Part shown: positions 1 to 63,881 of the stretch, in pieces | Layout: the number at the start of each line of letters is the position of its first letter | Position numbering within the stretch: position 1 is the stretch's first letter | Source of the DNA: Bacillus sp. 522_BSPC | Lineage (GTDB): Bacteria > Bacillota > Bacilli > Bacillales > Cytobacillaceae | Reading direction: 5' to 3' | DNA length: 63,881 nucleotides | NCBI RefSeq assembly: GCF_001076885.1 | Contig: NZ_JVDT01000122.1 | Location: forward strand, 1-63,881 | The notes under the pieces: generated by a model | What the model was told of the DNA's origin: nothing | Database searches by the model: none | What the model saw: the letters and a program-made list of their open reading frames with translations, nothing else | Position numbers and translations under genes: made by a program

Positions 1-37
1 GAATTTATTTATTTGAAAGCGAATATTAAGTTGGTTT

Positions 38-300
38 GGAGAGGCGTCCGCTCGACCCCTACGGGAGATGCGAGAAAGTCCGAGACCCTGGCTGTGAAGC
101 GGCTCGGCGCTCGCCCCTATGAGTCACGTGGGCACCTCGGAAAACAATTTGCACATCTAAGTTTAAAAGGCAGTTACTATCAATCATCAATAGCTATCAC
201 TTTTTCAGTGATCTCGATTTGCGAGAGTGAGATCCTATAGCCGAAACACGGGGATTAAAAGCTTTCCCATTTGAAAGCAAAGTGTATTTAGGCAGCGGAT
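38..300 (-). repeat. Decayed copy of a GC-rich intergenic repeat
   Basis: Two blocks, about 38-125 and 262-298, match the reverse complement of the intact repeat at 50074-50192. The shared core includes GCTGTGAAGCGGCTC and GACCCT, and the right block resembles the repeat end (AAAGC.AAGTGTATT..GGC). About 12 bp are missing inside the core, and about 135 bp of unrelated sequence separates the blocks. The GC-rich character contrasts with the flanks. I see no coding capacity here; an open frame at 13-240 is only a by-product of the GC-rich repeat. Confidence 0.6.
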
Positions 301-339
301 TATAGCAAAAATATTAACAAAAATACCGATCATTCTTTT

Positions 340-372
340 AAGGACTGTGTTTGACTCTGTTGATCAGTCCTT
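340..372 (+). terminator. Stem-loop with T-tract, plus orientation
   Basis: AAGGACTG (340-347) pairs with CAGTCCTT (365-372) and is followed by CCTATTTTTT. The T-tract favours termination of a plus-strand transcript entering from the left. The tract in the other direction is poor, so the minus-strand ArsR gene may end here only weakly. Confidence 0.5.
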
Positions 373-380
373 CCTATTTT

Positions 381-953
381 TTACTTTGCCCACATTTCCT
401 CTGGATTAAGTTCATATATATTATTTTCTCTATACATAAAATGATTAATGATAAATTCTCTTCTAATAGTGGCATAATCATCAAAGTACTGTTTTATATG
501 TTCATTTATTTCTTTTTCCTCATATTTTCTTCCAAAAACTAATCCTTTTAACATGTATTTGAATACTATTAATTTCTTCTTTCTTTGAGCAGGGATATTC
601 TTAAGTCTCCCCTCTGCAGTAAAGAAGTTTTCGATAATTTTTGATTGTTCCTCATTGTTAACAGTCATTACACTTTCCTCCATTCCTATAGCAAGTTTTT
701 TTAAGGCTTCTGTTTGCTGCAAAATAACAGATTTGTTTAAATAAAAATAAATCGTGTTCTTATCTCTTCTATCATAGACGATATTTATTTCACGCATTTT
801 CTTTAAATGATGTGTAATCGTAGGGGCAGATAAGCCTAGTTTATCTGCTAAAGCTTGCCCATTCCATGGTTTGTTTGCTAATAAAGAAATAATTCTTATT
901 CTCGTTGGGTCTCCCATTGTTTTATAAAAAGCAACCAATTTATCTAATTGCAT
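381..953 (-). CDS. ArsR-type transcriptional regulator with DUF2087 domain
   Basis: A 190-residue protein in two parts. Residues 1-80 form an ArsR-type winged helix (GDPTRIRIISLL, then a recognition helix at LSAPTITHHLKKM), which would bind promoter DNA in the cytoplasm. Residues about 107-180 match the DUF2087 family (RLKNIPAQRKKKL, FGRKYEEKEINE), a short basic domain often found alone or fused to HTH domains; its function is not established. The usual metal-binding cysteine pair of ArsR/SmtB sensors is absent, so metal sensing is unlikely. The gene stands alone, with a terminator-like hairpin downstream and the histidine kinase gene upstream behind its own terminator. The target is unknown. 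Family assignment is firm; role is inferred. Confidence 0.85.
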   Translation of the reverse strand: MQLDKLVAFYKTMGDPTRIRIISLLANKPWNGQALADKLGLSAPTITHHLKKMREINIVYDRRDKNTIYFYLNKSVILQQTEALKKLAIGMEESVMTVNNEEQSKIIENFFTAEGRLKNIPAQRKKKLIVFKYMLKGLVFGRKYEEKEINEHIKQYFDDYATIRREFIINHFMYRENNIYELNPEEMWAK

Positions 954-1027
954 TCAGCCACCTACTTTCATAACCTTCTAATTAGATACTAATAAAAGTA
1001 GTTGGTTGTGTCAAGAAAGAAAATCAG

Positions 1028-1082
1028 TATTAACTAATTCTTTTTTCCTATTGAAAAAACAACAATCTTTTAGAAAACGGAC
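1028..1082 (+). repeat. Tail fragment of the intergenic repeat
   Basis: About 50 bp (AACTAATTCTTTTTTCCTAT and onward to TTTTAGAAAACGG) nearly match the segment directly right of the GC-rich repeat at 50203-50254. Here it occurs without the GC-rich core, so the tail can exist separately. Weaker traces occur near 24166-24206 and 46344-46366. Confidence 0.5.
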
Positions 1083-1121
1083 AAAGTTTACGAGATGCTT
1101 TCCCTTTTACCTTACTTCAAC

Positions 1122-1156
1122 AAAAAAAGACCTAGTTTACATTAACGGGGTCTTTT
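1122..1156 (-). terminator. Rho-independent terminator of the PAS histidine kinase gene
   Basis: On the minus strand AAAAGACC pairs with GGTCTTTTTTT around a short loop. It lies just downstream of the kinase stop codon at 1169. Confidence 0.75.
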
Positions 1157-1168
1157 GTAATAATTCCA

Positions 1169-3049
1169 TTAGTCTATTTTGTTTATGTTTATTGGAAGTA
1201 GGAGGTGAAAAGTCGTACCAATGCCCAGCTCCGACTCTACTTTCACTTTCCCTTTATGGTCTTCTATTATTTGATAAGATACTAATAAACCTAATCCTGT
1301 TCCTTTTTCTTTTGTCGTATAAAAAGGCTCTCCGATTCTAGCTAGCTTTTCTTTACTCATCCCTTTTCCATTATCCTGGATTGATATATGGAAGTAATCT
1401 TGTTTTACTTCCATCGAAGCCTCGATTTCTCCGCCATCTTCTAATACCTCTATTGCATTTTTGATAATATTTATAAATACTTTTTTCATTTGATTAGGTT
1501 CACAGTAAATCATTGGAATTTCTTCTTCGTATTTTTTTATAAATTGAACATTTTGTAATACTGCTTGAGCATGAAGTAATTCCATCGTTTCATTCATAAT
1601 CTGCCTTAAATCACTTTTTACATATTTGACTACCTGTGGCTTAGCAAGCAATAAAAATTCATTAATAATGGATTCAATTCTCGTTAGCTCCGATTTTATT
1701 ACCCCAAAGTACATTTCATTTTCAGGAGAAGCCACATCTGTTTCTAATAGTTGAATAAACCCTTTTAAAGCTGTCATTGGATTACGAATTTCATGTGCTA
1801 TTCCTGCTGCCAATTCTCCTACAACATTTAATGTAGATGATTTCCTCAGTTGTTCTTCCAAGATGGCATTCTCTGTAATATCACGTAGCGTAGTAATACT
1901 TAAGCCAGAATAAACATTAAATTTATTTCTATATTCTAGCTGTGTGTACTCCCATTTATTCTGAAATTTCACTGTATATAGTCCTTGATTTTGTCCTTCT
2001 TCCTTCAAATGAATTAATTTAGGCTTGATATCTTCGCCTATCGATTTAGCAGGAGGAAGAGTGGATAATAAATCTAGACCGATTACTTGCTCTTTATTTT
2101 TGCACAATAGACGTTCTGCCGCTTTATTCATATCTATTATTGTAAATTTCTGATCCCAAATAATAATACCATCAAAAACTTCTTCAAAAATATTTTCGAA
2201 CATCGCCTTACTTTCTCTTATTTCCTCTTCCATTTTGTATCGTTCCGTTACATTGCGAAAAATACTCATATTTAAACCTTCCACCGAATGGAGTTTTGTT
2301 GTAAATTCCAGTATTTTCTTCTGCCCATTTGGCATCAAAAACATTAATTCATCACGATTTTCCTTTTGATGATATAAATTCATGACTATTTCAGCATATT
2401 GCTTATCTTTTTTATAAATATAGTCACTAATCTTCGAAGTCAGCAATTGTTCCTTCGTGCTTTCAAAAATTTTAAGAGCAGAGGCATTAGCTGCAATAAT
2501 TTGCCCTGTTTCTTTCCATAGCATTATCCCATCTAGTGCTTCTGTAAAAAATTCATTATACAAAATTTGTGTTTCTTCTTTTTCTTTCTCTTTCTCTATT
2601 TCTTCTGTAATATTTTCGATGATTGTTACAAACCCCATATCATATGGCAAGCAACTTGTTAAGGTTTCAAAATAATGTAATTTATTATTAATTGTTAACG
2701 GTAATATGCTACGTTTTGAATGCAAATCAGATTTGGTTATTAGATTGTTAATATTATTTCTTATCATCGAACGCTCTTCTTGTTGAAGGAAGTGGGTTAT
2801 ATTTCTACCGACAACTTGATCAACTTTTAAGTTAAAGTTATCACAAAGAAATGTATTGATATCGCGAATAACACCATTTTTATCAAATATAATGATTCCT
2901 ACATTTATTGTTTGGAAAGCAGTTGATCGCCTATCCTGTATATGACTCTTTTCCTCTAGTTTTTTTCTCAGAATTGTATTCTCTTTCTCGACTTCGCTTA
3001 GTTTCTTCTGCAATTGGCGATATTCTTCTGAATAGGATATACGATCCAT
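1169..3049 (-). CDS. Orphan cytoplasmic PAS-PAS-PAS sensor histidine kinase
   Basis: A 626-residue soluble kinase. A short N-terminal coiled coil (residues 8-34) is followed by three PAS domains at roughly 43-150, 165-275 and 285-395, then HisKA with the phosphoacceptor His419 in GIAHEIRNP, and a HATPase domain with the N box (N527, N531), G1 DNGKGMS (559-565) and G2 GTGLGLL (583-589). There is no transmembrane segment, so the signal is probably intracellular. No response regulator gene lies nearby. In Bacillaceae, orphan PAS kinases of this build (KinA, KinE) commonly feed the Spo0F-Spo0B-Spo0A sporulation phosphorelay; that role is inferred here. The gene ends at a clear terminator and stands as a single transcription unit. 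Confidence 0.9.
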   Translation of the reverse strand: MDRISYSEEYRQLQKKLSEVEKENTILRKKLEEKSHIQDRRSTAFQTINVGIIIFDKNGVIRDINTFLCDNFNLKVDQVVGRNITHFLQQEERSMIRNNINNLITKSDLHSKRSILPLTINNKLHYFETLTSCLPYDMGFVTIIENITEEIEKEKEKEETQILYNEFFTEALDGIMLWKETGQIIAANASALKIFESTKEQLLTSKISDYIYKKDKQYAEIVMNLYHQKENRDELMFLMPNGQKKILEFTTKLHSVEGLNMSIFRNVTERYKMEEEIRESKAMFENIFEEVFDGIIIWDQKFTIIDMNKAAERLLCKNKEQVIGLDLLSTLPPAKSIGEDIKPKLIHLKEEGQNQGLYTVKFQNKWEYTQLEYRNKFNVYSGLSITTLRDITENAILEEQLRKSSTLNVVGELAAGIAHEIRNPMTALKGFIQLLETDVASPENEMYFGVIKSELTRIESIINEFLLLAKPQVVKYVKSDLRQIMNETMELLHAQAVLQNVQFIKKYEEEIPMIYCEPNQMKKVFINIIKNAIEVLEDGGEIEASMEVKQDYFHISIQDNGKGMSKEKLARIGEPFYTTKEKGTGLGLLVSYQIIEDHKGKVKVESELGIGTTFHLLLPININKID

Positions 3050-3455
3050 CCTAGTGTTACCCTCCTTACAAACGTAGTGTTTACATTATTCTACATAATT
3101 TCCGAATTTCCTTTACTTCTGGAAAAAATAAGAGAATAAAACTATTTTTATAAATAGGAAAAAGAAGCTCCCTATTTAAAAGAAACAAATGAATTGTCAC
3201 AATCTATCCAATATATCCCTTTCTCCCCTATTATTTCTTAATAGAGACCCACAAAAAATTAAACAAATTTAAAGTTTTACCTGCTATGATAAATAAGATT
3301 TTTTCTCTTTGGGTTGTTCACCAGTTCATTTCATTTTTGTAATAAATAAAAGTTATTTATTTAACAGATTGACTACATGCGATTAAAACAAGGGATTTTG
3401 TGTTATATATAGTTAGTGAAATATATGATATTTCCATTCATGAAAGGATGAGTTT
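3050..3455. other. Intergenic, divergent promoter region
   Basis: This AT-rich spacer separates the divergent kinase and acyltransferase genes and must hold both promoters. A TTGACT at about 3368 and TTATAT runs near 3404 are visible but are not correctly spaced. I see no small gene or RNA structure. Confidence 0.4.
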
Positions 3456-4478
3456 ATGAAACAACGGGATTACTACTTTGATAATGCAAAATTTATTTTG
3501 ATCTTTTTCGTTGTCTTCGGTCATTTTATCCAATCATTTATAAATGACAATCAAAATATTTATACGTTATATAAAGTAATTTACACTTTTCATATGCCGG
3601 CATTTATATTAATTTCGGGATTTTTTGCTAAGGGGATTTCGGATAAGGGCTATATAAAAAAATATGCAAAGAAGCTGATTATTCCTTACCTGATCTTTCA
3701 ATTAGTATACAGCATTTTTTATTATTTTCTTTATGGAAAGTCGACTTTTGCCATTGAACCGTTAACACCACATTGGTCATTATGGTTTTTAATTAGTTTA
3801 TTTTTTTGGAACATCTTCTTATTAGCTTTTGTGAAATTAAAGCCGATACAAGGGATTATTATATCCCTACTTTTAGGACTTGCAATAGGTATGATTGACT
3901 GGACATCAACCTATTTAAGTTTAACAAGAACATTCGTTTTCTTCCCTTTATTCTTAATGGGCTTTTATATGAAGAAGGAACATTTCAATTTAGTTAAAAC
4001 GAGAAAAGCTAAAATTAGCGCTATTATCATTTTCGCTCTTGTTTTTATCGGTTTTCATTTCTTTCCGTCGATTAATTATCAATGGTTATTTGGTTCTAAA
4101 TCTTATGAGACATTAGGGGAAGGGTATATTGCAGGAATGGCAATGCGAGTATTTTTCTATATATTAAGCTTTCTAATGATTTTTTGTTTTTTCACATGTG
4201 TACCAAAAAGGGAGTATTTTTTTACTAAATTTGGTAAATCAACGTTATATGTATATTTATTACACGGTTTCTTTATTCGTCTTTTTAGACAAAGCGATTT
4301 GCCGGATATATTTGTATCTCCGAGATCCTATGTGATGATTGTCGTTGTATCATTCTTAATAACGATGCTGCTTTCAAGCAATATAATCATTTCTTTAACA
4401 CAGCCGCTGATTGAGTTAAGAAGTTCAAAATTGAAACAACTACTCTTTAAACGGTCGACATATACTTCGAATAGATAG
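3456..4478 (+). CDS. Membrane acyltransferase, acyltransferase-3 family
   Basis: A 340-residue polytopic protein with about ten hydrophobic segments. The N-terminus (YYFDNAKFILIFFVVFGHF, with His23 in FGHF) is the hallmark of the acyltransferase-3 / fucose 4-O-acetylase-like family. These enzymes carry acetyl or other acyl groups across or at the membrane to sugars of cell-surface polymers. The substrate is not readable from sequence. The start is supported by AAAGGATG eight bases upstream. The gene is monocistronic and ends at a strong hairpin at 4487-4525. There is no SGNH domain of the OatA type, so it is a single-domain member. Confidence 0.88.
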   Translation: MKQRDYYFDNAKFILIFFVVFGHFIQSFINDNQNIYTLYKVIYTFHMPAFILISGFFAKGISDKGYIKKYAKKLIIPYLIFQLVYSIFYYFLYGKSTFAIEPLTPHWSLWFLISLFFWNIFLLAFVKLKPIQGIIISLLLGLAIGMIDWTSTYLSLTRTFVFFPLFLMGFYMKKEHFNLVKTRKAKISAIIIFALVFIGFHFFPSINYQWLFGSKSYETLGEGYIAGMAMRVFFYILSFLMIFCFFTCVPKREYFFTKFGKSTLYVYLLHGFFIRLFRQSDLPDIFVSPRSYVMIVVVSFLITMLLSSNIIISLTQPLIELRSSKLKQLLFKRSTYTSNR

Positions 4479-4486
4479 ATTTTGAA

Positions 4487-4525
4487 GAATCTTCCCATCA
4501 GTTACGGATTCACTGATGGGAAGAT
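4487..4525. terminator. Bidirectional terminator
   Basis: AATCTTCCCATCAGT (4487-4501) pairs with ACTGATGGGAAGATT (4511-4525), followed by TCTTTATTT on the plus strand. It sits between the convergent acyltransferase gene and the two tiny minus-strand genes. Confidence 0.8.
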
Positions 4526-4529
4526 TTCT

Positions 4530-4676
4530 TTATTTCCTTCTAGCTTTTCCCTTTACTTTATCTTTTGTTAACGCTTCTGTATCAAAGAATTTGCTTGCAT
4601 TAACATCGCCAAATTCTTGACCAAATTCTACATTTGAGCTCTCTGTTTGTTTACGATTCTTTTGTTTTTTCGACAT
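4530..4676 (-). CDS. Tiny hydrophilic protein, gamma-SASP-like (48 aa)
   Basis: The reading frame encodes 48 residues: start MSKKQKNRKQTESS, then EFGQEFGDVNASKFFDTEAL, ending KGKARRK. It is lysine-rich, very hydrophilic and has no membrane segment. The EFGQEF pattern recalls the short Glu-Phe repeats of gamma-type small acid-soluble spore proteins, but overall similarity is too low to be sure. Its ATG follows directly on the TAA of the upstream gene (AAATTAAATG), so the two are probably translationally coupled. It may be an amino-acid reserve in the spore core or a member of an uncharacterised small spore-protein family. Confidence 0.55.
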   Translation of the reverse strand: MSKKQKNRKQTESSNVEFGQEFGDVNASKFFDTEALTKDKVKGKARRK

Positions 4677-4835
4677 TTAATTTCCCTCTCTTCCTTGCTT
4701 AGAATTTCGATTAGCACCTTTGATTGGGTTCTCGCCTCTGCTAAATTCAGCAGAAAATTCCGTTTCTTGGATGTTTTTCTTCGGAGTTTTACTATATTTT
4801 TCTACACTATTAAATTCAGCCTTGCGCTTTGCCAT
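4677..4835 (-). CDS. Tiny basic protein, gamma-SASP-like (52 aa)
   Basis: A 52-residue hydrophilic protein (start MAKRKAEFNSVEKYSK, then ETEFSAEFSRGENP, ending KQGREGN). The ETEFSAEF stretch resembles the TEFA.E motif of gamma-type SASPs, and the partner downstream has EFGQEF in the same style. The ATG chosen lies 11 bases after AAGGAG; an in-frame ATG four codons upstream is too close to that ribosome binding site. The stop codon abuts the start of the 48-residue gene. Function is inferred only from composition, tandem layout and the sporulating host. Confidence 0.55.
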   Translation of the reverse strand: MAKRKAEFNSVEKYSKTPKKNIQETEFSAEFSRGENPIKGANRNSKQGREGN

Positions 4836-4950
4836 TTTTGTCATCTCTCCTTTCACACTTACATTCTTATTATTCACAAGCAAAAAGAAGATATGCTTCC
4901 CTACATTTGTTAAAACGGAATAAGGTACACAAGTATTCTAACTATAAAAA

Positions 4951-4981
4951 AACCCAAACAAGTACAATTGTTGTTCGGGTT
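4951..4981 (-). terminator. Terminator of the potassium channel gene
   Basis: On the minus strand AACCCGAACAA pairs with TTGTTTGGGTT and is followed by a seven-T tract. It lies about 40 bases beyond the stop codon at 5023. Confidence 0.75.
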
Positions 4982-5022
4982 ATTAATTTGTTATAATAGG
5001 CTGTTTTAGTAAAATTGGTGTT

Positions 5023-6378
5023 TCACCCAATAATGATTCGTTCTTTTGGATAGTGGAAATTATCTTTTTTCTCTTTTCCACCGATGATATAGATGAAAGA
5101 AGTCAATCCAATTCTTCCGATAAACATGAGGAGCATAATTACACATTTTCCAAAGTTAGATAATTCTGGAGTCAAGCCTAAGGAAAGCCCTGTAGTACCG
5201 AAAGCAGAACAAACTTCAAAAAGAATTGCAATAAGAGAGGCATTTTCAGATATGGAAAGAGCAATAACAGCGACAATACAAATACCAGTTGCAAATATTG
5301 TTACTACTAATGATTTTATTATATCCTCTTCATGTATTTCTCTTTTAAAGATCTTTATATGTCTGTTTCCATTTGCATAATGATAAATAAATAATATGTT
5401 TAATGCAAAGGTTGTCGTTCGTATCCCCCCACCGACTGAACTTGGAGAAGCTCCAATAAACATAAGGAAACAAAAAATAAGCAATGTCGTAATAGAAAAA
5501 GCATTTAAATCCATTGTTGCTAACCCACCGCTTCGTGTAGACGTAGAATGGAAAAAGGCATTAAAGAATATTTGGTGCCAGTTCATTCCTGCATAATAAT
5601 TACCCCATTCTAAAAGAATAAACATAATTGTTCCAAATAACAAAAGAAAACCAAACGTCATGGTCGTTAACTTTGTAAATAAAGAAAATTTAAGATTCAC
5701 ATTCCCTTCTTTTGGAAAAAGATAATTCTTTCCTTCAATTAATACAGGAAAACCGATAGCTCCCAATGTAATTAGAATGATATTTACCAACTGTACAAAA
5801 TAATCATCCTTAAATGGAATAAGAGATTGTCCTGTTAAATCTAAACCTCCATTTGTTGTAGCACTAACGGACGCAAAAGCTCCATGTAAAAGAGATTCTT
5901 TCCAGGTAGGATAATAATTATGGAATTGCAATGTAAGAATAATAGCTCCAACAACTTCAATGATTACAATAATTTTAAAGATTTCTCTAATTAAATTGAC
6001 TAACCCTGACAGATTAGACTGATTGTGATCAATCATAATTAACTGTCTCTCTCTTAATCCTATCTTCCTCCGAAAAATCATCCAGAAAAATGTTCCTATA
6101 GCCATAACGCCAATTCCGCCAAATTGTAAAACAAGCATTAAGATGATAATTCCATATGTACTATATGTCTCTGCGATATTAATTACCGTTAGTCCTGTTA
6201 CACTTACTGCTGTTACTGCAGTAAAAAGTGTATCCATAAACGATACCGTTACTCCTTCTTTATGTACACCTGGTAAACTCAATAACAGAACAGATATACT
6301 AACTGCTAAAATATAATAGCTGGTTATCATTTGCGCAGGAGTTAGGTTTTGAAGGACTAACTTAAACTTCTTGCCCAT
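5023..6378 (-). CDS. ktrB: Ktr/Trk-family potassium channel subunit (KtrB/KtrD type)
   Basis: The channel-forming membrane subunit of a Ktr potassium uptake system, 451 residues from the chosen start. Four pore repeats are recognisable; filter-like segments include AVTAVSVTGLTV, ATTNGGLDL, STSTRSGGLAT and SAFGTTGLSLGLTP. The glycine of each filter is present. A longer frame begins at 6402, but its first codons contain the ribosome binding site (GAAAGGGA), so the ATG at 6378 (MGKKFKLVLQ) is preferred. No regulatory RCK subunit (ktrA/ktrC) is adjacent, as with the solitary ktrD of B. subtilis. The Ktr regulatory subunits bind ATP/ADP and c-di-AMP, which links this gene to the c-di-AMP riboswitch-controlled kimA in the same window. 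Confidence 0.9.
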   Translation of the reverse strand: MGKKFKLVLQNLTPAQMITSYYILAVSISVLLLSLPGVHKEGVTVSFMDTLFTAVTAVSVTGLTVINIAETYSTYGIIILMLVLQFGGIGVMAIGTFFWMIFRRKIGLRERQLIMIDHNQSNLSGLVNLIREIFKIIVIIEVVGAIILTLQFHNYYPTWKESLLHGAFASVSATTNGGLDLTGQSLIPFKDDYFVQLVNIILITLGAIGFPVLIEGKNYLFPKEGNVNLKFSLFTKLTTMTFGFLLLFGTIMFILLEWGNYYAGMNWHQIFFNAFFHSTSTRSGGLATMDLNAFSITTLLIFCFLMFIGASPSSVGGGIRTTTFALNILFIYHYANGNRHIKIFKREIHEEDIIKSLVVTIFATGICIVAVIALSISENASLIAILFEVCSAFGTTGLSLGLTPELSNFGKCVIMLLMFIGRIGLTSFIYIIGGKEKKDNFHYPKERIIIG

Positions 6379-6793
6379 TAAAAAACAATCCCTTTCTTTC
6401 AATGCTAATTAATTAAAGACCTTTTTTAACAAGATCCTTTATGCATGGATAATAAACAGTATAAGTTATCTATCCCTAGTCGTACAACCTTATATTATAA
6501 TTGTTTATTTAACTTTTATAGAGGCACTGTAACATTATACGATACGCAAATGTAGTTGGGAAAGATTCATTTTTTTGAAATTCTTTTCATAAAGCAAATG
6601 ACAAGAACAAATTTTTCAAAAAATTTATGTTGATTGTAATTTATCCTATTTTCTCCCATATAAACAAACATTACCACTAATGAACTTCAATAAAATCCAT
6701 ATATTATTAATACAGAATCATTTATCATTTCCATATAAATTGCAAATGAATTTGATAAATAATCACTGTACTATTAATAAGGAGGAAAAAAGA
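6379..6793. other. Intergenic between ktrB and the SASP gene
   Basis: AT-rich divergent region holding both promoters. A sigma-G promoter is expected before the SASP gene, and GAATT at about 6749 with GTACTAT near 6768 are the only rough candidates. No other gene or structured element is seen. Confidence 0.35.
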
Positions 6794-6988
6794 ATGGCTT
6801 CTAGTAATAAATTATTAGTTCCGGGAATTGAACAATATTTAGATAGTGTGAAATATGAAATTGCACAAGAATTTGGAGTGAATTTAGGATCAGATACCAT
6901 TTCTCGTGCCAACGGCTCTGTCGGCGGAGAAATTACAAAAAGACTTGTTCAACAAGCACAAGCAGAACTATCAGGTAAAACACAGTAA
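6794..6988 (+). CDS. Alpha/beta-type small acid-soluble spore protein
   Basis: A 64-residue SASP of the alpha/beta class. It has the family's two conserved stretches: [14 protein letters not shown], which includes the EIA germination-protease cleavage region, and [16 protein letters not shown]. These proteins saturate DNA in the spore core, giving UV and heat resistance, and are degraded by GPR at germination to supply amino acids. A strong ribosome binding site (AAGGAGGAAAAAAG) decides the ATG at 6794; an upstream ATG in the same frame at 6680 has no such site. Transcription is expected in the forespore under sigma-G. It is single-copy here and ends at a bidirectional terminator. Confidence 0.95.
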
Positions 6989-7027
6989 TATCGCTAATCT
7001 AGCGTAGTTTGTTGAATAAATTATTAG

Positions 7028-7058
7028 AAAAAGCCATTCCAAATATGGATGGCTTTTT
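7028..7058. terminator. Bidirectional terminator
   Basis: AAAAAGCCAT pairs with ATGGCTTTTT around TCCAAATATGG. It serves the convergent SASP and TerC-family genes. Confidence 0.8.
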
Positions 7059-7066
7059 CTAACCTT

Positions 7067-7840
7067 TTATGCATTGCTTTCCTTTGTTTTAACAGCTTCT
7101 TTATTGGAAAAGAAATATCCCCCAATTGCAATTGCTACCAATACAACCCAGAAAATCCCTTTCCATATTTTAGATTCTGGAAAATGTTCATCTAGGAATC
7201 CTACAGATGGATGTGCTAAAGTAAATACAGCTAATTTCACACCAACCCAACCAACAATTAAAAATGCTGCTGTTTCAAGAGACGGGCGGGAATGAAGTAA
7301 CTTGACAAACCAGTTTGCTGCGAAACGCATGATGATTAATCCAATCAAACCACCCATGAACATAACTAAAAATTGTCCGCCATCAATTCCACCAAGCGAA
7401 AACCAATTTGTTTTTGGTAAGGTAATTGCAAGCGCAACTGCCGCTAACATAGAATCGATTGCAAAAGCAATATCTGCTAACTCTACTTTTAAAACAGTCA
7501 TCCAAAAACCAGATTGTTTCTTCGTCTTCTTCTCCTTATCCCCTTCATTCTTCTTCGCATATTTGCCATAAATATTATGCACCGCAATGAAGAGAAGATA
7601 AATGGCACCTATCGCTTGAACTTGCCATACGTCTACCAAAAACGAAATCATAAATAACGTAGCGAAACGGAAAACAAACGCACCCAATAGGCCATAAAAA
7701 AGCGCCTTTTTTTGTTGCTCAGCAGGTAAATGTTTAACCATAACCGCCATAACTACTGCATTATCTGCTGCCAATAACCCCTCTAATACAACTAGAATTA
7801 ATAAAACCCAACCATACTCTAATAACATGCTCGCATCCAA
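7067..7840 (-). CDS. meeY: TerC-family manganese exporter (YkoY/MeeY type)
   Basis: A polytopic membrane protein of 257 residues with the two TerC signature regions, LEGLLAADNAVVMAVMVK and VELADIAFAIDSMLAAVA, whose acidic residues are thought to bind metal. The closest relative I recognise is B. subtilis YkoY (MeeY), a Mn2+ exporter that supplies manganese to exoenzymes during or after secretion. The start is taken as TTG at 7840 (MDASMLLEYGW), placed nine bases after AAGGGGG and matching the family N-terminus; upstream codons run into the leader. The gene follows a yybP-ykoY manganese riboswitch, so expression should rise when cytoplasmic Mn2+ is high. It is a single transcription unit. Confidence 0.92.
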   Translation of the reverse strand: MDASMLLEYGWVLLILVVLEGLLAADNAVVMAVMVKHLPAEQQKKALFYGLLGAFVFRFATLFMISFLVDVWQVQAIGAIYLLFIAVHNIYGKYAKKNEGDKEKKTKKQSGFWMTVLKVELADIAFAIDSMLAAVALAITLPKTNWFSLGGIDGGQFLVMFMGGLIGLIIMRFAANWFVKLLHSRPSLETAAFLIVGWVGVKLAVFTLAHPSVGFLDEHFPESKIWKGIFWVVLVAIAIGGYFFSNKEAVKTKESNA

Positions 7841-7926
7841 TAATTTTTCCCCCTTTAGGTATTTATTTGTATACTTCCTATTAGCAGGTTTTGCTACAAC
7901 TCTCGTTATTATGTACAAAAGTGCGC

Positions 7927-8056
7927 AAAAAAGACCTTTGCCAAATAGGCAAAGGTCTTGCTAAGCACTAATATGCCAACAAAGCCGATGGCAAATGCCA
8001 TGAACTGACGACTTTGTTTTAGGTATCAACCTAAAAGCTACTCCCCTTTGAGTAGT
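7927..8056 (-). ncRNA. yybP-ykoY manganese riboswitch with terminator
   Basis: Read on the minus strand, the leader has the class hallmarks in order: TACTCAAAGGGGAGTAGC, GGTTGATACC, GTCGTCAGTTCATGGC, GCCATCGGCTTTGTTGGC and AGCAAGACCTTTG. The aptamer closing strand CCTTTG also forms one arm of a perfect terminator (AAGACCTTTGCC with GGCAAAGGTCTT, 7931-7959) followed by T residues. Mn2+ binding should stabilise the aptamer, block the terminator and switch on the TerC-family exporter downstream. Matches to the motif are directly visible; the mechanism is known for the family. Confidence 0.93.
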
Positions 8057-8202
8057 ATACAAATATTAATATGTATTAATTATATACATAGTTGAGCTAT
8101 TTTGCCAATAGTTTTTTCTATTTTTTTATTTTACTGATAATTTTTTAAATAAACATAATGAATCCTATGCTTTCACCCTATATCTAGGATCTAGCATACG
8201 TT

Positions 8203-8688
8203 TCACAAATGTCTCTTTTTCCTATAATAGATTAAACAATACTTTACTATATGACCGCAAATGATACCAGGTATCAAAAAAACCATCGGTAAAAAAACAG
8301 GACCGAACAATACGCCAAATAGCTTCAACTTTGTTGAATAAAAAACGCCCACCGTAACAAAATATGCGCAAAAAACAAATGGCAAAAATGCGTATTCATT
8401 GTCTGTATCCATTACTTCTTTATAAGCATCCCACATCGCAAACATATATAAACACGGATAAAACAATATCCATTGAAAGTCTATTACGTCTATCGCTTCT
8501 TGGATATTGCCACAAAAACTAAGCATAATTGCCATATTGAAGTTACTTTTCGCATTTATAATAAACTCTAAAATAACAAACAATGTTCCTTTCCAATATT
8601 TTTTCAATAACAACTGACTAAAACCTGGAAGTGCAATACTCCACATGATTGCTTCAAGTCTACTTAGGCCCTTCATTGGTATCACCAT
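8203..8688 (-). CDS. Hypothetical integral membrane protein (161 aa)
   Basis: A 161-residue protein with about four hydrophobic segments and a basic C-terminus (YYRKKRHL). The N-terminal stretch ALPGFSQLLLKKYWKGT resembles the PG.GQ....Y.KG pattern found in several small membrane families of unknown function, and a second motif FAMWDAYKEV follows a hydrophobic segment. I do not recognise a characterised homologue. The start may be the first ATG or MKGLSRLE four codons later. It lies alone between the manganese exporter leader and the amino-acid transporter, with no terminator that I can see downstream. Confidence 0.7.
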   Translation of the reverse strand: MVIPMKGLSRLEAIMWSIALPGFSQLLLKKYWKGTLFVILEFIINAKSNFNMAIMLSFCGNIQEAIDVIDFQWILFYPCLYMFAMWDAYKEVMDTDNEYAFLPFVFCAYFVTVGVFYSTKLKLFGVLFGPVFLPMVFLIPGIICGHIVKYCLIYYRKKRHL

Positions 8689-8883
8689 CTATTTTTCTGT
8701 ACCTACTTATATAATTATCAAAATAGTGATTTTTTATACAAAATGAATTTCTAAATTTTTACATCATTAAAAAACTTACTATACTGCACCAATATTCTTA
8801 TTTATCCACCCCTCTCCTCTTGCTTATGAGAATTGCAGAAAGATAGTTGGTGATGAAGTTGCGCTATATTAAAATAGAATAAA

Positions 8884-8910
8884 CAAAAAAAGGCCAAATG
8901 GCCTTTTTTT
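8884..8910. terminator. Terminator of the aap operon
   Basis: A perfect AAAAAAAGGCC / GGCCTTTTTTT hairpin with an AAAT loop directly at the end of aapP. The T-tract works in both directions. Confidence 0.85.
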
Positions 8911-9688
8911 AAAGTATCTGAGATAAGAAAGCTTTCGTCCGTTCATGCTTAGGATTGTCAAATAATTCTTCTGGTTTACCCATTTCTACAATTTCTCCTT
9001 TATCAAAAAGGATAATACGGTCTGCTACTTGTCTTGCGAATCCCATTTCATGTGTTACGACAAGCATAGTCATACCAGATTCTGCCAGAGTTTTCATAAC
9101 ATCTAATACTTCTTTTACCATTTCTGGATCGAGTGCAGATGTAGGTTCATCAAATAGCATTATCTTAGGCTGCATCGCTAATGCTCTTGCAATTGCAACA
9201 CGCTGCTGTTGCCCACCTGATAATTGTCCAGGGTATTTATTCGCTTGTTCAGGAATACCTACCCTTTCTAGCAAATCCTTTGCAATTTGCTCCGCTTTTG
9301 TTTTCTTCCACTTTCTCACCCAGATAGGAGCTAAAGAAATATTTTTCAAAATTGTCATATGTGGAAATAAATTAAAGGATTGAAATACCATTCCCGTTTC
9401 TTTACGAATCTCTTCAATATTTTTAACATCATCGGTTAATGCAATATCATCAACAATGATTTCACCTTTTTGAAATTCTTCTAAAGCATTAATCGTACGA
9501 ATAAAGGTTGATTTGCCTGACCCAGATGGTCCTAAAATAACGATAACCTCTCCTTGCTTAACCGTAAGATCTACATCCTTTAATACATGATGATCTCCAT
9601 ACCATTTATTCAATTTATTTACTTTAATAATATCTTCTCTCTCCGTTAAAGGGGTTGTTAATTTATTTACTCCAAATACACTTTCCAT
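8909..9688 (-). CDS. aapP: Amino-acid ABC transporter ATPase (AapP/GlnQ type)
   Basis: A 259-residue nucleotide-binding subunit. Walker [10 protein letters not shown] at 53-61, Q-loop Gln103, signature LSGGQQQR from 156, and Walker B IMLFDEP with Asp180-Glu181 are all intact. The N-terminal extension of about 20 residues before the core ([18 protein letters not shown]) is typical of AapP and BztD rather than GlnQ. It is the last gene of a four-gene operon with two permeases and a binding lipoprotein; 18 bases separate it from aapM. It would energise import of polar or general L-amino acids at the inner face of the membrane. Confidence 0.93.
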
Positions 9689-9706
9689 ATAATCCGATTC
9701 TCCTTT

Positions 9707-10906
9707 CTATCTCGTTCCAACACCAAGTGATTTTTCGATATGTTTACTTACATGGGACATTAAAAAGCAGAAAATGAAGTATATAAACGCAATGACAATG
9801 TATAACTCCATATATTTTCCTAGATATTCAGGGTTGGCAGCGATTTTTTTCCCCATACCAAGGAAATCCGCTAATCCTATCACCGCAACCAATGATGTAT
9901 CTTTAAAAACAGAAATAAATTGTCCAACCATTGCAGGAATAACGGCTTTTAAGGCTTGTGGCAAAACAACAAAAATCATTACTTTGACATTATTTAACCC
10001 AAGTGCCTGTGCTGCTTCGAATTGTCCTCTCGGAATCGATTGTAATCCACCGCGAATATTTTCTGCTAAATATGCGGCACTAAATAGGGTGAATGCAATC
10101 ATGGCACGAACAACATTGTCTAATTGAATACCTCCAAGAAACATAGGAAGCAATAATTGTGCAATAAATAAAACCATAATGAGAGGCATTCCACGAATTA
10201 ATTCTATATACAGAATACAGCAATACTTTATTATAGGCAGTTTACTTCGTCTACCTACTGCAAGTAATAAACCTATTGGAAAAGAACAAATAATTGCTAC
10301 CGACGCAATTACTAAAGTTAATAAGAATCCTCCCCAAACATTTGATTTTACAGGCTCTAATACTCCAAATCCGTTAATGATAGAAAGACAGATTGGAATA
10401 TATAATATCCATAGTACAAGCATAGGAATTTTTAATTTTGGAACATATTTCCCAACGAAATAAAAAACAACAATCGTAGCAATACATGAAAACAAGTATA
10501 CTTTGGATTCATTTTCTGTATACGGAAGAATGCCGAATACTAATAATAGAGCACCAAGACTAATTGCTACATGACCGATTATCCCTCTCCAAACTCCCCA
10601 AGAAGTACCTAATAACACAGACATAAATAAAAGGGATACCCACAATCTCCAAATTTCTTCTATTGGAAATTGCCCAACAAATAGTAGTCTCAAATTATCA
10701 GTGACAACATTCCATTCACTGGCAAATAAAAATTTCCCTATATTTGCAAGTAAATAAATTGTAAACATTAGGGTCACAATCGTTACTATTGCATTTTTCC
10801 AGTCTTTAAATAAATTATTTTTAAGCCATAACTGTAGTTTTTTCTGACTATTTAATTTTGTGGTTTCCATAACTGGTTCCGTGTTTTCTAATTGTATATT
10901 ATCCAA
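9707..10906 (-). CDS. aapM: Amino-acid ABC transporter permease (AapM/BztC type)
   Basis: A 399-residue permease with about eight or nine transmembrane segments. The C-terminal half carries the HisM-type transport domain with the EAA loop (EAAQALGLNNVKVMIFVVLP) that contacts the ATPase. The N-terminal half adds extra membrane helices, as in AapM/BztC and unlike the five-helix GlnP-type permeases. It pairs with AapQ to form the channel. The gene lies 9 bases downstream of aapQ. The family was first described in Proteobacteria, so its presence in a Bacillaceae genome is noteworthy but not unique as far as I know. Confidence 0.9.
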   Translation of the reverse strand: MDNIQLENTEPVMETTKLNSQKKLQLWLKNNLFKDWKNAIVTIVTLMFTIYLLANIGKFLFASEWNVVTDNLRLLFVGQFPIEEIWRLWVSLLFMSVLLGTSWGVWRGIIGHVAISLGALLLVFGILPYTENESKVYLFSCIATIVVFYFVGKYVPKLKIPMLVLWILYIPICLSIINGFGVLEPVKSNVWGGFLLTLVIASVAIICSFPIGLLLAVGRRSKLPIIKYCCILYIELIRGMPLIMVLFIAQLLLPMFLGGIQLDNVVRAMIAFTLFSAAYLAENIRGGLQSIPRGQFEAAQALGLNNVKVMIFVVLPQALKAVIPAMVGQFISVFKDTSLVAVIGLADFLGMGKKIAANPEYLGKYMELYIVIAFIYFIFCFLMSHVSKHIEKSLGVGTR

Positions 10907-10915
10907 TTCGCTTCC

Positions 10916-12088
10916 CTACCTTTCTACCAGCTGGAATTTTTTGTTGAAAAGATTCATTAACAGGGATGTAGTTAAGCTAAACAGTAAATATACAGAAATT
11001 ACAATTAATAGTGTCTCTAACGTATGTCCCGTTTGATTAATGATTGTATTTCCGATTCCAACAATATCTTGATATGCTACCGCCATCGCTAAGCTTGAGT
11101 TTTTTATTAAATTTAAATACTGGCTTGTCAACGGCGGGATAATTATTCTGATTGCCTGTGGAAAAATAATTAACCGAAGCGCAGTGCGACTTTTAAAGCC
11201 AAGTGCTTTTGCAGCTTCTGTCTGTCCTTTTGGAACGCCCATAATTCCAGCACGGACAATTTCTGAAATATAAGTAGATGTATAGATAGTTAGTGCCACG
11301 AGCACAGACATAAACCCAATAGATAAAGATGTTCCACCATCAAAAGAATTTCCATTAAAAACTGGAACAGATAGACCAAATGGGCCATTTCCTAAAACAA
11401 GAAAAGTAATAATCGCGCCAATTACTATTAATCCGATACTGGAGATTAGTGGATATGTAGATTTACCTGATTCTAATGATACCTTTGTTAATATTCTGAA
11501 TAAAAATACACTACCTACAATGAGGAGAATGAGTACGATTAACCAAATAAGCGTATTATCTTGTAATGTAAACCATGGGATGGATGCCCCTCTATTAGAA
11601 AAATAGAAAGAACCGATAGAGAGTGCTTCTTGTATTTTTGGCATCGGTAAAAATACGGCAAAATTCCATATAAATATTTGTACCAAAAGGGGAGTATTTC
11701 TAAAAACCTCTACATATACAGTAGCCACCTTGCTTACTAACCAGTTATCAGATAAACGTGCAACACCCACTATAACTCCGATAATACTTGCAAATATAAT
11801 TCCAAAGATAGAAACCTTAAACGTATTTAATAATCCTACCAATAATGCACGTATATATGGATCATCAGGTGTATAGCTAATAATAGATTCTGAAATCGGA
11901 AAAGATGCTTTTAAAGTTAAATAATCTAATCCTAATGTCAATCCTATTTGTTCAAGACCAGATATCACATTATTGACCATAAAAATAATCACTGTTCCTA
12001 CTATAATGACAAAGAGGATTTGAGCAATAATCGGTATTATTTTTCTATTTCTCCAAAGAGGAGTCGATGTTGTCTTTTTTACTTCCAC
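10916..12088 (-). CDS. aapQ: Amino-acid ABC transporter permease (AapQ/BztB type)
   Basis: A 390-residue permease. After the first membrane helix there is a long extracytoplasmic/loop region, then the transport domain with the EAA loop EAAKALGFKSRTALRLIIFP. The motif VEVFRNTPLLVQIFIWNF at about 135-155 is characteristic of the polar amino-acid permease family, and the break of the domain by an inserted segment (about 160-255) is typical of AapQ. It forms a heterodimer with AapM. It is separated from aapJ by an intergenic hairpin that could lower expression relative to the binding protein. Confidence 0.9.
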   Translation of the reverse strand: MEVKKTTSTPLWRNRKIIPIIAQILFVIIVGTVIIFMVNNVISGLEQIGLTLGLDYLTLKASFPISESIISYTPDDPYIRALLVGLLNTFKVSIFGIIFASIIGVIVGVARLSDNWLVSKVATVYVEVFRNTPLLVQIFIWNFAVFLPMPKIQEALSIGSFYFSNRGASIPWFTLQDNTLIWLIVLILLIVGSVFLFRILTKVSLESGKSTYPLISSIGLIVIGAIITFLVLGNGPFGLSVPVFNGNSFDGGTSLSIGFMSVLVALTIYTSTYISEIVRAGIMGVPKGQTEAAKALGFKSRTALRLIIFPQAIRIIIPPLTSQYLNLIKNSSLAMAVAYQDIVGIGNTIINQTGHTLETLLIVISVYLLFSLTTSLLMNLFNKKFQLVER

Positions 12089-12116
12089 TCTTTCTCACCT
12101 CTCACCTAAAAGAATA

Positions 12117-12154
12117 GGGGGAACTCAAAAGGGTATGACAATTTGAGAACCCCC
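12117..12154 (-). terminator. Intra-operon hairpin between aapJ and aapQ
   Basis: On the minus strand GGGGGTTCTCAAA pairs with TTTTGAGTTCCCCC, followed by TATTCTTTT. Such hairpins after binding-protein genes usually act as partial terminators or 3' stabilisers, allowing more binding protein than permease to be made. Confidence 0.7.
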
Positions 12155-12179
12155 TTATTTTTCAACTTAATAATTCATA

Positions 12180-13250
12180 TTAACGGAACGGAATAGAGTA
12201 CAATAATCCGCCATCGCTATATAATGCATTTTGTGTACGTTCTAATTTGAACACTGTATCAGGACCTAAGTTGCGATCATAAATTTCACCATAGTTACCG
12301 ACTTGTTTAATTACTTGGTAGGCAAAGTCATTAGATAGTCCTAATTGTTCACCAAGGTTTCCTTCTACTCCTAATAAACGTTGAATTTCTGGATTTTCAC
12401 TAGTTAAGAAATCATCTACGTTTTGAGACGTAATACCAAATTCTTCTGCTTGAATTGTTGCAAATACAATCCAAGTTACCGCATCTGCCCATTTTTCATC
12501 TCCATCTTTAACAGCTGGAGCTAAAGGTTCTTTTGAAAGTGTTTCATCTAAAATAATGTGCGCATCTGGATCTTGTAATGTAGACTGACGAGAAACCAGT
12601 CCTGATTTATCAGTTGTCCATGCATCAATAGAACCTTGCTCATATGCAGCTATAACAGCATCAGCGTTATCAAATGTTTGAGCTGTATAGTTAACGCCTG
12701 CCGCTTTCATTTGATCCGCTAAGTTTAATTCAGTTGTTGTTCCTGTTTCTACACCAATTGTTTTTCCTTCTAAATCTTGTAACGTTTTGATATTACTATC
12801 TTTCGGTACCATAATTCCTTGCCCATCGTAGAAAATTACTGGAGCAAAGCTTAAGCCTACTTCGGCATCACGGTTTGTTGTCCAAGTTGTGTTACGTACT
12901 AACACATCAACTTCACCAGACTGAACAGCGGTGAAACGGTCGGTAGCTGATAATGGTCTAAATTCAATTTTCGTTGCATCTCCAAGTACTCCTGCTGCAA
13001 TTGCTTTTGCAAAATCAACATCAAAACCAGTATTTTCTCCATCTGATCCTATGTATCCAAAGCCAGGAAGTGCATCATTAATACCAGCTTTTAAAGTTCC
13101 TCTTTCTTTAATAGTATCAAGTAGACTGCTAGAATTTGATGTTTCTCCACTGCTACCATCCTCGTCAGATCCTGTCTTACTTGAACAGCCGGCTAAAGCA
13201 AGTACAAGCACTAGTAAAATGCTAAGAGTAAGCGAAAAACTTTTTTTCAT
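12180..13250 (-). CDS. aapJ: Amino-acid-binding lipoprotein (AapJ/BztA type)
   Basis: A 356-residue extracellular solute receptor. The signal peptide ends in a lipobox L-A-G-C with the lipidated Cys22, followed by a Ser/Gly/Asp-rich linker (24-42) and the type 3 solute-binding domain starting LDTIKERGTLKAGIND. The stretch VQSGEVDVLVRNTTWTTNRD and the end TQNALYSDGGLLYSIPFR are typical of AapJ-class receptors. Proteobacterial AapJ is periplasmic; here lipidation tethers it to the outer face of the membrane, as expected for a Gram-positive cell. It is first in the aapJQMP operon. Confidence 0.92.
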   Translation of the reverse strand: MKKSFSLTLSILLVLVLALAGCSSKTGSDEDGSSGETSNSSSLLDTIKERGTLKAGINDALPGFGYIGSDGENTGFDVDFAKAIAAGVLGDATKIEFRPLSATDRFTAVQSGEVDVLVRNTTWTTNRDAEVGLSFAPVIFYDGQGIMVPKDSNIKTLQDLEGKTIGVETGTTTELNLADQMKAAGVNYTAQTFDNADAVIAAYEQGSIDAWTTDKSGLVSRQSTLQDPDAHIILDETLSKEPLAPAVKDGDEKWADAVTWIVFATIQAEEFGITSQNVDDFLTSENPEIQRLLGVEGNLGEQLGLSNDFAYQVIKQVGNYGEIYDRNLGPDTVFKLERTQNALYSDGGLLYSIPFR

Positions 13251-13863
13251 GCAACATATCCCCCTATTATCTATTTTGTTATCATACTATCAGACTTCCA
13301 TTTAACGAATATTCAATCTTTTTAACTTAATAGAATACTCTTATTGCATCGAAAGATAGTATCATCATTGCTAAATTGCTAACAAGTCAAATATGTTAAC
13401 ATTTGTTTGTTAACTTTTATAACAACTTGTTTTTATTATACCTATTTTTTTTCTAAATACAAATAGTTTTTTGAAAACTTTTAATTTTTATAATTATCGC
13501 GTGTTAATTATTTATTTAGACATACAAAAACCTTATATATCAGTAATTCGACTATCGAAAGACTTTTATTCCTACTATGAATACTAATAATTTATTAATT
13601 ATTTTAATAATTATCAGAAAAAACAAATAGTATTCTTCTAAAATATATTATACCAACATAATAATCTCTCTCCTTTTTCAATAAACACTTGTTTTCTTCA
13701 TCTATTTTCCTTCCTACATTTGTTCAAAAACCTGACATACTCTTTAGACATATCTCCTCCTTCCTATGATATCTTTTTATTGATTGACCCTCCAAATGAA
13801 TCTATCTAAATAGATTACATCAGGTCGCTTGGAAACAAGGATTATTCCAAATAAAAAAAAGAC
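13251..13863. other. Long AT-rich region upstream of aapJ
   Basis: About 610 bp without a gene. It should contain the aapJ promoter. The perfect palindrome AGTTTTTTGAAAACT at 13465-13479 differs from the CodY box at three positions and is the only operator-like element I see. No riboswitch or T-box features are visible. Confidence 0.4.
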
Positions 13864-13881
13864 TGTTCCAGCCATGGAACA
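13864..13881 (-). terminator. Terminator of prfC
   Basis: On the minus strand TGTTCC pairs with GGAACA and is followed by GTCTTTTTTTT. It lies about 50 bases after the prfC stop codon. Confidence 0.65.
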
Positions 13882-13930
13882 CCCTTAACCAAACGGGGGG
13901 ATATCCATTTGAAACAATCTTATTTCTATC

Positions 13931-15511
13931 TTATTCTTGTTCATCCATCGGATTAAATAATTTCACTTCTGGATTTTTATCTTGGAACCATCTTAAGGCA
14001 AATTCATTTTCAAATAAAAATGCTTTTTTACCGAAACGATCCTCCACCAATAAGCTTCTTCCACTAGAAAGATTTTCATTCACTTCTTCATCTACTAGCC
14101 AACGAGCAATTTTAGAGCCAACATGTTCCATAATTACTTCAACATTGTATTCATTTCTCATGCGGTGCTCAAACACTTCAAATTGCAATTGACCTACTGC
14201 TCCAAGAAGATAATCTTCTGTTTTAACAGTCTTATACAGCTGAATTGCTCCTTCTTGAACAAGCTGCTGAATCCCTTTATGAAAATGCTTTTGTTTCATT
14301 ACATTTTTTGCTGTTACCTTTACAAAAAGCTCTGGTGTAAACTGTGGTAACTTTTCATACTGAAAGGATGTTTTACTAACGGTTAACGTATCTCCAATTT
14401 GATAAAACCCTGGGTCATATAATCCAATAATATCCCCACTAACTGCTTCATTTACAGTGCTTCTGTCATCTGCCATAAATTGAGTCGATTGAGCTAACTT
14501 CACTTGTTTTCCAGTTCTCGGTAAATTAACAGTCATTCCTCGTTCGAATTTCCCAGAACAAATCCGTAGGAATGCGATACGATCACGGTGAGCTGGATTC
14601 ATATTCGCTTGAATCTTAAAAATAAACCCTGAGAATTCCTCAGAAAGCGGATTAATCTCGCCAACAGAAGAGTTTCTTGCTTGTGGCGATGGAGCAAATT
14701 GCAAGTAGGTTTCTAAAAACGTTTGAACTCCAAAGTTACTTAAGGCACTCCCAAAAAATACTGGTGTTAAATCCCCATTGTTAATTTTCTCCTCAGAGAA
14801 TTCATTCCCCGCTTCATTTAATAGCATAATTTCTTCTAACGTTTGATCATATAAGGAATCCCGTTTAATTGGATGGTCTCCCTCAATTTCGCCATCTTCA
14901 TTCAGCGGAATATACTTATCAGTATCTTCTACACGGAACTGTTCAATCCGCTTATAAAATCGATCATATATTCCTAGGAATTCTTTTCCCATTCCAATTG
15001 GCCAATTCATTGGATAGGACTCTATTCCCATCACTTCTTCCAATTCTGCAAGTAACTCAAGAGGTGCTTTCCCTTGGCGATCCAATTTATTTATAAAAGT
15101 AAAAATAGGAATACCCCTCATTTTACAAACTTTAAATAGCTTTAATGTTTGTTCCTCTATCCCTTTTGCAGAATCAATAATCATGACAGCACTATCAACT
15201 GCTGTAAGTGTACGATAAGTGTCCTCACTAAAGTCTTGGTGACCTGGTGTATCCAAAATATTTACGCGTGCATCTTGATAATCAAATTGCATCACACTGG
15301 AAGTAACAGAGATTCCTCTTTGCTTTTCTATCTCCATCCAGTCACTTGTTGCATATTTCCCTGTCTTCTTCCCTTTAACAGTTCCAGCATCGCGAATAGC
15401 GCCACCGAATAGTAATAGTTTTTCCGTTAATGTCGTTTTACCAGCATCCGGATGGGAAATAATCGCAAAGGTGCGACGTGACAGTACATCCTGTTTAAAA
15501 TTCTTTGACAT
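13931..15511 (-). CDS. prfC: Peptide chain release factor 3 (RF3)
   Basis: A translational GTPase of 526 residues that recycles RF1/RF2 from the ribosome after peptide release. The G1 motif HPDAGKTT (20-27), the switch II segment [14 protein letters not shown] and the NKLD motif of G4 are present, followed by the EF-G-like domains II and III. The RF3 C-terminal region ([16 protein letters not shown]) distinguishes it from EF-G and TetM. The start at MSKNFKQ is chosen because AGAGGAAAG precedes it and family members begin there; the open frame continues 25 codons upstream without support. It is monocistronic. RF3 is absent from B. subtilis 168 but found in many other Firmicutes. Confidence 0.95.
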
Positions 15512-15682
15512 GTTACTTTCCTCTCTTTTTACGCTTTCAAATTTAGTCCATTCCCTTATATTATCTCGATATATCAAAGTTTGCAATGGGTTTAAATGTA
15601 TTTAAACTAGTTTTATTTCGACTATTTTCTTCTATATTCTCAAAGAAGCTTTAATTTCTTTTGCTCTCCCCCATACTGTTCA

Positions 15683-16396
15683 TTATAGCTTAGAATTTAT
15701 TTCCTCTAATACGTTGCCAATTGGTTCATGAATAACGATATCTGCTATCCGATCCATTTCTGTTGGTTCTTTGTTTACTATAATTAACTTAGCTCCCGTT
15801 TCACTTGCTAGCAATGGAAATTGATTTGCTGGTGATACTGATAAAGAAGAACCTAATACTAAAAAAACATCTGACTTAATGGCAGCTTCTTCTGCCGTTA
15901 AAAAAGGCTGTTCTGGGAGCATTTCACCAAAGAGTATAATGGAGGGTCTCAATACACCACCACAGCCACATGTATAATTATCATGTAGATATTCTTCACT
16001 TAGATAGCTTCTTCCACACGTTTCACAATGAACCTTTTTTAGTGTCCCATGTAGTTCAGCGACTTTCTCACTTCCTGCTTCTTGATGAAATCCATCAACA
16101 TTTTGGGTAATGATTTGTTTTAAATACCCCTTTCTTTCCCATTCAGCCAGAATTTCATGCCCTTTATGTGGCTTTAAGTCATGGATACCTTGTACTCTTT
16201 TTCTATAAAAATCGGTGAATTCTTGTAAATGATTATTTAAGGCATTCGTACTGGAAAGATATTGCTTTTGTTCGGTTGTCCATAATCCACGGTTAGCTGA
16301 CCGAAAATCTGGTAATCCACTCTCTGTTGACATACCTGCACCTGTAAATACAACTAAATGATTTGCAGACTTGATTAATTTTACTAATGAAACCAT
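15683..16396 (-). CDS. NAD-dependent protein deacetylase, Sir2 family
   Basis: A 237-residue sirtuin, comparable to B. subtilis SrtN. The NAD-binding motif GAGMSTESGLPDFR (19-32), QNVD (98-101), catalytic His116 in ELHGT, and GSSLSV (182-187) are intact. The zinc ribbon is Cys124-X2-Cys127 ... Cys143-X-Cys145. It removes acetyl or longer acyl groups from lysines, for example on acetyl-CoA synthetase, and acts in the cytoplasm. It stands alone between prfC and a divergent TatD hydrolase gene, with an AGGGGGGA-type ribosome binding site before its ATG. Confidence 0.95.
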   Translation of the reverse strand: MVSLVKLIKSANHLVVFTGAGMSTESGLPDFRSANRGLWTTEQKQYLSSTNALNNHLQEFTDFYRKRVQGIHDLKPHKGHEILAEWERKGYLKQIITQNVDGFHQEAGSEKVAELHGTLKKVHCETCGRSYLSEEYLHDNYTCGCGGVLRPSIILFGEMLPEQPFLTAEEAAIKSDVFLVLGSSLSVSPANQFPLLASETGAKLIIVNKEPTEMDRIADIVIHEPIGNVLEEINSKL

Positions 16397-16590
16397 CTTA
16401 CAATCCCCCCTTATGTACCTCTTATCCCTTCATTTTATCAAATGGATGAAAGTACTCAAAATCAATGTTCTTTCCTATTAATTTCGATTGGTTTCCTACT
16501 CTTTCCTTCTGTTATAATGAATGAATGAAAATATCCATTATTGGAGACTATAAGTCATTTCTCCAATCTAACATTTAAAGGTGATGAAAG

Positions 16591-17358
16591 ATGAAACAGA
16601 TAATAGATGCACATATTCATTTAGATCAGTACAGCAGAGACGATATACTTCGTTTTGCTATGGAAGAAACAGTGCAATATGCCATCAGTGTTTCAAGTAA
16701 TTTAGAATCATGTAAAAAAACGAAAAAACTGAGCCAGGAGTTCGCTTTTATTAAAGCCGCATATGGATATCATCCCGAACAATCTATCCCTTCTGACAAA
16801 TCCTTATCTGCTCTATTTACATGGATGCACGAAAATCAAGAAAGCATGACTGCAATTGGTGAAGTTGGTTTGCCCCATTATATACGGAGAAAATCTCCTT
16901 CTTGCATTCCTTTAGAACCTTATATGGAAATTTTGGAGCTATTTATTATATTTGCAAAAAAATTAGAAAAACCCGTTATTCTACATAGTATTTACGAAGA
17001 AGCAGATATCGCTATTCATTTACTTGAAAAACACAGCTTCTCAATGGCACATTTTCACTGGTTTAAGGGAAATCCCAAAACAATTGAACAAATGATATCA
17101 AATGGTTATTCTATTTCCATTACTCCTGATTTATTATATAAGGAAAAAACTCGCCAACTTGCAAAACTATACCCAATTGAAAATATAATGGTAGAAACAG
17201 ATGGCCCTTGGTCACTCGAAGGACCTTATCACCATCAAAAAACTGTTCCAATGATGATTCACGATACCGTTCACTATTTATCGGCAATTAAAAACATTAC
17301 ATTACCAGATATGTACAACCAGCTTTTGAAAAACACGAAAAATTTTTACTCCATTTAA
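16591..17358 (+). CDS. TatD-family metal-dependent hydrolase
   Basis: A 255-residue TIM-barrel metallohydrolase. Metal ligands visible are His8 and His10 (DAHIHLD), Glu91 (GEVGLP), His132 (ILHS), His154 or His156 (AHFHWF) and Asp204 (VETDGPW). The TatD family includes 3'-exonucleases and D-aminoacyl-tRNA deacylase-like enzymes. This copy is more divergent than the housekeeping TatD (YabD) found next to metS in Bacilli, so substrate is uncertain. A TATAAT at about 16517 and AAAGGTGATGAAAG before the ATG support expression as a single gene. It ends at a strong bidirectional terminator. Confidence 0.88.
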   Translation: MKQIIDAHIHLDQYSRDDILRFAMEETVQYAISVSSNLESCKKTKKLSQEFAFIKAAYGYHPEQSIPSDKSLSALFTWMHENQESMTAIGEVGLPHYIRRKSPSCIPLEPYMEILELFIIFAKKLEKPVILHSIYEEADIAIHLLEKHSFSMAHFHWFKGNPKTIEQMISNGYSISITPDLLYKEKTRQLAKLYPIENIMVETDGPWSLEGPYHHQKTVPMMIHDTVHYLSAIKNITLPDMYNQLLKNTKNFYSI

Positions 17359-17383
17359 TTGATCGCTATAGTAGTAGAGAAAA

Positions 17384-17411
17384 GGAGACTGATCCCTTCG
17401 AATCAGTCTCC
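17384..17411. terminator. Bidirectional terminator
   Basis: GGAGACTGAT pairs perfectly with ATCAGTCTCC, with T-rich sequence on both sides. It separates the TatD gene from the convergent YjcZ gene. Confidence 0.8.
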
Positions 17412-17425
17412 ACCTTTTCAACATT

Positions 17426-17557
17426 TTACCATTTGAAACAAGCTGCACCTACAATGATTAAAAGAATGAATAAAACAACGATTAAGGCGAAACCTCCGCC
17501 GTAACCTCCACCACCATAGCCATAGCTAGGATATCCACAACCACCATATCCGTACAT
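17426..17557 (-). CDS. YjcZ-family sporulation mini protein (43 aa)
   Basis: A 43-residue protein: a Gly/Tyr-rich start ([20 protein letters not shown]) followed by one hydrophobic helix ([20 protein letters not shown]) and a short end FKW. This is the YjcZ/YhaL-like layout of small membrane peptides made during sporulation in Bacilli; their molecular role is unclear. The gene is too short for routine ORF calling. A good ribosome binding site (AAAGGAGGAAC) precedes the ATG. It forms a tandem pair with a second YjcZ-type gene upstream. Confidence 0.85.
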
Positions 17558-17596
17558 TCTAGTTCCTCCTTTTACATTCTATTCAGTTACGGATTA

Positions 17597-17701
17597 TTAA
17601 AATCCGCCGTAACCCCAAGAAGCACCGATAATCACCAATAAAATAAATAATACTACTAAAAGAGCGAAACCTCCGCCGTAACCTACTCCAACTTCACCCA
17701 T
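17597..17701 (-). CDS. YjcZ-family sporulation mini protein (34 aa)
   Basis: A 34-residue peptide ([20 protein letters not shown] and then LLVIIGASWGYGGF). It has the same [21 protein letters not shown] core as its neighbour and so arose by tandem duplication. One hydrophobic helix suggests membrane insertion. The start is fixed by AAAGGAGG twelve bases upstream; the open frame extends to 17905, but the extra N-terminal part lacks coding character. Likely made in sporulating cells. Confidence 0.85.
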   Translation of the reverse strand: MGEVGVGYGGGFALLVVLFILLVIIGASWGYGGF

Positions 17702-17897
17702 GAATAAAAACCTCCTTTTTTTGATTCCATATATCCTATTCAGGAATCTAAAATGTGCGATAGACAAATGCACATTTTTTAGGTTTTTTAACCAGTTTTG
17801 ACTTTGAGCAAATTGTTCTCCCTTAGATTTCCTTTTCTTTTTTACTTTATTTGCGTAAATCCAAAAGGTTTTATTATCGTCAAAAAAACAAAAAAAT

Positions 17898-17937
17898 GTT
17901 TTCATATATGGTTTTATATCAAACCGTATATGAAAAC
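17898..17937 (-). terminator. Terminator of the GbsR-type regulator gene
   Basis: On the minus strand GTTTTCATATACGGTTT pairs with AAACCATATATGAAAAC, followed by ATTTTTTT. It lies about 27 bases after the stop codon at 17964. Confidence 0.8.
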
Positions 17938-17963
17938 ACCCTTTTAGTAAAATTTACTTAGAT

Positions 17964-18506
17964 TTATTTTTCGTCTTCTTTTTTTGGTACTAAATGAAAT
18001 ATTTCATGTGATTCCAAACTATCTACAAACCGATCTAGCCAATTATAGTAATTGATTGCATAATTTAATTTTTCTAAGTCATTTTCCGCATCTTTCTTAA
18101 CATCTTCAGAAATATCGTCTTTATTTATTAAGACTCTTAATTCATTAATGGACTTTTCAATGGCATACACATTTTCCGTAATTGCCAATCTCCATTTGAT
18201 CGTGAAAAAATCGATAAATGATTGATACCAATCTTCTTCCGCCTTATATAAATCTTTTCGAACACCTTTTCGCCAAACTTTGTCCACCATTTTCAATTCA
18301 AGTAATGTTCGAACCGATGTACTCATACTGGTTTTACTCATCCCCAGCTCTTCTTTCATTTCGTCAAGAGTCATTGGGTCTTGCTGGAACAATAACATCC
18401 CATATAATCTACCAATTGATTCTGTTACACCATATAAATCCATATTTTGTGCTACAGAATCAATTACTCTCTCTCGAGCAATATTTAACTGCTCCCTATC
18501 CGTCAT
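17964..18506 (-). CDS. GbsR-family regulator, divergent from opuA
   Basis: A 180-residue MarR-like winged-helix regulator of the GbsR/OpcR group. The N-terminal region (YGVTESIGRLYGMLLFQQDP) and the recognition helix (GMSKTSMSTSVRTLLEL) match that family, whose members repress choline and glycine betaine uptake or synthesis genes in Bacilli. It is divergently placed from opuAA-AB-AC, so control of this transporter is the likely role. A perfect palindrome at 18538-18558 lies 32 bases before its start and could be the operator. It is transcribed alone and ends at a strong terminator. Confidence 0.9.
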   Translation of the reverse strand: MTDREQLNIARERVIDSVAQNMDLYGVTESIGRLYGMLLFQQDPMTLDEMKEELGMSKTSMSTSVRTLLELKMVDKVWRKGVRKDLYKAEEDWYQSFIDFFTIKWRLAITENVYAIEKSINELRVLINKDDISEDVKKDAENDLEKLNYAINYYNWLDRFVDSLESHEIFHLVPKKEDEK

Positions 18507-18537
18507 TTATCATTCACATCCATATTTTATGTTTACT

Positions 18538-18558
18538 TAATCATTTTAATAATGATTA
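18538..18558. promoter_or_regulatory. Palindromic operator candidate for the GbsR-type regulator
   Basis: TAATCATT (18538-18545) and AATGATTA (18551-18558) are perfect inverted repeats with a TTAAT spacer. Two direct AATAATCA copies follow within 40 bases. The position in the divergent opuA/regulator region fits autoregulation. Confidence 0.45.
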
Positions 18559-18758
18559 TTTCAATAATCAAGGTGAATCAATAATCAAAAACTTAAATGT
18601 ATATTCTGTTTATAGATTAACATGAATGAAAAAAAAGTAAAGTAACATCAACTATAGGAAAAGGAAGCATTTGGGCGCATTATTAAGAATTAAGCACCTA
18701 CAGTTCGTTCAGTTTTTTCTGTACGTTCAGAATGAATGATTTCAACTGATTATACCGT

Positions 18759-18788
18759 TTGAAATACTTGCTAATTATCTCCTATAAT
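18759..18788 (+). promoter_or_regulatory. Sigma-A promoter of the opuA operon
   Basis: TTGAAA (18759-18764) and TATAAT (18783-18788) are 18 bases apart. The start codon of opuAA follows 51 bases downstream. Confidence 0.65.
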
Positions 18789-18839
18789 AAGTGAGGGCTC
18801 GATATACAATAGAGCGGTTAGAATTAAAGAGGTGAAAAA

Positions 18840-20084
18840 ATGGAAAGTATGGCAAAATTAAAAATCGAAAATGTAACAAAAATTTTCGGGAAAAATGCAA
18901 AAAAGGCCATTCAGCTATTAAATAATGGTGAATCAAAAAAAGATATTCTTAAAAAAACAGGAGCAACAGTCGGGGTAAATAAGGCTAGTTTTGAAGTGAA
19001 TCCTGGAGAGATATTTGTAATCATGGGACTTTCAGGAAGTGGTAAATCAACATTAGTTCGTATGTTTAACCGTCTGATTGATCCAACCATCGGGAATATT
19101 TATATTGATGGGAAAGACATTGTACGTATGTCTAAAGAAGAGTTACGCAATGTTCGTAGAGAAAAAGTAAGCATGGTCTTTCAGAAATTTGCATTACTTC
19201 CCCATCGAACAATCTTAGAAAATGCTGAATTTGGTTTAGAAATTCAAGGTGTAGATAAAGCGACTCGCAAAGAACAAGCCTTAGAAGCTCTTAAACTAGT
19301 TGGTTTAACAGGTTACGAAAATCAATATCCAGACCAACTAAGTGGCGGGATGCAACAAAGGGTAGGTCTTGCTCGTGCATTGGCAAATGATCCAGATATT
19401 CTTTTAATGGATGAAGCATTTAGCGCACTTGATCCTTTAATTCGTAAAGATATGCAGGACGAGTTATTAGACCTGCAATCAAATATGGAAAAAACAATCA
19501 TATTTATTACACATGATTTAGATGAAGCATTGCGAATTGGTGATCGAATCGCATTAATGAAGGATGGGTCTATTGTCCAAGTAGGAACGCCTGAAGAAAT
19601 TTTAATGAATCCTTCCAATGATTATGTAGAACGATTTGTCGAAGATGTTGATTTATCGAAAGTTTTAACGGCAAATCACATAATGAAACGTGCAGAGGCA
19701 GTCAATATAGAAAAAGGTCCTCGTGTTGCATTACAAATGATGAAGAAACTCGGAATCTCAAGTATCTATGTTGTAAATAAACGTAGAGAGCTTCTTGGAG
19801 CAATTACTGCCGATGATGCACGTATAGCCAGCGAAAAAAATGAAGGAATCGAAGCCATCTTACAAAAAGATGTTATTACGGTAACAGGTGATACATTATT
19901 ATCTGACCTATTCGATAAAGTTTCCACTGCAATCATTCCAGTTGCTGTTATAGATGATCAAAATAGATTAAAAGGAATTCTTGTAAGAGGTGCAGTTATT
20001 GGTGCTCTTGCTGGTAATAATGAACTTATTAATGCACCTACACCGACAGAAACCGTACCAGTTGGGGGGGAAAATAATGAATAA
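18840..20084 (+). CDS. opuAA: Glycine betaine ABC transporter ATPase OpuAA
   Basis: A 414-residue ATPase energising high-affinity glycine betaine import. Walker A GLSGSGKST (63-71), the signature LSGGMQQR, and Walker B LLMDEAFSALDP are intact. The long N-terminal insertion (AKKAIQLLNNGESKKDILKK) before the core is diagnostic of OpuAA/ProV. Two C-terminal CBS modules (about 285-400) act as ionic-strength and c-di-AMP sensors in this family. The start (MESMAK) is supported by AGAGGTG; MAKLKIE three codons on is the alternative. The stop overlaps opuAB by 8 bases, giving translational coupling. Confidence 0.95.
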   Translation: MESMAKLKIENVTKIFGKNAKKAIQLLNNGESKKDILKKTGATVGVNKASFEVNPGEIFVIMGLSGSGKSTLVRMFNRLIDPTIGNIYIDGKDIVRMSKEELRNVRREKVSMVFQKFALLPHRTILENAEFGLEIQGVDKATRKEQALEALKLVGLTGYENQYPDQLSGGMQQRVGLARALANDPDILLMDEAFSALDPLIRKDMQDELLDLQSNMEKTIIFITHDLDEALRIGDRIALMKDGSIVQVGTPEEILMNPSNDYVERFVEDVDLSKVLTANHIMKRAEAVNIEKGPRVALQMMKKLGISSIYVVNKRRELLGAITADDARIASEKNEGIEAILQKDVITVTGDTLLSDLFDKVSTAIIPVAVIDDQNRLKGILVRGAVIGALAGNNELINAPTPTETVPVGGENNE

Positions 20085-20922
20085 TCTATTTCCTAAACTG
20101 CCTGTCGCAGATTGGATCGATTCCTTTGTTGACTGGCTTACAACTACTTTTGAAGTATTATTTGATGGAATTACAGCAGTACTAGAATTTGTAGTTAATA
20201 TTATAGTTTCTTTCTTTGGATTCATTCCTCCTATTCTATTAATCATTTTATTAGCATTACTGGCTTGGAAATTAGCGAATAAGAAGATTGCACTATTTAC
20301 GCTTATAGGCTTATTACTTGTTGATAATTTAGGCTACTGGGAACCAATGATTGATACATTAGCCCTTGTTCTTTCAGCTGTATTTATCTCGATTGTTATT
20401 GGTATTCCGCTAGGCATTTGGGCTTCTCAAAACAATACAGTCCGCAATATCGTAATCCCGATATTAGACTTTATGCAGACAATGCCAGCTTTTGTATATT
20501 TAATACCGGCCATTTTCTTCTTTAGTATCGGGGTAGTGCCAGGAGTAGTTGCTTCTGTAATTTTTGCAATGCCACCTACTATACGCTTAACAATTCTTGG
20601 TATCCAACAGGTACCAAGCGATATTACAGAAGCTACCGAAAGTTTTGGTAGTACTACATCTCAAAAATTATTAAAAGTTCAATTACCACTTGCAATGCCA
20701 ACTATATTAGCTGGTATTAATCAAAGTATCATGCTTGCGCTATCAATGGTAGTAATTGCTGCAATGGTTGGTGCGCCTGGATTAGGTGCAGATGTCTATC
20801 GTGCTGTAACTCAGATTCAAATTGGTCGTGGGTTTGAAGCCGGTATTTCTATTGTAGTACTTGCAATCATTTTAGATAGAATTACCCAAAATGTGGGCAC
20901 AAAAAAAAAGGGGGCAAATTAA
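20077..20922 (+). CDS. opuAB: Glycine betaine ABC transporter permease OpuAB
   Basis: A 281-residue permease with about seven membrane helices and the transport-domain EAA loop (ITEATESFGSTTSQKLLKVQ). The N-terminal amphipathic segment (LFPKLPVADWIDSFVDWLTT) is typical of OpuAB/ProW. The start is the ATG at 20077, behind TTGGGGGGGAAA and inside the end of opuAA; the open frame extends 29 codons upstream in the wrong register of opuAA and is not used. Two copies pair with two OpuAA subunits. It is followed 1 base later by the opuAC start. Confidence 0.95.
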   Translation: MNNLFPKLPVADWIDSFVDWLTTTFEVLFDGITAVLEFVVNIIVSFFGFIPPILLIILLALLAWKLANKKIALFTLIGLLLVDNLGYWEPMIDTLALVLSAVFISIVIGIPLGIWASQNNTVRNIVIPILDFMQTMPAFVYLIPAIFFFSIGVVPGVVASVIFAMPPTIRLTILGIQQVPSDITEATESFGSTTSQKLLKVQLPLAMPTILAGINQSIMLALSMVVIAAMVGAPGLGADVYRAVTQIQIGRGFEAGISIVVLAIILDRITQNVGTKKKGAN

Positions 20923-20923
20923 T

Positions 20924-21805
20924 ATGAAAAAAATGACAAGCTTACTAGGAGCAATCACGCTTACTTTAGGGTTAGCTGCCTGTGGTTCTGACAGTGCAGA
21001 TAACGAAAATGCTACAATTGGCGAAAAGGTCGATTATGAAATTATCGGGATTGACCCTGGAGCAGGATTAATGAAAGCAACAAACCAAGCAATTAGTGAT
21101 TATGAATTAAGCGATTGGACTTTAGTAGAAGGATCAAGTGCAGCGATGACTGCCGCGCTAAAAAAAGCATATGATAAAGAAGAACCTATCATTGTAACAG
21201 GCTGGACTCCGCACTGGATGTTTACTGCCTATGATTTGAAATACTTAGAAGATCCAAAAGGCTCATATGGTGAAGATGAAAACATTCATTCCATTGTACG
21301 TAATGGCTTAAAAGAAGATATGCCAGAAGCATATGAAGTATTAGATAATTTCCATTGGACAACAGAAGATATGGGAGTTGTTATGATGGATATTTATGAA
21401 GGAGAGTCACCTGAAAAAGCAGCCGAAAGCTGGGTTGAAGAAAATGCTGATAAAGTTAGTGAATGGACTGACGGCGTTGACAGCGTTGATGGTGACAAAA
21501 TTAAAATTGGTTACGTTGCATGGGATAGCGAAATTGCAAGTACAAATGTTGTTGGCCAGGTATTAACAGATTTAGGCTATGATGTAACATTAAGTCAAGT
21601 AGAAGCAGGTCCTATGTGGACTGGTGTTGCTGACGGCAGCTTAGACGCACATATCGCTGGCTGGTTACCAATTACACATGAAGACTATGCAAGCAAATAT
21701 GAAGGCCAATTCGAAGATTTAGGCGCTAACCTAGAAGGAACAAAATTAGGACTAGTCGTACCAAGCTATATGGATATTGATTCCATTGAAGATTTGAAAG
21801 AATAA
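20924..21805 (+). CDS. opuAC: Glycine betaine-binding lipoprotein OpuAC
   Basis: A 293-residue extracellular receptor with a lipobox L-A-A-C at residues 17-20 and the substrate-binding domain of the quaternary-amine transport family. Tryptophan-containing segments (VTGWTPHWMF, NFHWTTEDMG, GPMWTGVADG) supply the aromatic cage that binds the trimethylammonium head of betaine. It delivers betaine or proline betaine to OpuAA/AB for osmoprotection. The ATG follows AAGGGGGCAAATTAAT. It ends the operon before a strong terminator. Confidence 0.95.
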   Translation: MKKMTSLLGAITLTLGLAACGSDSADNENATIGEKVDYEIIGIDPGAGLMKATNQAISDYELSDWTLVEGSSAAMTAALKKAYDKEEPIIVTGWTPHWMFTAYDLKYLEDPKGSYGEDENIHSIVRNGLKEDMPEAYEVLDNFHWTTEDMGVVMMDIYEGESPEKAAESWVEENADKVSEWTDGVDSVDGDKIKIGYVAWDSEIASTNVVGQVLTDLGYDVTLSQVEAGPMWTGVADGSLDAHIAGWLPITHEDYASKYEGQFEDLGANLEGTKLGLVVPSYMDIDSIEDLKE

Positions 21806-21815
21806 TAGCATATTG

Positions 21816-21848
21816 AAAAAGGGTCCGATTATAAATCTGACCCTTTTT
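21816..21848. terminator. Bidirectional terminator
   Basis: AAAAAGGGTC pairs with GACCCTTTTT. It ends opuAC on the plus strand and floT on the minus strand. Confidence 0.85.
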
Positions 21849-21853
21849 CTTCC

Positions 21854-23368
21854 TTATTCTGATTTATTACTTAAATTATCATTCAATTCATTAATACTTT
21901 GACGAATATTCCCTTTACCAGATAAATTCTCCAATAATTCTTTAACATCAATCCCAGCTGAAGCCTTTAAAGATTCCTGCATTGTTGACATGAGGTTTGT
22001 CGCATAGCCTGTTACTTTATTTGCTCCACCATTACTGCCATCACTTCCTGTATCAACAACTGTAATCTTATCAATATTCGCTAATGGGCTAGCCACTTGT
22101 TTTGCATATTCCGGTAACATGTCAAGCACCATATCTAAGATTGCCGCTTGGCCGTATTGTGCATATGCTTCTGCAATCTTGCGTTTCGCTTCCGCTTCTG
22201 CCAAACCTTTTAAGCGAATGATGTCTGCTTCTGTTTCCCCTTTTGCTTTTTCCGCTTCCGCTTTCGCTAAACCGTCTACACGGACTTTTTCTGCCTCGGC
22301 TTTCGCTTGTGACTCAATACGATATTGATTAGCATCTGCTTCTGCAATTTCACGACGTTTATTTGCCTCAGCTGCCTGTTCCATTGCATAGCGATCTGCA
22401 TCAGCTTTCTTTTTAACCTCTGAATCATATTGCTTTTCTCTTCTTAAAATTTCTTTTTCTTCTAATTCAATTTGTTTCTGTCTTTCAATGATCTTAATTT
22501 GCATTTCTTGTTCGGTAACTTCTTGCTTAGAACGAGCACTTTCTAAATCATACGCTTGGTCAGCACGCGCTTTTGCAATATCTTGATCTCTTCTATAATC
22601 AGCAATTTTCATTTGATTTTCTTTTTCTGCTTCGGCAATTTCCGTAGCTCTTTCTAATTCAGCCTTTTTAGCATCCTTATCTGCTTCTGCCTTTTTAATT
22701 CTTGTTTCTTTATCGGCTTCTGCAGTTGCTATGTCTGCATCTCTTTTTACTTGTGCAATACGCGGTTTACCAAGGGATTCTAAGTATCCATTTTTATCTC
22801 TTACATCTTTAATGGTAAAAGAGACAATGACCAGACCCATTTTTGCCAAGTCATGTGAAGCAACTCTTTGCACTTCTTGTGAAAACTTATCTCTATTTTT
22901 ATAAATTTCCTCTACTGTCATACTACCAAGGATAGAACGCAAATGTCCTTCTAATACTTCTCTTGCTTCGTTTTCACGATCTTGTTTGGTTTTCCCCAAA
23001 AACTGTTCAGCTGCTGTTGCGATTTCACCAATAGAACCACCAATTTTAATAATTGCTGTACCATCTGCCATTACTGGAACACCTTGCTCTGTATATACTT
23101 CAGGTGTCGAAACATCTAATTTGCTAGATAATAAGCTTAAAGGCTCTGATTGTTGGAAAACAGGGAGAATAAATGCCCCTCCGCCTCTAATGATCTTAAT
23201 TTTATTTCCAGATTCATCAACATGAACATTTTTTGATCCTAAATAGCTTCCTGTTACAATTAGCGCTTCGTCAGGTCCTGCTGTTTTATACTTTGCCATA
23301 AATATACTAATAAGTGCGATTAGTAAAATTGCTACAATTCCTATTACAATCCAAATCTCCATTTGCAT
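21854..23368 (-). CDS. floT: Flotillin-like protein FloT (YuaG)
   Basis: A 504-residue membrane scaffold protein. One N-terminal hydrophobic helix (WIVIGIVAILLIALISIFMA) anchors it, the SPFH/band-7 domain follows (about 30-200), then a long coiled region rich in EA repeats (about 200-420, typified by AEAEKAKGETEADIIRLKGL), and a C-terminal tail. Flotillins form clusters that organise fluid membrane regions and help assemble signalling and secretion complexes. AGGAGGAAAACTGG precedes the ATG. It is co-transcribed with the NfeD-like yuaF gene 27 bases upstream, from the sigma-W promoter at 23992-24020. Confidence 0.96.
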   Translation of the reverse strand: MQMEIWIVIGIVAILLIALISIFMAKYKTAGPDEALIVTGSYLGSKNVHVDESGNKIKIIRGGGAFILPVFQQSEPLSLLSSKLDVSTPEVYTEQGVPVMADGTAIIKIGGSIGEIATAAEQFLGKTKQDRENEAREVLEGHLRSILGSMTVEEIYKNRDKFSQEVQRVASHDLAKMGLVIVSFTIKDVRDKNGYLESLGKPRIAQVKRDADIATAEADKETRIKKAEADKDAKKAELERATEIAEAEKENQMKIADYRRDQDIAKARADQAYDLESARSKQEVTEQEMQIKIIERQKQIELEEKEILRREKQYDSEVKKKADADRYAMEQAAEANKRREIAEADANQYRIESQAKAEAEKVRVDGLAKAEAEKAKGETEADIIRLKGLAEAEAKRKIAEAYAQYGQAAILDMVLDMLPEYAKQVASPLANIDKITVVDTGSDGSNGGANKVTGYATNLMSTMQESLKASAGIDVKELLENLSGKGNIRQSINELNDNLSNKSE

Positions 23369-23395
23369 CCAGTTTTCCTCCTCTTATTAACTTTC

Positions 23396-23920
23396 CTAAA
23401 TTCCGTTATTACGGACTACATAAGCAACATTCTCTTTAATCTCTACTACAACCGTTTCCTCACCAAAGCCAATTTCTTCATTATAAAAGCTTGCTGCGGT
23501 CTTTGAAATATTACCGCTTATACTCTCAATTAAAATTTCTCCATATCCATCTTTCGGAATAGCAGTAATCACTCTGCCAATTCTCCCTTTTAATGATTCA
23601 TCATTGTAAACCAATGACTCCTCTGCATTGGCAAGTGGGATAAATACAAAAAAATGTAAACAGCTAGAAACAATGAGTGCAATAACTGCTGAAATAGATA
23701 GAATCATAACACTATTGATATCGGAATACTTTTCCATCAAATAGCCACTTGCTGCTAATATCGTAAAAAAAGCAAGGATTAAAGTGGGATTGAAGACACC
23801 AATATCTCCGCCAAATAAATCTGATAATAATAATGTTAAAATGACACATATTCCCGATCCTATTAATACGGTTAAATAAATGGTGGGAAGATCAAAGCCG
23901 AATATTTCCATATACATCAT
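23396..23920 (-). CDS. yuaF: NfeD-like membrane protein YuaF
   Basis: A 174-residue protein with three or four N-terminal membrane helices and a C-terminal OB-fold domain (LKGRIGRVITAIPKDGYGEI and beyond). This is the short NfeD class that partners flotillins in Bacilli. It is believed to assist FloT in membrane organisation under envelope stress. The frame opens with ATG-ATG-TAT-ATG behind a weak GGAAAGTG; the exact start among these is uncertain. The floT gene follows 27 bases downstream. Confidence 0.93.
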   Translation of the reverse strand: MMYMEIFGFDLPTIYLTVLIGSGICVILTLLLSDLFGGDIGVFNPTLILAFFTILAASGYLMEKYSDINSVMILSISAVIALIVSSCLHFFVFIPLANAEESLVYNDESLKGRIGRVITAIPKDGYGEILIESISGNISKTAASFYNEEIGFGEETVVVEIKENVAYVVRNNGI

Positions 23921-23991
23921 TCACTTTCCATTTTTTAAATTTTATTATGTGGTCACCTAATCATTCCTCCTTCATGTTATTTCTTATCAAA

Positions 23992-24020
23992 TATACGATT
24001 AGAAATTAAAAAAGGTTTCA
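23992..24020 (-). promoter_or_regulatory. Sigma-W promoter of yuaF-floT
   Basis: On the minus strand TGAAAC (24020-24015) is followed after 17 bases by CGTATA (23997-23992). This matches the sigma-W consensus, and yuaF-yuaG-yuaI is a known sigma-W operon in B. subtilis. A leader of about 65 bases contains an isolated AGGAGG near 23970 that is not followed by a long frame. Confidence 0.82.
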
Positions 24021-24378
24021 GGAATATTTATAAAAAACAAATTCACCCTATTCATTTTTCCTTTCCATATCCATTATGCCTCATATGTTGTAAGAATCGA
24101 TCTTTCTCGCAGTTCCCCTAGAGATGCTACGATTATTCAAGCGGTTCCGTTATTCTCATTAATTGCTTTTCCTATAAAAAGCAACATTCTTTTAGAAAAC
24201 ACCTTTCCTAACAATAAACTACATCAAAAAAGGGAAAACGATATTACATTCAAATTTTCGTCATCTTTATGTTTTTGTTTCATATCATAATTTAGAGGGA
24301 ATTTCATATATATCAACCTATTATTACATCTGCCATTGATACCGTTTTAGCAATTATTTTTAACGAAAAGGTGATATT
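24021..24378. other. Intergenic upstream of yuaF promoter
   Basis: AT-rich and apparently non-coding. It contains a faint trace of the repeat tail (TTTTCCTATAAAAAGCAACA at about 24169). No other feature is seen. Confidence 0.4.
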
Positions 24379-24705
24379 GTGGAGGCGCATATGAAAAGTA
24401 CGGAAAAACACGACGAAAAGAAAAATAGTATTAGCAAAAAAATCATCTATTTTTTAGGTTCCATCTTACTCTTAACTACCCTATTTGGAGGCTATATTTT
24501 CTCAGATAAATATTTTGCTAGTGAGCCCAGAACAGGAAAAGAAGAATTCGGAGAAAAAGTAGTTATCACCTTACCAAATGGAAAAAAGGTATTTACCTAC
24601 GAAAACCTAATCGTGAAAGAAGATGGCAAACTTCTTTATAAAGGGGAACGTAATACCATCGATTTATCAGGTGGAGTTGTAGTGTATGAAGATTGGAAAG
24701 ACTAG
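24379..24705 (+). CDS. Small single-pass membrane protein of unknown function (108 aa)
   Basis: A 108-residue protein with a charged cytoplasmic head (1-23), one membrane helix (about 24-44, IIYFLGSILLLTTLFGGYIF) and an extracytoplasmic domain of about 60 residues with beta-rich character (VVITLPNGKKVFTYENLIVK). I do not recognise the family. The start may be GTG at 24379 after AAAGGTG or the ATG at 24391 after GGAGG; both are plausible. It is monocistronic and ends at a clear terminator. Confidence 0.75.
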   Translation: MEAHMKSTEKHDEKKNSISKKIIYFLGSILLLTTLFGGYIFSDKYFASEPRTGKEEFGEKVVITLPNGKKVFTYENLIVKEDGKLLYKGERNTIDLSGGVVVYEDWKD

Positions 24706-24722
24706 ATTATCTTTTTCATCCT

Positions 24723-24764
24723 AAGCTGTCAAAAGACTAAAAACTAACTTTTGACAGCTTTTCT
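24723..24764 (+). terminator. Terminator of the 108-aa membrane protein gene
   Basis: AAGCTGTCAAAAG pairs with CTTTTGACAGCTT, followed by TTCTTCT. Confidence 0.75.
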
Positions 24765-24790
24765 TCTATGTATATTAAAAATGTCCCGTA

Positions 24791-25564
24791 CTAGATTAAA
24801 CCAATTTCTTTCAAACCATAAGAGAGACCGCCTTCATTCACATGTTTTGTGACCATTTTCGCAAATGGTATAACTTCTTCATGAGCATTTCCCATCGCTA
24901 TCCCCATACCTACATACGAGAGCATTTCTTTATCATTTAACCCATCTCCAAATGCCACAGCTTCCTGAGGATCGATATTTAATCTATTTAAAATTTCCAC
25001 TATTCCTGCTGCCTTTGACCCACCAGTGGGGATAACATCCATTGATAAAGGATGCCAACGTACAAAGTGAATCGTTGAAAAAGTTTCTTCATATAAATTT
25101 TCATCTTTTTCTTCACAGAAAAGCAAGCATTGATAAATATCCGCCTCCTTCCAAAAATCTTTTCGATAGGATGGCGCATTTAATTTCAATGACTGAAAGG
25201 ATTCAATAATATGAGCATGCTCTTGATGATTTGCACAGCATTCCTTACTTCCTTGAAATACTAACGGATGATCATTTTTTAAAGCAATTTGTTCTAATTT
25301 CTCTAGCGTCTCTATCGGAATCGGTTTTTTATATACCTCCTCTTTCTCATGAACAACGTACGAGCCGTTAAAAGAGATATATGATGTTAAATTTAATTCA
25401 GCTAATATATCTGAAAAGAAATACGGTGCTCTTCCTGTTGCTAAAACGATGGGAATATTGCGTTTCTTTAACTCATTAATTGCTAATTTTGCATCATGAG
25501 GTATTTTTTTCTCCTCATTCACTAACGTTCCATCTATATCTATAAAGACAATTTTATAAGCCAC
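24791..25564 (-). CDS. Cof-type HAD-IIB phosphatase
   Basis: A 257-residue haloacid-dehalogenase-fold phosphatase resembling B. subtilis YkrA. The nucleophile motif is DIDGTLV (Asp9, Asp11), motif II lies at VLATGRAPYF, and motif IV at VAFGDGLNDKEML. A type IIB cap domain fills the middle. Substrates are probably small sugar phosphates or flavin/pyridoxal phosphates; the family is promiscuous. It is cytoplasmic. It lies 17 bases downstream of the ABC ATPase gene and is probably co-transcribed with it. Confidence 0.9.
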   Translation of the reverse strand: MAYKIVFIDIDGTLVNEEKKIPHDAKLAINELKKRNIPIVLATGRAPYFFSDILAELNLTSYISFNGSYVVHEKEEVYKKPIPIETLEKLEQIALKNDHPLVFQGSKECCANHQEHAHIIESFQSLKLNAPSYRKDFWKEADIYQCLLFCEEKDENLYEETFSTIHFVRWHPLSMDVIPTGGSKAAGIVEILNRLNIDPQEAVAFGDGLNDKEMLSYVGMGIAMGNAHEEVIPFAKMVTKHVNEGGLSYGLKEIGLI

Positions 25565-25581
25565 AATCTATTCTCCCTTTC

Positions 25582-26373
25582 CTAATTTTCGATCAGTGAG
25601 CGCTTTTTTCTAGCCAAAAGCGGCCGTTCGTTATTCCAAATAACTTCAACTGGTAACGAAAAAAAGCTACTCATATTTTTGCTCGTTAATATATCCTTTG
25701 TATAGCCAGAGGAAAATTCCTTACCTTCTTTCAAGAGAAAAGAGTGGGAAAAAACTGGCAATACCTCTTCCACATGATGTGTAACATAAATGATGCTTGT
25801 GTCCTCGTTTACTATCTTTGAAATGGTGTCCAATAATTGTTCCCTTGCCAAAAAATCCAAGCCAGTTGCTGGTTCATCCAAAATAATAAGCTCCGGATCC
25901 AGCATTAATGCTCTTCCAATAAGAACCTTTTGTCTCTCACCTTGCGATAAGCTATTATATGGTCTGTCAGCATATTCCAAACTACCTAACTGCTTCATAA
26001 TAGCAATAGCTCGATTTCTGATTTCAGTTGTCGGTGACTCATATAAACCAATAGACGCATAAGCGCCACTTAGCACGATTTCAAATGCACTGTCAGATTC
26101 ATATAATTTTTGTTGCAGACGATTTGATACCAATCCAATTCTTCTTCTCAGTGCTCCCCCTAATTCAGATTTCCCAAATACCTTTCCTAGAACTTCCATC
26201 TTACCTTCTGTTGGATGATAATAGGCACAAATCATATTTAATAAAGCTGTCTTACCGGCACCATTAAGACCATATAAAATCCAATTCTCCCCTTTTTTAA
26301 TCTCCCAATTAATATGTTGTAGAATCCACTGTCCATTTCTTTTTAAGCCCACATCATCTAATTTTACAATCAT
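25582..26373 (-). CDS. ABC-transporter ATPase of the YlmA type
   Basis: A 263-residue stand-alone ATPase. Walker A is GLNGAGKTAL, the signature is LSQGERQKV, and Walker B is LIILDEPATGLDF. The opening VGLKRNGQWILQHINWEI and overall layout match B. subtilis YlmA, related to the ModF/molybdate-type ATPases. No permease lies nearby, so transport partner or cytosolic role is unknown. ATPases of this sort sometimes act in translation or DNA repair rather than transport. The HAD phosphatase gene follows closely. Confidence 0.85.
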   Translation of the reverse strand: MIVKLDDVGLKRNGQWILQHINWEIKKGENWILYGLNGAGKTALLNMICAYYHPTEGKMEVLGKVFGKSELGGALRRRIGLVSNRLQQKLYESDSAFEIVLSGAYASIGLYESPTTEIRNRAIAIMKQLGSLEYADRPYNSLSQGERQKVLIGRALMLDPELIILDEPATGLDFLAREQLLDTISKIVNEDTSIIYVTHHVEEVLPVFSHSFLLKEGKEFSSGYTKDILTSKNMSSFFSLPVEVIWNNERPLLARKKRSLIEN

Positions 26374-26501
26374 GCCAATCCTCCTATTCCCTTTTCATTT
26401 TACTAAAAATTCTCATATTATGTACAGAGAGAAATGGAGATAGCGAATATATAGAAACGAACGCATCCATGAAATGCGCTATTTTATCATTGAAAAAAAA
26501 C

Positions 26502-26555
26502 AAAAAAAGATCTAGCTTTTGTAATGTAAAGACAACAAAAGTCAGATCTTTTTTT
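26502..26555 (-). terminator. Terminator downstream of ptsH
   Basis: On the minus strand AAAAAAGATCTGACTTTTGT pairs with ACAAAAGCTAGATCTTTTTT, ending in T residues. Confidence 0.75.
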
Positions 26556-26644
26556 GTTAACATCGAAATGTAAACGCTTTAACAAAGCTACAAAAAAATA
26601 AATGAGAGTGACCCCCATTTCAGAGGGCCATTGAAGCATATAGA

Positions 26645-26911
26645 TTAACCAACTAATCCTTCTTTTTTAAGGACAGCTTCTACACCTTCTACTGCTTCTA
26701 CTTCATCTTCACCAGTTGCAGAAATAGTAATTTCTCCACCCTTTGGTACACCTAGTGACATTACGCCCATAATAGACTTTAAGTTTACAGATTTACCTTT
26801 GAACGAGATTTGCATATCAGATTTGTATTTACTAGCAGTGCTTACTAATAATGTTGCTGGTCTTGCATGAATCCCAGTTTCATCAATTACCGTAAATGTT
26901 TTTTCGCTCAT
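26645..26911 (-). CDS. ptsH: Phosphocarrier protein HPr
   Basis: An 88-residue HPr. His15 in [10 protein letters not shown] is the site phosphorylated by Enzyme I, and Ser46 in [11 protein letters not shown] is the HPr kinase site that turns HPr into the CcpA co-repressor. Because position 15 is His rather than Gln, this is HPr and not Crh. Unlike the B. subtilis ptsGHI cluster, no ptsI follows: the gene is closed by a terminator and stands alone. Either EI is encoded elsewhere or this is a second HPr. A proper ribosome binding site (TTAGGAGGCATAAC) precedes the ATG. Confidence 0.95.
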
Positions 26912-27036
26912 TGTTATGCCTCCTAAGAAAAAATTGTCTTACCTTATTATTTTAGCTGATTTTAGGAGTTAATACTAACTTTTTTTTCATCTTTTTCTTT
27001 TTTTGCCTTTATCTTTATCTTCATGACTGTTTTTTC

Positions 27037-27789
27037 TTATGACTTCATTTTATGTAACATGTTCACTTTTTCTAGTTTTGCTCTCTTTATAAATTCAGCA
27101 AAAATTTGATTCATCTTTTCATTGGTAGATGCCATAGATTCAGGATGCCATTGTACTCCCAACAAAAAATTTTGATAACTCTTATGCTCGACCGCTTCAA
27201 TGATGCCATCCTTACTTCTTGCAACCTCCACTAAATCCTTTGCTAACATATCAATCGCTTGATGGTGAATGCTATTTACCCTTGTTTTCGTTTCTCCTAT
27301 TATAGATGCTAATTGACTATCTTCTTTTATGGTTACAAAATGAGTATCCCAGCTTCTTTTCACAGATTGAGTATGTTTAATACTATCTTTCACTTGAGAA
27401 GGAATATCTTGAATTAGTGTTCCCCCTAAAGCAACATTTAATATTTGAATCCCTCTGCATATTGCTAGTATTGGTTTATTTGTCTCCATCGCTCTATTAA
27501 TTACATTTATTTCCACTTTATCCCGCAGGAGAATGGTATCCCCGATATTTTGATGTGGATCTTCTCCAAATGTAATAGGATCTATATCCTCTCCACCACT
27601 TAGAATAACGGCATCACATAGATCTACCATTTCTACTGCAAGATTCTCTTCCACAAACGGAAGAATGATCGGCAACCCACCATTGGCAGCAATTGATTTT
27701 TGATAATCATGATGAACGTATGTACCTTCCATGAATTTATTTTTAAATATATAAGCACCTGTTATCCCTATTATCGGTTTACTCAACAT
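27037..27789 (-). CDS. Class I glutamine amidotransferase-like hydrolase (PuuD/peptidase C26 type)
   Basis: A 250-residue hydrolase of the gamma-glutamyl-GABA hydrolase group. With the start used here the nucleophile is Cys111 in AICRGIQ, and the His215/Glu217 pair lies in GVQWHPE. No synthetase domain is attached, so it hydrolyses free gamma-glutamyl amides, for example in polyamine or ethanolamine breakdown. The first ATG at 27795 overlaps the ribosome binding site (AGGGGATGAAG), so the ATG two codons later is preferred. No polyamine catabolic genes lie nearby. It is cytoplasmic and monocistronic. Confidence 0.88.
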   Translation of the reverse strand: MLSKPIIGITGAYIFKNKFMEGTYVHHDYQKSIAANGGLPIILPFVEENLAVEMVDLCDAVILSGGEDIDPITFGEDPHQNIGDTILLRDKVEINVINRAMETNKPILAICRGIQILNVALGGTLIQDIPSQVKDSIKHTQSVKRSWDTHFVTIKEDSQLASIIGETKTRVNSIHHQAIDMLAKDLVEVARSKDGIIEAVEHKSYQNFLLGVQWHPESMASTNEKMNQIFAEFIKRAKLEKVNMLHKMKS

Positions 27790-27886
27790 CTTCATCCCCT
27801 GACGCTTCTATTTTTTTAATATTAACAATATTAAAAATGAAATAAAAGGGCATGTCAATAAACTTGTCTAAAAGAATAATAAAAAA

Positions 27887-27933
27887 TCAGCTACTATCGA
27901 TAGACCCACATATATTCTCTCGACAATAGCTGA
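27887..27933 (-). terminator. Terminator of the 5'-nucleotidase-family gene
   Basis: On the minus strand GTCAGCTATTGTCGA pairs with TCGATAGTAGCTGA around a loop, followed by TTTTTTA. Confidence 0.75.
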
Positions 27934-27973
27934 CTATTTTACCCTATAGACTTGCTTTCAGCCCTAAATATAA

Positions 27974-29530
27974 TCACCAAATAACTTTCCAATTATGATT
28001 ACAAGTAGCGGGCACAATTTTTCGCTCCATTATATAATTTGCAAGTAATTCTGAAGCATCAAATTGAATCTCTCGGACAACAGGTTTATTCTTAAACATA
28101 AAGAAATCACCGCCACCCCCAGCTCGATAATTATTCATTACCACTTCATAAATAGCTTCCTCATTTATTGGTTTGCCTTCAAAATCTAGCTGAATGACTC
28201 TTTGTCCATGAGGTTTTGTTATATCAAGTGTATATTCAATACCCTCCCACATATCATAGTTATAATGCTGTGGTTTAGGATAAACAAAGGAAGGATTTAC
28301 TATTGGTTCACCTTCCTCATTCAAAGCAAAATATTTGGCGCTTTGCTCAAGTGCTGCACGAATATCTTTCCCAGTTAAAGCTAGTACTTTGAATGTATTA
28401 GGATAGATATAATTGGAAACAATGTCTCTCATTGTCACATTTGGTTTAAATCCAGGGGATTCATTATTAAAGAGTGCCGTATTACTGATTTTTACATTCG
28501 CAGCTTCCATTTGCACTTTATTAATAAATTCAATGAGCGGACTATCTGCTAAGCGAATCTCCATTGGATCTTTTACAAGCATATCTCCATCAATATGTCC
28601 TATTGGCGTATCCAGCCATTTTTGTGTACTATCTTCATATTCTTTTGCTAACATAAGGATTTCTTCATCTGCATCCACATCTGCTACTGATAATAATTCG
28701 GAGTCTTTCTTTATTACCTCCCCGTTTTCATCAAGCACCAATGTTATTTTGCCCACAAATTTTCCATTATTACTTGGCTGTATAATTTCTGTGCCATTTA
28801 TATTACCAGTTAATTCTCGATGTTGATGGCCAGTTAATAGCACATCAACACCATCTATCTGTTTGCAAATGCTATATCCCTGATTCTCCCTAGTCAATAC
28901 TTCCGTTGGCTCTCCCGTTTCCAGATTCCGTTCAAATCCACCATGATAGGAAATGACAAGAACATCTGGCTGTTCTTCTTTATTAATAAAATCTACCCAT
29001 TTTTTTGCACTATCGAATGCATCATTAAATTGAAGTCCTTTGATATTCTTAGGGTTTTCCCAATTCGGAATATAGTGCGTTGTCAAGCCAAGAATTGCAA
29101 TTTTAAAGCCATTAATTCTTTTAATCAAATAAGGGGTACCTAAAAACGGCTGATTTGTTTTTTCTTCGACAATATTCCCACAAAGCCAAGGAAAATTTGA
29201 TTCTTTTACAGCACTTTTTAAAATAGTTAAACCGTAATTAAATTCATGATTTCCAATAACAGCCCCATCATATTTTAATTGATTTAAGATTGTTATCATT
29301 GGATTTTTTTTATCTGCTAAAAAATTCACATAATGGTATGTTAAAGGCGTACCTTGTATTAAATCACCATTGTCTATTATAATCGTATTTGGATTCTTTG
29401 CCCTTTCCTTTGCTATAATAGTAGCAACTTTTCCTAGGCCCACATCAGATGGCGCATTATTCCCATAGTTCACTGGAAATATATTTCCATGGACATCACT
29501 TGTTAATAAAATAGTTACTTCTGTATTCAA
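27974..29530 (-). CDS. Cytoplasmic 5'-nucleotidase / 2',3'-cyclic phosphodiesterase family protein
   Basis: A 518-residue two-domain metallophosphoesterase. The N-terminal calcineurin-like domain has TSDVHGN (Asp12, His14), IIDNGDLIQG (Asp53, Asp56), GNHEFNYG (Asn94, His95) and GHQHREL. The C-terminal 5'-nucleotidase domain begins near residue 310 and includes YRAGGGGDFF, a substrate-binding stretch. There is no signal peptide or sortase motif, so unlike the wall-anchored YfkN it should act in the cytoplasm. Likely substrates are nucleotides or cyclic nucleotides. It is monocistronic. Confidence 0.9.
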   Translation of the reverse strand: MNTEVTILLTSDVHGNIFPVNYGNNAPSDVGLGKVATIIAKERAKNPNTIIIDNGDLIQGTPLTYHYVNFLADKKNPMITILNQLKYDGAVIGNHEFNYGLTILKSAVKESNFPWLCGNIVEEKTNQPFLGTPYLIKRINGFKIAILGLTTHYIPNWENPKNIKGLQFNDAFDSAKKWVDFINKEEQPDVLVISYHGGFERNLETGEPTEVLTRENQGYSICKQIDGVDVLLTGHQHRELTGNINGTEIIQPSNNGKFVGKITLVLDENGEVIKKDSELLSVADVDADEEILMLAKEYEDSTQKWLDTPIGHIDGDMLVKDPMEIRLADSPLIEFINKVQMEAANVKISNTALFNNESPGFKPNVTMRDIVSNYIYPNTFKVLALTGKDIRAALEQSAKYFALNEEGEPIVNPSFVYPKPQHYNYDMWEGIEYTLDITKPHGQRVIQLDFEGKPINEEAIYEVVMNNYRAGGGGDFFMFKNKPVVREIQFDASELLANYIMERKIVPATCNHNWKVIW

Positions 29531-29786
29531 GATTTCATCTCCTGTTACTTTATTTCATCATCTACTTCCATTCATTAACTTCCACGTACTTACTCATTAA
29601 TAGCATTTTCATTATAGCAAGTTCATCCTTCAATAACTACTTATAATTCTTTATATTTCAACTAAATTAGTAATTCCTCCAAATAGAAAGCATAGAATCA
29701 TTTTAAATAAGCAAAATAGTTCCAATTATCTTATGATTTGTTACAATAGTAATAATACAATCAAATAATAAAGGAGTGTCCCCCAT

Positions 29787-30749
29787 ATGAATAGCAGAAA
29801 AATATTAATTACCCACCCCCTCCATCCTTCTCTATTGGAAAAAGTTAAGTCCCAATTCTCTGCATGGCAAATTATTCATGCATCAAAACAGGATGAATGG
29901 CAAGAGCATTTGATTGATTCTGAAATAATTGTTGGTTGGAGAAATAGTTTTGATATGCAAAGCATTAACCAAAATGACCAGCTCAAATGGATTCAAACAT
30001 GGAGCGCTGGTATAAATACCCTTCCATTAGATCAATTAAGTAAAAAAAATATTTTTATAACAAGCGCAAACGGAGTACATAGCTATCCAATTTCTGAAAC
30101 GATTTTCGCTCTCCTACTAGGATTAACAAGAAATATTCATACATATGTTCGAAATCAGCAAACAAAAAAGTGGGATGGTACCGATATCAAGTTGGAAGCT
30201 CATAAAAAAACGATTGGCATTATTGGCGTTGGGGCAATCGGGTTAGAAACAGCTAAAATTGCGAAAGCATTTGATATGCATGTCATCGGTGTAAGAAACT
30301 CGCTGAAACCGACAGACTATGTGGATAAATTATACACTTCCAATCAACTAGCTGAAGTACTTCCAATATGTGATTATGTTGTTGTCACTCTTCCTTTAAC
30401 TGATGATACATACCATTTATTCCAAAAAGAACAATTTCAGCAAATGAAAAAGTCAGCATTCTTTATTAACATCGGACGTGGAGAAATTGTGAAAGAAGAT
30501 GATCTAGTTGAAGCATTAACAAGTGGAGAAATATTAGGTGCGGGATTAGACGTCTTTGAAACAGAACCATTACAGCAATCAAGTCCATTATGGGATTTAG
30601 AAAATGTCATTATTACTCCTCACACATCTGGTTCTACAGAGCATTATAGCAGTAGAGTGATAGAAGAAATATTTCTACAGAATGCAAATTACTATCTAAA
30701 AGGAGAACCACTCCCGATTAATTTAGTAGACTACCATAAAGGATATTAA
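29787..30749 (+). CDS. D-isomer 2-hydroxyacid dehydrogenase
   Basis: A 320-residue NAD(P)-dependent dehydrogenase. The cofactor fold has IIGVGAIGLE (GxGxxG at 147-152). The catalytic triad is Arg231 (INIGRGE), Glu260 (FETEP) and His279 (TPHTSG). It reduces a 2-oxoacid to the D-hydroxyacid or the reverse; glyoxylate/hydroxypyruvate and related acids are usual substrates in this subgroup, and the true one is not known. AAAGGAGTGT precedes the ATG. It is monocistronic, ending at the bidirectional hairpin next to znuB. Confidence 0.9.
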   Translation: MNSRKILITHPLHPSLLEKVKSQFSAWQIIHASKQDEWQEHLIDSEIIVGWRNSFDMQSINQNDQLKWIQTWSAGINTLPLDQLSKKNIFITSANGVHSYPISETIFALLLGLTRNIHTYVRNQQTKKWDGTDIKLEAHKKTIGIIGVGAIGLETAKIAKAFDMHVIGVRNSLKPTDYVDKLYTSNQLAEVLPICDYVVVTLPLTDDTYHLFQKEQFQQMKKSAFFINIGRGEIVKEDDLVEALTSGEILGAGLDVFETEPLQQSSPLWDLENVIITPHTSGSTEHYSSRVIEEIFLQNANYYLKGEPLPINLVDYHKGY

Positions 30750-30760
30750 CTAAATAGATA

Positions 30761-30803
30761 AAAAGAGGAGCCAGCTATTAATAGCACTGACTCCTCTTTT
30801 TTT
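30761..30803. terminator. Bidirectional terminator
   Basis: AAAAGAGGAG pairs with CTCCTCTTTTTTT around a partly paired loop. It serves the dehydrogenase gene (plus) and znuB (minus). Confidence 0.8.
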
Positions 30804-31650
30804 ACCCTACTTTTTTATAATTTTTCTGGCTTGATGCACGACGAACTATCATATAAACCTTTTGACTTAAGAAACCTATAAGCAAGATAACTACCAATAA
30901 TAACGTTATCGTTGCTCCAGGAGGAGTTCCTAAATGATAGGATGAAAATAAACCAGTAAAAATACTAACTGCCGCTACTAAAATGGCAACAATAAACACC
31001 CATTTAAAACCTTTTACTAATTTAATGGAAAAAGCAGAAGGTAGTACCAACAGGGCAGAAACTAATAATACTCCAATAGTTGGTATAATAACAGAAATTG
31101 CAATACCCGTTAAAATGCTAAATGCAATAGATAGCATACTTGTATTAATCCCACTAGTTGTAGCAGTATCTTGATCAAAGGTCATAATATACATCTGTCT
31201 CGTAAAGAAAAGAAAAAATAAAAGAATAATTCCAGTTACAATTGCTAACACATTTACTTGCTGTTTACTTATCGTAATAATACTCCCAAATAAATATTGA
31301 TCCATGCTTGCCGTCATTCCACCACTTGATAAGCTCATAAGAAATAACGCAAATGACAGACCAGCAGCCATCAAAATAGCTATCGATACTTCTGAATAAG
31401 TATGATATGCACGACGCATATATTCAATCCCAATCGCCCCAGCGACAACGACTAGTAGACTAGAGAGTGTCACATTTGTTTGAAAGAAAAAACCAATCGC
31501 AACACCAGCTAATGAGATATGGGACAAAGTATCGGCCATTAACGCCTGTCTTCTTAAGACTAAATAAATCCCTATGATTGGTGCAATTATTGCAATGAGC
31601 CCACCTGCCCAAAATGCTCTTTGCATGAATTCAAGCTCAAACATCTCCAT
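30802..31650 (-). CDS. znuB: Zinc ABC transporter permease ZnuB/AdcB
   Basis: A 282-residue permease with about eight or nine membrane helices of the ABC-3 metal-permease family. The conserved segment [20 protein letters not shown] and the ATPase-contact motif near [10 protein letters not shown] are typical. It forms the channel for zinc delivered by ZnuA. Its start region overlaps the end of znuC by 64 bases, and several in-frame ATGs (31650, 31644, 31626) are possible; AGGTGG precedes the first. The receptor gene is not in this operon but lies about 31 kb to the right. Confidence 0.92.
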
Positions 31651-32303
31651 CCACCTTTTTCTCCTTTCTCTATATGAATAATCTTATCTAAATAACCTTC
31701 TACTTCATCTTGATCATGGGTTACCATGACTACCGTTCTATTATGTTCTCTAACCTGATGCTTCATAAATTCATAAAATCCTTTTCTACTATCCGCATCC
31801 ATGCCTGTTGTCGGTTCATCTAAAACAAGTAAATCCGGTTCTGACGCTAGTATTCGGGCAATCACAATCTTCTGTTTTTGTCCTCCAGATAACTCTCCTA
31901 TTTTCTTATTTCGATACTCCCACATTCCAACCATTTCTAAAGACTTCTTCACTGCCTCATGATCAACTTCCTTCAGTCTCTCATAAAACTTTTTACGCTG
32001 ATATCTACCTGAACGAACAAGTTCTATCACCGTGCTCGGGAATCCAACATTAAAAGAAGAGATTTGCTGCGGAACATAACCAACTGTTAATTTTTTTTCC
32101 TTCGAATTAAGCTTACTTATTTTCACACTGCCTGACCAAGGTTTAAGCAAGCCCAATAATAACTTTAAGAGTGTAGATTTACTTGCACCATTCGGGCCAG
32201 TAATCCCAACAAACTCACCAATTTCTAATTCAAAAGAGACATTTTCAAGAGAAGGGACATGCTCATATCCAAAGGTAATATTTGATACTGTCGCCAGTTT
32301 CAT
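31587..32303 (-). CDS. znuC: Zinc ABC transporter ATPase ZnuC/AdcC
   Basis: A 238-residue ATPase. The signature LSGGQKQK and Walker [13 protein letters not shown] are canonical, but Walker A reads GPNGASKST, with Ser in place of the usual third Gly. Substitutions at this point are known in Gram-positive AdcC proteins, so the enzyme is probably active. The start is the ATG at 32303, after AAAGGAGTAATTACT; the open frame extends ten codons upstream. It is the first gene of znuCB, behind a Zur-box candidate at 32582-32602. Confidence 0.92.
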
Positions 32304-33116
32304 AGTAATTACTCCTTTCCATTTGTAATTCACGTCATCAATTCATTATTTAAATAAAAGCCGATTAATCTAATATATAAAACGATACCATGTCAAAGGT
32401 GCTAGCTGATTATACAGACTTTTATATCAATGATTGATATAAAATATATCTCCGTGTCCATCCACTGTCGAGACACATCTAAACTTTTATAATTTTTGCC
32501 ATTTCCTACAGGTATATACTCTATAACATATATTGAGTAGCCTACTTTCCTAGTTTGAGAAAGTAAATCTATCCTTTAACCATTTCGTATTCATTACGAT
32601 TTAAAGAGGGAATGGAATACACCTAGTTATTCATTTATTTAGATTAATCATAAATGAAAGCTACTCCTACCTTTTTCGTTTATATACTTATTAAACATGA
32701 CACTTAATAATAGACTTTTCCCATAAAGCTGTCAACATAAATCCAAACGATTCCGATTAAAAATTTTATAATAAACTTTTTAATTGGTCAAGAATTTTAC
32801 CTTCTTAAGAATACTCGCTTTTATCTTCCATCATATTATCCATTTAATAATAGAGGGAAACAAATTACTATTACACTAATAATAAAAATGTCGTGAATCC
32901 TTTTAGAAAAATTGTGGTCCTTCATCCTTCACTAAAGGTTAGTTCTAGCTTAGAAAACCCTTTAGGGGCTATTACTCTCCCACCTATCCTTCTTAAACGC
33001 TCACAAGCTTGTAATTAATGTCTAACTGAAGTTGGGAGATAAATAAAAAATTAACGCATCTTTCAAAAAAAAGGCATATTTTTTTTACTAATGGGTATTA
33101 TATAAGTAAACAGAAC
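32304..33116. other. Long region upstream of znuC
   Basis: About 810 bp with no gene. A Zur-like palindrome lies at 32582-32602. A TTGACA on the minus strand at 32396 could be a -35 element for znuC, but the -10 (TTAGAT after 17 bases) is poor. The remainder appears to be decayed, AT-rich sequence. Confidence 0.4.
32582..32602. promoter_or_regulatory. Zur box candidate upstream of znuCB
   Basis: The right half ATTACGATTT is perfect against the Bacillus Zur box (AAATCGTAAT-N-ATTACGATTT); the left half has three mismatches. It is 279 bases from the znuC start, so an intervening leader is implied. Confidence 0.6.
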
Positions 33117-33153
33117 AAAAGCATTACCAGATAAAACTCACTAGTAATGCTTT
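33117..33153 (-). terminator. Terminator of cwlO
   Basis: On the minus strand AAAGCATTAC pairs with GTAATGCTTTTGTT. It lies 16 bases beyond the stop codon. Confidence 0.75.
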
Positions 33154-33168
33154 CCTGAAATGATTCTA

Positions 33169-34395
33169 TTAGAAACGAACAACTCTTCCATTAAATACAG
33201 ATTTCCAATACCCGCTATTCATAGATGCTATTGCAACACCAGTAGAGCTTTGTGAACCGATAAACTTACCTCCACCAATATAGATTCCAACATGACCATC
33301 TGTTTTATATGTGTTAAAGAACACTAAATCACCTGGTTGCATATCGCTTGTAGACACGCGCGTTCCGGAGTTCTTTAAAGCATCCGTACTTGCAGGAATG
33401 CTATATCCAGCTTGTGAATAAGCCCAGCTAACAAATCCAGAACAATCAAACAATCCGTTTGCTACATCGGAAGCAGTTCTTCCACCGCCAAATTTATAAG
33501 TTGAATTCCCAATATATTTATAACCAGCAGTAATTGCTTTTGATTTACCACCGCTTGCTTTTTCACTTGAAGTCTTACTAGCACTCCCACTGTCATTCGT
33601 TCCAACTGTCGAAGCAACCAATTGATTTAAGTTATCTTCTTCTTTTTGTTGAATCATTTTTTTAATTTGTGGCTCTACAGATTGTAAAGAACCGTATTTC
33701 TGTTCCAATTCTGCTTTACGTTCTTTATTTTCAGCTTCTTTAGCCTTTAAATCTTTTTTGGATTGCTCATTTTTCTTCTGTTGATCTTCATTTTGCTTTT
33801 GCATTTCTTCAAGATCTAACTTCGTATTATTCAACTCATCATATTTATCTTTTATTTCATTTTGCTTTGTTTCTAAATCTTCTTTATCTTTCTCATTGCT
33901 TGCAATTAAATCTTGATCTGCTTCCATAATTGTAGCAACTGCACCTACACGGTCAACAAATTCCTTAAAACTAGCAGCACCGAATAATACTTCAATATAA
34001 TCAACACTTCCTCCATTTTCTTGGAAAGAACGTGCTCTTTCTTTTAATACATCATTACGCTTTTCAATTCTATCTTCTAATTCTTTTATTTTTTTCTCAA
34101 GAGAGTCAATTTCTTTCTCCGTAGCTTTCATTTTAGCCTTTGTTTCCTCAATAAGACTTTTATTTTCCTCAATTGCTTTATCTACTCTTTTAATTTGAGC
34201 CTCTAATTTTTTTAACTCTTCTTGCGTTTCTACAATTTTAATTTGAGCGTCAGAAATTTGGCTTTTTAAAGATGCTTGTTGTTGCGTAATGCTAGTTGGT
34301 TGAATCGCATGAGCATTTATTCCTGGGATTGCTAAGCTAGTACCCAATCCAAGTAATATCGTCGTATTTAGTACCACTAGTTTCTTTTTTAACAT
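33169..34395 (-). CDS. cwlO: Peptidoglycan DL-endopeptidase, CwlO type
   Basis: A secreted 408-residue hydrolase. The signal peptide (LKKKLVVLNTTILLGLGTSL ... NAHA) is followed by a long coiled coil (about 45-250) that in CwlO contacts FtsEX, a Ser/Gly/Lys linker (about 265-290), and an NlpC/P60 domain with Cys318 (FDCSGFVSW) and His368 (GHVGIYIGG). It cuts the D-Glu-DAP bond so that the side wall can expand. The ATG at 34395 follows AGGGGGAAAATGGA; an upstream GTG includes that site. A WalR-box candidate and a long leader of about 190 bases precede it, matching the known control of cwlO by WalRK. Confidence 0.94.
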   Translation of the reverse strand: MLKKKLVVLNTTILLGLGTSLAIPGINAHAIQPTSITQQQASLKSQISDAQIKIVETQEELKKLEAQIKRVDKAIEENKSLIEETKAKMKATEKEIDSLEKKIKELEDRIEKRNDVLKERARSFQENGGSVDYIEVLFGAASFKEFVDRVGAVATIMEADQDLIASNEKDKEDLETKQNEIKDKYDELNNTKLDLEEMQKQNEDQQKKNEQSKKDLKAKEAENKERKAELEQKYGSLQSVEPQIKKMIQQKEEDNLNQLVASTVGTNDSGSASKTSSEKASGGKSKAITAGYKYIGNSTYKFGGGRTASDVANGLFDCSGFVSWAYSQAGYSIPASTDALKNSGTRVSTSDMQPGDLVFFNTYKTDGHVGIYIGGGKFIGSQSSTGVAIASMNSGYWKSVFNGRVVRF

Positions 34396-34585
34396 TCCAT
34401 TTTCCCCCTGCACATTTATCTAATGTAGAATTCTTCTAATTTATTTATCTATGTATCTTCTTTATGTTTATGATGTAATTGGTAGAGAGACTCTTATAAT
34501 ATAGTATTCTCTACAGTGTAAATCAAACAATAACCCTGTTTTCGACGAAAGTTCTTTATATAAAACATCTTTCGCCACAAATAGA

Positions 34586-34629
34586 AGTATAACATCATAA
34601 TTTGTCATTTAAGTAATAGAAATATTACA
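34586..34629 (-). promoter_or_regulatory. WalR box and -10 element of cwlO
   Basis: On the minus strand TGTAATATTTCTATTAC (34629-34613) matches the WalR direct repeat TGTWAH-N5-TGTWAH at 11 of 12 positions. TATACT (34591-34586) follows at -10 spacing and no good -35 exists, as expected for an activated promoter. The resulting leader is about 190 bases. Confidence 0.65.
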
Positions 34630-34888
34630 ATTATATTTCAATTGTCATTTTTCTTCGTTTGTTCACATTTTTTTCAAACTTTTTTCCTATATATCACTCC
34701 AAAAAAATGGAAGCGACTAAATAATATTAAAATAATGAACCGTTCTTAATAGAAGTATTTTATCGTTTTATTTCGACACAACTCAACATTTTTCTTTTTT
34801 GTTAAAAAATGCGAATTTCTTTCTATTTGAACCACTATGTTATATTAGAAATAGCTTTTTACCTTGGCTGTTTTTCAATAATTGGTTT

Positions 34889-35007
34889 TTTGAAAGTAAA
34901 TTAATACATGACAAGAAGGCACTTTAGGGATAACTCAAAGGCTAGCCTCCCTTTGCAAACAATAGGGTAACCCTTCCCATAATTTGTGATGACAATATAC
35001 TTTCAAA
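34889..35007 (+). other. Structured element, possible leader RNA or operator
   Basis: TTTGAAAGTA (34889-34898) and TACTTTCAAA (34998-35007) pair perfectly over ten bases and enclose further pairings: GAAGG (34914-34918) with CCTTC, CAAAGG with CCTTTG (hairpin around 34935-34955), and GGGTAACCC (near 34965-34973). It lies upstream of the cwlO promoter and in front of the FAD oxidase gene, so on the plus strand it would be in that gene's leader. It does not match any riboswitch class I can recall. The strand is an inference. Confidence 0.4.
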
Positions 35008-35068
35008 TTACGACCAACAAACTTTGAAACCAGTCCTAACTTAATATATAGAAGGAATTGATTAATAC

Positions 35069-36193
35069 ATGAAAAAAGTAATTGTAGTAGGCGGAGGGAT
35101 ACTTGGCGCCTCTATTACATTTGAATTAGCAAAGCGTGGAGCAGAGGTTATAGTCATTGATCGAGAAGATCAAGGACAAGCAACAAAGGCAGCAGCTGGC
35201 ATCATTTGCCCTTGGAATTCCCAGCGTAGAAACAAAAAATGGTATGTATTAGCAAGAGAAGGTGCGAAATACTATCCATCCCTTGTTGAAGATTTAAATA
35301 GCTATCATCAATTACATACTGGTTATAAAAAAGTTGGTGCTCTAAGCCTTCATTCCGATCTTACAAAACTAGAAGCTATGGAAGAGAGAACATTAAAAAG
35401 AAAATTAGAAGCACCAGAAATTGGAGATGTAAATATTCTTACCTCATCAGAAGCAAAGGCATTGTTCCCGTTATTAGCTCCAGGATATGGCGCTTTACAT
35501 ATTAGTGGAGCAGCAAGAGTAAATGGCTGGGCACTACGAAATGCTCTTATAGAGGCTAGCAAACAATTAGGTGCAACCTTTATTCACTCAAATAGTACGC
35601 TTATCAAAGAAAAAGACGAAATTATTGGCGTAAAACTTAGTGATAACACTACTATTTATGCGGATGAAGTAGTCATTGCTGCGGGGGTATGGGCAAATGA
35701 GTTACTTAAGCCATTACAATTATCCTTTGATGTGAAAGCACAGAAAGGACAGATTTTGCATGTAAAGCTAAAAGATGTAACATGTTCTGATTGGCCTGTT
35801 GTCATGCCACCACATGATCAGTATATATTAACTTTAGAAGATAACAGCATTGTGATAGGCGCAACACACGATAATACGACTGCGTTAGCTGCTGACATAA
35901 CGGTTGCGGGAATAAAAGAGATTATCGATAAAGCTTTACTATTCGCTCCAGGCTTATCCGATGGAATCTGGGGAGAAGCAAAAGTTGGCTTCCGTCCATT
36001 TACAAATGACTTTCTTCCAGTATTCGGAAGACTGACACAGTATAAAGGATTAACGATTGCGAATGGTTTAGGAGCATCAGGCTTAACGATGGGCCCATTT
36101 ATCGGCAAACAACTGGCCAAATTTGTCCTTGGATCTGCATGTGATATCGATTTCTCTCCATATTCTATCGATAGTTCCGTTCAAGAGATATAA
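35069..36193 (+). CDS. FAD-dependent D-amino-acid/glycine oxidase-like protein
   Basis: A 374-residue flavoprotein of the DAO family. The dinucleotide fold is at the N-terminus (VIVVGGGILGASITFELAKR, with the GxGxxG-type loop), an Arg/Trp-rich substrate region follows, and the FAD-closing segment GLTIANGLGASGLTMGP lies near residues 330-350. Such enzymes oxidise glycine, sarcosine, D-amino acids or proline analogues; the residues do not allow a choice. It might take part in thiamine synthesis like ThiO, but no thi genes are nearby. AGAAGGAATTG precedes the ATG. The unusual inverted-repeat leader lies 60-180 bases upstream. Confidence 0.85.
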   Translation: MKKVIVVGGGILGASITFELAKRGAEVIVIDREDQGQATKAAAGIICPWNSQRRNKKWYVLAREGAKYYPSLVEDLNSYHQLHTGYKKVGALSLHSDLTKLEAMEERTLKRKLEAPEIGDVNILTSSEAKALFPLLAPGYGALHISGAARVNGWALRNALIEASKQLGATFIHSNSTLIKEKDEIIGVKLSDNTTIYADEVVIAAGVWANELLKPLQLSFDVKAQKGQILHVKLKDVTCSDWPVVMPPHDQYILTLEDNSIVIGATHDNTTALAADITVAGIKEIIDKALLFAPGLSDGIWGEAKVGFRPFTNDFLPVFGRLTQYKGLTIANGLGASGLTMGPFIGKQLAKFVLGSACDIDFSPYSIDSSVQEI

Positions 36194-36254
36194 TTGCCTT
36201 ATTTTAAATACGCTCCTTGATTATAGTTTAGTTTATTTAATTAATACCATCCGA

Positions 36255-36307
36255 AAAAAAGGATGCCTGATCCCTGCTACCTTTTGGGAGATTCAAGCAT
36301 CCTTTTT
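36255..36307 (+). terminator. Terminator of the FAD oxidase gene
   Basis: AAAAAGGATGC pairs with GCATCCTTTTT around a long loop, ending in TTTTTCTTTT. Confidence 0.75.
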
Positions 36308-36752
36308 CTTTTATAAAGATTACCCTTCCTTAAAATAAATTTTTTCAGATACAATATTAGGTAATTGTCCTTATTTTTTTCGTACACAGCTAATTATATA
36401 TGCTCTGTTCCAAATAAAGTGAGCCCATTAGCCGTCACTCTTCACTAGGCTTTTTTCCTATTACCCATCCAAAACTCTTACAAATAGATCTCCCTCCCCT
36501 ACATTAGGTTGGAATTCAATAGAATAGATAGTATTTTCTACATATGGTTCTTCTCCAATTTTCATATTAAAATTGTTCTATATTACGTTCACTTTCATTC
36601 TATTAAACGTTCTTTCTTCATTATTATTTAGGAATAATCTAGTTAACTGCAATTAGTGATTTATTGTTCGTTCACTAATGGATCATTACGAACTTACTGT
36701 TGAGAGACTTCCCTCTTTCATCAGCCTTTTTACATTTTAGGGGGATTAAAAA
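36308..36752. other. Intergenic before the MinD-like gene
   Basis: No firm gene. A 34-codon minus-strand frame at 36461-36565 (MKIGEEPYVENTIYSIEFQP ...) has protein-like composition but no ribosome binding site, and may be a decayed gene end. An inverted repeat GTTCGT/ACGAAC at about 36668-36691 lies 60 bases before the MinD-like start. Confidence 0.35.
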
Positions 36753-37526
36753 ATGAGTCGAATAATTACTATTACTTCCGGGAAAGGTGGGGTTGGAAAA
36801 ACTACAGTTACTGCTAACATCGGTATTTCCCTTGCATTAAAAGGCTATAAAGTGTGCTTAATTGATGCAGATTTTGGTTTACGAAACCTTGATATTCCAT
36901 TAGGCTTGTCTAATCGAATTATTCTAGATATTTCGGATTATTTGCAAAAGCTATGTTCCTTTAATCATATAGTCGTTAAACACCGTACATTAAAGAACCT
37001 TCATTTAGTACCCGGTAGTAAAAAGCAAGTGACAGAGGTAGAATTTCTCTCGTTTGTGGAGATGCTCCAAGAAATTGATTCACTGTATGATTTTATCTTA
37101 ATTGATTCTCCCTCAGGATTGGAAAGTGGATTTTTCTATGCAATAAACGGAGCCGATGAAGTTATTATTGTAGCTACACCTGATAAAACTGCATTACAGG
37201 ATGCAGACAGGGTAATTGGTATACTGGAATCACAAAATAAACAGCCATTATCTCTCCTTGTAAATGGTTATAAACATAACCAGGAAGTTGATAATATCTT
37301 GCAATTATTGAATATAAATATTCTAGGAGCCATTCCTTCTGATGCAGATATTATCGCAGCTAATAACAAAGGCAATCCAATTGCATTAAACCCAAGTTTA
37401 CAATCTGGAGTGATGTTTAGAAAGATTGCAAGTAATCTTTCCAAACACCATTATAACCAGAGAATTGATTTACCTTCTTATAACCAGAACTTTTTTACAC
37501 ATAGAAATTTAAAGCTGTCTTTTTAA
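36753..37526 (+). CDS. MinD/ParA-family ATPase of unknown role
   Basis: A 257-residue deviant-Walker ATPase. The deviant P-loop is GKGGVGKTT (10-18, with the signature Lys11), followed by DADFGLRNLDIPLGL and LIDSPSGLESGF. These are MinD features, and the closest family is MinD. It is not linked to minC or mreBCD, and the C-terminus (NQNFFTHRNLKLSF) lacks a clear amphipathic membrane-targeting helix, although the last residues are basic and hydrophobic. It could be a MinD paralogue, or a cargo-positioning ATPase. A strong site (TAGGGGG) precedes the ATG. It is convergent with the SH3b gene. Confidence 0.88.
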   Translation: MSRIITITSGKGGVGKTTVTANIGISLALKGYKVCLIDADFGLRNLDIPLGLSNRIILDISDYLQKLCSFNHIVVKHRTLKNLHLVPGSKKQVTEVEFLSFVEMLQEIDSLYDFILIDSPSGLESGFFYAINGADEVIIVATPDKTALQDADRVIGILESQNKQPLSLLVNGYKHNQEVDNILQLLNINILGAIPSDADIIAANNKGNPIALNPSLQSGVMFRKIASNLSKHHYNQRIDLPSYNQNFFTHRNLKLSF

Positions 37527-37558
37527 AAACATTTATGATTGAAAGAACTTATAGTCTC

Positions 37559-40273
37559 TTACTTAGCGTTTACTTGATAGGTTGGAATTTCATAGTTTAA
37601 TGTATATGTACTTATTAAACTATATAAATTATAAATTTGATTTACCTGTTTTGTTGCCCAGCCTATATCGGAAGCATACTGATGTGTTGCTGTCCCTGTT
37701 TTTTCAGCTGCATCAGGATTCCATCTCATTTTATATAAAGTATCTTGTCCAGCATTGATATAACCTTGCGCAATAAATTTTGCACCACCTATAATCGCAG
37801 CTTCAGGTGTAAACCAGCCAGCATTATAGGCATATTCGGCACCACTTGAAATAGCAGATCCATCATAGGCACCAATACCATACATGTTATAAACCATTTT
37901 ACCATTAACTTCAACACCATTTGCCAAAGTAGAAGTACCATTTCCAGTCTCTAAAAGAGCATGAGAAATCAAGTATAGTTCATTAATTCCGTAAGCATTA
38001 GCCGCAGTGACAAAAGCAGATGCTTTACCAGCTAATATACCTTTACCAGCTAATATCTTACTATCTACTTCTTTATCATCCACATTTGCTTTTGCAGACA
38101 ATTTAAGAAATTGCAAAGATTGGATATCACTATTAATAAAGTTATCGGGGTTTAGATAATAGGCAGTATCTTCTTTACTAGCACTAACCCAAGCCTGTGA
38201 ATAATCTACTTTATACCAGTAGTATCCATCCGTTCCTTTTACTTTGGAAACAACCGTTAATACCTGTCCACTCGTTAAAGTACTAACAACAGAATAATCG
38301 GTTCCAGCACCTCCACGCAATCTCCAGCCACTACCAAGTACAGTTCCTTTTGTGGAATCAGATGTTTTGAATACAATCGCATCTTCTCTGATATATGTAT
38401 CATATTTTGTATCCGTTTGTGGATTGACTTTTAATTGAATATTAGTCATGTCTTCTAAAGTCAGATTGTAATTAACATAACTCTTATTTATTGTTACATT
38501 AGTACTTCCATTATCTTTAGCCGTTAAATATTCTGTACTAACATACCCTTCCAGATTATTCACTATTATTTTGGACCAACCATTTTCTTCTGATTGAACA
38601 GTTACTACTGTTCCTGCTGCAAGCTTGCTTAAGATTGTCCCACTCGTTGATGGTGTAGCTCTCATATTTAAGCTAGAACCCGCTTGGACATTAACAATCT
38701 TTTCCACAGCTGTTGGTGCTTCCTCTGACTGCTTGTCTTCCTCTTGATCTGTTTGGTCGTCTGTTCCATTTTCAGGGGTAGTAATCCTTGTCAAGTACTC
38801 ACTGCTTACATACCCTTCTAGATTATTCGTCTTAATTTGTGACCAGCCATTTTTCTCTGATAATACTGTTACTACCGTTCCTGCTGTAAGCTTTCCTTTT
38901 ATTACTCCACTTGTTGATGCTGTGGATCTCACGTTTAAGCTTGATCCTGCTTGAACATTGACTTTCTTTTCCACTGTGGTTGGTGTTTCTTCTGGCTGCT
39001 TGTCTTCCTCTGGATCTGTTTGGTCGTCTGTTCCATTTTCAGGGGTAGTAACACTTGTTAAGTACTCACTGCTTACATACCCTTCTAGATTATTCGTCTT
39101 AATTTGCGACCAGCCATTTTTCTCTGATATTACTGTTACTACCGTTCCTGCTGTAAGCTTTCCTTTTATTGTGCCACTTGTTGATGCTTTCGATCTCACG
39201 TTTAAATTAGATCCCGTCTGCACATTAACTTTTTTCGTGATTATTGTCGGTGACTTGTCCGAATTACTTTGTCCACTTTCTGTATCAGATGCCTCGGTAG
39301 TAGTATCGGTAATTTGCTTATCTGACAAATAACTATTGCTTACATAGCCAGTCTTTCCAGATGCATTTACTTTATCCCAGCCATTTGCGCTTGAGAGAAC
39401 CGTAACCTTCGCCCCTCTAGAAAGCTTCGTTAGTACAGAACTACTCGTATTTGCTTCCTTACGCAAATTTAGCGATGAGTTTTTGGCTACATTTACATAT
39501 TTTGTTGTCGTTTTAACACCTGTTTCTTTTGATTGCTCTGAATTAACCGTTGATTTTTTGTCAGCTAAATACTGCGTTGCCACATAACCTTGTTTTCCAT
39601 ATACTTCCACTTTTGACCAACCGTTTGATTCAGAATAAACCGTTACGCCTACATCTTTTGCCAATTTAACAATAATAGAAGCTGAATTAGACGGACTATT
39701 CCTTAAGTTCAAACTCGATCCAGTATTTACATTTACATATTTAGTTGCTGTTTTTTGTTCATTTGATGTATCAGTTGTTTTCTTTTCCTCTGTTTGATCA
39801 GCTTTTATGTATTCTGATGCAACATAACCATTTATTCCATTTACTTTAATTTTTGACCAGCCATTAGATTCCGATACTACTTCAACCTTGGTATTCTGTT
39901 TGAGCTTTGTTAGGACCTTCGCTTTAGTAGAAGCAGATTCTCTAACATTTAAGGTAGAAGACGGGTTGATGGAAACATATTTTATCGAATTTTCTTGCTT
40001 TGTAATTAAATACGTGGATGATACATATCCAGTCTTTCCGTCTACATTTACTTTTGACCAACCATTTGTTTCAGAAAGGACATTTACTTTCGTCCCAGTA
40101 TTTAATGTTGTTACAATATTTGTATTCACTGATGGACCGACTCTTACATTTAATACCGATCCCTTATTCACTTCTACATATTTGGTAATGGAAGCAGCCT
40201 GAGCCTCTTCCATAAAAAGTGGAGAAGATAATGCTGCTAGAAATATACCAGGTACTACTACTTTTTTCACCAC
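37559..40273 (-). CDS. Secreted SH3b-repeat N-acetylglucosaminidase
   Basis: A 904-residue wall enzyme. After a signal peptide (MVKKVVVPGIFLAALSS ... AQA) come seven SH3b repeats of about 60 residues with short linkers between residues 30 and about 580 (pattern NVRxxxST...GWSKVxxxxxxGYVSSxYL), then a diverged eighth SH3b domain (about 615-690), and a C-terminal glucosaminidase domain (about 700-890) with SHALLETGNGTS supplying the catalytic Glu. It should cleave the glycan strands of peptidoglycan, the SH3b domains binding the wall. GTG starts behind AGGAGG. Repeats 5-7 and their acidic linkers (ENGTDDQTD) are nearly identical, a sign of recent tandem duplication. Confidence 0.92.
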   Translation of the reverse strand: MVKKVVVPGIFLAALSSPLFMEEAQAASITKYVEVNKGSVLNVRVGPSVNTNIVTTLNTGTKVNVLSETNGWSKVNVDGKTGYVSSTYLITKQENSIKYVSINPSSTLNVRESASTKAKVLTKLKQNTKVEVVSESNGWSKIKVNGINGYVASEYIKADQTEEKKTTDTSNEQKTATKYVNVNTGSSLNLRNSPSNSASIIVKLAKDVGVTVYSESNGWSKVEVYGKQGYVATQYLADKKSTVNSEQSKETGVKTTTKYVNVAKNSSLNLRKEANTSSSVLTKLSRGAKVTVLSSANGWDKVNASGKTGYVSNSYLSDKQITDTTTEASDTESGQSNSDKSPTIITKKVNVQTGSNLNVRSKASTSGTIKGKLTAGTVVTVISEKNGWSQIKTNNLEGYVSSEYLTSVTTPENGTDDQTDPEEDKQPEETPTTVEKKVNVQAGSSLNVRSTASTSGVIKGKLTAGTVVTVLSEKNGWSQIKTNNLEGYVSSEYLTRITTPENGTDDQTDQEEDKQSEEAPTAVEKIVNVQAGSSLNMRATPSTSGTILSKLAAGTVVTVQSEENGWSKIIVNNLEGYVSTEYLTAKDNGSTNVTINKSYVNYNLTLEDMTNIQLKVNPQTDTKYDTYIREDAIVFKTSDSTKGTVLGSGWRLRGGAGTDYSVVSTLTSGQVLTVVSKVKGTDGYYWYKVDYSQAWVSASKEDTAYYLNPDNFINSDIQSLQFLKLSAKANVDDKEVDSKILAGKGILAGKASAFVTAANAYGINELYLISHALLETGNGTSTLANGVEVNGKMVYNMYGIGAYDGSAISSGAEYAYNAGWFTPEAAIIGGAKFIAQGYINAGQDTLYKMRWNPDAAEKTGTATHQYASDIGWATKQVNQIYNLYSLISTYTLNYEIPTYQVNAK

Positions 40274-40624
40274 TACATTCCTCCTAGTTCTAATGTCTCA
40301 ATTCATTATTAGGCATCTTTAAACCTATCACCTTATTACTATCCGTTTCTATTACCCCAATTATGTATTCTTTATTACCTATGATATTATCTATTATTCT
40401 ACTAGTATATAATTCCATAGTCACGTTTTTTTATTTCTTTTATCTTCAATAGATCAAAAGTTTTATATATCAGAAAAATATTTCCATCTCTCCACTTTCA
40501 AAAGTGCTGTTTTCTAAACAATCAATCTATTTTTAGCAATTTTTACGACAAAGCAGACAGAACAAAATTAGGTACATAAACCTACCTTGAAATTGATGTT
40601 ATTCTCCTTCTTAAGATGGAATGA
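40274..40624. other. Intergenic upstream of the SH3b gene
   Basis: AT-rich promoter region with no small gene or structured element that I can support. Confidence 0.4.
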
Positions 40625-40670
40625 AAAAAGCCCTATCTAATCGTTCAAACCGATTTGATAGGGCTTTTTT
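40625..40670. terminator. Terminator of ansA
   Basis: AAAAAGCCCTATC pairs with GATAGGGCTTTTT, with extra pairing AATCG/CGATT in the loop arm. T residues on both sides. Confidence 0.8.
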
Positions 40671-40700
40671 ATTTGTATCTAATTGAATCAGAACAGCTCT

Positions 40701-41699
40701 TTAACTCTCCCATTCTACTGAAAGATCATAGGCTATCGGACTTTCCATCACTCTCTTTATTTCACTTAATGATTGTTCACTGCCCAGTACCCACATTAAT
40801 TTTGCAACAATGGCTTCTGTATTCATGTCAGCAGATAATATAACATTGTATTGAGAAACCTTTCTTCCCACTTCATATAATAAGAGATCTTGTCCTTCTT
40901 CCAGACACTGTGTAGAAATGACCACTGCTATCCCTGCGTTTACCATTTCTTCTATTTTTGGCAAGAGATTTCTCTCCTCAAAAGGTAATCCTCCATTACC
41001 AAAGCTTTCGATAATGACACCCTTATATACATGTTTAATAAAATCAAAGATTTCAGGTTTTGTTCCTGGATGCAATTTTAATAGAAATACATCTGGACAA
41101 ATCCTTGTATCCAATATTAGTTCATCCGTTTGCTTGTCCGGCTTCCATAAATACTGAATTTGATTTTCTTCTATTTTAGCCACATATGGATGGTTAATGC
41201 TTTCAAATGCATCATAGCTTTTGGTGCGCATTTTTACTGCTCTTGTCCCAATAATCACTCGACCATCAAAAACAACAAATACGCCCCCTATGTCCTCTTT
41301 TGCAAAGCGAATACTATCCATAACATTTTTCTTAGCATCTGTTTGTTTAAAACTAATCGGTACCTGTGATCCCGTAATAACAACAGGTTTTGTTAGACCA
41401 CCCAACATATAAGATAGCGCAGCTGCTGTATAGGCTAACGTATCTGTTCCGTGTGTGATAACAAAACCATCATATTCGTGATAATGTTCTGCAATTGTTT
41501 TAGCCATCATAATCCAATGTTCTGGCTGCATGTTCGTACTATCTCTATTCATAATAATTTTACAAGTCACATCAACTTCTAGAATATCATTTTTAAAATA
41601 TTGAAGGAGCTCTTCTGCAGACAAACCGGGGACTAGTCCTTCCTTCCCTTCAACTGAAGCGATTGTTCCACCGGTTGCAAGTAACAGCAATTTTTTCAT
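40701..41699 (-). CDS. ansA: Type I L-asparaginase
   Basis: A 332-residue cytoplasmic asparaginase. The first catalytic threonine is Thr12 in TGGTIAS and the second Thr85-Asp86 in [11 protein letters not shown]; the allosteric-type C-terminal domain is present. It hydrolyses asparagine to aspartate and ammonia. No signal peptide, so it is the housekeeping type I form rather than the secreted type II enzyme. Unlike B. subtilis, no aspartase gene (ansB) follows. It is monocistronic, ending at a strong terminator; GGAGGAC precedes the ATG. Confidence 0.94.
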
Positions 41700-41912
41700 T
41701 TAAAGTCCTCCTAAATGCATTACTCCGTAAAGTATACACTTGCTTTATATACACCAAGTTATTATATATACTGAACGAAATTTCCGCAATAAGTGGATTC
41801 TATCCATTTTTGCAAAATGGAATAAACTTCTTTGTATGCACCTAAGTCTATTTTCCTAAAGATGTGACTAAAAGGAAGTGATCGGGACACTAATATTCCA
41901 GCCAAAGCTAAA
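41700..41912. other. Intergenic between nitroreductase and ansA
   Basis: No gene recognised. It contains the ansA promoter region on the minus strand, and leads to the hairpin at 41913-41953. Confidence 0.35.
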
Positions 41913-41953
41913 ACCGAACAAATCATTCGAAAATGGCTGAATGATTGTTCGGT
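41913..41953 (-). terminator. Hairpin, probable terminator of the nitroreductase gene
   Basis: ACCGAACAATCATTC pairs with GAATGATTTGTTCGGT (one bulged base) and on the minus strand is followed by TTTAGCTTT. The stem is strong but the T-tract moderate and the distance to the stop codon is about 120 bases. Confidence 0.55.
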
Positions 41954-42074
41954 ATTATTATTAGTTTAATAAACGGCTATTTTATTTAGGCTCTTCTTGC
42001 CTGCAACTAGAGTTATTATTTTTTTCGAAAAAATTTTTAAAAAATAATTACCTTTAAAAGCAAAACGAAAGGCC

Positions 42075-42560
42075 TTAATCTAAGTAGGTAATTTTGTCCT
42101 CAATGGAAGCTCTTTCTTTCGCAGCCATAATTTCTTCTGGATAACCAATTGCCAATACTCCTACGACTTCAAATTCATCGCTCACTCCTAATGTTCTTCT
42201 TCCTAACGCAGAAGAACCAACAGAACTCCAGAACGTTCCAATTCCTTCATCCCATGCCTGAAGCATAAAATTTTGAATAAAGCAGGAAACGGCTGATAAG
42301 TTTTCATCCCGTTCCATTTGGTTTCTTCCTTTATGTGATAAAATGGCTAAAACCTTTGAAGCCCCACCAAAATTTGTTTTATGCTTTAATTCTGCTCGAG
42401 TCTTTTCACCAATAAAAAGAATTTTCCATGGCTCTGTCATCTTATGATTCGGTGCATATCTGGCACGTTGTAGCCATTCCAAAATAATGGAATTATCTAC
42501 TACTTCAGGTTTAAATTTTTTTATTGTTCTTCTCCCTGTGATTACCTCGGATATATTCAT
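42075..42560 (-). CDS. Nitroreductase-family flavoprotein
   Basis: A short 161-residue nitroreductase of the YdjA/TdsD-like group. The FMN-phosphate site is RRTIKKF (residues 10-16), and the family signature WLQRARYAPNHKMTEPW with the later GTFWSSVG and GYPEE are visible. It reduces nitro or quinone compounds with NAD(P)H, forming a homodimer with FMN at the interface; physiological substrate unknown. GGGGAGAGGTAG precedes the ATG. It is monocistronic. Confidence 0.9.
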   Translation of the reverse strand: MNISEVITGRRTIKKFKPEVVDNSIILEWLQRARYAPNHKMTEPWKILFIGEKTRAELKHKTNFGGASKVLAILSHKGRNQMERDENLSAVSCFIQNFMLQAWDEGIGTFWSSVGSSALGRRTLGVSDEFEVVGVLAIGYPEEIMAAKERASIEDKITYLD

Positions 42561-42662
42561 TTCTACCTCTCCCCTTTTGTGAAGTCTTCCTTCATACTCC
42601 TTTTTATCATAACGCTATTGTTATCTTTTTTAAAGAATTCCTATTATTAAAAGACAGTTAAT

Positions 42663-43847
42663 TTAATTTATCTTATAGCTATTGTTTCTAAAACCACTTC
42701 TTTTTATTTCTATATTTACATGAACATTTATCTTTGCATCTTTAAAACCAGCATCCCAATTTTCTACATATTGTTTAAAATGCTTATAATCTTGGTCTCT
42801 AAATATTTCTCCTAGTCCAAATATGTCTGCCACATATTCTGTTTGCATTTTTTTAATTAGTTTACTGAATTCCTTCTCTAAGTAACTATTGCTCCGTTCT
42901 TCAAAATCTTCAAATGCGTTTACCTTTGCAGCCTTTATTCCTTTGTCAGATCCATCTAGTGTAGATTCCGCACGAACAAATATATCTATTTGCGGTCTTC
43001 CATTAACTTGCCTAGCATTAATTTTCGTCTGCGTATGGATAACTCGTAATCCAAAAAACTTTTGGTCTTCATAAGGAATCGTCAAAGAAGTACGTTCCAA
43101 TTTATTTTGAATCCACAATAAAATTCTTGTTTCTTGCAAATTCAGATAACCTTGGAGCTTTCCGTATTTAAAAATCGCTAAAGAATCAATTTTTGCGATT
43201 GCTCCTGGTTTTGTTGTCTTAATATTATCCATACTCCCTCCTATTTCTTTATCGCCTGAAATGATCATAGCTGCTAACACAGGAACTTGACCTTCTGATG
43301 AATATGTACGAATGAAATCGTTTAATTTCATTCCAGGTGTTCCTCCCCATTCCTTAAGCATATGATCCAGCTGCGGAAATATTTTTAAAGAGGAAACTTT
43401 TTGATAATCATTAATGATCCGCAAAAAATCAACAGCCTCTCCATCTTTCGCAACAACTATGTTGAAGTCATCTCTTATTTCTCTATCCCTATCGAAATAA
43501 TCCATAAAGCTGAGAATACCTTCTCGAGCTATTTCTTCACCAATGACAAGTAATCTCGTATGTGAAAATTCCAAATGAGTAGATATTGCAACATTAAACT
43601 TATGGGTAATCTCTCCCATTGTATCCCCTTCAATCGAGTAAACAATTGCGGGAGCCAAACCTTGAGCAGTTCTGGGATTTAGCTCTGTTGCAGAAGTGCT
43701 CTCTATAGATAACTTATACTTATGGGTTTCCCCTTTATCCACTGCTATCCCTGTCACAATGGCATTTTGATTAAGTTCCGAATGATCCCAACAACCAGTT
43801 AACAAAAAGATAGATATAATGGATATACTTAATAAGAAGCTTCTCAT
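42663..43847 (-). CDS. Orphan Ger(x)C-family germinant receptor lipoprotein
   Basis: A 394-residue C subunit of a nutrient germinant receptor. The signal peptide ends in a lipobox L-T-G-C with Cys19, then the Ger(x)C signature CWDHSELNQNAIVTGIAVDK. The middle (HTRLLVIGEEIAREGILSFM) and C-terminal domain (EKEFSKLIKKMQTEYVADIF) are also typical. It sits in the spore inner membrane. No A or B subunit gene is adjacent, which is unusual because gerA-type operons are usually ABC or ACB; the partners must lie elsewhere or the gene is a solitary survivor. Confidence 0.92.
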   Translation of the reverse strand: MRSFLLSISIISIFLLTGCWDHSELNQNAIVTGIAVDKGETHKYKLSIESTSATELNPRTAQGLAPAIVYSIEGDTMGEITHKFNVAISTHLEFSHTRLLVIGEEIAREGILSFMDYFDRDREIRDDFNIVVAKDGEAVDFLRIINDYQKVSSLKIFPQLDHMLKEWGGTPGMKLNDFIRTYSSEGQVPVLAAMIISGDKEIGGSMDNIKTTKPGAIAKIDSLAIFKYGKLQGYLNLQETRILLWIQNKLERTSLTIPYEDQKFFGLRVIHTQTKINARQVNGRPQIDIFVRAESTLDGSDKGIKAAKVNAFEDFEERSNSYLEKEFSKLIKKMQTEYVADIFGLGEIFRDQDYKHFKQYVENWDAGFKDAKINVHVNIEIKRSGFRNNSYKIN

Positions 43848-44076
43848 ATTTTATACTACTCCCTTAGAATCATCGATATCACACATATATCCTCCCTAAC
43901 AATATTCACCTTGCTAGGATAACTAGTAAGAAACACTTCTGCTGTCCATGTTGACTTCAGAAAACTATTGCTTACTTAACTATACAAAAAAAGGATAATT
44001 TTATTTTTTTCAAAGTTTACCAATAGGTTATGAAAAAAATGAAAAATTATCCTTTATATCATAATAATTTTATATA

Positions 44077-45903
44077 CTATTTTCTTAAATGATAGGGAAC
44101 AGTAGTTACAATTATATTTCGTTTATATAATAGATGTGCCTTGATCAATAGACTGGACTGATTGTGTAAGAAATTATGCCAACTTTTCTTCGTAATAAAT
44201 TGTGGGATAATAACCGTCACACTACGTTTCTGTTCCGCCGCTTTTTCCTCTATTGTATCAATAAATCTTGCTAGTGGCCTAATCAAACTTCGATATTGTG
44301 AATGAATGGTTACTAAACGAATATCTGGTCTAAATTCTTCCCATTTTTCCTCCATTCTTCTCTCACTCTCTCTGTCAAATGCAACATATACAGCAACTAC
44401 TACATCTCCTACCGTCTCCGCATATGCTAAAGAATTCTCTACCACTTTCGTTACCCCGGCAACTGGAAGAATAACGATATTCCCTTCCATTTTTATCGCT
44501 GAACGTGGCTTTGCTACTCTTAATTGTTCTGCAACATTTTGATAATGCTTGTTTATTTTATGAAACCCGAAAACAACAATAGGAAGAAAGAATAATACTG
44601 GCCACACTTGAAAAAACTTAGTTGTGAACAAAATTACTAAAACGGTAAAGGTAATAAACGCTCCAATTAAATTAATTGCTAACTTCCCTTTCCAACCCTC
44701 AGGCTTCTCTTTCATCCATTTTCTGCTCATTCCTGTTTGCGATAATGTAAATGGAATAAATACACCAACTGCATATAAAGGAATCAGCTTTTCTGTATGA
44801 CCATCGAAGAAAATGATTAATAATATAGAGGAGATACCTAAGATAACAATTCCATTTGAATAGCTTAATCGATCTCCTCTAACTGTAAATATACGTGGCA
44901 TATATTTATCCGACGCTAAATTTACGGCAAGCAACGGAAACGCAGCATAGCCAGTATTAGCTGCCAATATTAAAATGATGGCAGTTGTCACTTGGATAAA
45001 ATAATACATAGCATTTTTTCCAAACACTTCGGTAGCTATTTGAGAAATTACCGTTTCCTCTCCACTCGGAGCAATCCCAAACCAGAAGGCAAGAAAAGTA
45101 ATCCCGGAAAATAATACAGCTAAAAATAACCCCATCATCGTTAACGTTTTAACTGCATTTTTGGCAGATGGTTCTTTGAAATTTGGCACAGCATTAGAAA
45201 TTGCTTCCACACCTGTTAAAGCAGAACAGCCAGAAGAAAATGCCTTTAACAATAAAAAGACACTTAACCCTGGAACAGTCGTCCCAATCGGCGTGTGTAG
45301 CTCTGTAGGAACTTCTCCGTTTACAACCTTCCAAATACCAACACCAATTAAAATTAATAAAGTAAAAACAAACAAATAGACGGGATAAGCTAAAATAGAC
45401 GCAGATTCGGTTACCCCTCTTAAATTTAAAATTGTTATCAGAATAACCATCAATATTGCGATAATAACATTGTAATGATACAAACTTGGAAAAGCAGAAG
45501 TTATCGCATCTGTTCCAGCCGAAACACTAACTGCGACGGTTAGAATATAGTCTACTAAAAGCGATCCACCTGCAATAAGTCCTGCATTTTCGCCTAAATT
45601 ATTTTTAGATACAACATATGCTCCTCCACCTTGTGGATAGGCATAAATAATTTGACGATAAGACAACATCAAAGCTGTCAATAAAATAAGCACACCAATC
45701 GCAATAGGAATAGAGTACCAATAAGCAAGGAATCCTACTGCCGATAAGACAAGCAAAATCTGTTCTGTTCCATACGCTACAGATGAAAGCGCATCAGATG
45801 AAAGTATAGCCAACGCTTTTAATTTATTTAATTTTTGTTCTCCTAAAGCACTTGTTTTCAAAGGTTTTCCAATAATGATTCTTTTGACGGTTGATTTATT
45901 CAC
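44077..45903 (-). CDS. kimA: High-affinity potassium importer KimA
   Basis: A 608-residue APC-fold transporter, the KimA (YdaO) proton-coupled potassium importer. About twelve membrane helices (residues 30-455) are followed by a cytoplasmic C-terminal domain (about 465-608, starting IKMEGNIVILPVAGVTK) that in KimA binds c-di-AMP, which shuts the transporter. The N-terminus KALAILSSDALSSVAYGTEQ and PQGGGAYVVSK are typical. The gene is preceded by a c-di-AMP riboswitch, so both transcription and activity would be turned off when potassium and c-di-AMP are high. Confidence 0.95.
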   Translation of the reverse strand: MNKSTVKRIIIGKPLKTSALGEQKLNKLKALAILSSDALSSVAYGTEQILLVLSAVGFLAYWYSIPIAIGVLILLTALMLSYRQIIYAYPQGGGAYVVSKNNLGENAGLIAGGSLLVDYILTVAVSVSAGTDAITSAFPSLYHYNVIIAILMVILITILNLRGVTESASILAYPVYLFVFTLLILIGVGIWKVVNGEVPTELHTPIGTTVPGLSVFLLLKAFSSGCSALTGVEAISNAVPNFKEPSAKNAVKTLTMMGLFLAVLFSGITFLAFWFGIAPSGEETVISQIATEVFGKNAMYYFIQVTTAIILILAANTGYAAFPLLAVNLASDKYMPRIFTVRGDRLSYSNGIVILGISSILLIIFFDGHTEKLIPLYAVGVFIPFTLSQTGMSRKWMKEKPEGWKGKLAINLIGAFITFTVLVILFTTKFFQVWPVLFFLPIVVFGFHKINKHYQNVAEQLRVAKPRSAIKMEGNIVILPVAGVTKVVENSLAYAETVGDVVVAVYVAFDRESERRMEEKWEEFRPDIRLVTIHSQYRSLIRPLARFIDTIEEKAAEQKRSVTVIIPQFITKKSWHNFLHNQSSLLIKAHLLYKRNIIVTTVPYHLRK

Positions 45904-45949
45904 GATATATCCCTCACTATAAACTTTTCATAACTTTACTTTTAAACAC

Positions 45950-46132
45950 AAAAAAACTACAAAGAATTACTTTGTAGTCGTATAATAGTGTACGCCAAGT
46001 ATTCTCCCCTCTAAACGCTTCCGGAGTTAGCTGTCGGATTAGGGCATATGAGAGTTGCCCTTCCTTAATAAGGATTCACCCCTAGTGTTTCACACAATGT
46101 CGGGTCCCCCGTTCCAAAATGAATTAAGCGAT
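45950..46132 (-). ncRNA. ydaO/yuaA c-di-AMP riboswitch controlling kimA
   Basis: On the minus strand the aptamer elements are clear: AACGGGGGACCCGAC, GGGGTGAATCC, and AATCCGACAGCTAACTCCGG, closed by CGCTTAATT/AAGCG (46132 and 46014). The terminator ACTACAAAG/CTTTGTAGT (45957-45978) with a seven-T tract follows before the kimA start. c-di-AMP binding promotes termination, turning kimA off. This is one of the strongest RNA calls in the window. Confidence 0.95.
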
Positions 46133-46372
46133 TTGTATTAATTTGTTTTAACATGAATGATATTACGCCTGAAATTTAGGAAAGTAAAGAAACAAAAAGG
46201 AGTAAAATAAAGCAAATTTAACCGAAAAAGACAACCTAAGCTATTTTACATGGAAGAAATTATCTCTATCTCATTATTTTATATATTATCTACATTTATT
46301 AAAGGCTGCTCACTATTTCAAATTCAGTCCGTTTCGAGATGGAAAGTCTTTTAGAAAACAGCCAAAAGAAAA

Positions 46373-46409
46373 AAAGATGAGTACAGTGCCATGCACCATA
46401 CTCATCTTT
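46373..46409 (-). terminator. Terminator of ndh
   Basis: On the minus strand AAAGATGAGTA pairs with TACTCATCTTTTTTT. It lies 12 bases beyond the stop codon at 46421. Confidence 0.8.
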
Positions 46410-46420
46410 GTTCACTAGGA

Positions 46421-47605
46421 TTAATAAGCTAAGCTGAATAATCCTTTAATATGTGATAAGTAACGAATATTACTTGCTTCTTTCATTAGGGAAGCAGGTA
46501 ATCCTTTTAATGGAGTGGAGCTTCCGCCTACGATTGCAACTCCATCTTTTCTACCAAGACTAGCAAGTGTACCAGAGTTAATTGGATCAAAAGTATCTAA
46601 TGCTCCGTTTTCCAGGTAAGCATATAGATTGTATCCGATTAATTCTCCCATTTGCCAAGCAATTTGCGCAGTTGGTGGTGCTGGACGACCATCTCCATCA
46701 GCAGGGAAGTATACAGCACTGTCACCAGCAACAAAGACATCAGGGTGTGAAGTAGACTGTAAGAATTCATTAACTGTTGCACGGCCACGGTTAACTTCTA
46801 ATCCAGAAACACCAACTAATGGGTTTCCTTGAACGCCGCCTGTCCATACAAATGTATTAGCAACGATTTGTTGACCATCTTTAAGATCAATAACATTGCC
46901 TGCTACATTTGTTACAGGAAGTCCAGTTAAGAATGTTACGCCACGCTTTTCCAAGCTTTTTGTCGCACGTTCGATTAAGTCTTCTGGTAAGACAGGAAGA
47001 ATTTTCGGACCTGCTTCTACTAATAGTAATTTAATATCTTGGAAATCAACACCGTATTTTTTTGTTAATCCTGGTAAGATATCAGCAAGTTCACCAACAA
47101 GTTCGACACCTGTTAGTCCGCCACCACCAATTAAAATAGTAGCATCTTCTTGTTTTCTTGTTTTCGCATATTCACGAATACGATCTTCAACATGGTTGTA
47201 AATTTTGTTTGCATCATCTGCAGATTTAAGAACCATGCTGTTTTCTTCTAATCCTGGGATACCGAAGTATGCAGTTACACTTCCTAAAGCAACAACTAAT
47301 GCATCATAAGTTAGTTTAGATCCATCACCTAAAGCAACTTCTTTTGTATCCACGTTGAAAGAATCAACGGAAGCAATTTTCAAATCAATGTCTTTCCCTT
47401 TAAATAATTTCTCTAGCGGCATAGCAACTGCTTTTTCAGAAACGTTTCCTGCTGCTAAACGGTGCAATTCCGTAATAATTTGATGTGTTGGATATTTATT
47501 AATTACAGTAACTGTAGCTTCTGCTTTACTGTAAAATTTACGAACATTTAAAGCTGCTAAAAGGCCGCCGTATCCAGCACCTAATATAACGATATGTTTT
47601 GACAT
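46421..47605 (-). CDS. ndh: Type II NADH dehydrogenase (NDH-2)
   Basis: A 394-residue membrane-associated flavoprotein that passes electrons from NADH to menaquinone without proton pumping. The FAD site is VILGAGYGG at the N-terminus, the NADH site is ILIGGGGLTGVELVGELAD near residue 160, and TFVWTGGVQGNPL with VFVAGDSAVYFP closes FAD. The C-terminus is amphipathic and would bind the membrane. The ATG at 47605 follows GGAGGATTTACT; an upstream extension in frame is not used. Together with yjlC (DUF1641) it matches the yjlC-ndh operon, known to be repressed by Rex. Confidence 0.95.
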   Translation of the reverse strand: MSKHIVILGAGYGGLLAALNVRKFYSKAEATVTVINKYPTHQIITELHRLAAGNVSEKAVAMPLEKLFKGKDIDLKIASVDSFNVDTKEVALGDGSKLTYDALVVALGSVTAYFGIPGLEENSMVLKSADDANKIYNHVEDRIREYAKTRKQEDATILIGGGGLTGVELVGELADILPGLTKKYGVDFQDIKLLLVEAGPKILPVLPEDLIERATKSLEKRGVTFLTGLPVTNVAGNVIDLKDGQQIVANTFVWTGGVQGNPLVGVSGLEVNRGRATVNEFLQSTSHPDVFVAGDSAVYFPADGDGRPAPPTAQIAWQMGELIGYNLYAYLENGALDTFDPINSGTLASLGRKDGVAIVGGSSTPLKGLPASLMKEASNIRYLSHIKGLFSLAY

Positions 47606-47726
47606 AGTAAATCCTCCGTCCTTATTACATTTAAAAGTATTGGCAGGCTTCCTTTTCTGCATTGTCCTTAAAGGAATTCCTTTTTATTAGACAAATAGCT
47701 TACTTTGGAAGACTCTACATGAAAGA

Positions 47727-48152
47727 TTATTTATTATTGCGCTCTGACATAATTTGAAGATAGCTCTGTAGAAAACGGAACATCTTTTGTGCTTGTGGAT
47801 CTTTTAACATTTTCATTAAACCAAAGATGCCAATTGTTTCATTGCTTTCTTCAGCACGATCTTTTGCTTCAATTGCTGCTGAAGCCATTCCTTTAACTGA
47901 ATGGATTACTGGTTCGAACATTTCAGTAGTCGCACCAACAATATCGCCCTTAAAAACTTCATCTTGTGATAATGATTGAACAACATCATATGATTTAGAT
48001 AATCCATTAACCATTTCCGTTAACTTAGGTAATTGCTCGATTAATGTTGTCAATGATTCTTGTACCTCAGGCTTTAACAACTGATCCAATAGGTCTTGAT
48101 TTGTAGCAGTCAGTTGTTTTTCAGCATTCGTTTGAGCAGTAGTTTCTGACAT
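47727..48152 (-). CDS. yjlC: DUF1641 protein YjlC, ndh partner
   Basis: A 141-residue helical protein of the DUF1641 family (LLDQLLKPEVQESLTTLIEQ, ending FLQSYLQIMSERNN). It has no membrane segment. In Bacilli it is co-transcribed with ndh, and homologues lie next to formate dehydrogenase genes; a structural or assembly role is likely but unproven. The ATG at 48152 follows AAAGGAGAATCAGTT. The Rex-box candidate lies 54 bases upstream. Confidence 0.9.
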   Translation of the reverse strand: MSETTAQTNAEKQLTATNQDLLDQLLKPEVQESLTTLIEQLPKLTEMVNGLSKSYDVVQSLSQDEVFKGDIVGATTEMFEPVIHSVKGMASAAIEAKDRAEESNETIGIFGLMKMLKDPQAQKMFRFLQSYLQIMSERNNK

Positions 48153-48205
48153 AACTGATTCTCCTTTACTATAAGCTTTTCGCTTAAATGTTATTAACAA
48201 ATTTC

Positions 48206-48223
48206 TTGTGATTGACTGCACAA
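48206..48223. promoter_or_regulatory. Rex operator candidate upstream of yjlC-ndh
   Basis: TTGTG (48206-48210) and CACAA (48219-48223) form an 18-base palindrome with the exact Rex outer half-sites; the central eight bases deviate from the AT-rich consensus. Rex represses yjlC-ndh in B. subtilis when NADH is low. Confidence 0.6.
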
Positions 48224-48723
48224 AAATTTGCAAAAGATATTTTTACCAACTCTAGTTAAAATGATTGAAGGTATGTACAAAATAAAATCCTGGTTAAAGT
48301 CCTCTTTAAAACCTTAGAAGAGGATGTGTACAACCTCTCCATCATTAAACTCCTTTAATATAATACCACTTTTTGAACAAAAATAAATGTAAGTTTGACA
48401 AAAAAATAGAGTTTTTTTGAATAAAAGTGAAGTTTATCACCTATAAAGTGATTGTCGCCACAAAAACAACAAATAAAATATTTACTCGAAATATTCTCAG
48501 TTTTTATATTTCCTAAACTATTATGTGAGAAAACGGATGAAATATTCATTCCTTCCTTATATATATTCTTCAGAAAAACCAAAAACCCCTGTAAGTGTTT
48601 ACATTTTACCTTCTTAAAAGAATGTATGAGCAAAATTTATCCGTAGTTTATACTATGCCCATACATCTCTCTTTTATTTAGGCTAGGCTACTAGCATTAC
48701 TAAAGAATTTATTTTAACAGCAT
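48224..48723. other. Intergenic between the KinB-like gene and yjlC
   Basis: About 500 bp of AT-rich sequence with no gene that I can support. A 92-codon minus frame at 48355-48633 exists but has no family features and no well-spaced ribosome binding site. Confidence 0.4.
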
Positions 48724-49970
48724 TTATTTACTAACAATCGGCAAATAAATAGAAAAAGTTGTTCCTTTGTTAACTTTACTTTTAATCTTGATTTTGCCGT
48801 TTAGGTGATGAACAATATTAAAGCAAACCGTTGTACCGATACCTGTTCCTTGTGTTTTTGTGGAGTAAAAAGGAGTTCCTAATCTGTTCAGTTCATCTTC
48901 AGACATTCCTTTTCCATTATCCATAATATTAATCTTTATATATTTTTCTTTTATTTGTTCGGATATAACCACTTCCCCCTTGCTCTCTATTGCTTCAATA
49001 GCATTCTTGATCATATTTATAAACAATTGCAGAATTTCATCTTGCCCAGCATTAATGAACAAGGGGTATGAACGTGATTAATAATTTTTACGTTATTTAA
49101 TAGTGCATAGGGGTTGATTATCTCTTCTACTTTTTTTAGAAAAACAGCTAAATCAATCTGTTCTTTAACCCCTTCATTTGGCCGAGCAAGTGATAAATAA
49201 TCATTTATAATTTTTTCAGCCCTGACTAATTCTGATCCCATAAGTGAAAGCATCTCTTGTTGTTTTTCTGTGATATTGGAGGATTCTTTCAATAAATGAG
49301 TGTATCCTTTAACAACCGTTAAAGGATTTCGTATTTCATGTGCAACAGAAGCGGCCATTTCGCCAATTAATCTTATCCGCTCTGTTTGCTGTTTTTGCTC
49401 CTTCTGCCTTTCTTGATAAGAGAGTGACTCTATTAGATAAATAGAGATAATAAAAGTAACGAGATGAGCTAAATATAAATAAACAATAAATGTTAAGGTT
49501 ATTTTATTTGTGAAAAATGAAGTAGCGATTAAATCAATGCTTATAGGAAATAACGATGTAATACAAGCTATCATTATTTTTTTTATGAAAGATTGGGTCT
49601 GTTTGTATCTTTTGATGGCATAATACAAAATGGGTAGTGATAACAGTACGATAATCATTGTCACTAATAATCCTGCATTAACGCCAATCATATATCTGTA
49701 AATCCCCATCACAACAGTTGTCAATAAACCTGCTGGAAACCCTCCATAGAAAAAAGCTATCAACCAAGGAATTGTCCTTAAATCATAAATATGCCCAGGT
49801 GCTATTTCTAAAGGAAATGTCATGGATAAAATTAATATGGCTGAACAATAAATAAAGGTGAATACTGTTTTATTTTTAATTTTCATTTTATGAAAATAAT
49901 AATAATAAATAAAAATTGGCACAACATTTAATAATAGAACGAATAAGTAATTGTCGAATCTGATCATCAT
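48724..49970 (-). pseudogene. KinB-like sporulation kinase, frameshifted
   Basis: A membrane histidine kinase split into two frames. The upstream part (49017-49970) has five or six membrane helices of the 5TM-LYT type and HisKA with His211 in VAHEIRNP. The downstream part (48724-49062) carries the ATPase domain: N box MIKNAIEAIE, G1 DNGKGMS and G2 GTGIGTTV. The frames join smoothly (HVHTP/LFINAGQDE) if one base is added at a run of four G on the plus strand (49063-49066). The joined length, about 424 residues, matches KinB, which phosphorylates Spo0F. The cause may be a real mutation or a homopolymer read error. Confidence 0.85.
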
Positions 49971-50032
49971 TTCTCCCCATTTACGAAAAAATTCTCACCT
50001 CATCTAAGTTACCATCATTTCACAATTATTTC

Positions 50033-50275
50033 TATTATGAAGGCAATTTTCGCAAAGTTTGTTTCTATCGCCCGCAGCCGGAATACACTTCGCTTTCCGT
50101 GGGGCTCGCGCTGAGCCGCTTCACAGCTCACGCTCCTGCAGGGTCTAAGGACTCGCGCTAATCCCACAGGAGTCTACGTGTATTCCGGCTGCTATTTGCT
50201 TCCAACTAATTCTTTTTTCCTATTGAAAAAAACAACAATCTCTTAGAAAACAGCCATTATGAATGTAATTTTTCC
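50033..50275 (+). repeat. Intact GC-rich intergenic repeat with terminal inverted repeats
   Basis: GCAGCCGGAATACAC (50074-50088) and GTGTATTCCGGCTGC (50178-50192) are perfect 15-base inverted ends of a 119-bp GC-rich core with internal pairing. The tail at 50203-50254 also occurs at 1028-1082. The core is bracketed by similar 20-base stretches (ATTATGAAGGCAATTTT and ATTATGAATGTAATTTT), which may be an imperfect target duplication. It is non-coding and resembles a repeat widely seen between genes in Bacillaceae genomes. Confidence 0.75.
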
Positions 50276-50388
50276 TATTTTAAGTAAAGCAAATAATTGC
50301 TGTAAAAGCTGACATACTAATAGTGGTTACTTTGTAAGGCAATCTTTTTTATGTAATCCCTTCATCATTACTGAAAGAGGAGAAAGAC

Positions 50389-51744
50389 ATGACGAAAAAA
50401 CAAAACAATTCAAATTCATCTAAATCTGAAAATCTAAAATGGTGGCAGCTATCCTTAATTGGTGTAGGTTGTACGATAGGAACTGGCTATTTTCTAGGGT
50501 CTAGTCTTGGCATTAAAGAAACGGGTCCTTCCATCGTTTTCACCTTTATCTTAGCTGCTATTGGTACATACATTGTTTTTAATCAATTAGCTAAAATGAC
50601 TGCTGAAGACCCCCAAGAAGGATCTTTCTGTTATTATGCAAACAAAGCATTTGGTCCATGGGCTGGCTTTAGTTGTGGATGGAATTATTGGTTCTCTAAT
50701 ATCCTCATCATGGGCAGCCAATTAACAGCACTTTCGCTTTTATCACAGTTTTGGTTTCCCAAAGTTCCATTATGGGTATTCGCGTGTATTTATGCTGTTC
50801 TATCATTATTTGTTGTCTTTCTAGGAACGAAAGGCTTTGATCGCGTTGAAAATTATTTAGCTATTATCAAAACAGCAGCGATTATTATGTTTATTGGATT
50901 AGCAGCAGCTGCTGTATTTGGCTGGATACATGGAGGCAATAGTGATATTTCTATTCCTCATTCCATGAATGAACTATTCCCAAAAGGCTACAAAGGGTTC
51001 TGGATTTCTTTATTATTTGCATTTTATGCATATGGAGGAATAGAAGTAATCGGGTTAATGGCTATGCAGTTAAAAGATAAAAAAGATGCACCGAAAGCTG
51101 GGACAAATATGCTAATCATTCTTGTGATCATATACGTACTTTCTCTAGGGCTGGCGTCGATTTTAGCGCCACTCGATCAGTTTTCCGAAAAAGAGAGTCC
51201 ATTTGTAACCGCCTTATCAGATTATCATTTGAACTTTTTTCCACATGTCTTTAATGGAGCTATTATCGTTGCAGGATTTTCCACTATGACTGCTTCTTTA
51301 TTTGGAGTAACTAGCTTGTTAGTTACGTTAGCAAATGATGGGGATGCACCAAAGATCTTTACAAAAAAATTAAAGAAATTTAACCAGCTACCTCTTCCTT
51401 CCTTTATTCTTGGAGGAATTGGGCTCTTTGCTTCTGTTATTGCCGCCCTTTTATTACCAGGGAAGATATTCGAATACATTACAACGGCAGCTGGGATTCT
51501 TTTATTATACAATTGGGCTTTCATTCTGTTTTCTTCCTTTAAAGTACTGAAAGGAAAACTTTGGGATAAAATAAAATCTTCATTTGGTATTTTACTTATT
51601 GTCTCTGCTGTTGCAGGAACCATTATTGAAAAGCAAGTTCGAATCGGCTTCTTTGTTAGCTTAGCATTTGTTGTGATTATTGCAGCAGCTACATTTTTCA
51701 TGCGACATAAATTGGGGAAAAACAAGGCAGGCTGTGCAGAATAA
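50389..51744 (+). CDS. APC-family amino-acid permease
   Basis: A 451-residue transporter with about twelve membrane helices. The family opener LSLIGVGCTIGTGYFLGSSL and the segment AFYAYGGIEVIGLMAMQLKD are typical of the GABA/aromatic amino-acid permease branch of the amino acid-polyamine-organocation family. Substrate is uncertain; it is proton-coupled in relatives. GAAAGAGGAGAAAGAC precedes the ATG. Monocistronic, with no clear catabolic partner nearby; it differs from KimA, another APC protein in this window, in lacking a large cytoplasmic domain. Confidence 0.88.
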   Translation: MTKKQNNSNSSKSENLKWWQLSLIGVGCTIGTGYFLGSSLGIKETGPSIVFTFILAAIGTYIVFNQLAKMTAEDPQEGSFCYYANKAFGPWAGFSCGWNYWFSNILIMGSQLTALSLLSQFWFPKVPLWVFACIYAVLSLFVVFLGTKGFDRVENYLAIIKTAAIIMFIGLAAAAVFGWIHGGNSDISIPHSMNELFPKGYKGFWISLLFAFYAYGGIEVIGLMAMQLKDKKDAPKAGTNMLIILVIIYVLSLGLASILAPLDQFSEKESPFVTALSDYHLNFFPHVFNGAIIVAGFSTMTASLFGVTSLLVTLANDGDAPKIFTKKLKKFNQLPLPSFILGGIGLFASVIAALLLPGKIFEYITTAAGILLLYNWAFILFSSFKVLKGKLWDKIKSSFGILLIVSAVAGTIIEKQVRIGFFVSLAFVVIIAAATFFMRHKLGKNKAGCAE

Positions 51745-51794
51745 GTCAAATGTTATTCCCCACTTTACCAATAAACTTTAGAAAATAGCAAAAA

Positions 51795-51826
51795 GGAAAA
51801 GTCATCATTTTAACTGTGACTTTTCC
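51795..51826 (-). terminator. Terminator of the TetR-family gene
   Basis: On the minus strand GGAAAAGTCACA pairs with TGACTTTTCC and is followed by TTTTTGC. Confidence 0.65.
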
Positions 51827-51839
51827 CTATTGACAGTTA

Positions 51840-52745
51840 TTAATTCTGTTTAGAATATATTTTTTCCATGCTTTCTATAAGTGTTAGAACCATTTTAGCA
51901 TATGGTGAATCTTTTACTTCTTGCATCAAAGACATCAATGTACTTTCGATAATAAAATATCTTGGGTGTTTGATCTCTATCTCTTCTTCAACGAATGTTA
52001 ATAATTGTTCTATTTTTTCATGATTAGTTAGCCTATCATTATCTTTTTTTACATTCGCTTTTAACGTATAAAGCATACAATAAATTTCCTTTTTCCCCAA
52101 ATCTTCATTGTTTATAGTTTGAACTGCAAGCCAATTATAAAGCATATCTGGATTTAAAAGTACTTCCTTTGTATTAGATAAATGGTTAACCATATCAAGA
52201 ACTCTATTCACACAATACTGAACAATTTCATGAACATTTGTGTTATCTTGATAGACTAAAGTATGCATATAAATAGTAGAATGAATCATACCCATTAACA
52301 TGATAGAGCAATCCAATAAATAGGTTTTGTTTTTTGAGCCACAAATATCTACTAATCGATTATACACCCAGTTTAACTCATGTACTCTTCTATTTTTTAT
52401 ATAGTTTTTTAATTCTTCATCATTCGTAAAAAGAATTTCTTCAAATAAAGAAATAATTTTATATTGGTTATTTGTCTTAATTAACATTTCAATTTGCTTA
52501 ATAAAAAGAGTACTATCTGCTTTATCTTGACCAATTAATAATTGCTTCCTTTGCCATTCTAATTCCGTATAGATATTCTTAAAAATAGAAATCAACAATT
52601 CATTTTTACTCGAAAAGTAATTATAAAACGTACCTTTAGAAATATTACTTGCAGCTAATATGTCTTGAATAGACGTTTGTTGAAATCCATTTTCAATAAA
52701 TAATTCATGGGCTTGCTGCATTACATGCTGTTTACGTTTGTTCAT
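51840..52745 (-). CDS. TetR/AcrR-family regulator of the adjacent efflux pump
   Basis: A 301-residue regulator, longer than the usual 190-210 residues. The helix-turn-helix (QTSIQDILAASNISKGTFYNYF) sits at residues 22-45; the large C-terminal domain, with an extra helical part after residue 200, would bind the inducing ligand. It is divergent from the DHA2 drug-efflux gene, the typical arrangement for a local repressor (compare LmrA-LmrB). Copies of ACTACNGGT flank its own start and the lmrB-like promoter. Ligand unknown. Confidence 0.9.
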   Translation of the reverse strand: MNKRKQHVMQQAHELFIENGFQQTSIQDILAASNISKGTFYNYFSSKNELLISIFKNIYTELEWQRKQLLIGQDKADSTLFIKQIEMLIKTNNQYKIISLFEEILFTNDEELKNYIKNRRVHELNWVYNRLVDICGSKNKTYLLDCSIMLMGMIHSTIYMHTLVYQDNTNVHEIVQYCVNRVLDMVNHLSNTKEVLLNPDMLYNWLAVQTINNEDLGKKEIYCMLYTLKANVKKDNDRLTNHEKIEQLLTFVEEEIEIKHPRYFIIESTLMSLMQEVKDSPYAKMVLTLIESMEKIYSKQN

Positions 52746-52770
52746 TTCATCACCTTTAGAAGAAAATTAG

Positions 52771-52779
52771 ACTACTGGT
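52771..52779 (+). promoter_or_regulatory. Operator candidate, TetR-side copy
   Basis: ACTACTGGT lies 26 bases before the TetR start. The same motif recurs in the efflux promoter spacer at 52944-52952. Confidence 0.35.
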
Positions 52780-52930
52780 TCAAATTATATACTAGGTTAT
52801 TCACAAAGAAATTACAATCATTCCACAAGAATATTAGCAGATAAACCCCAGTGTTATAAGGAGTTCATCTGAAAAATCTTGCGTTCATTTCAACCAAACT
52901 TTTTTTACTTAGGGATTCTAAACATTTTTA

Positions 52931-52959
52931 TTGCAATATTTATACTACAGGTATATTAT
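52931..52959 (+). promoter_or_regulatory. Promoter of the DHA2 efflux gene with embedded operator motif
   Basis: TTGCAA (52931-52936) and TATTAT (52954-52959) are 17 bases apart. The spacer contains ACTACAGGT (52944-52952), so a repressor there would block polymerase. Confidence 0.55.
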
Positions 52960-53022
52960 TATTTAAGCTTAGTTTCAATAAGGATATTAAGAACATATAG
53001 GTCATGAGGAGGAATTGTTTTA

Positions 53023-54555
53023 ATGAACATAAATGCAACAACGAATGAAAAAAAACCGCCATATGGCATAATTGTTATTTTAATGGCTGGTGCCTTTGTC
53101 GCATTTCTAAATTCAACACTGTTAAATATTGCTTTACCATCTATAAGCGCGGACTTCGAAATTGATCCATCTATTGGACAATGGCTTATTACTGGCTATA
53201 TGCTGGTTAATGGAGTTATGATTCCAACATCCGCTTTCTTAATTCAAAAATATTCAACAAGAAGATTATTTATCACAGCAATGTCTCTTTTTGCTTTTGG
53301 TACTATAATGGCTGGAATGGCTCATTCCTTCCCAATATTGTTACTTTCACGTATGATACAGGCTTCTGGGTCGTCCATTATGCTACCTGTATTAATGAAC
53401 TTCTTGTTAACCAGTTTTCCAGTTGAAAAACGTGGGAGTGCAATGGGTGTTTTTGGACTTATTATGACTTTCGCTCCAGCAATTGGTCCGACCTTATCAG
53501 GATATATTGTCGAACATTATGAATGGAGAATGTTATTCTATGTTGTTTCGCCAATTGCCATCATTGTTTTAATTTTAGCGATTTTTAAAATTAAGGATAA
53601 GAAGGAAAAAGTGGATATTCACATCGATCGCTTATCTGTCGTTTTATCGAGCCTAGGATTCGGTGGTTTATTATACGGATTTAGTTCTGCAGGTACAAAA
53701 GGATGGACTAATATTCATGTTTATGGCACTTTAATTGTGGGTGCAATAGCTCTTATTTTCTTTGTTCTTCGTCAATTAAAAATGACTACTCCAATGCTTG
53801 AATTCCGAATCTTTAAGTACCCGTTATTCTCGCTTTCAGCAGTTATTACCATTGTAATTAACATTGCACTATTCTCTGCGATGCTACTGATGCCAATGTA
53901 TATTCAAACAGTTAGAGGAATTTCCCCATTCCACTCTGGATTGTTATTATTACCAGGTGCGATTATTATGGGAATTATGTCTCCTATTAATGGAAGACTT
54001 TTTGACAAATATGGAGCAAGAACACTAGCTTTAATTGGATTAACATTGACTGCAATCACAACCTATATGTTTAGTCAATTATCCATGACAACTACAACAA
54101 CTACACTAGTACTAATTTATTCCGTACGTATGCTTGGTATGTCCATGGTTATGATGCCGATTATGACAAATGGTTTAAATGAATTGCCACAAAGAATGAA
54201 TCCGCATGGAACAGCATTAAATAACACATTGTCCCAAGTGTCAGGAGCAATTGGCTCTGCAGTTATGATTACCATCATGTCTCAACGTACAGCAACACAT
54301 GGGGAAGAATTGGCAGCTCAAGCAATGAAAGAGATGAGTAATTCAACTACTCAACCAACTCCAGAAGCACTTGCTACTATGCAAGAACAGCTCGGAATGC
54401 AGGCAATGCTTGAAGGAATTAATGATACCTTCTTAATATCTGTTGGAGTTGTATTAGTCGCACTTATACTTTCCTTTTTCGTAAAACGTGCGGTTCCACC
54501 AAAAGAAACAGAAGAACAAACTAGTCCAACGAAAATGAATGAGGCAGTTGAATAA
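53023..54555 (+). CDS. DHA2-family multidrug efflux transporter (LmrB/EmrB type)
   Basis: A 510-residue MFS protein with fourteen membrane helices. The N-terminal LNSTLLNIALPSISADF and motif C (GVFGLIMTFAPAIGPTLSG) mark drug/proton antiporters of the DHA2 group; LmrB of B. subtilis is the nearest named relative I recognise. It would export lipophilic drugs or lincosamides using the proton gradient. AGGAGGAATTGTTTTA precedes the ATG. It is expressed from its own promoter and regulated by the divergent TetR protein. A perfect terminator follows. Confidence 0.92.
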   Translation: MNINATTNEKKPPYGIIVILMAGAFVAFLNSTLLNIALPSISADFEIDPSIGQWLITGYMLVNGVMIPTSAFLIQKYSTRRLFITAMSLFAFGTIMAGMAHSFPILLLSRMIQASGSSIMLPVLMNFLLTSFPVEKRGSAMGVFGLIMTFAPAIGPTLSGYIVEHYEWRMLFYVVSPIAIIVLILAIFKIKDKKEKVDIHIDRLSVVLSSLGFGGLLYGFSSAGTKGWTNIHVYGTLIVGAIALIFFVLRQLKMTTPMLEFRIFKYPLFSLSAVITIVINIALFSAMLLMPMYIQTVRGISPFHSGLLLLPGAIIMGIMSPINGRLFDKYGARTLALIGLTLTAITTYMFSQLSMTTTTTTLVLIYSVRMLGMSMVMMPIMTNGLNELPQRMNPHGTALNNTLSQVSGAIGSAVMITIMSQRTATHGEELAAQAMKEMSNSTTQPTPEALATMQEQLGMQAMLEGINDTFLISVGVVLVALILSFFVKRAVPPKETEEQTSPTKMNEAVE

Positions 54556-54564
54556 AAATAAATT

Positions 54565-54594
54565 AAAAGTCAGCGACAATCGCTGACTTTTTTA
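54565..54594. terminator. Bidirectional terminator
   Basis: AAAAGTCAGCGA pairs with TCGCTGACTTTT with a CAA loop. It serves the efflux gene and the convergent bdhA. Confidence 0.88.
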
Positions 54595-54606
54595 TAAATT
54601 ATTTAC

Positions 54607-55647
54607 TCATTCTGCACTTACTAAAATCTTCACTTGATTTTTTTCTGATAGCAATGATTTAAAGCCTTCTTCTACTACATCGTCCAATTTAATTTTTTTG
54701 GTTACCAATTTATCTGCAGAAAAATAGCCTTTTCTCATTAAGTTCAACACACTTGGAAATACATCTCGATAACCAATAATCCCCTTAATAGTACGTTCCT
54801 TGATAACGATATCATTTGGGAGAATTTCCGCGCCTTTTTCCCATATACTTACAATAACAGTTTCTCCTGCAATAGTCGTAGATTGAATAGCCTGTTTTAG
54901 AACTACTGGTACCCCAGTAACTTCAAAAGATACATCTACCCCACCATTTGTCCGGTGAATAAGTTCAGCTACAACATCTTCATATTCAGCTGGATTAACA
55001 ACAATTGCTCCTAATTCTTCCGCTTTTGCCTGGCGTTCAGGAGAAAGCTCTATTGCATAAATATCTGTTGCTCCTGCCGCTTTCAAAGCCTCAATTACTA
55101 GTAACCCAATTGGACCACATCCGAAAACTGCAGCAGTATCCCCTGCTTGAACTTTACTAGATCGTACAGCATATAAAGCTACAGCAGAAGGCTCTACTAA
55201 TGCCCCTTGTTCATAGGATAATTCATCAGGCAATTTATGCAGTAATTCTGTTTCCACAGAGACATATTCGGAGAAACCGCCTCCTCCGCCCGCTAATCCT
55301 AAGAATCCCATATTTTCATCTAAATTATAGGCTCCTTGATGACCATGTGTAGCAAAAATCGGTTCAACAACCACTCGATCGCCTACTTGATAATCAGTCA
55401 CTCCTTCTCCTATTTCAACAATTTCCCCTGAGAATTCATGTCCCAATGTAATTGGTGCTACTTCATTTGTTAAAGGATGTGGCTGATCCACAGGTATAAA
55501 AATAGGACCTCCTAAGTATTCATGTAAATCACTTCCACAAATTCCACACCATTTTACTTTTAGTTTTACTTTGCCTGGTTCTACTTGAGGTTCCTTAATA
55601 TTTTCTAGTCGAATATCTTTTTGGTCATGCCATCTTAATGCTTTCAC
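54607..55647 (-). CDS. bdhA: (R,R)-2,3-butanediol / acetoin dehydrogenase
   Basis: A 346-residue medium-chain alcohol dehydrogenase. Catalytic zinc ligands are Cys37 and His70 (with Glu71); the NAD fold has AVFGCGPIGLLV. The usual four-cysteine structural zinc loop is replaced by ATHGHQGAYNLDENMGF, as in B. subtilis BdhA (YdjL), and the following AGGGGGFSEYVS is also BdhA-like. It interconverts acetoin and 2,3-butanediol in fermentation. It is divergent from a LysR-type regulator, and ends at the shared terminator. Confidence 0.94.
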   Translation of the reverse strand: MKALRWHDQKDIRLENIKEPQVEPGKVKLKVKWCGICGSDLHEYLGGPIFIPVDQPHPLTNEVAPITLGHEFSGEIVEIGEGVTDYQVGDRVVVEPIFATHGHQGAYNLDENMGFLGLAGGGGGFSEYVSVETELLHKLPDELSYEQGALVEPSAVALYAVRSSKVQAGDTAAVFGCGPIGLLVIEALKAAGATDIYAIELSPERQAKAEELGAIVVNPAEYEDVVAELIHRTNGGVDVSFEVTGVPVVLKQAIQSTTIAGETVIVSIWEKGAEILPNDIVIKERTIKGIIGYRDVFPSVLNLMRKGYFSADKLVTKKIKLDDVVEEGFKSLLSEKNQVKILVSAE

Positions 55648-55792
55648 GAGTAAAACATCCCCTGACTTAAATAGTTTTACAGCTAAACTGCTAAATTTCC
55701 ATTGCTATTTGTTATTTAAGGCCTTAAAAACGTAAGTTTTAGAAACAAATTAATTATAGTACTTATGTTATTAATATGAAATTATATTATAA

Positions 55793-55806
55793 TTAACTAT
55801 AGTTAA
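55793..55806. promoter_or_regulatory. LysR-type operator candidate
   Basis: TTAACTATAGTTAA is a perfect 14-base palindrome 41 bases before the LysR start, in the divergent bdhA/lysR region, followed by a further TTAAC...TTAACT repeat. It fits an autoregulatory LysR site. Confidence 0.4.
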
Positions 55807-55846
55807 CTTTTACTTAACTAAAACTATTTTTAGAAAGGGTCAACCT

Positions 55847-56734
55847 ATGAATATTGAACAATTAAAATATATAGTAGAAATTTCTAATAGCGGCTCATTA
55901 AAAACGGCTGCAGAAAAGTTAAATATTACATTACCTGCTCTAAGTCAATCCGTAACAAAGCTAGAGAAAGAATTAAATGTAGAGATCTTTCACCGTTCTA
56001 GAAAAGGTACCTATTCAACACAAAAGGGGGAGATCCTTATCCAAAAAGCTAACGGCGCACTAGAGAAATTACAAGAATTCTTAGATGAAGCAGAAAACTT
56101 TTCAGACACATTAAAAGGAGAGTTAAAAATCGCTATGTTTCCGGGACCATTAGATTTGCTGGCTGATCAAATTACTTTATTTAAAAAAGACTTTCCTTCC
56201 ATTAAGGCTTCTATAGAAGAGGATAATTCCCAGCATGTTATCGAAAAAGTAATAAAAGAAGAAGTTGATATTGGATTTATTATATTTAAAGAAGAAGATA
56301 TACAAAAATATAAAAATATACATTTTCATAAACTTTATGATGGCTGTATGGTTGTTGCAGTTAATATAAACTCTTCTTTAGCAAACAAATCCTATATCAC
56401 TGAAAAAATGCTAGAGAACCAGCCAATTATTTTGTACAACGATCAATCTATATTAGAATTCGTCCAAAACTTAGATATGGTGGAAAGTAATATGGAAATT
56501 TTATTTACGACAAACAATGTAGAAACAATTCGATATGCATTAGAAAGAAACACAGCGATTAATATTGGCTATGATTATGCCTTTAAAACAATAACTGGGT
56601 TAGCAAACAATAATAGTTATGTTACCCTACCTTTTGTAGATACCTTAATAAACACCTATTATTTTGGTTATATATATGCCGCTAATAAAGGCATTTCTAG
56701 GGTAGCAAAAGAATTTTTAGAAAGGCTAACATAG
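55847..56734 (+). CDS. LysR-family transcriptional regulator
   Basis: A 295-residue LTTR. The winged helix (LKTAAEKLNITLPALSQSVT) is at residues 17-37, followed by the linker helix and an effector domain (LKGELKIAMFPGPLDLLADQ from about 88). It is not close to AlsR by its N-terminus. Divergent placement suggests control of bdhA, but LTTRs may act elsewhere. A palindrome lies in the intergenic region. Effector unknown. Confidence 0.9.
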   Translation: MNIEQLKYIVEISNSGSLKTAAEKLNITLPALSQSVTKLEKELNVEIFHRSRKGTYSTQKGEILIQKANGALEKLQEFLDEAENFSDTLKGELKIAMFPGPLDLLADQITLFKKDFPSIKASIEEDNSQHVIEKVIKEEVDIGFIIFKEEDIQKYKNIHFHKLYDGCMVVAVNINSSLANKSYITEKMLENQPIILYNDQSILEFVQNLDMVESNMEILFTTNNVETIRYALERNTAINIGYDYAFKTITGLANNNSYVTLPFVDTLINTYYFGYIYAANKGISRVAKEFLERLT

Positions 56735-56752
56735 TCTTTTCAAAGCTACTTC

Positions 56753-57349
56753 TCATCTTTGGAGCCCAACTAGTCTTTTTGGAAAAAGAGTATTAAGGAT
56801 TTTAAAGAGACAATAACCAAAAATAATCCCTAACGCATTTAAAAGAACATCATCAATATCCGTACTTCTCCCAATAAATAGTTGAGTAATTTCAATAAAC
56901 AATGGGATACCAATTGACATCCAAAACAGTGGAAAAAACTTTCTAAACTGTCGCCATAACAATGGAAGAAAAATCCCAAATGGCACGAAGACGACCACAT
57001 TTCCTAATAGATTAATAAGAGATACTTGGTTCCAATTACTAACTTGCTCATTAGAAATAGCTAAATAGGAAAAAATTGTTGAAAAAGGAATGAGGTTTAT
57101 GCTTCTTCCCCCTTCTAATCGTTGAATATAAAGTTTCTGTTTTCCATTCTCCATCGACATATACCATTGTGGAATAATGGTTTGGGATGCAACCCCAATA
57201 CAGAACAGGACAAATAGAAATAGTAATATTTCCTTATTCCATTTCCACTCTTGCTTCTTTAATCTAATGTAGAGAGTACGACATATTAAATAAATTGGCG
57301 CACCAAAAATCATATAAATTAGCATTGACTCTAAATACATTCGAATCAT
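56753..57349 (-). CDS. VanZ-family membrane protein
   Basis: A 198-residue protein with five membrane helices and the VanZ signature: NLIPFSTIF, NLLGNVVVFVPFGIFLPLLW and ITQLFIGRSTDIDDVLLNALG. VanZ proteins give low-level teicoplanin resistance by an unknown mechanism and are found in many glycan/lipid contexts. GGAGGATTCGA precedes the ATG. It is the last gene of an operon with an ECF sigma factor, a PadR regulator and a SEDS-type protein, so an envelope-stress response is likely. The distal gene lies 16 bases after the SEDS gene. Confidence 0.92.
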   Translation of the reverse strand: MIRMYLESMLIYMIFGAPIYLICRTLYIRLKKQEWKWNKEILLFLFVLFCIGVASQTIIPQWYMSMENGKQKLYIQRLEGGRSINLIPFSTIFSYLAISNEQVSNWNQVSLINLLGNVVVFVPFGIFLPLLWRQFRKFFPLFWMSIGIPLFIEITQLFIGRSTDIDDVLLNALGIIFGYCLFKILNTLFPKRLVGLQR

Positions 57350-57365
57350 TCGAATCCTCCAAAAG

Positions 57366-58598
57366 TTATGAGATATTTTTTCTGCGATTAATACTTAACA
57401 CAAGACCTATCAATAAAGCGTTAATAATGGTCGGCATTAGTCCATAGCTTATAAATGGCAACGATAAAGAGATAATTGGGAATAGCCCCATACACATTCC
57501 TATATTATAAATCACTTGGATACTATACAACGCAATCGCACCTATTAAGAGAAGCTTTCCATATCGATTTTTTATGTAACGAACATTTCGAATCATTTTT
57601 ATTATCAATGCACTAAATAAAATCACAATTACTACTGCTATTACATACCCAAATTGAGAGGAAAGCTGAAGAAATACGGTGTCTGTTCTATTAACAAAAG
57701 ACAATAACTCCATATCAGAAGAACCTATCCACTTGAGACTTGCCCACATTTTTTCTCGATATAAATATATCCAGCCAACATCTTGCGCATATCTATCAGG
57801 AAAAAGGAATCCTAATAATCTATGTAATCTTGCAAAAAAAGCATAGCCGAATAATAATATAAAAAGAACTGCACCCGTAACAATCGACAAGACGATTTGC
57901 TTTTTCGAAAAACTGCTCCAAAACAGCATAACAACCACCATAGTATAATAAATAAAGACAGTGGAAATACTATCATATCCTAAATAAAACAATATACTGG
58001 AAAAGAAAAAGAACAATAAAAAAGACAGATAGCTAAAATTTTTCTTGGTAAAAAGGGAAGCCCAAGCTAGCAGGAAGAACGGAATTGCCATTATTCCTTT
58101 AATGATAATTGGCCCAACTTTTAAATAGTTAATTCCGTTTATTGTAATATTGGAAAAAAGAATGACGGATAGTAATAATATGGATCCTATCATATAAAAT
58201 ACATAGCCTAATTCCTTACATTTCCGATAATCCAAAAACATGATTCCAACAACTATTCCAACTCCCAATAAAATGGTCCATAATTTCTCTGCTATAAATA
58301 ATAAATCTGACGTTATATTAGGTAAAAGTCCAATCATCAATAAGCAAACTGTACAAGCAAAAACCATCCAATCAACCGTTAGACGGTGCAGTTGATTTAA
58401 CTCCAGTCCCAATAGAATAGGACTTCCCATTTCTTTAATTGCTCTTTCTTCCGCTTCTTTTTCTTGTAACCCTTTTTTTATCCAACCTTCTTTAGCAAGT
58501 TGGATATGATGCTCCATTTCTAATTTAATTGAATCCTTTGCATCTTTTGATTTCACTTGCTCTATCACTTTATCTAAAAATATATGCCTTTTATTCAT
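57366..58598 (-). CDS. HAAS-SEDS fusion: FtsW/RodA/SpoVE-family protein with N-terminal prefix domain
   Basis: A 410-residue protein. Residues 1-70 form a soluble helical domain (VIEQVKSKDAKDSIKLEMEH) of the HAAS/permease-prefix type often coupled to PadR regulators. The rest has about ten membrane helices of the SEDS glycosyltransferase fold; Asp306 in FVNRTDTVFLQL aligns with the catalytic Asp of RodA/FtsW, and GLFPIISLSLPFISYG is the family end-motif. It may polymerise lipid II under stress, or sense envelope state for the sigma factor. The start overlaps padR by 8 bases. No class B PBP partner is adjacent. Confidence 0.88.
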   Translation of the reverse strand: MNKRHIFLDKVIEQVKSKDAKDSIKLEMEHHIQLAKEGWIKKGLQEKEAEERAIKEMGSPILLGLELNQLHRLTVDWMVFACTVCLLMIGLLPNITSDLLFIAEKLWTILLGVGIVVGIMFLDYRKCKELGYVFYMIGSILLLSVILFSNITINGINYLKVGPIIIKGIMAIPFFLLAWASLFTKKNFSYLSFLLFFFFSSILFYLGYDSISTVFIYYTMVVVMLFWSSFSKKQIVLSIVTGAVLFILLFGYAFFARLHRLLGFLFPDRYAQDVGWIYLYREKMWASLKWIGSSDMELLSFVNRTDTVFLQLSSQFGYVIAVVIVILFSALIIKMIRNVRYIKNRYGKLLLIGAIALYSIQVIYNIGMCMGLFPIISLSLPFISYGLMPTIINALLIGLVLSINRRKNIS

Positions 58599-59007
58599 TT
58601 ACGTACACCCAATCTATCAATTCTCTAATATCTTTGTTAGCTCCCCCTTCTACTTCCAACTTTTTTTCAAGCTTTTTTCCTTTTCGATCTATTCGGTAAT
58701 ATTTAACCTTTTTATCCTCCCATTCAGAAGCAATGATATTTTTCTGTTCTAAACGATGCAATAAAGTATAGATAAACCCTTCCTTTTTCTCAAATCTTTC
58801 AAAGCCACGGGCACGTAACAATTGTGTTAATTCAAAACCAGTTTTTCTATTATGCAGTAATTGTAAAACTGCTAATAGTACTTCCTCTTCCTTATCCTTT
58901 ATTTGAATTTTTTTTAAGATTTCTTTACGATGCTCCTCACTAAAAGGAAGATGATCAAAATAAGTCTTTTTCAAGCTAGATGGAAGGTTTTTTAGATGTT
59001 TTTCCAT
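58591..59007 (-). CDS. PadR-family regulator in the ECF operon
   Basis: A 138-residue protein. A 38-residue basic helical extension precedes the PadR winged helix (LLAVLQLLHNRKTGFELTQL, then YTLLHRLEQKNIIASEWEDK), which ends YYRIDRKGKKLEKKL. PadR repressors respond to phenolics or to membrane partners; here the neighbour carries a HAAS-type domain, the usual companion. It overlaps the sigma gene by 16 bases and the SEDS gene by 8, so translation is coupled. It could act as a cytoplasmic brake on the ECF circuit in place of an anti-sigma factor; this is inferred. Confidence 0.88.
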   Translation of the reverse strand: MEKHLKNLPSSLKKTYFDHLPFSEEHRKEILKKIQIKDKEEEVLLAVLQLLHNRKTGFELTQLLRARGFERFEKKEGFIYTLLHRLEQKNIIASEWEDKKVKYYRIDRKGKKLEKKLEVEGGANKDIRELIDWVYVNE

Positions 59008-59543
59008 TTTTCTTCATCTCCTATCTTTTTTAATAAATGCTTTGCTCTTCTAAGTCGTGTTTTGATAGTATTTTCATTTATTTTTAATATGGAAGAAATC
59101 TCGTTTATTGATAGTTCTTCAAAGTAAAAGAGAAAAATAATTTCCCGATATACGATTGGCAAATTCATGACAGCTTGAATAAGTAATTGCTCTTCTTCTT
59201 TTTGAAGAATTTCTTCTTCCACATTTTCATTTCTGTCTATCCCAAAAAGAAATTCATCATCTACTTTTACAACATTTTTTGCATACCAACTTTTCAAATA
59301 ATCTTTACAGCGGTTAATAGCTATTCTCCATAGCCATGTTCGTAAGCTAGATTTTCCCTTATATTTATTCAATGAATAATATACTTTTATAAATATATCC
59401 TGTGTTAATTCTTCGGCTATTGCTTGATTTCTCACATAGGAAAAAACCAAATGCAACAGCTCTTGTCCATATGTAATCATTATTTCTTCAAATACTTCTT
59501 CTTTATTGTCTATTTCATTCCAGCTTGCTGACAATTCTTCCAT
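58992..59543 (-). CDS. ECF-type RNA polymerase sigma factor
   Basis: A 183-residue sigma-70-family ECF factor. Region 2 (SYVRNQAIAEELTQDIFIKV, with SSLRTWLWRIAINRCKDYLK) and region 4 (PIVYREIIFLFYFEELSINE, then NTIKTRLRRAKHLLKK) are intact. No anti-sigma gene with a zinc motif follows, so the PadR or SEDS protein may take that part. The promoter 28 bases upstream fits the ECF consensus, suggesting autoregulation. It is the first gene of a coupled four-gene operon. Confidence 0.93.
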   Translation of the reverse strand: MEELSASWNEIDNKEEVFEEIMITYGQELLHLVFSYVRNQAIAEELTQDIFIKVYYSLNKYKGKSSLRTWLWRIAINRCKDYLKSWYAKNVVKVDDEFLFGIDRNENVEEEILQKEEEQLLIQAVMNLPIVYREIIFLFYFEELSINEISSILKINENTIKTRLRRAKHLLKKIGDEEKWKNI

Positions 59544-59570
59544 ACGATAACCCCCCTTACTTACTTATTA

Positions 59571-59597
59571 GACGATAAGATGACGGAAAAAGTTTGG
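59571..59597 (-). promoter_or_regulatory. ECF-type promoter of the sigma operon
   Basis: On the minus strand CCAAAC (59597-59592) and CGTC (59574-59571) are 17 bases apart, with the TTTTT block after -35 typical of sigma-M/V/X promoters. It lies 28 bases before the sigma start codon. Confidence 0.65.
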
Positions 59598-59624
59598 AGG
59601 TAAAGACAAAATTGATTAAATTTA

Positions 59625-59985
59625 TTTTTGGTAGGTCCTTGGATTGGTGCTATTCCTTCTGTCATCGTCAGGCTATTACACTCGCCGATACAGGCAATTA
59701 TTGTTCTCGTAATTGTTGTGATTATTCAACAAATGGAGAGTCTTTTTGTTCAACCACAAATTATTGGAAAAAGGATGTCTATCCATCCAGTCACAGTAAT
59801 GGTTTTAGTTTTAGTTGCGGGGCGATTTATAGGTGTTATCGGCATGGTTCTTGTAATCCCAATCTTTGCTATTGTTAAAGTAATTGTTACACACACAAAC
59901 AGACTATGGAGAATTCGACAGGAAGAAAAAATACTTAAAAAAACTCCTGCGGTTTTAGATTATCACCTAATTCCGCAGGAGTTTA
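59625..59985 (+). pseudogene. AI-2E family transporter, 5'-truncated remnant
   Basis: The frame VGPWIGAIPSVIV, HSPIQAIIVLVIVVIIQQME, PQIIGKRMSIHPVTVM and RFIGVIGMVLVIPIFAIVKV is the C-terminal third of an AI-2E (PerM) family membrane transporter. The N-terminal two thirds are missing; the sequence starts abruptly at the ECF promoter. No in-frame start or ribosome binding site is present. The tail (RLWRIRQEEK and after) may be degraded and runs into the hairpin at 59937-59984. It is a remnant and was probably cut by the rearrangement that brought in the ECF operon. Confidence 0.82.
59937..59984 (-). terminator. Terminator of the MFS gene
   Basis: On the minus strand AAACTCCTGCGG pairs with CCGCAGGAGTTT, followed by TTTT. 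It overlaps the end of the transporter remnant. Confidence 0.75.
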
Positions 59986-59989
59986 TTTA

Positions 59990-61276
59990 TTATAACTGTT
60001 TCACTGCTTGTAAATTTCTCTTTTTCATTTCGAATTGTTTAAACATCACATAATAAATAAAAGCACTTATTATGGCAAGTATAGCAATAATCAAAAATGT
60101 CCATTTGAATCCAAACCACGCACTCATTGGAATAGATAATGGTGCAATCATTTTGGAAAAAGTAAACCTCAGACTAGCTGCTGCAAAATATTTTCCCCTT
60201 TGGTCCCGAGGAGCGATTTCCGATATAAAGCTTTGCTGGATTCCTGCTGTCATCAGTTCAGCAAAACTAAATAATAGCATCGCAAACATTAACCCCAAAA
60301 TCAAATTGGTTTGGCTAAACATAATAACTGCCGTTGCATAAATAAAGGAGGAGACAATAAATACATTCTTCTCTTTGTATTTAGACATCCATCTTGTCAC
60401 CATTATCGTAAATATAGCTACTACTAAACCATTTTCTGCTAGGATTAATCCAAATGCCTGCGTACTTTGAATCTCTAACGACCAACTGCCGATAGAAAAT
60501 AATCTTTGGGTTGAAACCATTTCATCGACATAAACAGGCAGTAATAAATCTAATTGCATAAAAGTTTGTCCGATTAATACCCCTGCTAAAATAAACATTA
60601 AAAAAGTTCGATCTCTGACAATAACCTGATAATCTTTCATCTGATTACCTAACGCCATCATCCAATTCTTTTTTGTGCCAGTTGCCTCTTTGTATGGTGG
60701 GGCTGTTTCTGCTATCCAAATTTTTAAAACAATACTTAATAGAATATTTAATAGTCCAGCTGCTAGTAAAAGGAAGAATCGATAATCCTTATAAAAGAAC
60801 CCTCCTAATATAGGGCCTATTACTACTGCAATATTAGTAGACGTATAGAATATCGCAAATACACTACTGCGATCTTTCTCCTTAACTACATCAGCTACCA
60901 TCGCTTGACTTGCTGGCCAATAGATACTTGTAAAAAGGCTAATCACTGTAAAACAGATAAAACTAATGGCAGGAGAATCAAGCCAAGGAGAGCTTGCTAA
61001 AGCAAAGACTAGGTAAGAAATCCCTTGCGCCAAGCTTGATAGGACCATCATTTTCTTTCTTCCGTATTTATCTGCATAATAGCCACCAAGTAGATTGGCA
61101 ACAACCGAAAACCCTTGTGAAAGTATTAATAAGAACCCAGCAATCGATTTGCCAAATGATTCTGTAAAATAAATCGCTAAAAACGGGAAAAACATCCAAA
61201 ATGTAACATTAACGGTTGATTCACCAGCAAGACGAATCTTTAAATTTCGATCCCAATCTCTAAGTCGCATCGTCAT
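59990..61276 (-). CDS. MFS transporter
   Basis: A 428-residue major facilitator with twelve helices. Motif A appears as GGYYADKYGRKKMM between helices 2 and 3. The segment ASQAMVADVVKEKDRSSVFA and VVIGPILGG fit the MdtG/YttB-like drug efflux branch. Substrate unknown. The start may be the first ATG or MRLRDWDRN two codons later. It is monocistronic, ending at a strong terminator. Confidence 0.88.
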   Translation of the reverse strand: MTMRLRDWDRNLKIRLAGESTVNVTFWMFFPFLAIYFTESFGKSIAGFLLILSQGFSVVANLLGGYYADKYGRKKMMVLSSLAQGISYLVFALASSPWLDSPAISFICFTVISLFTSIYWPASQAMVADVVKEKDRSSVFAIFYTSTNIAVVIGPILGGFFYKDYRFFLLLAAGLLNILLSIVLKIWIAETAPPYKEATGTKKNWMMALGNQMKDYQVIVRDRTFLMFILAGVLIGQTFMQLDLLLPVYVDEMVSTQRLFSIGSWSLEIQSTQAFGLILAENGLVVAIFTIMVTRWMSKYKEKNVFIVSSFIYATAVIMFSQTNLILGLMFAMLLFSFAELMTAGIQQSFISEIAPRDQRGKYFAAASLRFTFSKMIAPLSIPMSAWFGFKWTFLIIAILAIISAFIYYVMFKQFEMKKRNLQAVKQL

Positions 61277-61395
61277 GTTTGTTGTTCACTCTCTTTCTAT
61301 TTGCTTCTCCTATCATACCTTGATATTTCGGATTAGGAAAGACTTTCTTATTCTTTGGATTAACTGGTTTAGAATAAACAGTTTGCACAAAAAGA

Positions 61396-61427
61396 AAGAG
61401 GCATGTTAGTTAGCAACAACGCCTCTT
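61396..61427 (-). terminator. Terminator of the SGNH hydrolase gene
   Basis: AAGAGGC pairs with GCCTCTT around a 18-base loop and is followed on the minus strand by TCTTTTTG. Confidence 0.65.
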
Positions 61428-61449
61428 ATACTAATAGTTTTCTATTTTG

Positions 61450-62073
61450 CTATATTACATTATTATAAGTTTTCAACCATGCCTGTGCCATCAACATATT
61501 CCCAGCAGAATTCATATGTACTCCGTCTGTTGTCAACACTTGATGATTGGGTTTCTGTAAATATTCGATAAACACTTGATGTGTCGGGACAACTATTGCT
61601 TCATGTTTTTTTGCTAATTGATGAATCACTGCTACAAAATCCTTTAATAAAATATTCCCTTTTGCTTCTACCGATTCCTCGATGATTGTTGGTTCCATTA
61701 AAAAGATCCTAGCTTCCGTATTTATCTTTACTTGTGTTAAAAGGCGCTCATATATTTCCCTAAAAATAACAGGAGTAACTTGTTCCATATCAGGGTTGTC
61801 TAGCTGTCTCCATACATCATTTATTCCAATTGAAATAGATACTAAATCTGGGCGCAACGATAGGACATCCTCTTCCCACCTTTTCTCTAAATCTAGGATT
61901 CTATTTCCATTGATACCTTTATTAAAAAATACCGGCAAAGCTTCAGGCTGATTTATGGCAATATAATCTTTAATATACCGAACATATCCATGACCGATAT
62001 GTTCGCTATCTTCAAGTTTATCCGCCTGTGTAATACTATCTCCTATAAACACAAACCGTTGATTAGCAACCAT
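61450..62073 (-). CDS. SGNH/GDSL hydrolase
   Basis: A 207-residue esterase-fold hydrolase. The nucleophile Ser13 lies in GDSIT, with Gly/Asn oxyanion residues in NKGINGN (around Asn55) and GIND (Asn85), and the acid-base pair Asp183/His186 in TTDGVHMN. No signal peptide; cytoplasmic. It may deacetylate or hydrolyse sugar esters or lipids, and the substrate cannot be assigned. It is monocistronic. Confidence 0.92.
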   Translation of the reverse strand: MVANQRFVFIGDSITQADKLEDSEHIGHGYVRYIKDYIAINQPEALPVFFNKGINGNRILDLEKRWEEDVLSLRPDLVSISIGINDVWRQLDNPDMEQVTPVIFREIYERLLTQVKINTEARIFLMEPTIIEESVEAKGNILLKDFVAVIHQLAKKHEAIVVPTHQVFIEYLQKPNHQVLTTDGVHMNSAGNMLMAQAWLKTYNNVI

Positions 62074-62156
62074 CCTTATCCCTCCATCAAAACGCTTTCA
62101 ATATTACAATAACACTTTTAACTCCCGCAAAGCAACAGGTAAGTACACCTAAATGA

Positions 62157-62200
62157 AAAGCCTCCATTGGAAAGAGAAAAAACACCAATGGAGACTTCTT
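62157..62200 (-). terminator. Terminator of znuA
   Basis: On the minus strand CTCCATTGG pairs with CCAATGGAG, followed by GCTTTTC. Lies close to the znuA stop codon. Confidence 0.7.
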
Positions 62201-62211
62201 AAGCTATGATA

Positions 62212-63219
62212 TTATTGTTGCGCTTGCACAATTTTTTCTAGATTTCTTTCCATTACCTTAATATAATCCAATCCATTATCTTCATCTACTTTGCTTAATA
62301 CTTCTAATGTGCTAAGCACTTCTGTTTTTGCACCAATTTCAGATGCGAGTGTATCGGCAACCTTTTTAGATGCCGTTTCTTCAAAATAAATAACACTAAT
62401 ATCATGCTCTTTTGCAAAATCCTTTAATTCAGCTAATCGTTGTGCATTTGGTTCTTCTTCTGGTGATAATCCAGAAATTGGTACTTGTGTAAGTCCATAT
62501 TCACTAGCTAAGTATCCAAATGCAGCATGCTGGGTAATCATCTCTTTTTTCTCTACTTTACTTAAAGCGTCTTGATATTCTTGATCAAGTGCTGATAATT
62601 GCGCAATATATGCTTCACTATTTTGTTGATAGCTTTCCTTATTATCTGGATCTGCTTCAATTAGACTAGCTGTAATTGTTTCTACTTCTTTAATCGCTAG
62701 TGCTGGGCTTAACCACACATGCGGATCTTTCTCATGGCTATGCTCGTCTTCAGCTTCTTCACTATCATGATCATGGTCTTCCTCTTTGTTCTCATGATCG
62801 TGTTCTTCCTCTTCACTCTCAAGATCATGTTCATCTGTAATTCCCTCTTTTAAAGTAATGTCACTACTTGCTTCAACGAACACTGTTTCTTTATTATCAA
62901 CAGCAGCTTTAATTGTATCTACAAAGCTTTCCATATAAATACTATTAAAAATAAATAAATCTGATGCTTGGACATTTGCTATATCTTTCGGTGTCGGTTC
63001 CCAACCATGTGGCTCTTGACTAGAAGGTATAAGTATTTTTACATTTGCCTTATCACCAGCTATGTTTTTTGTAAATTCATACATTGGATAAAATGTTGTC
63101 ATGATCTGTAGCTTTTCTTTGCTTGATCCACTAGACACATCCTTTTCACCTTTCCCACATGCAGCTATTATCAATACTGCAAGTAACATCATACTAATTA
63201 ATTTAAATTTTTTCCCCAT
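62212..63219 (-). CDS. znuA: Zinc-binding lipoprotein ZnuA/AdcA
   Basis: A 335-residue receptor for zinc. The signal peptide ends in a lipobox I-A-A-C with Cys21. The cluster A-I binding fold has metal ligands His72 (EPHGWEP), His168 (DPHVWLS) and His232 (TQHAAFG). A His/Asp/Glu-rich loop at residues 132-163 (HDHENKEEDHDHDS and more) is typical of ZnuA-type zinc rather than manganese receptors. It lacks the C-terminal ZinT domain of AdcA. It would dock on ZnuB/ZnuC, encoded 31 kb away. Two strong Zur boxes upstream fit zinc repression. Confidence 0.94.
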   Translation of the reverse strand: MGKKFKLISMMLLAVLIIAACGKGEKDVSSGSSKEKLQIMTTFYPMYEFTKNIAGDKANVKILIPSSQEPHGWEPTPKDIANVQASDLFIFNSIYMESFVDTIKAAVDNKETVFVEASSDITLKEGITDEHDLESEEEEHDHENKEEDHDHDSEEAEDEHSHEKDPHVWLSPALAIKEVETITASLIEADPDNKESYQQNSEAYIAQLSALDQEYQDALSKVEKKEMITQHAAFGYLASEYGLTQVPISGLSPEEEPNAQRLAELKDFAKEHDISVIYFEETASKKVADTLASEIGAKTEVLSTLEVLSKVDEDNGLDYIKVMERNLEKIVQAQQ

Positions 63220-63250
63220 TTATTTCACCCTGCCTTTTTAAATACTTTCA

Positions 63251-63334
63251 TTATGCAATATTTTTCGGATATTTTCGTAAAGTTAGTTGCTTATCTCCTG
63301 TTTCTGTGCAAACAAGTGTAATATTTACTCTCAT
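63251..63334 (-). pseudogene. rpmG: Remnant of an L33 ribosomal protein gene
   Basis: The frame MRVNITLVCTETGDKQLTLR then KYPKNIA* begins exactly like bacterial L33 (MRVNITLxCTExGD), but about 20 central residues and the C-terminal part are missing, so only 27 residues remain. The CTET instead of CTEC suggests a zinc-free paralogue. A ribosome binding site (GAAAGG) is still present. Zinc-independent ribosomal proteins are classic Zur targets, and this remnant sits between Zur boxes and znuA. Confidence 0.6.
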
Positions 63335-63362
63335 AATTACCAAACCTTTCTTTGTTCATACC

Positions 63363-63512
63363 CTAATTATCCATTTGTGATACTGGATAAGTAACCTTGA
63401 ATGGTGTATCAATACAAGGTTTATGTAAGCTACAATTAGGTTCGCCACCATTTATTGAAAACTGATGAAAATCATAAAGGTAGGAAAACTATTTTTAGCA
63501 TCTTAACCTCCT
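63363..63512 (-). pseudogene. Unrecognised decayed small gene
   Basis: An ideal ribosome binding site (AAGGAGGTTAAG) leads to ATG at 63501, but the frame closes after nine codons (MLKIVFLPL). One base out of phase, a coding-like stretch (YLYDFHQFSINGGEPNCSLH, then KPCIDTPFKVTYPVSQMDN) continues to a stop at 63363. A single-base shift would fuse the two into a protein of about 45 residues. I do not recognise it. It lies between the Zur boxes and the L33 remnant, so it may be another zinc-regulated gene that has decayed. Confidence 0.35.
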
Positions 63513-63658
63513 TACTTAATATGTGAGGATTAAATAAGACCATTCCTCTTCATTATTCTCTTGTTCCCTCTACTGATTAAAAAAAATACCTACAGAAGTT
63601 TTGGTCAGCTCATTTTCCCTTAAAACTCCTTCGGGAACTTTCAATAGGCTGAAAAAAC

Positions 63659-63679
63659 AAATCGAAACAATTACGATTT
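63659..63679. promoter_or_regulatory. Zur box 1 upstream of znuA
   Basis: AAATCG-AAAC-A-ATTACGATTT matches the 21-base Zur palindrome at all but two positions, 440 bases before znuA. Confidence 0.75.
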
Positions 63680-63717
63680 AGAGTGTTGAGTGAATAATCA
63701 TTTCATCGACTATCTTA

Positions 63718-63738
63718 TATTAACCGTAATCATTACGA
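63718..63738. promoter_or_regulatory. Zur box 2 upstream of znuA
   Basis: A second copy, CGTAATCATTACG core with ATTTG flank, has a perfect centre. The pair suggests cooperative or dual Zur binding in the znuA leader. Confidence 0.72.
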
Positions 63739-63881
63739 TTTGTAAAGTGTTTTATAAAATTTTTTTCCATTGTTTTTTCTATTATTACGTATTGAAAGAA
63801 CCATCTTAAGCAAAATATTATACAGAAAAAGAGGCTAGGACAAAACTAAATAACTAATCTTTAAAGACGAACAATCTTTAA

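Follow-up and report, generated by a model that had tools for sequence, protein, structure and literature searches.

What holds an ECF sigma factor in check when its operon carries no separate anti-sigma gene, and what sets it free? The question is raised by four tightly packed open frames on the minus strand (56753–59543) of the window, the whole 63,881-nucleotide stretch of Bacillus sp. 522_BSPC DNA that was analysed. Open frames and family calls agree with the initial annotation in placing a sigma–PadR–HAAS-SEDS–VanZ operon here, and none of its four genes is a separate anti-sigma gene, as had also been claimed. The first gene encodes a sigma factor of the sigma-C type (58992–59543, on the minus strand like all features below; 183 aa), which matches Sigma70_r2 and r4_2 and the NCBIfam sigma C model NF006930 (246.5 bits; cut-off, 198). 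Its placement in group ECF265 is inferred from the literature, where an association with PadR is named for that group (PMC8999054). The second gene, overlapping the first by 16 nt, encodes a PadR regulator of the LstR type (58591–59007; 138 aa; NF006931, 130 bits against a cut-off of 112) with a winged-helix domain at aa 47–112 (58672–58869; PF03551). The third overlaps PadR by 8 nt and encodes a membrane protein of 410 aa (57366–58598) that joins a HAAS (permease prefix) domain at aa 15–67 (58398–58556; NF038403, 40.7 bits against a cut-off of 30), with a GxP motif at aa 58–60 (58419–58427), to an FtsW/RodA-like SEDS membrane domain at aa 97–407 (57378–58310; FTSW_RODA_SPOVE, PF01098). After a gap of 16 nt follows a VanZ-like protein (56753–57349; 198 aa; PF04892, 94.9 bits against a cut-off of 30.1); all Pfam assignments lie above the curated cut-offs.

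A search for the gene order across homologous loci, reduced from 162 to 148 by removal of identical SEDS copies, recovered the sigma–PadR–HAAS-SEDS core in 137 of the 148. PadR adjoins HAAS-SEDS in 142, which places a GxP-bearing HAAS domain beside a PadR gene, the arrangement that defines a HAAS–PadR dyad; a count of 76 of 81 loci includes one (L096) with a sigma frame split in two. VanZ stands directly behind the core in only 7/148 loci, and the four-gene order that had been put forward as a unit was rejected as a conserved module for this reason: the first three genes are conserved, and VanZ, a lineage-specific fourth gene, is outside the conserved unit.

The core is preceded by an ECF-type promoter, AAAC-N17-CGTCTAA (59568–59595), an exact match that is predicted to be autoregulatory. 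With sigma matches below 190 bits left out (75/77 kept), 70 of the 75 homologous upstream regions contain AAC-N16–18-CGT[CT], where Markov shuffles give 3.3 of 75, and the promoter pattern of the window is also present in the Listeria locus. In a promoter profile of anchored regions (one, L071, left out as misplaced), AAC and CGT are invariant by construction and the informative positions are the bases around CGT and the extra A before AAC, which occurs in 59/59. The strict pattern has two sites in the own genome, the second of which precedes an ABC exporter operon (L127). Since the reversed control gives more matches than the strict pattern in 12 of 13 genomes of the genus, a wider regulon is indistinguishable from chance.

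A candidate for the restraint of the sigma factor lies at the front of PadR, in an N-terminal extension (aa 1–42; 58882–59007). The initial annotation had described an unusual extension of 38 residues; the extension is real, and it is far from unusual, as some 40 residues precede the winged helix throughout the sigma-linked PadR family, with F22 kept in 136 of 137 members. By contrast, the PadRs of five PadR/HAAS-SEDS loci without a sigma gene lack the extension, beginning directly with the winged helix or with unrelated sequence (three gaps, I and S at the F22 column); PadRs with other N-terminal stretches and no sigma gene found beside them are those of L251, L252 and L254. The five sigma-less loci group as a single clade (support 85), and extension and sigma gene may have been lost or gained together in one event on the tree. 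Pfam gave weak, scattered matches to the extension, and solved structures gave none at E 10; AlphaFold2 models it as two low-confidence helices (block pLDDT 47–56) ahead of a sound winged helix (77–94).

A profile of the extension, run against 397 genomes of the order, also matched the N-terminus of non-PadR frames of about 200–570 aa. In all 54 distinct carriers examined (38 of at least 49 found, L104, and 15 new of 16), an ECF sigma gene precedes the segment on the same strand, its end lying −41 to +106 nt away, and a hydropathy rule predicts one transmembrane helix at about aa 42–94; it is from this gene order and topology that they are taken as anti-sigma-like. The PadR extension resembles the cytoplasmic N-terminal segment of single-pass proteins; as the carriers were retrieved with the extension profile, part of this likeness is built in. 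An independent NCBI PadR model, NF006931, matched 8/8 carriers tested, within its positions 1–43 (E 3.5e-8 to 0.006), and a reverse profile built from the 54 carrier segments picked out the window PadR at E 6.3e-11 as the only one of 479 frames below E 1 (next, 1.3). This reverse profile matched 132 of 137 sigma-linked PadRs, none of the five sigma-less ones, and LstR of Listeria at E 6.5e-6. The operons of sigma factor and membrane protein share the promoter pattern as well (32/38, against 1.2/38 in shuffles). By the same hydropathy rule, no transmembrane helix is predicted in any of the 137 extended PadRs, the window copy included, and PadR is therefore not filed as a membrane anti-sigma factor. 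What is seen in the sequence is an anti-sigma-like segment joined to a PadR winged helix, and PadR itself is a predicted anti-sigma factor and repressor in one. Because its front end resembles the part of a membrane anti-sigma factor that holds sigma, the seemingly missing brake on the sigma factor was probably present all along, as the PadR arm; PadR had been named before as a candidate for the inhibition step, and the fused segment is the likely reason.

An unlikely alternative is that PadRs of the LstR type act solely as DNA-binding repressors of their own promoter, the extension being an element of dimerisation or stability. The winged-helix signature is indeed kept across the PadR family, and in Listeria loss of LstR or a triple change in its winged helix derepresses the sigC promoter (PMC6624303). 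However, the changed leucines (L90, L92 and L93 in the numbering of the L246 protein) lie within LYILLHLLE and their replacement may spoil the fold, and the words EMSA, electrophoretic and footprint are absent from the available text of that paper. No dyad that could serve as a PadR operator is shared across 69 anchored upstream regions; exact inverted repeats of at least 6 occur in 33 of these, mostly as A/T runs at varying positions. A pure repressor would also leave unexplained the reappearance of the extension in membrane proteins encoded downstream of ECF sigma genes.

The HAAS-SEDS protein may be a sensor or an effector. The initial annotation had suggested that the peptidoglycan polymerase itself could be part of the switch, and Asp306, encoded at 57681–57683, does align with the TD of solved RodA chains; the catalytic Asp of SEDS polymerases belongs to extracellular loop 4. 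Among 145 homologues (SEDS frames shorter than 330 aa left out, 145/148 kept) this column holds D in 111, N in 30 and E in 4, so that the catalytic residue is replaced in 34/145, and the tree requires at least 15 changes at this position. The QPSE-K motif of the second extracellular loop, which is conserved in SEDS peptidoglycan polymerases, is absent from the family, with E in 1/145 (123 gaps in that column) and K in 0/145; the E and K are present in all four SEDS paralogues of the own genome. Two loci (L311, L312) lack the SEDS catalytic half. P374, P381, S384 and G386 of the SEDS core are near invariant across the 145 homologues, and the GxP motif of the HAAS domain is conserved (G58 in 144/145, P60 in 133/145).

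These counts bear on a further alternative, slightly less probable again than a pure repressor, in which HAAS-SEDS works as a peptidoglycan polymerase induced by stress, backs up FtsW and RodA, and is the effector of the operon. In its favour are the Asp kept in the window and in most homologues, the near-invariant SEDS core, the lack of any recurring gene other than VanZ seen by eye behind the triad (in 37 of 81 loci, the next 400 nt contain no frame of 70 aa on the same strand), and the suggestion by Hauf et al. of a back-up role under specific drugs (PMC6624303). Against it stand the Asn and Glu replacements, given that D262A inactivates E. coli RodA (PMC10449877), the lost QPSE-K, the two loci without a catalytic half, and the finding that Listeria Lmo0421 did not replace FtsW1 or RodA and did not change sensitivity to wall antibiotics under the conditions tested (PMC6624303). 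Together, these counts and published tests weaken the polymerase idea, which is no longer the leading view. The SEDS domain may retain some activity, because the Asp is present in 111/145 and much of the core is near invariant, and the receptor reading is favoured because GxP is conserved, the catalytic Asp is not, and L311 and L312 dispense with the catalytic half.

That VanZ is the true output of a glycopeptide-response cassette is improbable: the seven loci that carry it behind the triad (in L081 as a frame of only 82 aa), the at least four changes of VanZ presence on the SEDS tree and a mention of HAAS fused to VanZ (PMC11237479) are outweighed by the 141/148 loci in which it was not seen there and by a best score of 47.6 bits for the window VanZ against the NCBIfam glycopeptide-resistance models, far under the cut-off of 375.

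With a probability of roughly two in three, then, the operon encodes an ECF sigma switch that amplifies itself, of the same kind as Listeria sigC-lstR-lmo0421, in which the PadR arm holds the sigma factor and a HAAS-SEDS receptor frees it. In favour of this model, loss of LstR raises expression of the Listeria operon about 140-fold, and that expression depends on sigma C (PMC6624303). In the resting cell the arm (aa 1–42) would hold sigma while the body of PadR binds HAAS, so that HAAS-SEDS would anchor the complex at the membrane as a substitute for an anti-sigma factor's own transmembrane helix. The SEDS fold, mainly a receptor rather than a housekeeping polymerase, would sense a ligand or a membrane state, perhaps a lipid-linked precursor of the wall or a drug bound to such a precursor, and envelope stress is the presumed context of the signal. 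Sensing would alter HAAS and PadR and free the sigma factor, which would drive its own operon and yield more receptor and, in the Niallia lineage, VanZ; PadR may additionally bind DNA. More tentatively, and at somewhat below even odds, a peptidoglycan-polymerase fold may have been turned into a membrane receptor through which a sigma factor is controlled with no need for anti-sigma proteolysis. A single-pass anti-sigma factor would have been split, its sigma-holding segment passing to a soluble PadR and its sensor role to HAAS-SEDS, with PadR as anti-sigma factor, DNA-binding repressor and receptor adaptor at once.

A 2022 review places the PadR-linked ECF265 sigma factors among the groups without an anti-sigma factor (PMC8999054), and about half of ECF265 sigma factors are accompanied by a single-pass anti-sigma factor, control of the group being little known (PMC8092216). 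If the PadR arm is an anti-sigma segment, at least part of the other half would be explained and the published Listeria LstR data would be recast; the case would show how a membrane anti-sigma factor could turn into a soluble adaptor whose receptor can be exchanged.

Compared with the FtsW/RodA/SpoVE polymerases, HAAS-SEDS shares the family profile, the catalytic Asp in the window copy and the PFISYG region, and its family differs in the HAAS prefix, the lost QPSE-K and the unconserved Asp. Among ECF265 sigma factors, a group that also holds PadR-linked members, sigma P is paired with the single-pass anti-sigma factor RsiP and the sensor PbpP and shares the AAC −35 element (PMC8092216); PbpP, a sensor of wall-synthesis type, would correspond to SEDS by analogy, whereas in the window a soluble PadR that lacks a transmembrane helix carries the anti-sigma-like segment. 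The window operon is the Niallia counterpart of the published Listeria monocytogenes operon sigC-lstR-lmo0421 (L246), so that the system is already known in kind; there, LstR was treated as repressing its promoter and the effector role was given to Lmo0421, and the word anti-sigma is absent from the available text (PMC6624303). What is new here is the match of the PadR extension to a segment of anti-sigma-like single-pass proteins. Both loci share three genes, their order, near-zero spacing, the promoter pattern, an N-terminally extended PadR and HAAS-SEDS, at identities of 48% (sigma), 35% (PadR) and 29% (HAAS-SEDS, nearly full length, against the FtsW/RodA-like protein); Listeria differs in having its next gene on the other strand and no VanZ. 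Lmo0421 is presumably the protein entered as CAC98500.1. The latter is the FtsW/RodA example of the HAAS–PadR dyad (PMC11237479), in which, as in the window, a GxP-bearing HAAS fused to a membrane domain lies beside PadR, and the earlier suggestion of a role for the prefix domain, as the link to PadR, fits this published proposal. As described in the available text, that dyad was proposed without an ECF sigma factor or an anti-sigma-like PadR segment, and the window operon adds both.

The ECF sigma factor, PadR, HAAS-SEDS and VanZ genes lie in a row on the reverse strand (56753–59543), each recognized by a curated family model; the PadR frame shares 16 nt with sigma and 8 nt with HAAS-SEDS, and a 16-nt gap precedes VanZ. 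Of the 13 genus genomes, own genome counted, 11 have HAAS-SEDS homologues (E 1e-30), as do 110 of 397 order genomes, or 46 of 136 genera (E 1e-25). When 80 regions, part of the matches listed for genus and order, were compared together with the window, sigma, PadR and SEDS were ordered on one strand in 76/81 loci, a count that takes in L096, a locus whose sigma frame is broken. Adding the best 80 of 105 named loci, as well as Listeria, gave 162 loci, 148 of them unique, with PadR in 142. The initial annotation had joined all four genes in one coupled operon; among relatives the sigma-PadR-HAAS-SEDS triad is borne out (137 of 148), but VanZ, directly behind in 7, is not a regular member. Minimum changes on the SEDS tree are at least four for VanZ and four for sigma. 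Two HAAS-SEDS genes (L095, L097) have no PadR or sigma found adjoining; their genomes (G130 and G017) each hold a second HAAS-SEDS match, that of G130 being a full triad (L117). A Niallia taxi homologue (L247) sits on the megaplasmid pMEGANia (1.44 Mb).

Vertical inheritance at this site seems likely for the window copy, since among nine near-relative loci tested the flanking MFS gene is kept in eight and the LysR gene in four, at 83–85%. Upstream of the operon, what is left of an AI-2E family transporter gene is its C-terminal part (59628–60053, forward strand; PF01594 from profile position 237), with a 94% identical stretch in L045, not found in the other eight near-relative loci tested. Elsewhere on the reverse strand, the kinase and ATPase parts of a histidine kinase gene apparently fall in separate, overlapping frames (48724–49062 and 49017–49970), which appears to be a frameshift or sequencing error, and both permeases of an amino-acid ABC transporter (8909–13250) are long, at 399 and 390 aa, an architecture known from proteobacterial AapJQMP rather than from Bacillaceae.

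The first 40 residues of the sigma-linked PadRs share one consensus, MExRLKxLKKxM....F..L.FTExHR..I...I, with F22 conserved in 136/137, whereas in the five PadR and HAAS-SEDS loci without sigma, PadR starts directly with its winged helix or has an unrelated sequence at the N-terminus. This N-terminal extension is low-confidence in the predicted PadR structure, and none of the 137 extended PadRs has a hydrophobic (transmembrane) helix. A profile of the extension, run against the ORFs of the 162 loci, gave one non-PadR match below E 0.3 (E 1.1e-5), a membrane protein of L104 whose gene follows one for an ECF sigma factor. The same profile matched in 194 of 397 order genomes (E 0.05, PadRs counted in), with 49 non-PadR frames of about 200–570 aa among the matches listed; a class search matched 25 of 348 genomes (E 1e-4). 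Fifty-four distinct membrane proteins carrying the segment were assembled from 38 of the 49 (20 + 18, L319 included), the L104 protein and 15 new of 16 from the class search.

All 54 carriers are preceded by an ECF sigma gene of the same strand, and in each the segment is followed by a hydrophobic helix (exactly one in 39/39 measured). The distance from sigma gene end to segment is −41 to +106 nt in the 38 carriers measured, and the two genes overlap or lie ≤1 nt apart in 31/38 (sorted list, up to −5). Outer parts vary: in a Pfam scan of eight carriers, one exceeded the cut-off for DUF4030, and others gave sub-cut-off matches to DUF4179, DUF4367 and DUF4871. The NCBI PadR model (NF006931) matches 8/8 carriers tested, within model positions 1–43 (E 3.5e-8 to 0.006), at scores far under the whole-protein cut-off, as expected for a partial match. 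A reverse profile, built from the 54 membrane segments only, picked out the PadR frame in the window (E 6.3e-11; next 1.3) and matched 132/137 sigma-linked vs. 0/5 sigma-less PadRs. Carrier segments, chosen by the profile itself, agree position by position at L5, L8, M12, F22, E24, I/V30 and I34. From sequence comparison, the PadR extension is concluded to be a putative anti-sigma segment, which we infer would bind sigma.

In a tree of 75 PadR-linked sigmas (a subset), 38 membrane-protein-linked and eight other sigmas, the two linked kinds fall largely in separate groups, 65 PadR-linked sigmas forming one clade (support 97). Because the sigma-less loci form one basal clade (support 85) when the SEDS tree is rooted with paralogues from the own genome, PadR and HAAS-SEDS may be the older dyad; sigma would have joined it later, its anti-sigma segment becoming fused to PadR.

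For the SEDS part, a receptor role is favoured, because the catalytic Asp (Asp306 in the window) is replaced in many of 145 homologues (D 111, N 30, E 4), the corresponding D262A change inactivates E. coli RodA (PMC10449877), the QPSE-K motif, present in 4/4 own-genome SEDS paralogues, is lost (E in 1/145, with a gap in that column in 123; K in 0/145), the HAAS GxP is near invariant (G 144/145, P 133/145), and two loci, L311 and L312, do without the Asp-bearing half. Residues around the replaced Asp are often intact (HTNFVF), and the position has changed at least 15 times on the FastTree tree, differing between close sisters. L311 and L312 keep sigma, extended PadR and HAAS; their short membrane parts have no PF01098 match, the SEDS profile aligning as far as its positions 194 and 212 of 423, and are possibly truncated SEDS, with likeness between the two proteins confined to HAAS. 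A VanZ-like frame was seen by eye about 1.8 kb downstream in L312.

Upstream of the sigma gene, AAC-N16..18-CGT[CT] occurs in 70/75 loci vs. 3.3/75 in Markov shuffles, with a 17-nt spacer in 60 of the 75, and in 32/38 carrier operons vs. 1.2 in shuffles. In 59 upstream regions anchored on this pattern, A precedes AAC in all, the −10 surroundings are by majority TCGTCTA (T 52, C 54, T 51, A 58), and no common operator dyad was seen. The pattern fits the autoregulation described in the literature. A second site of this pattern in L127 (4618–4645, reverse strand; own genome, contig 240), ahead of an operon for a membrane protein and an ABC exporter, is possibly a chance match; G010 has a site one base off.

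Among ECF265 sigmas, about half have a single-pass anti-sigma (PMC8092216, where sigma P is also covered, along with RsiP and the sensor PbpP); sigma P is assigned to ECF265c2 (PMC8791391), and an ECF review lists ECF265 with PadR repressors under groups without anti-sigma (PMC8999054). The literature searched yielded no paper treating LstR, the PadR of the Listeria operon, together with anti-sigma, and the term anti-sigma is absent from PMC6624303 and PMC3721983. HAAS-PadR pairing and HAAS-FtsW/RodA fusion have already been described (PMC11237479). The window operon is of a known kind, that of Listeria sigC-lstR-lmo0421: its sigma is NCBIfam 'sigma C' (NF006930) and its PadR fits the adjacently numbered model, each scoring over the cut-off. 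The Listeria promoter is fully dependent on sigma C, loss of LstR gives about 140-fold overexpression, and Lmo0421 is described there as without FtsW or RodA function under the conditions tested (PMC6624303). A Listeria locus (L246) and the window share the order of these three genes and the promoter pattern, at protein identities of 48% for sigma, 35% for PadR and 29% for HAAS-SEDS.
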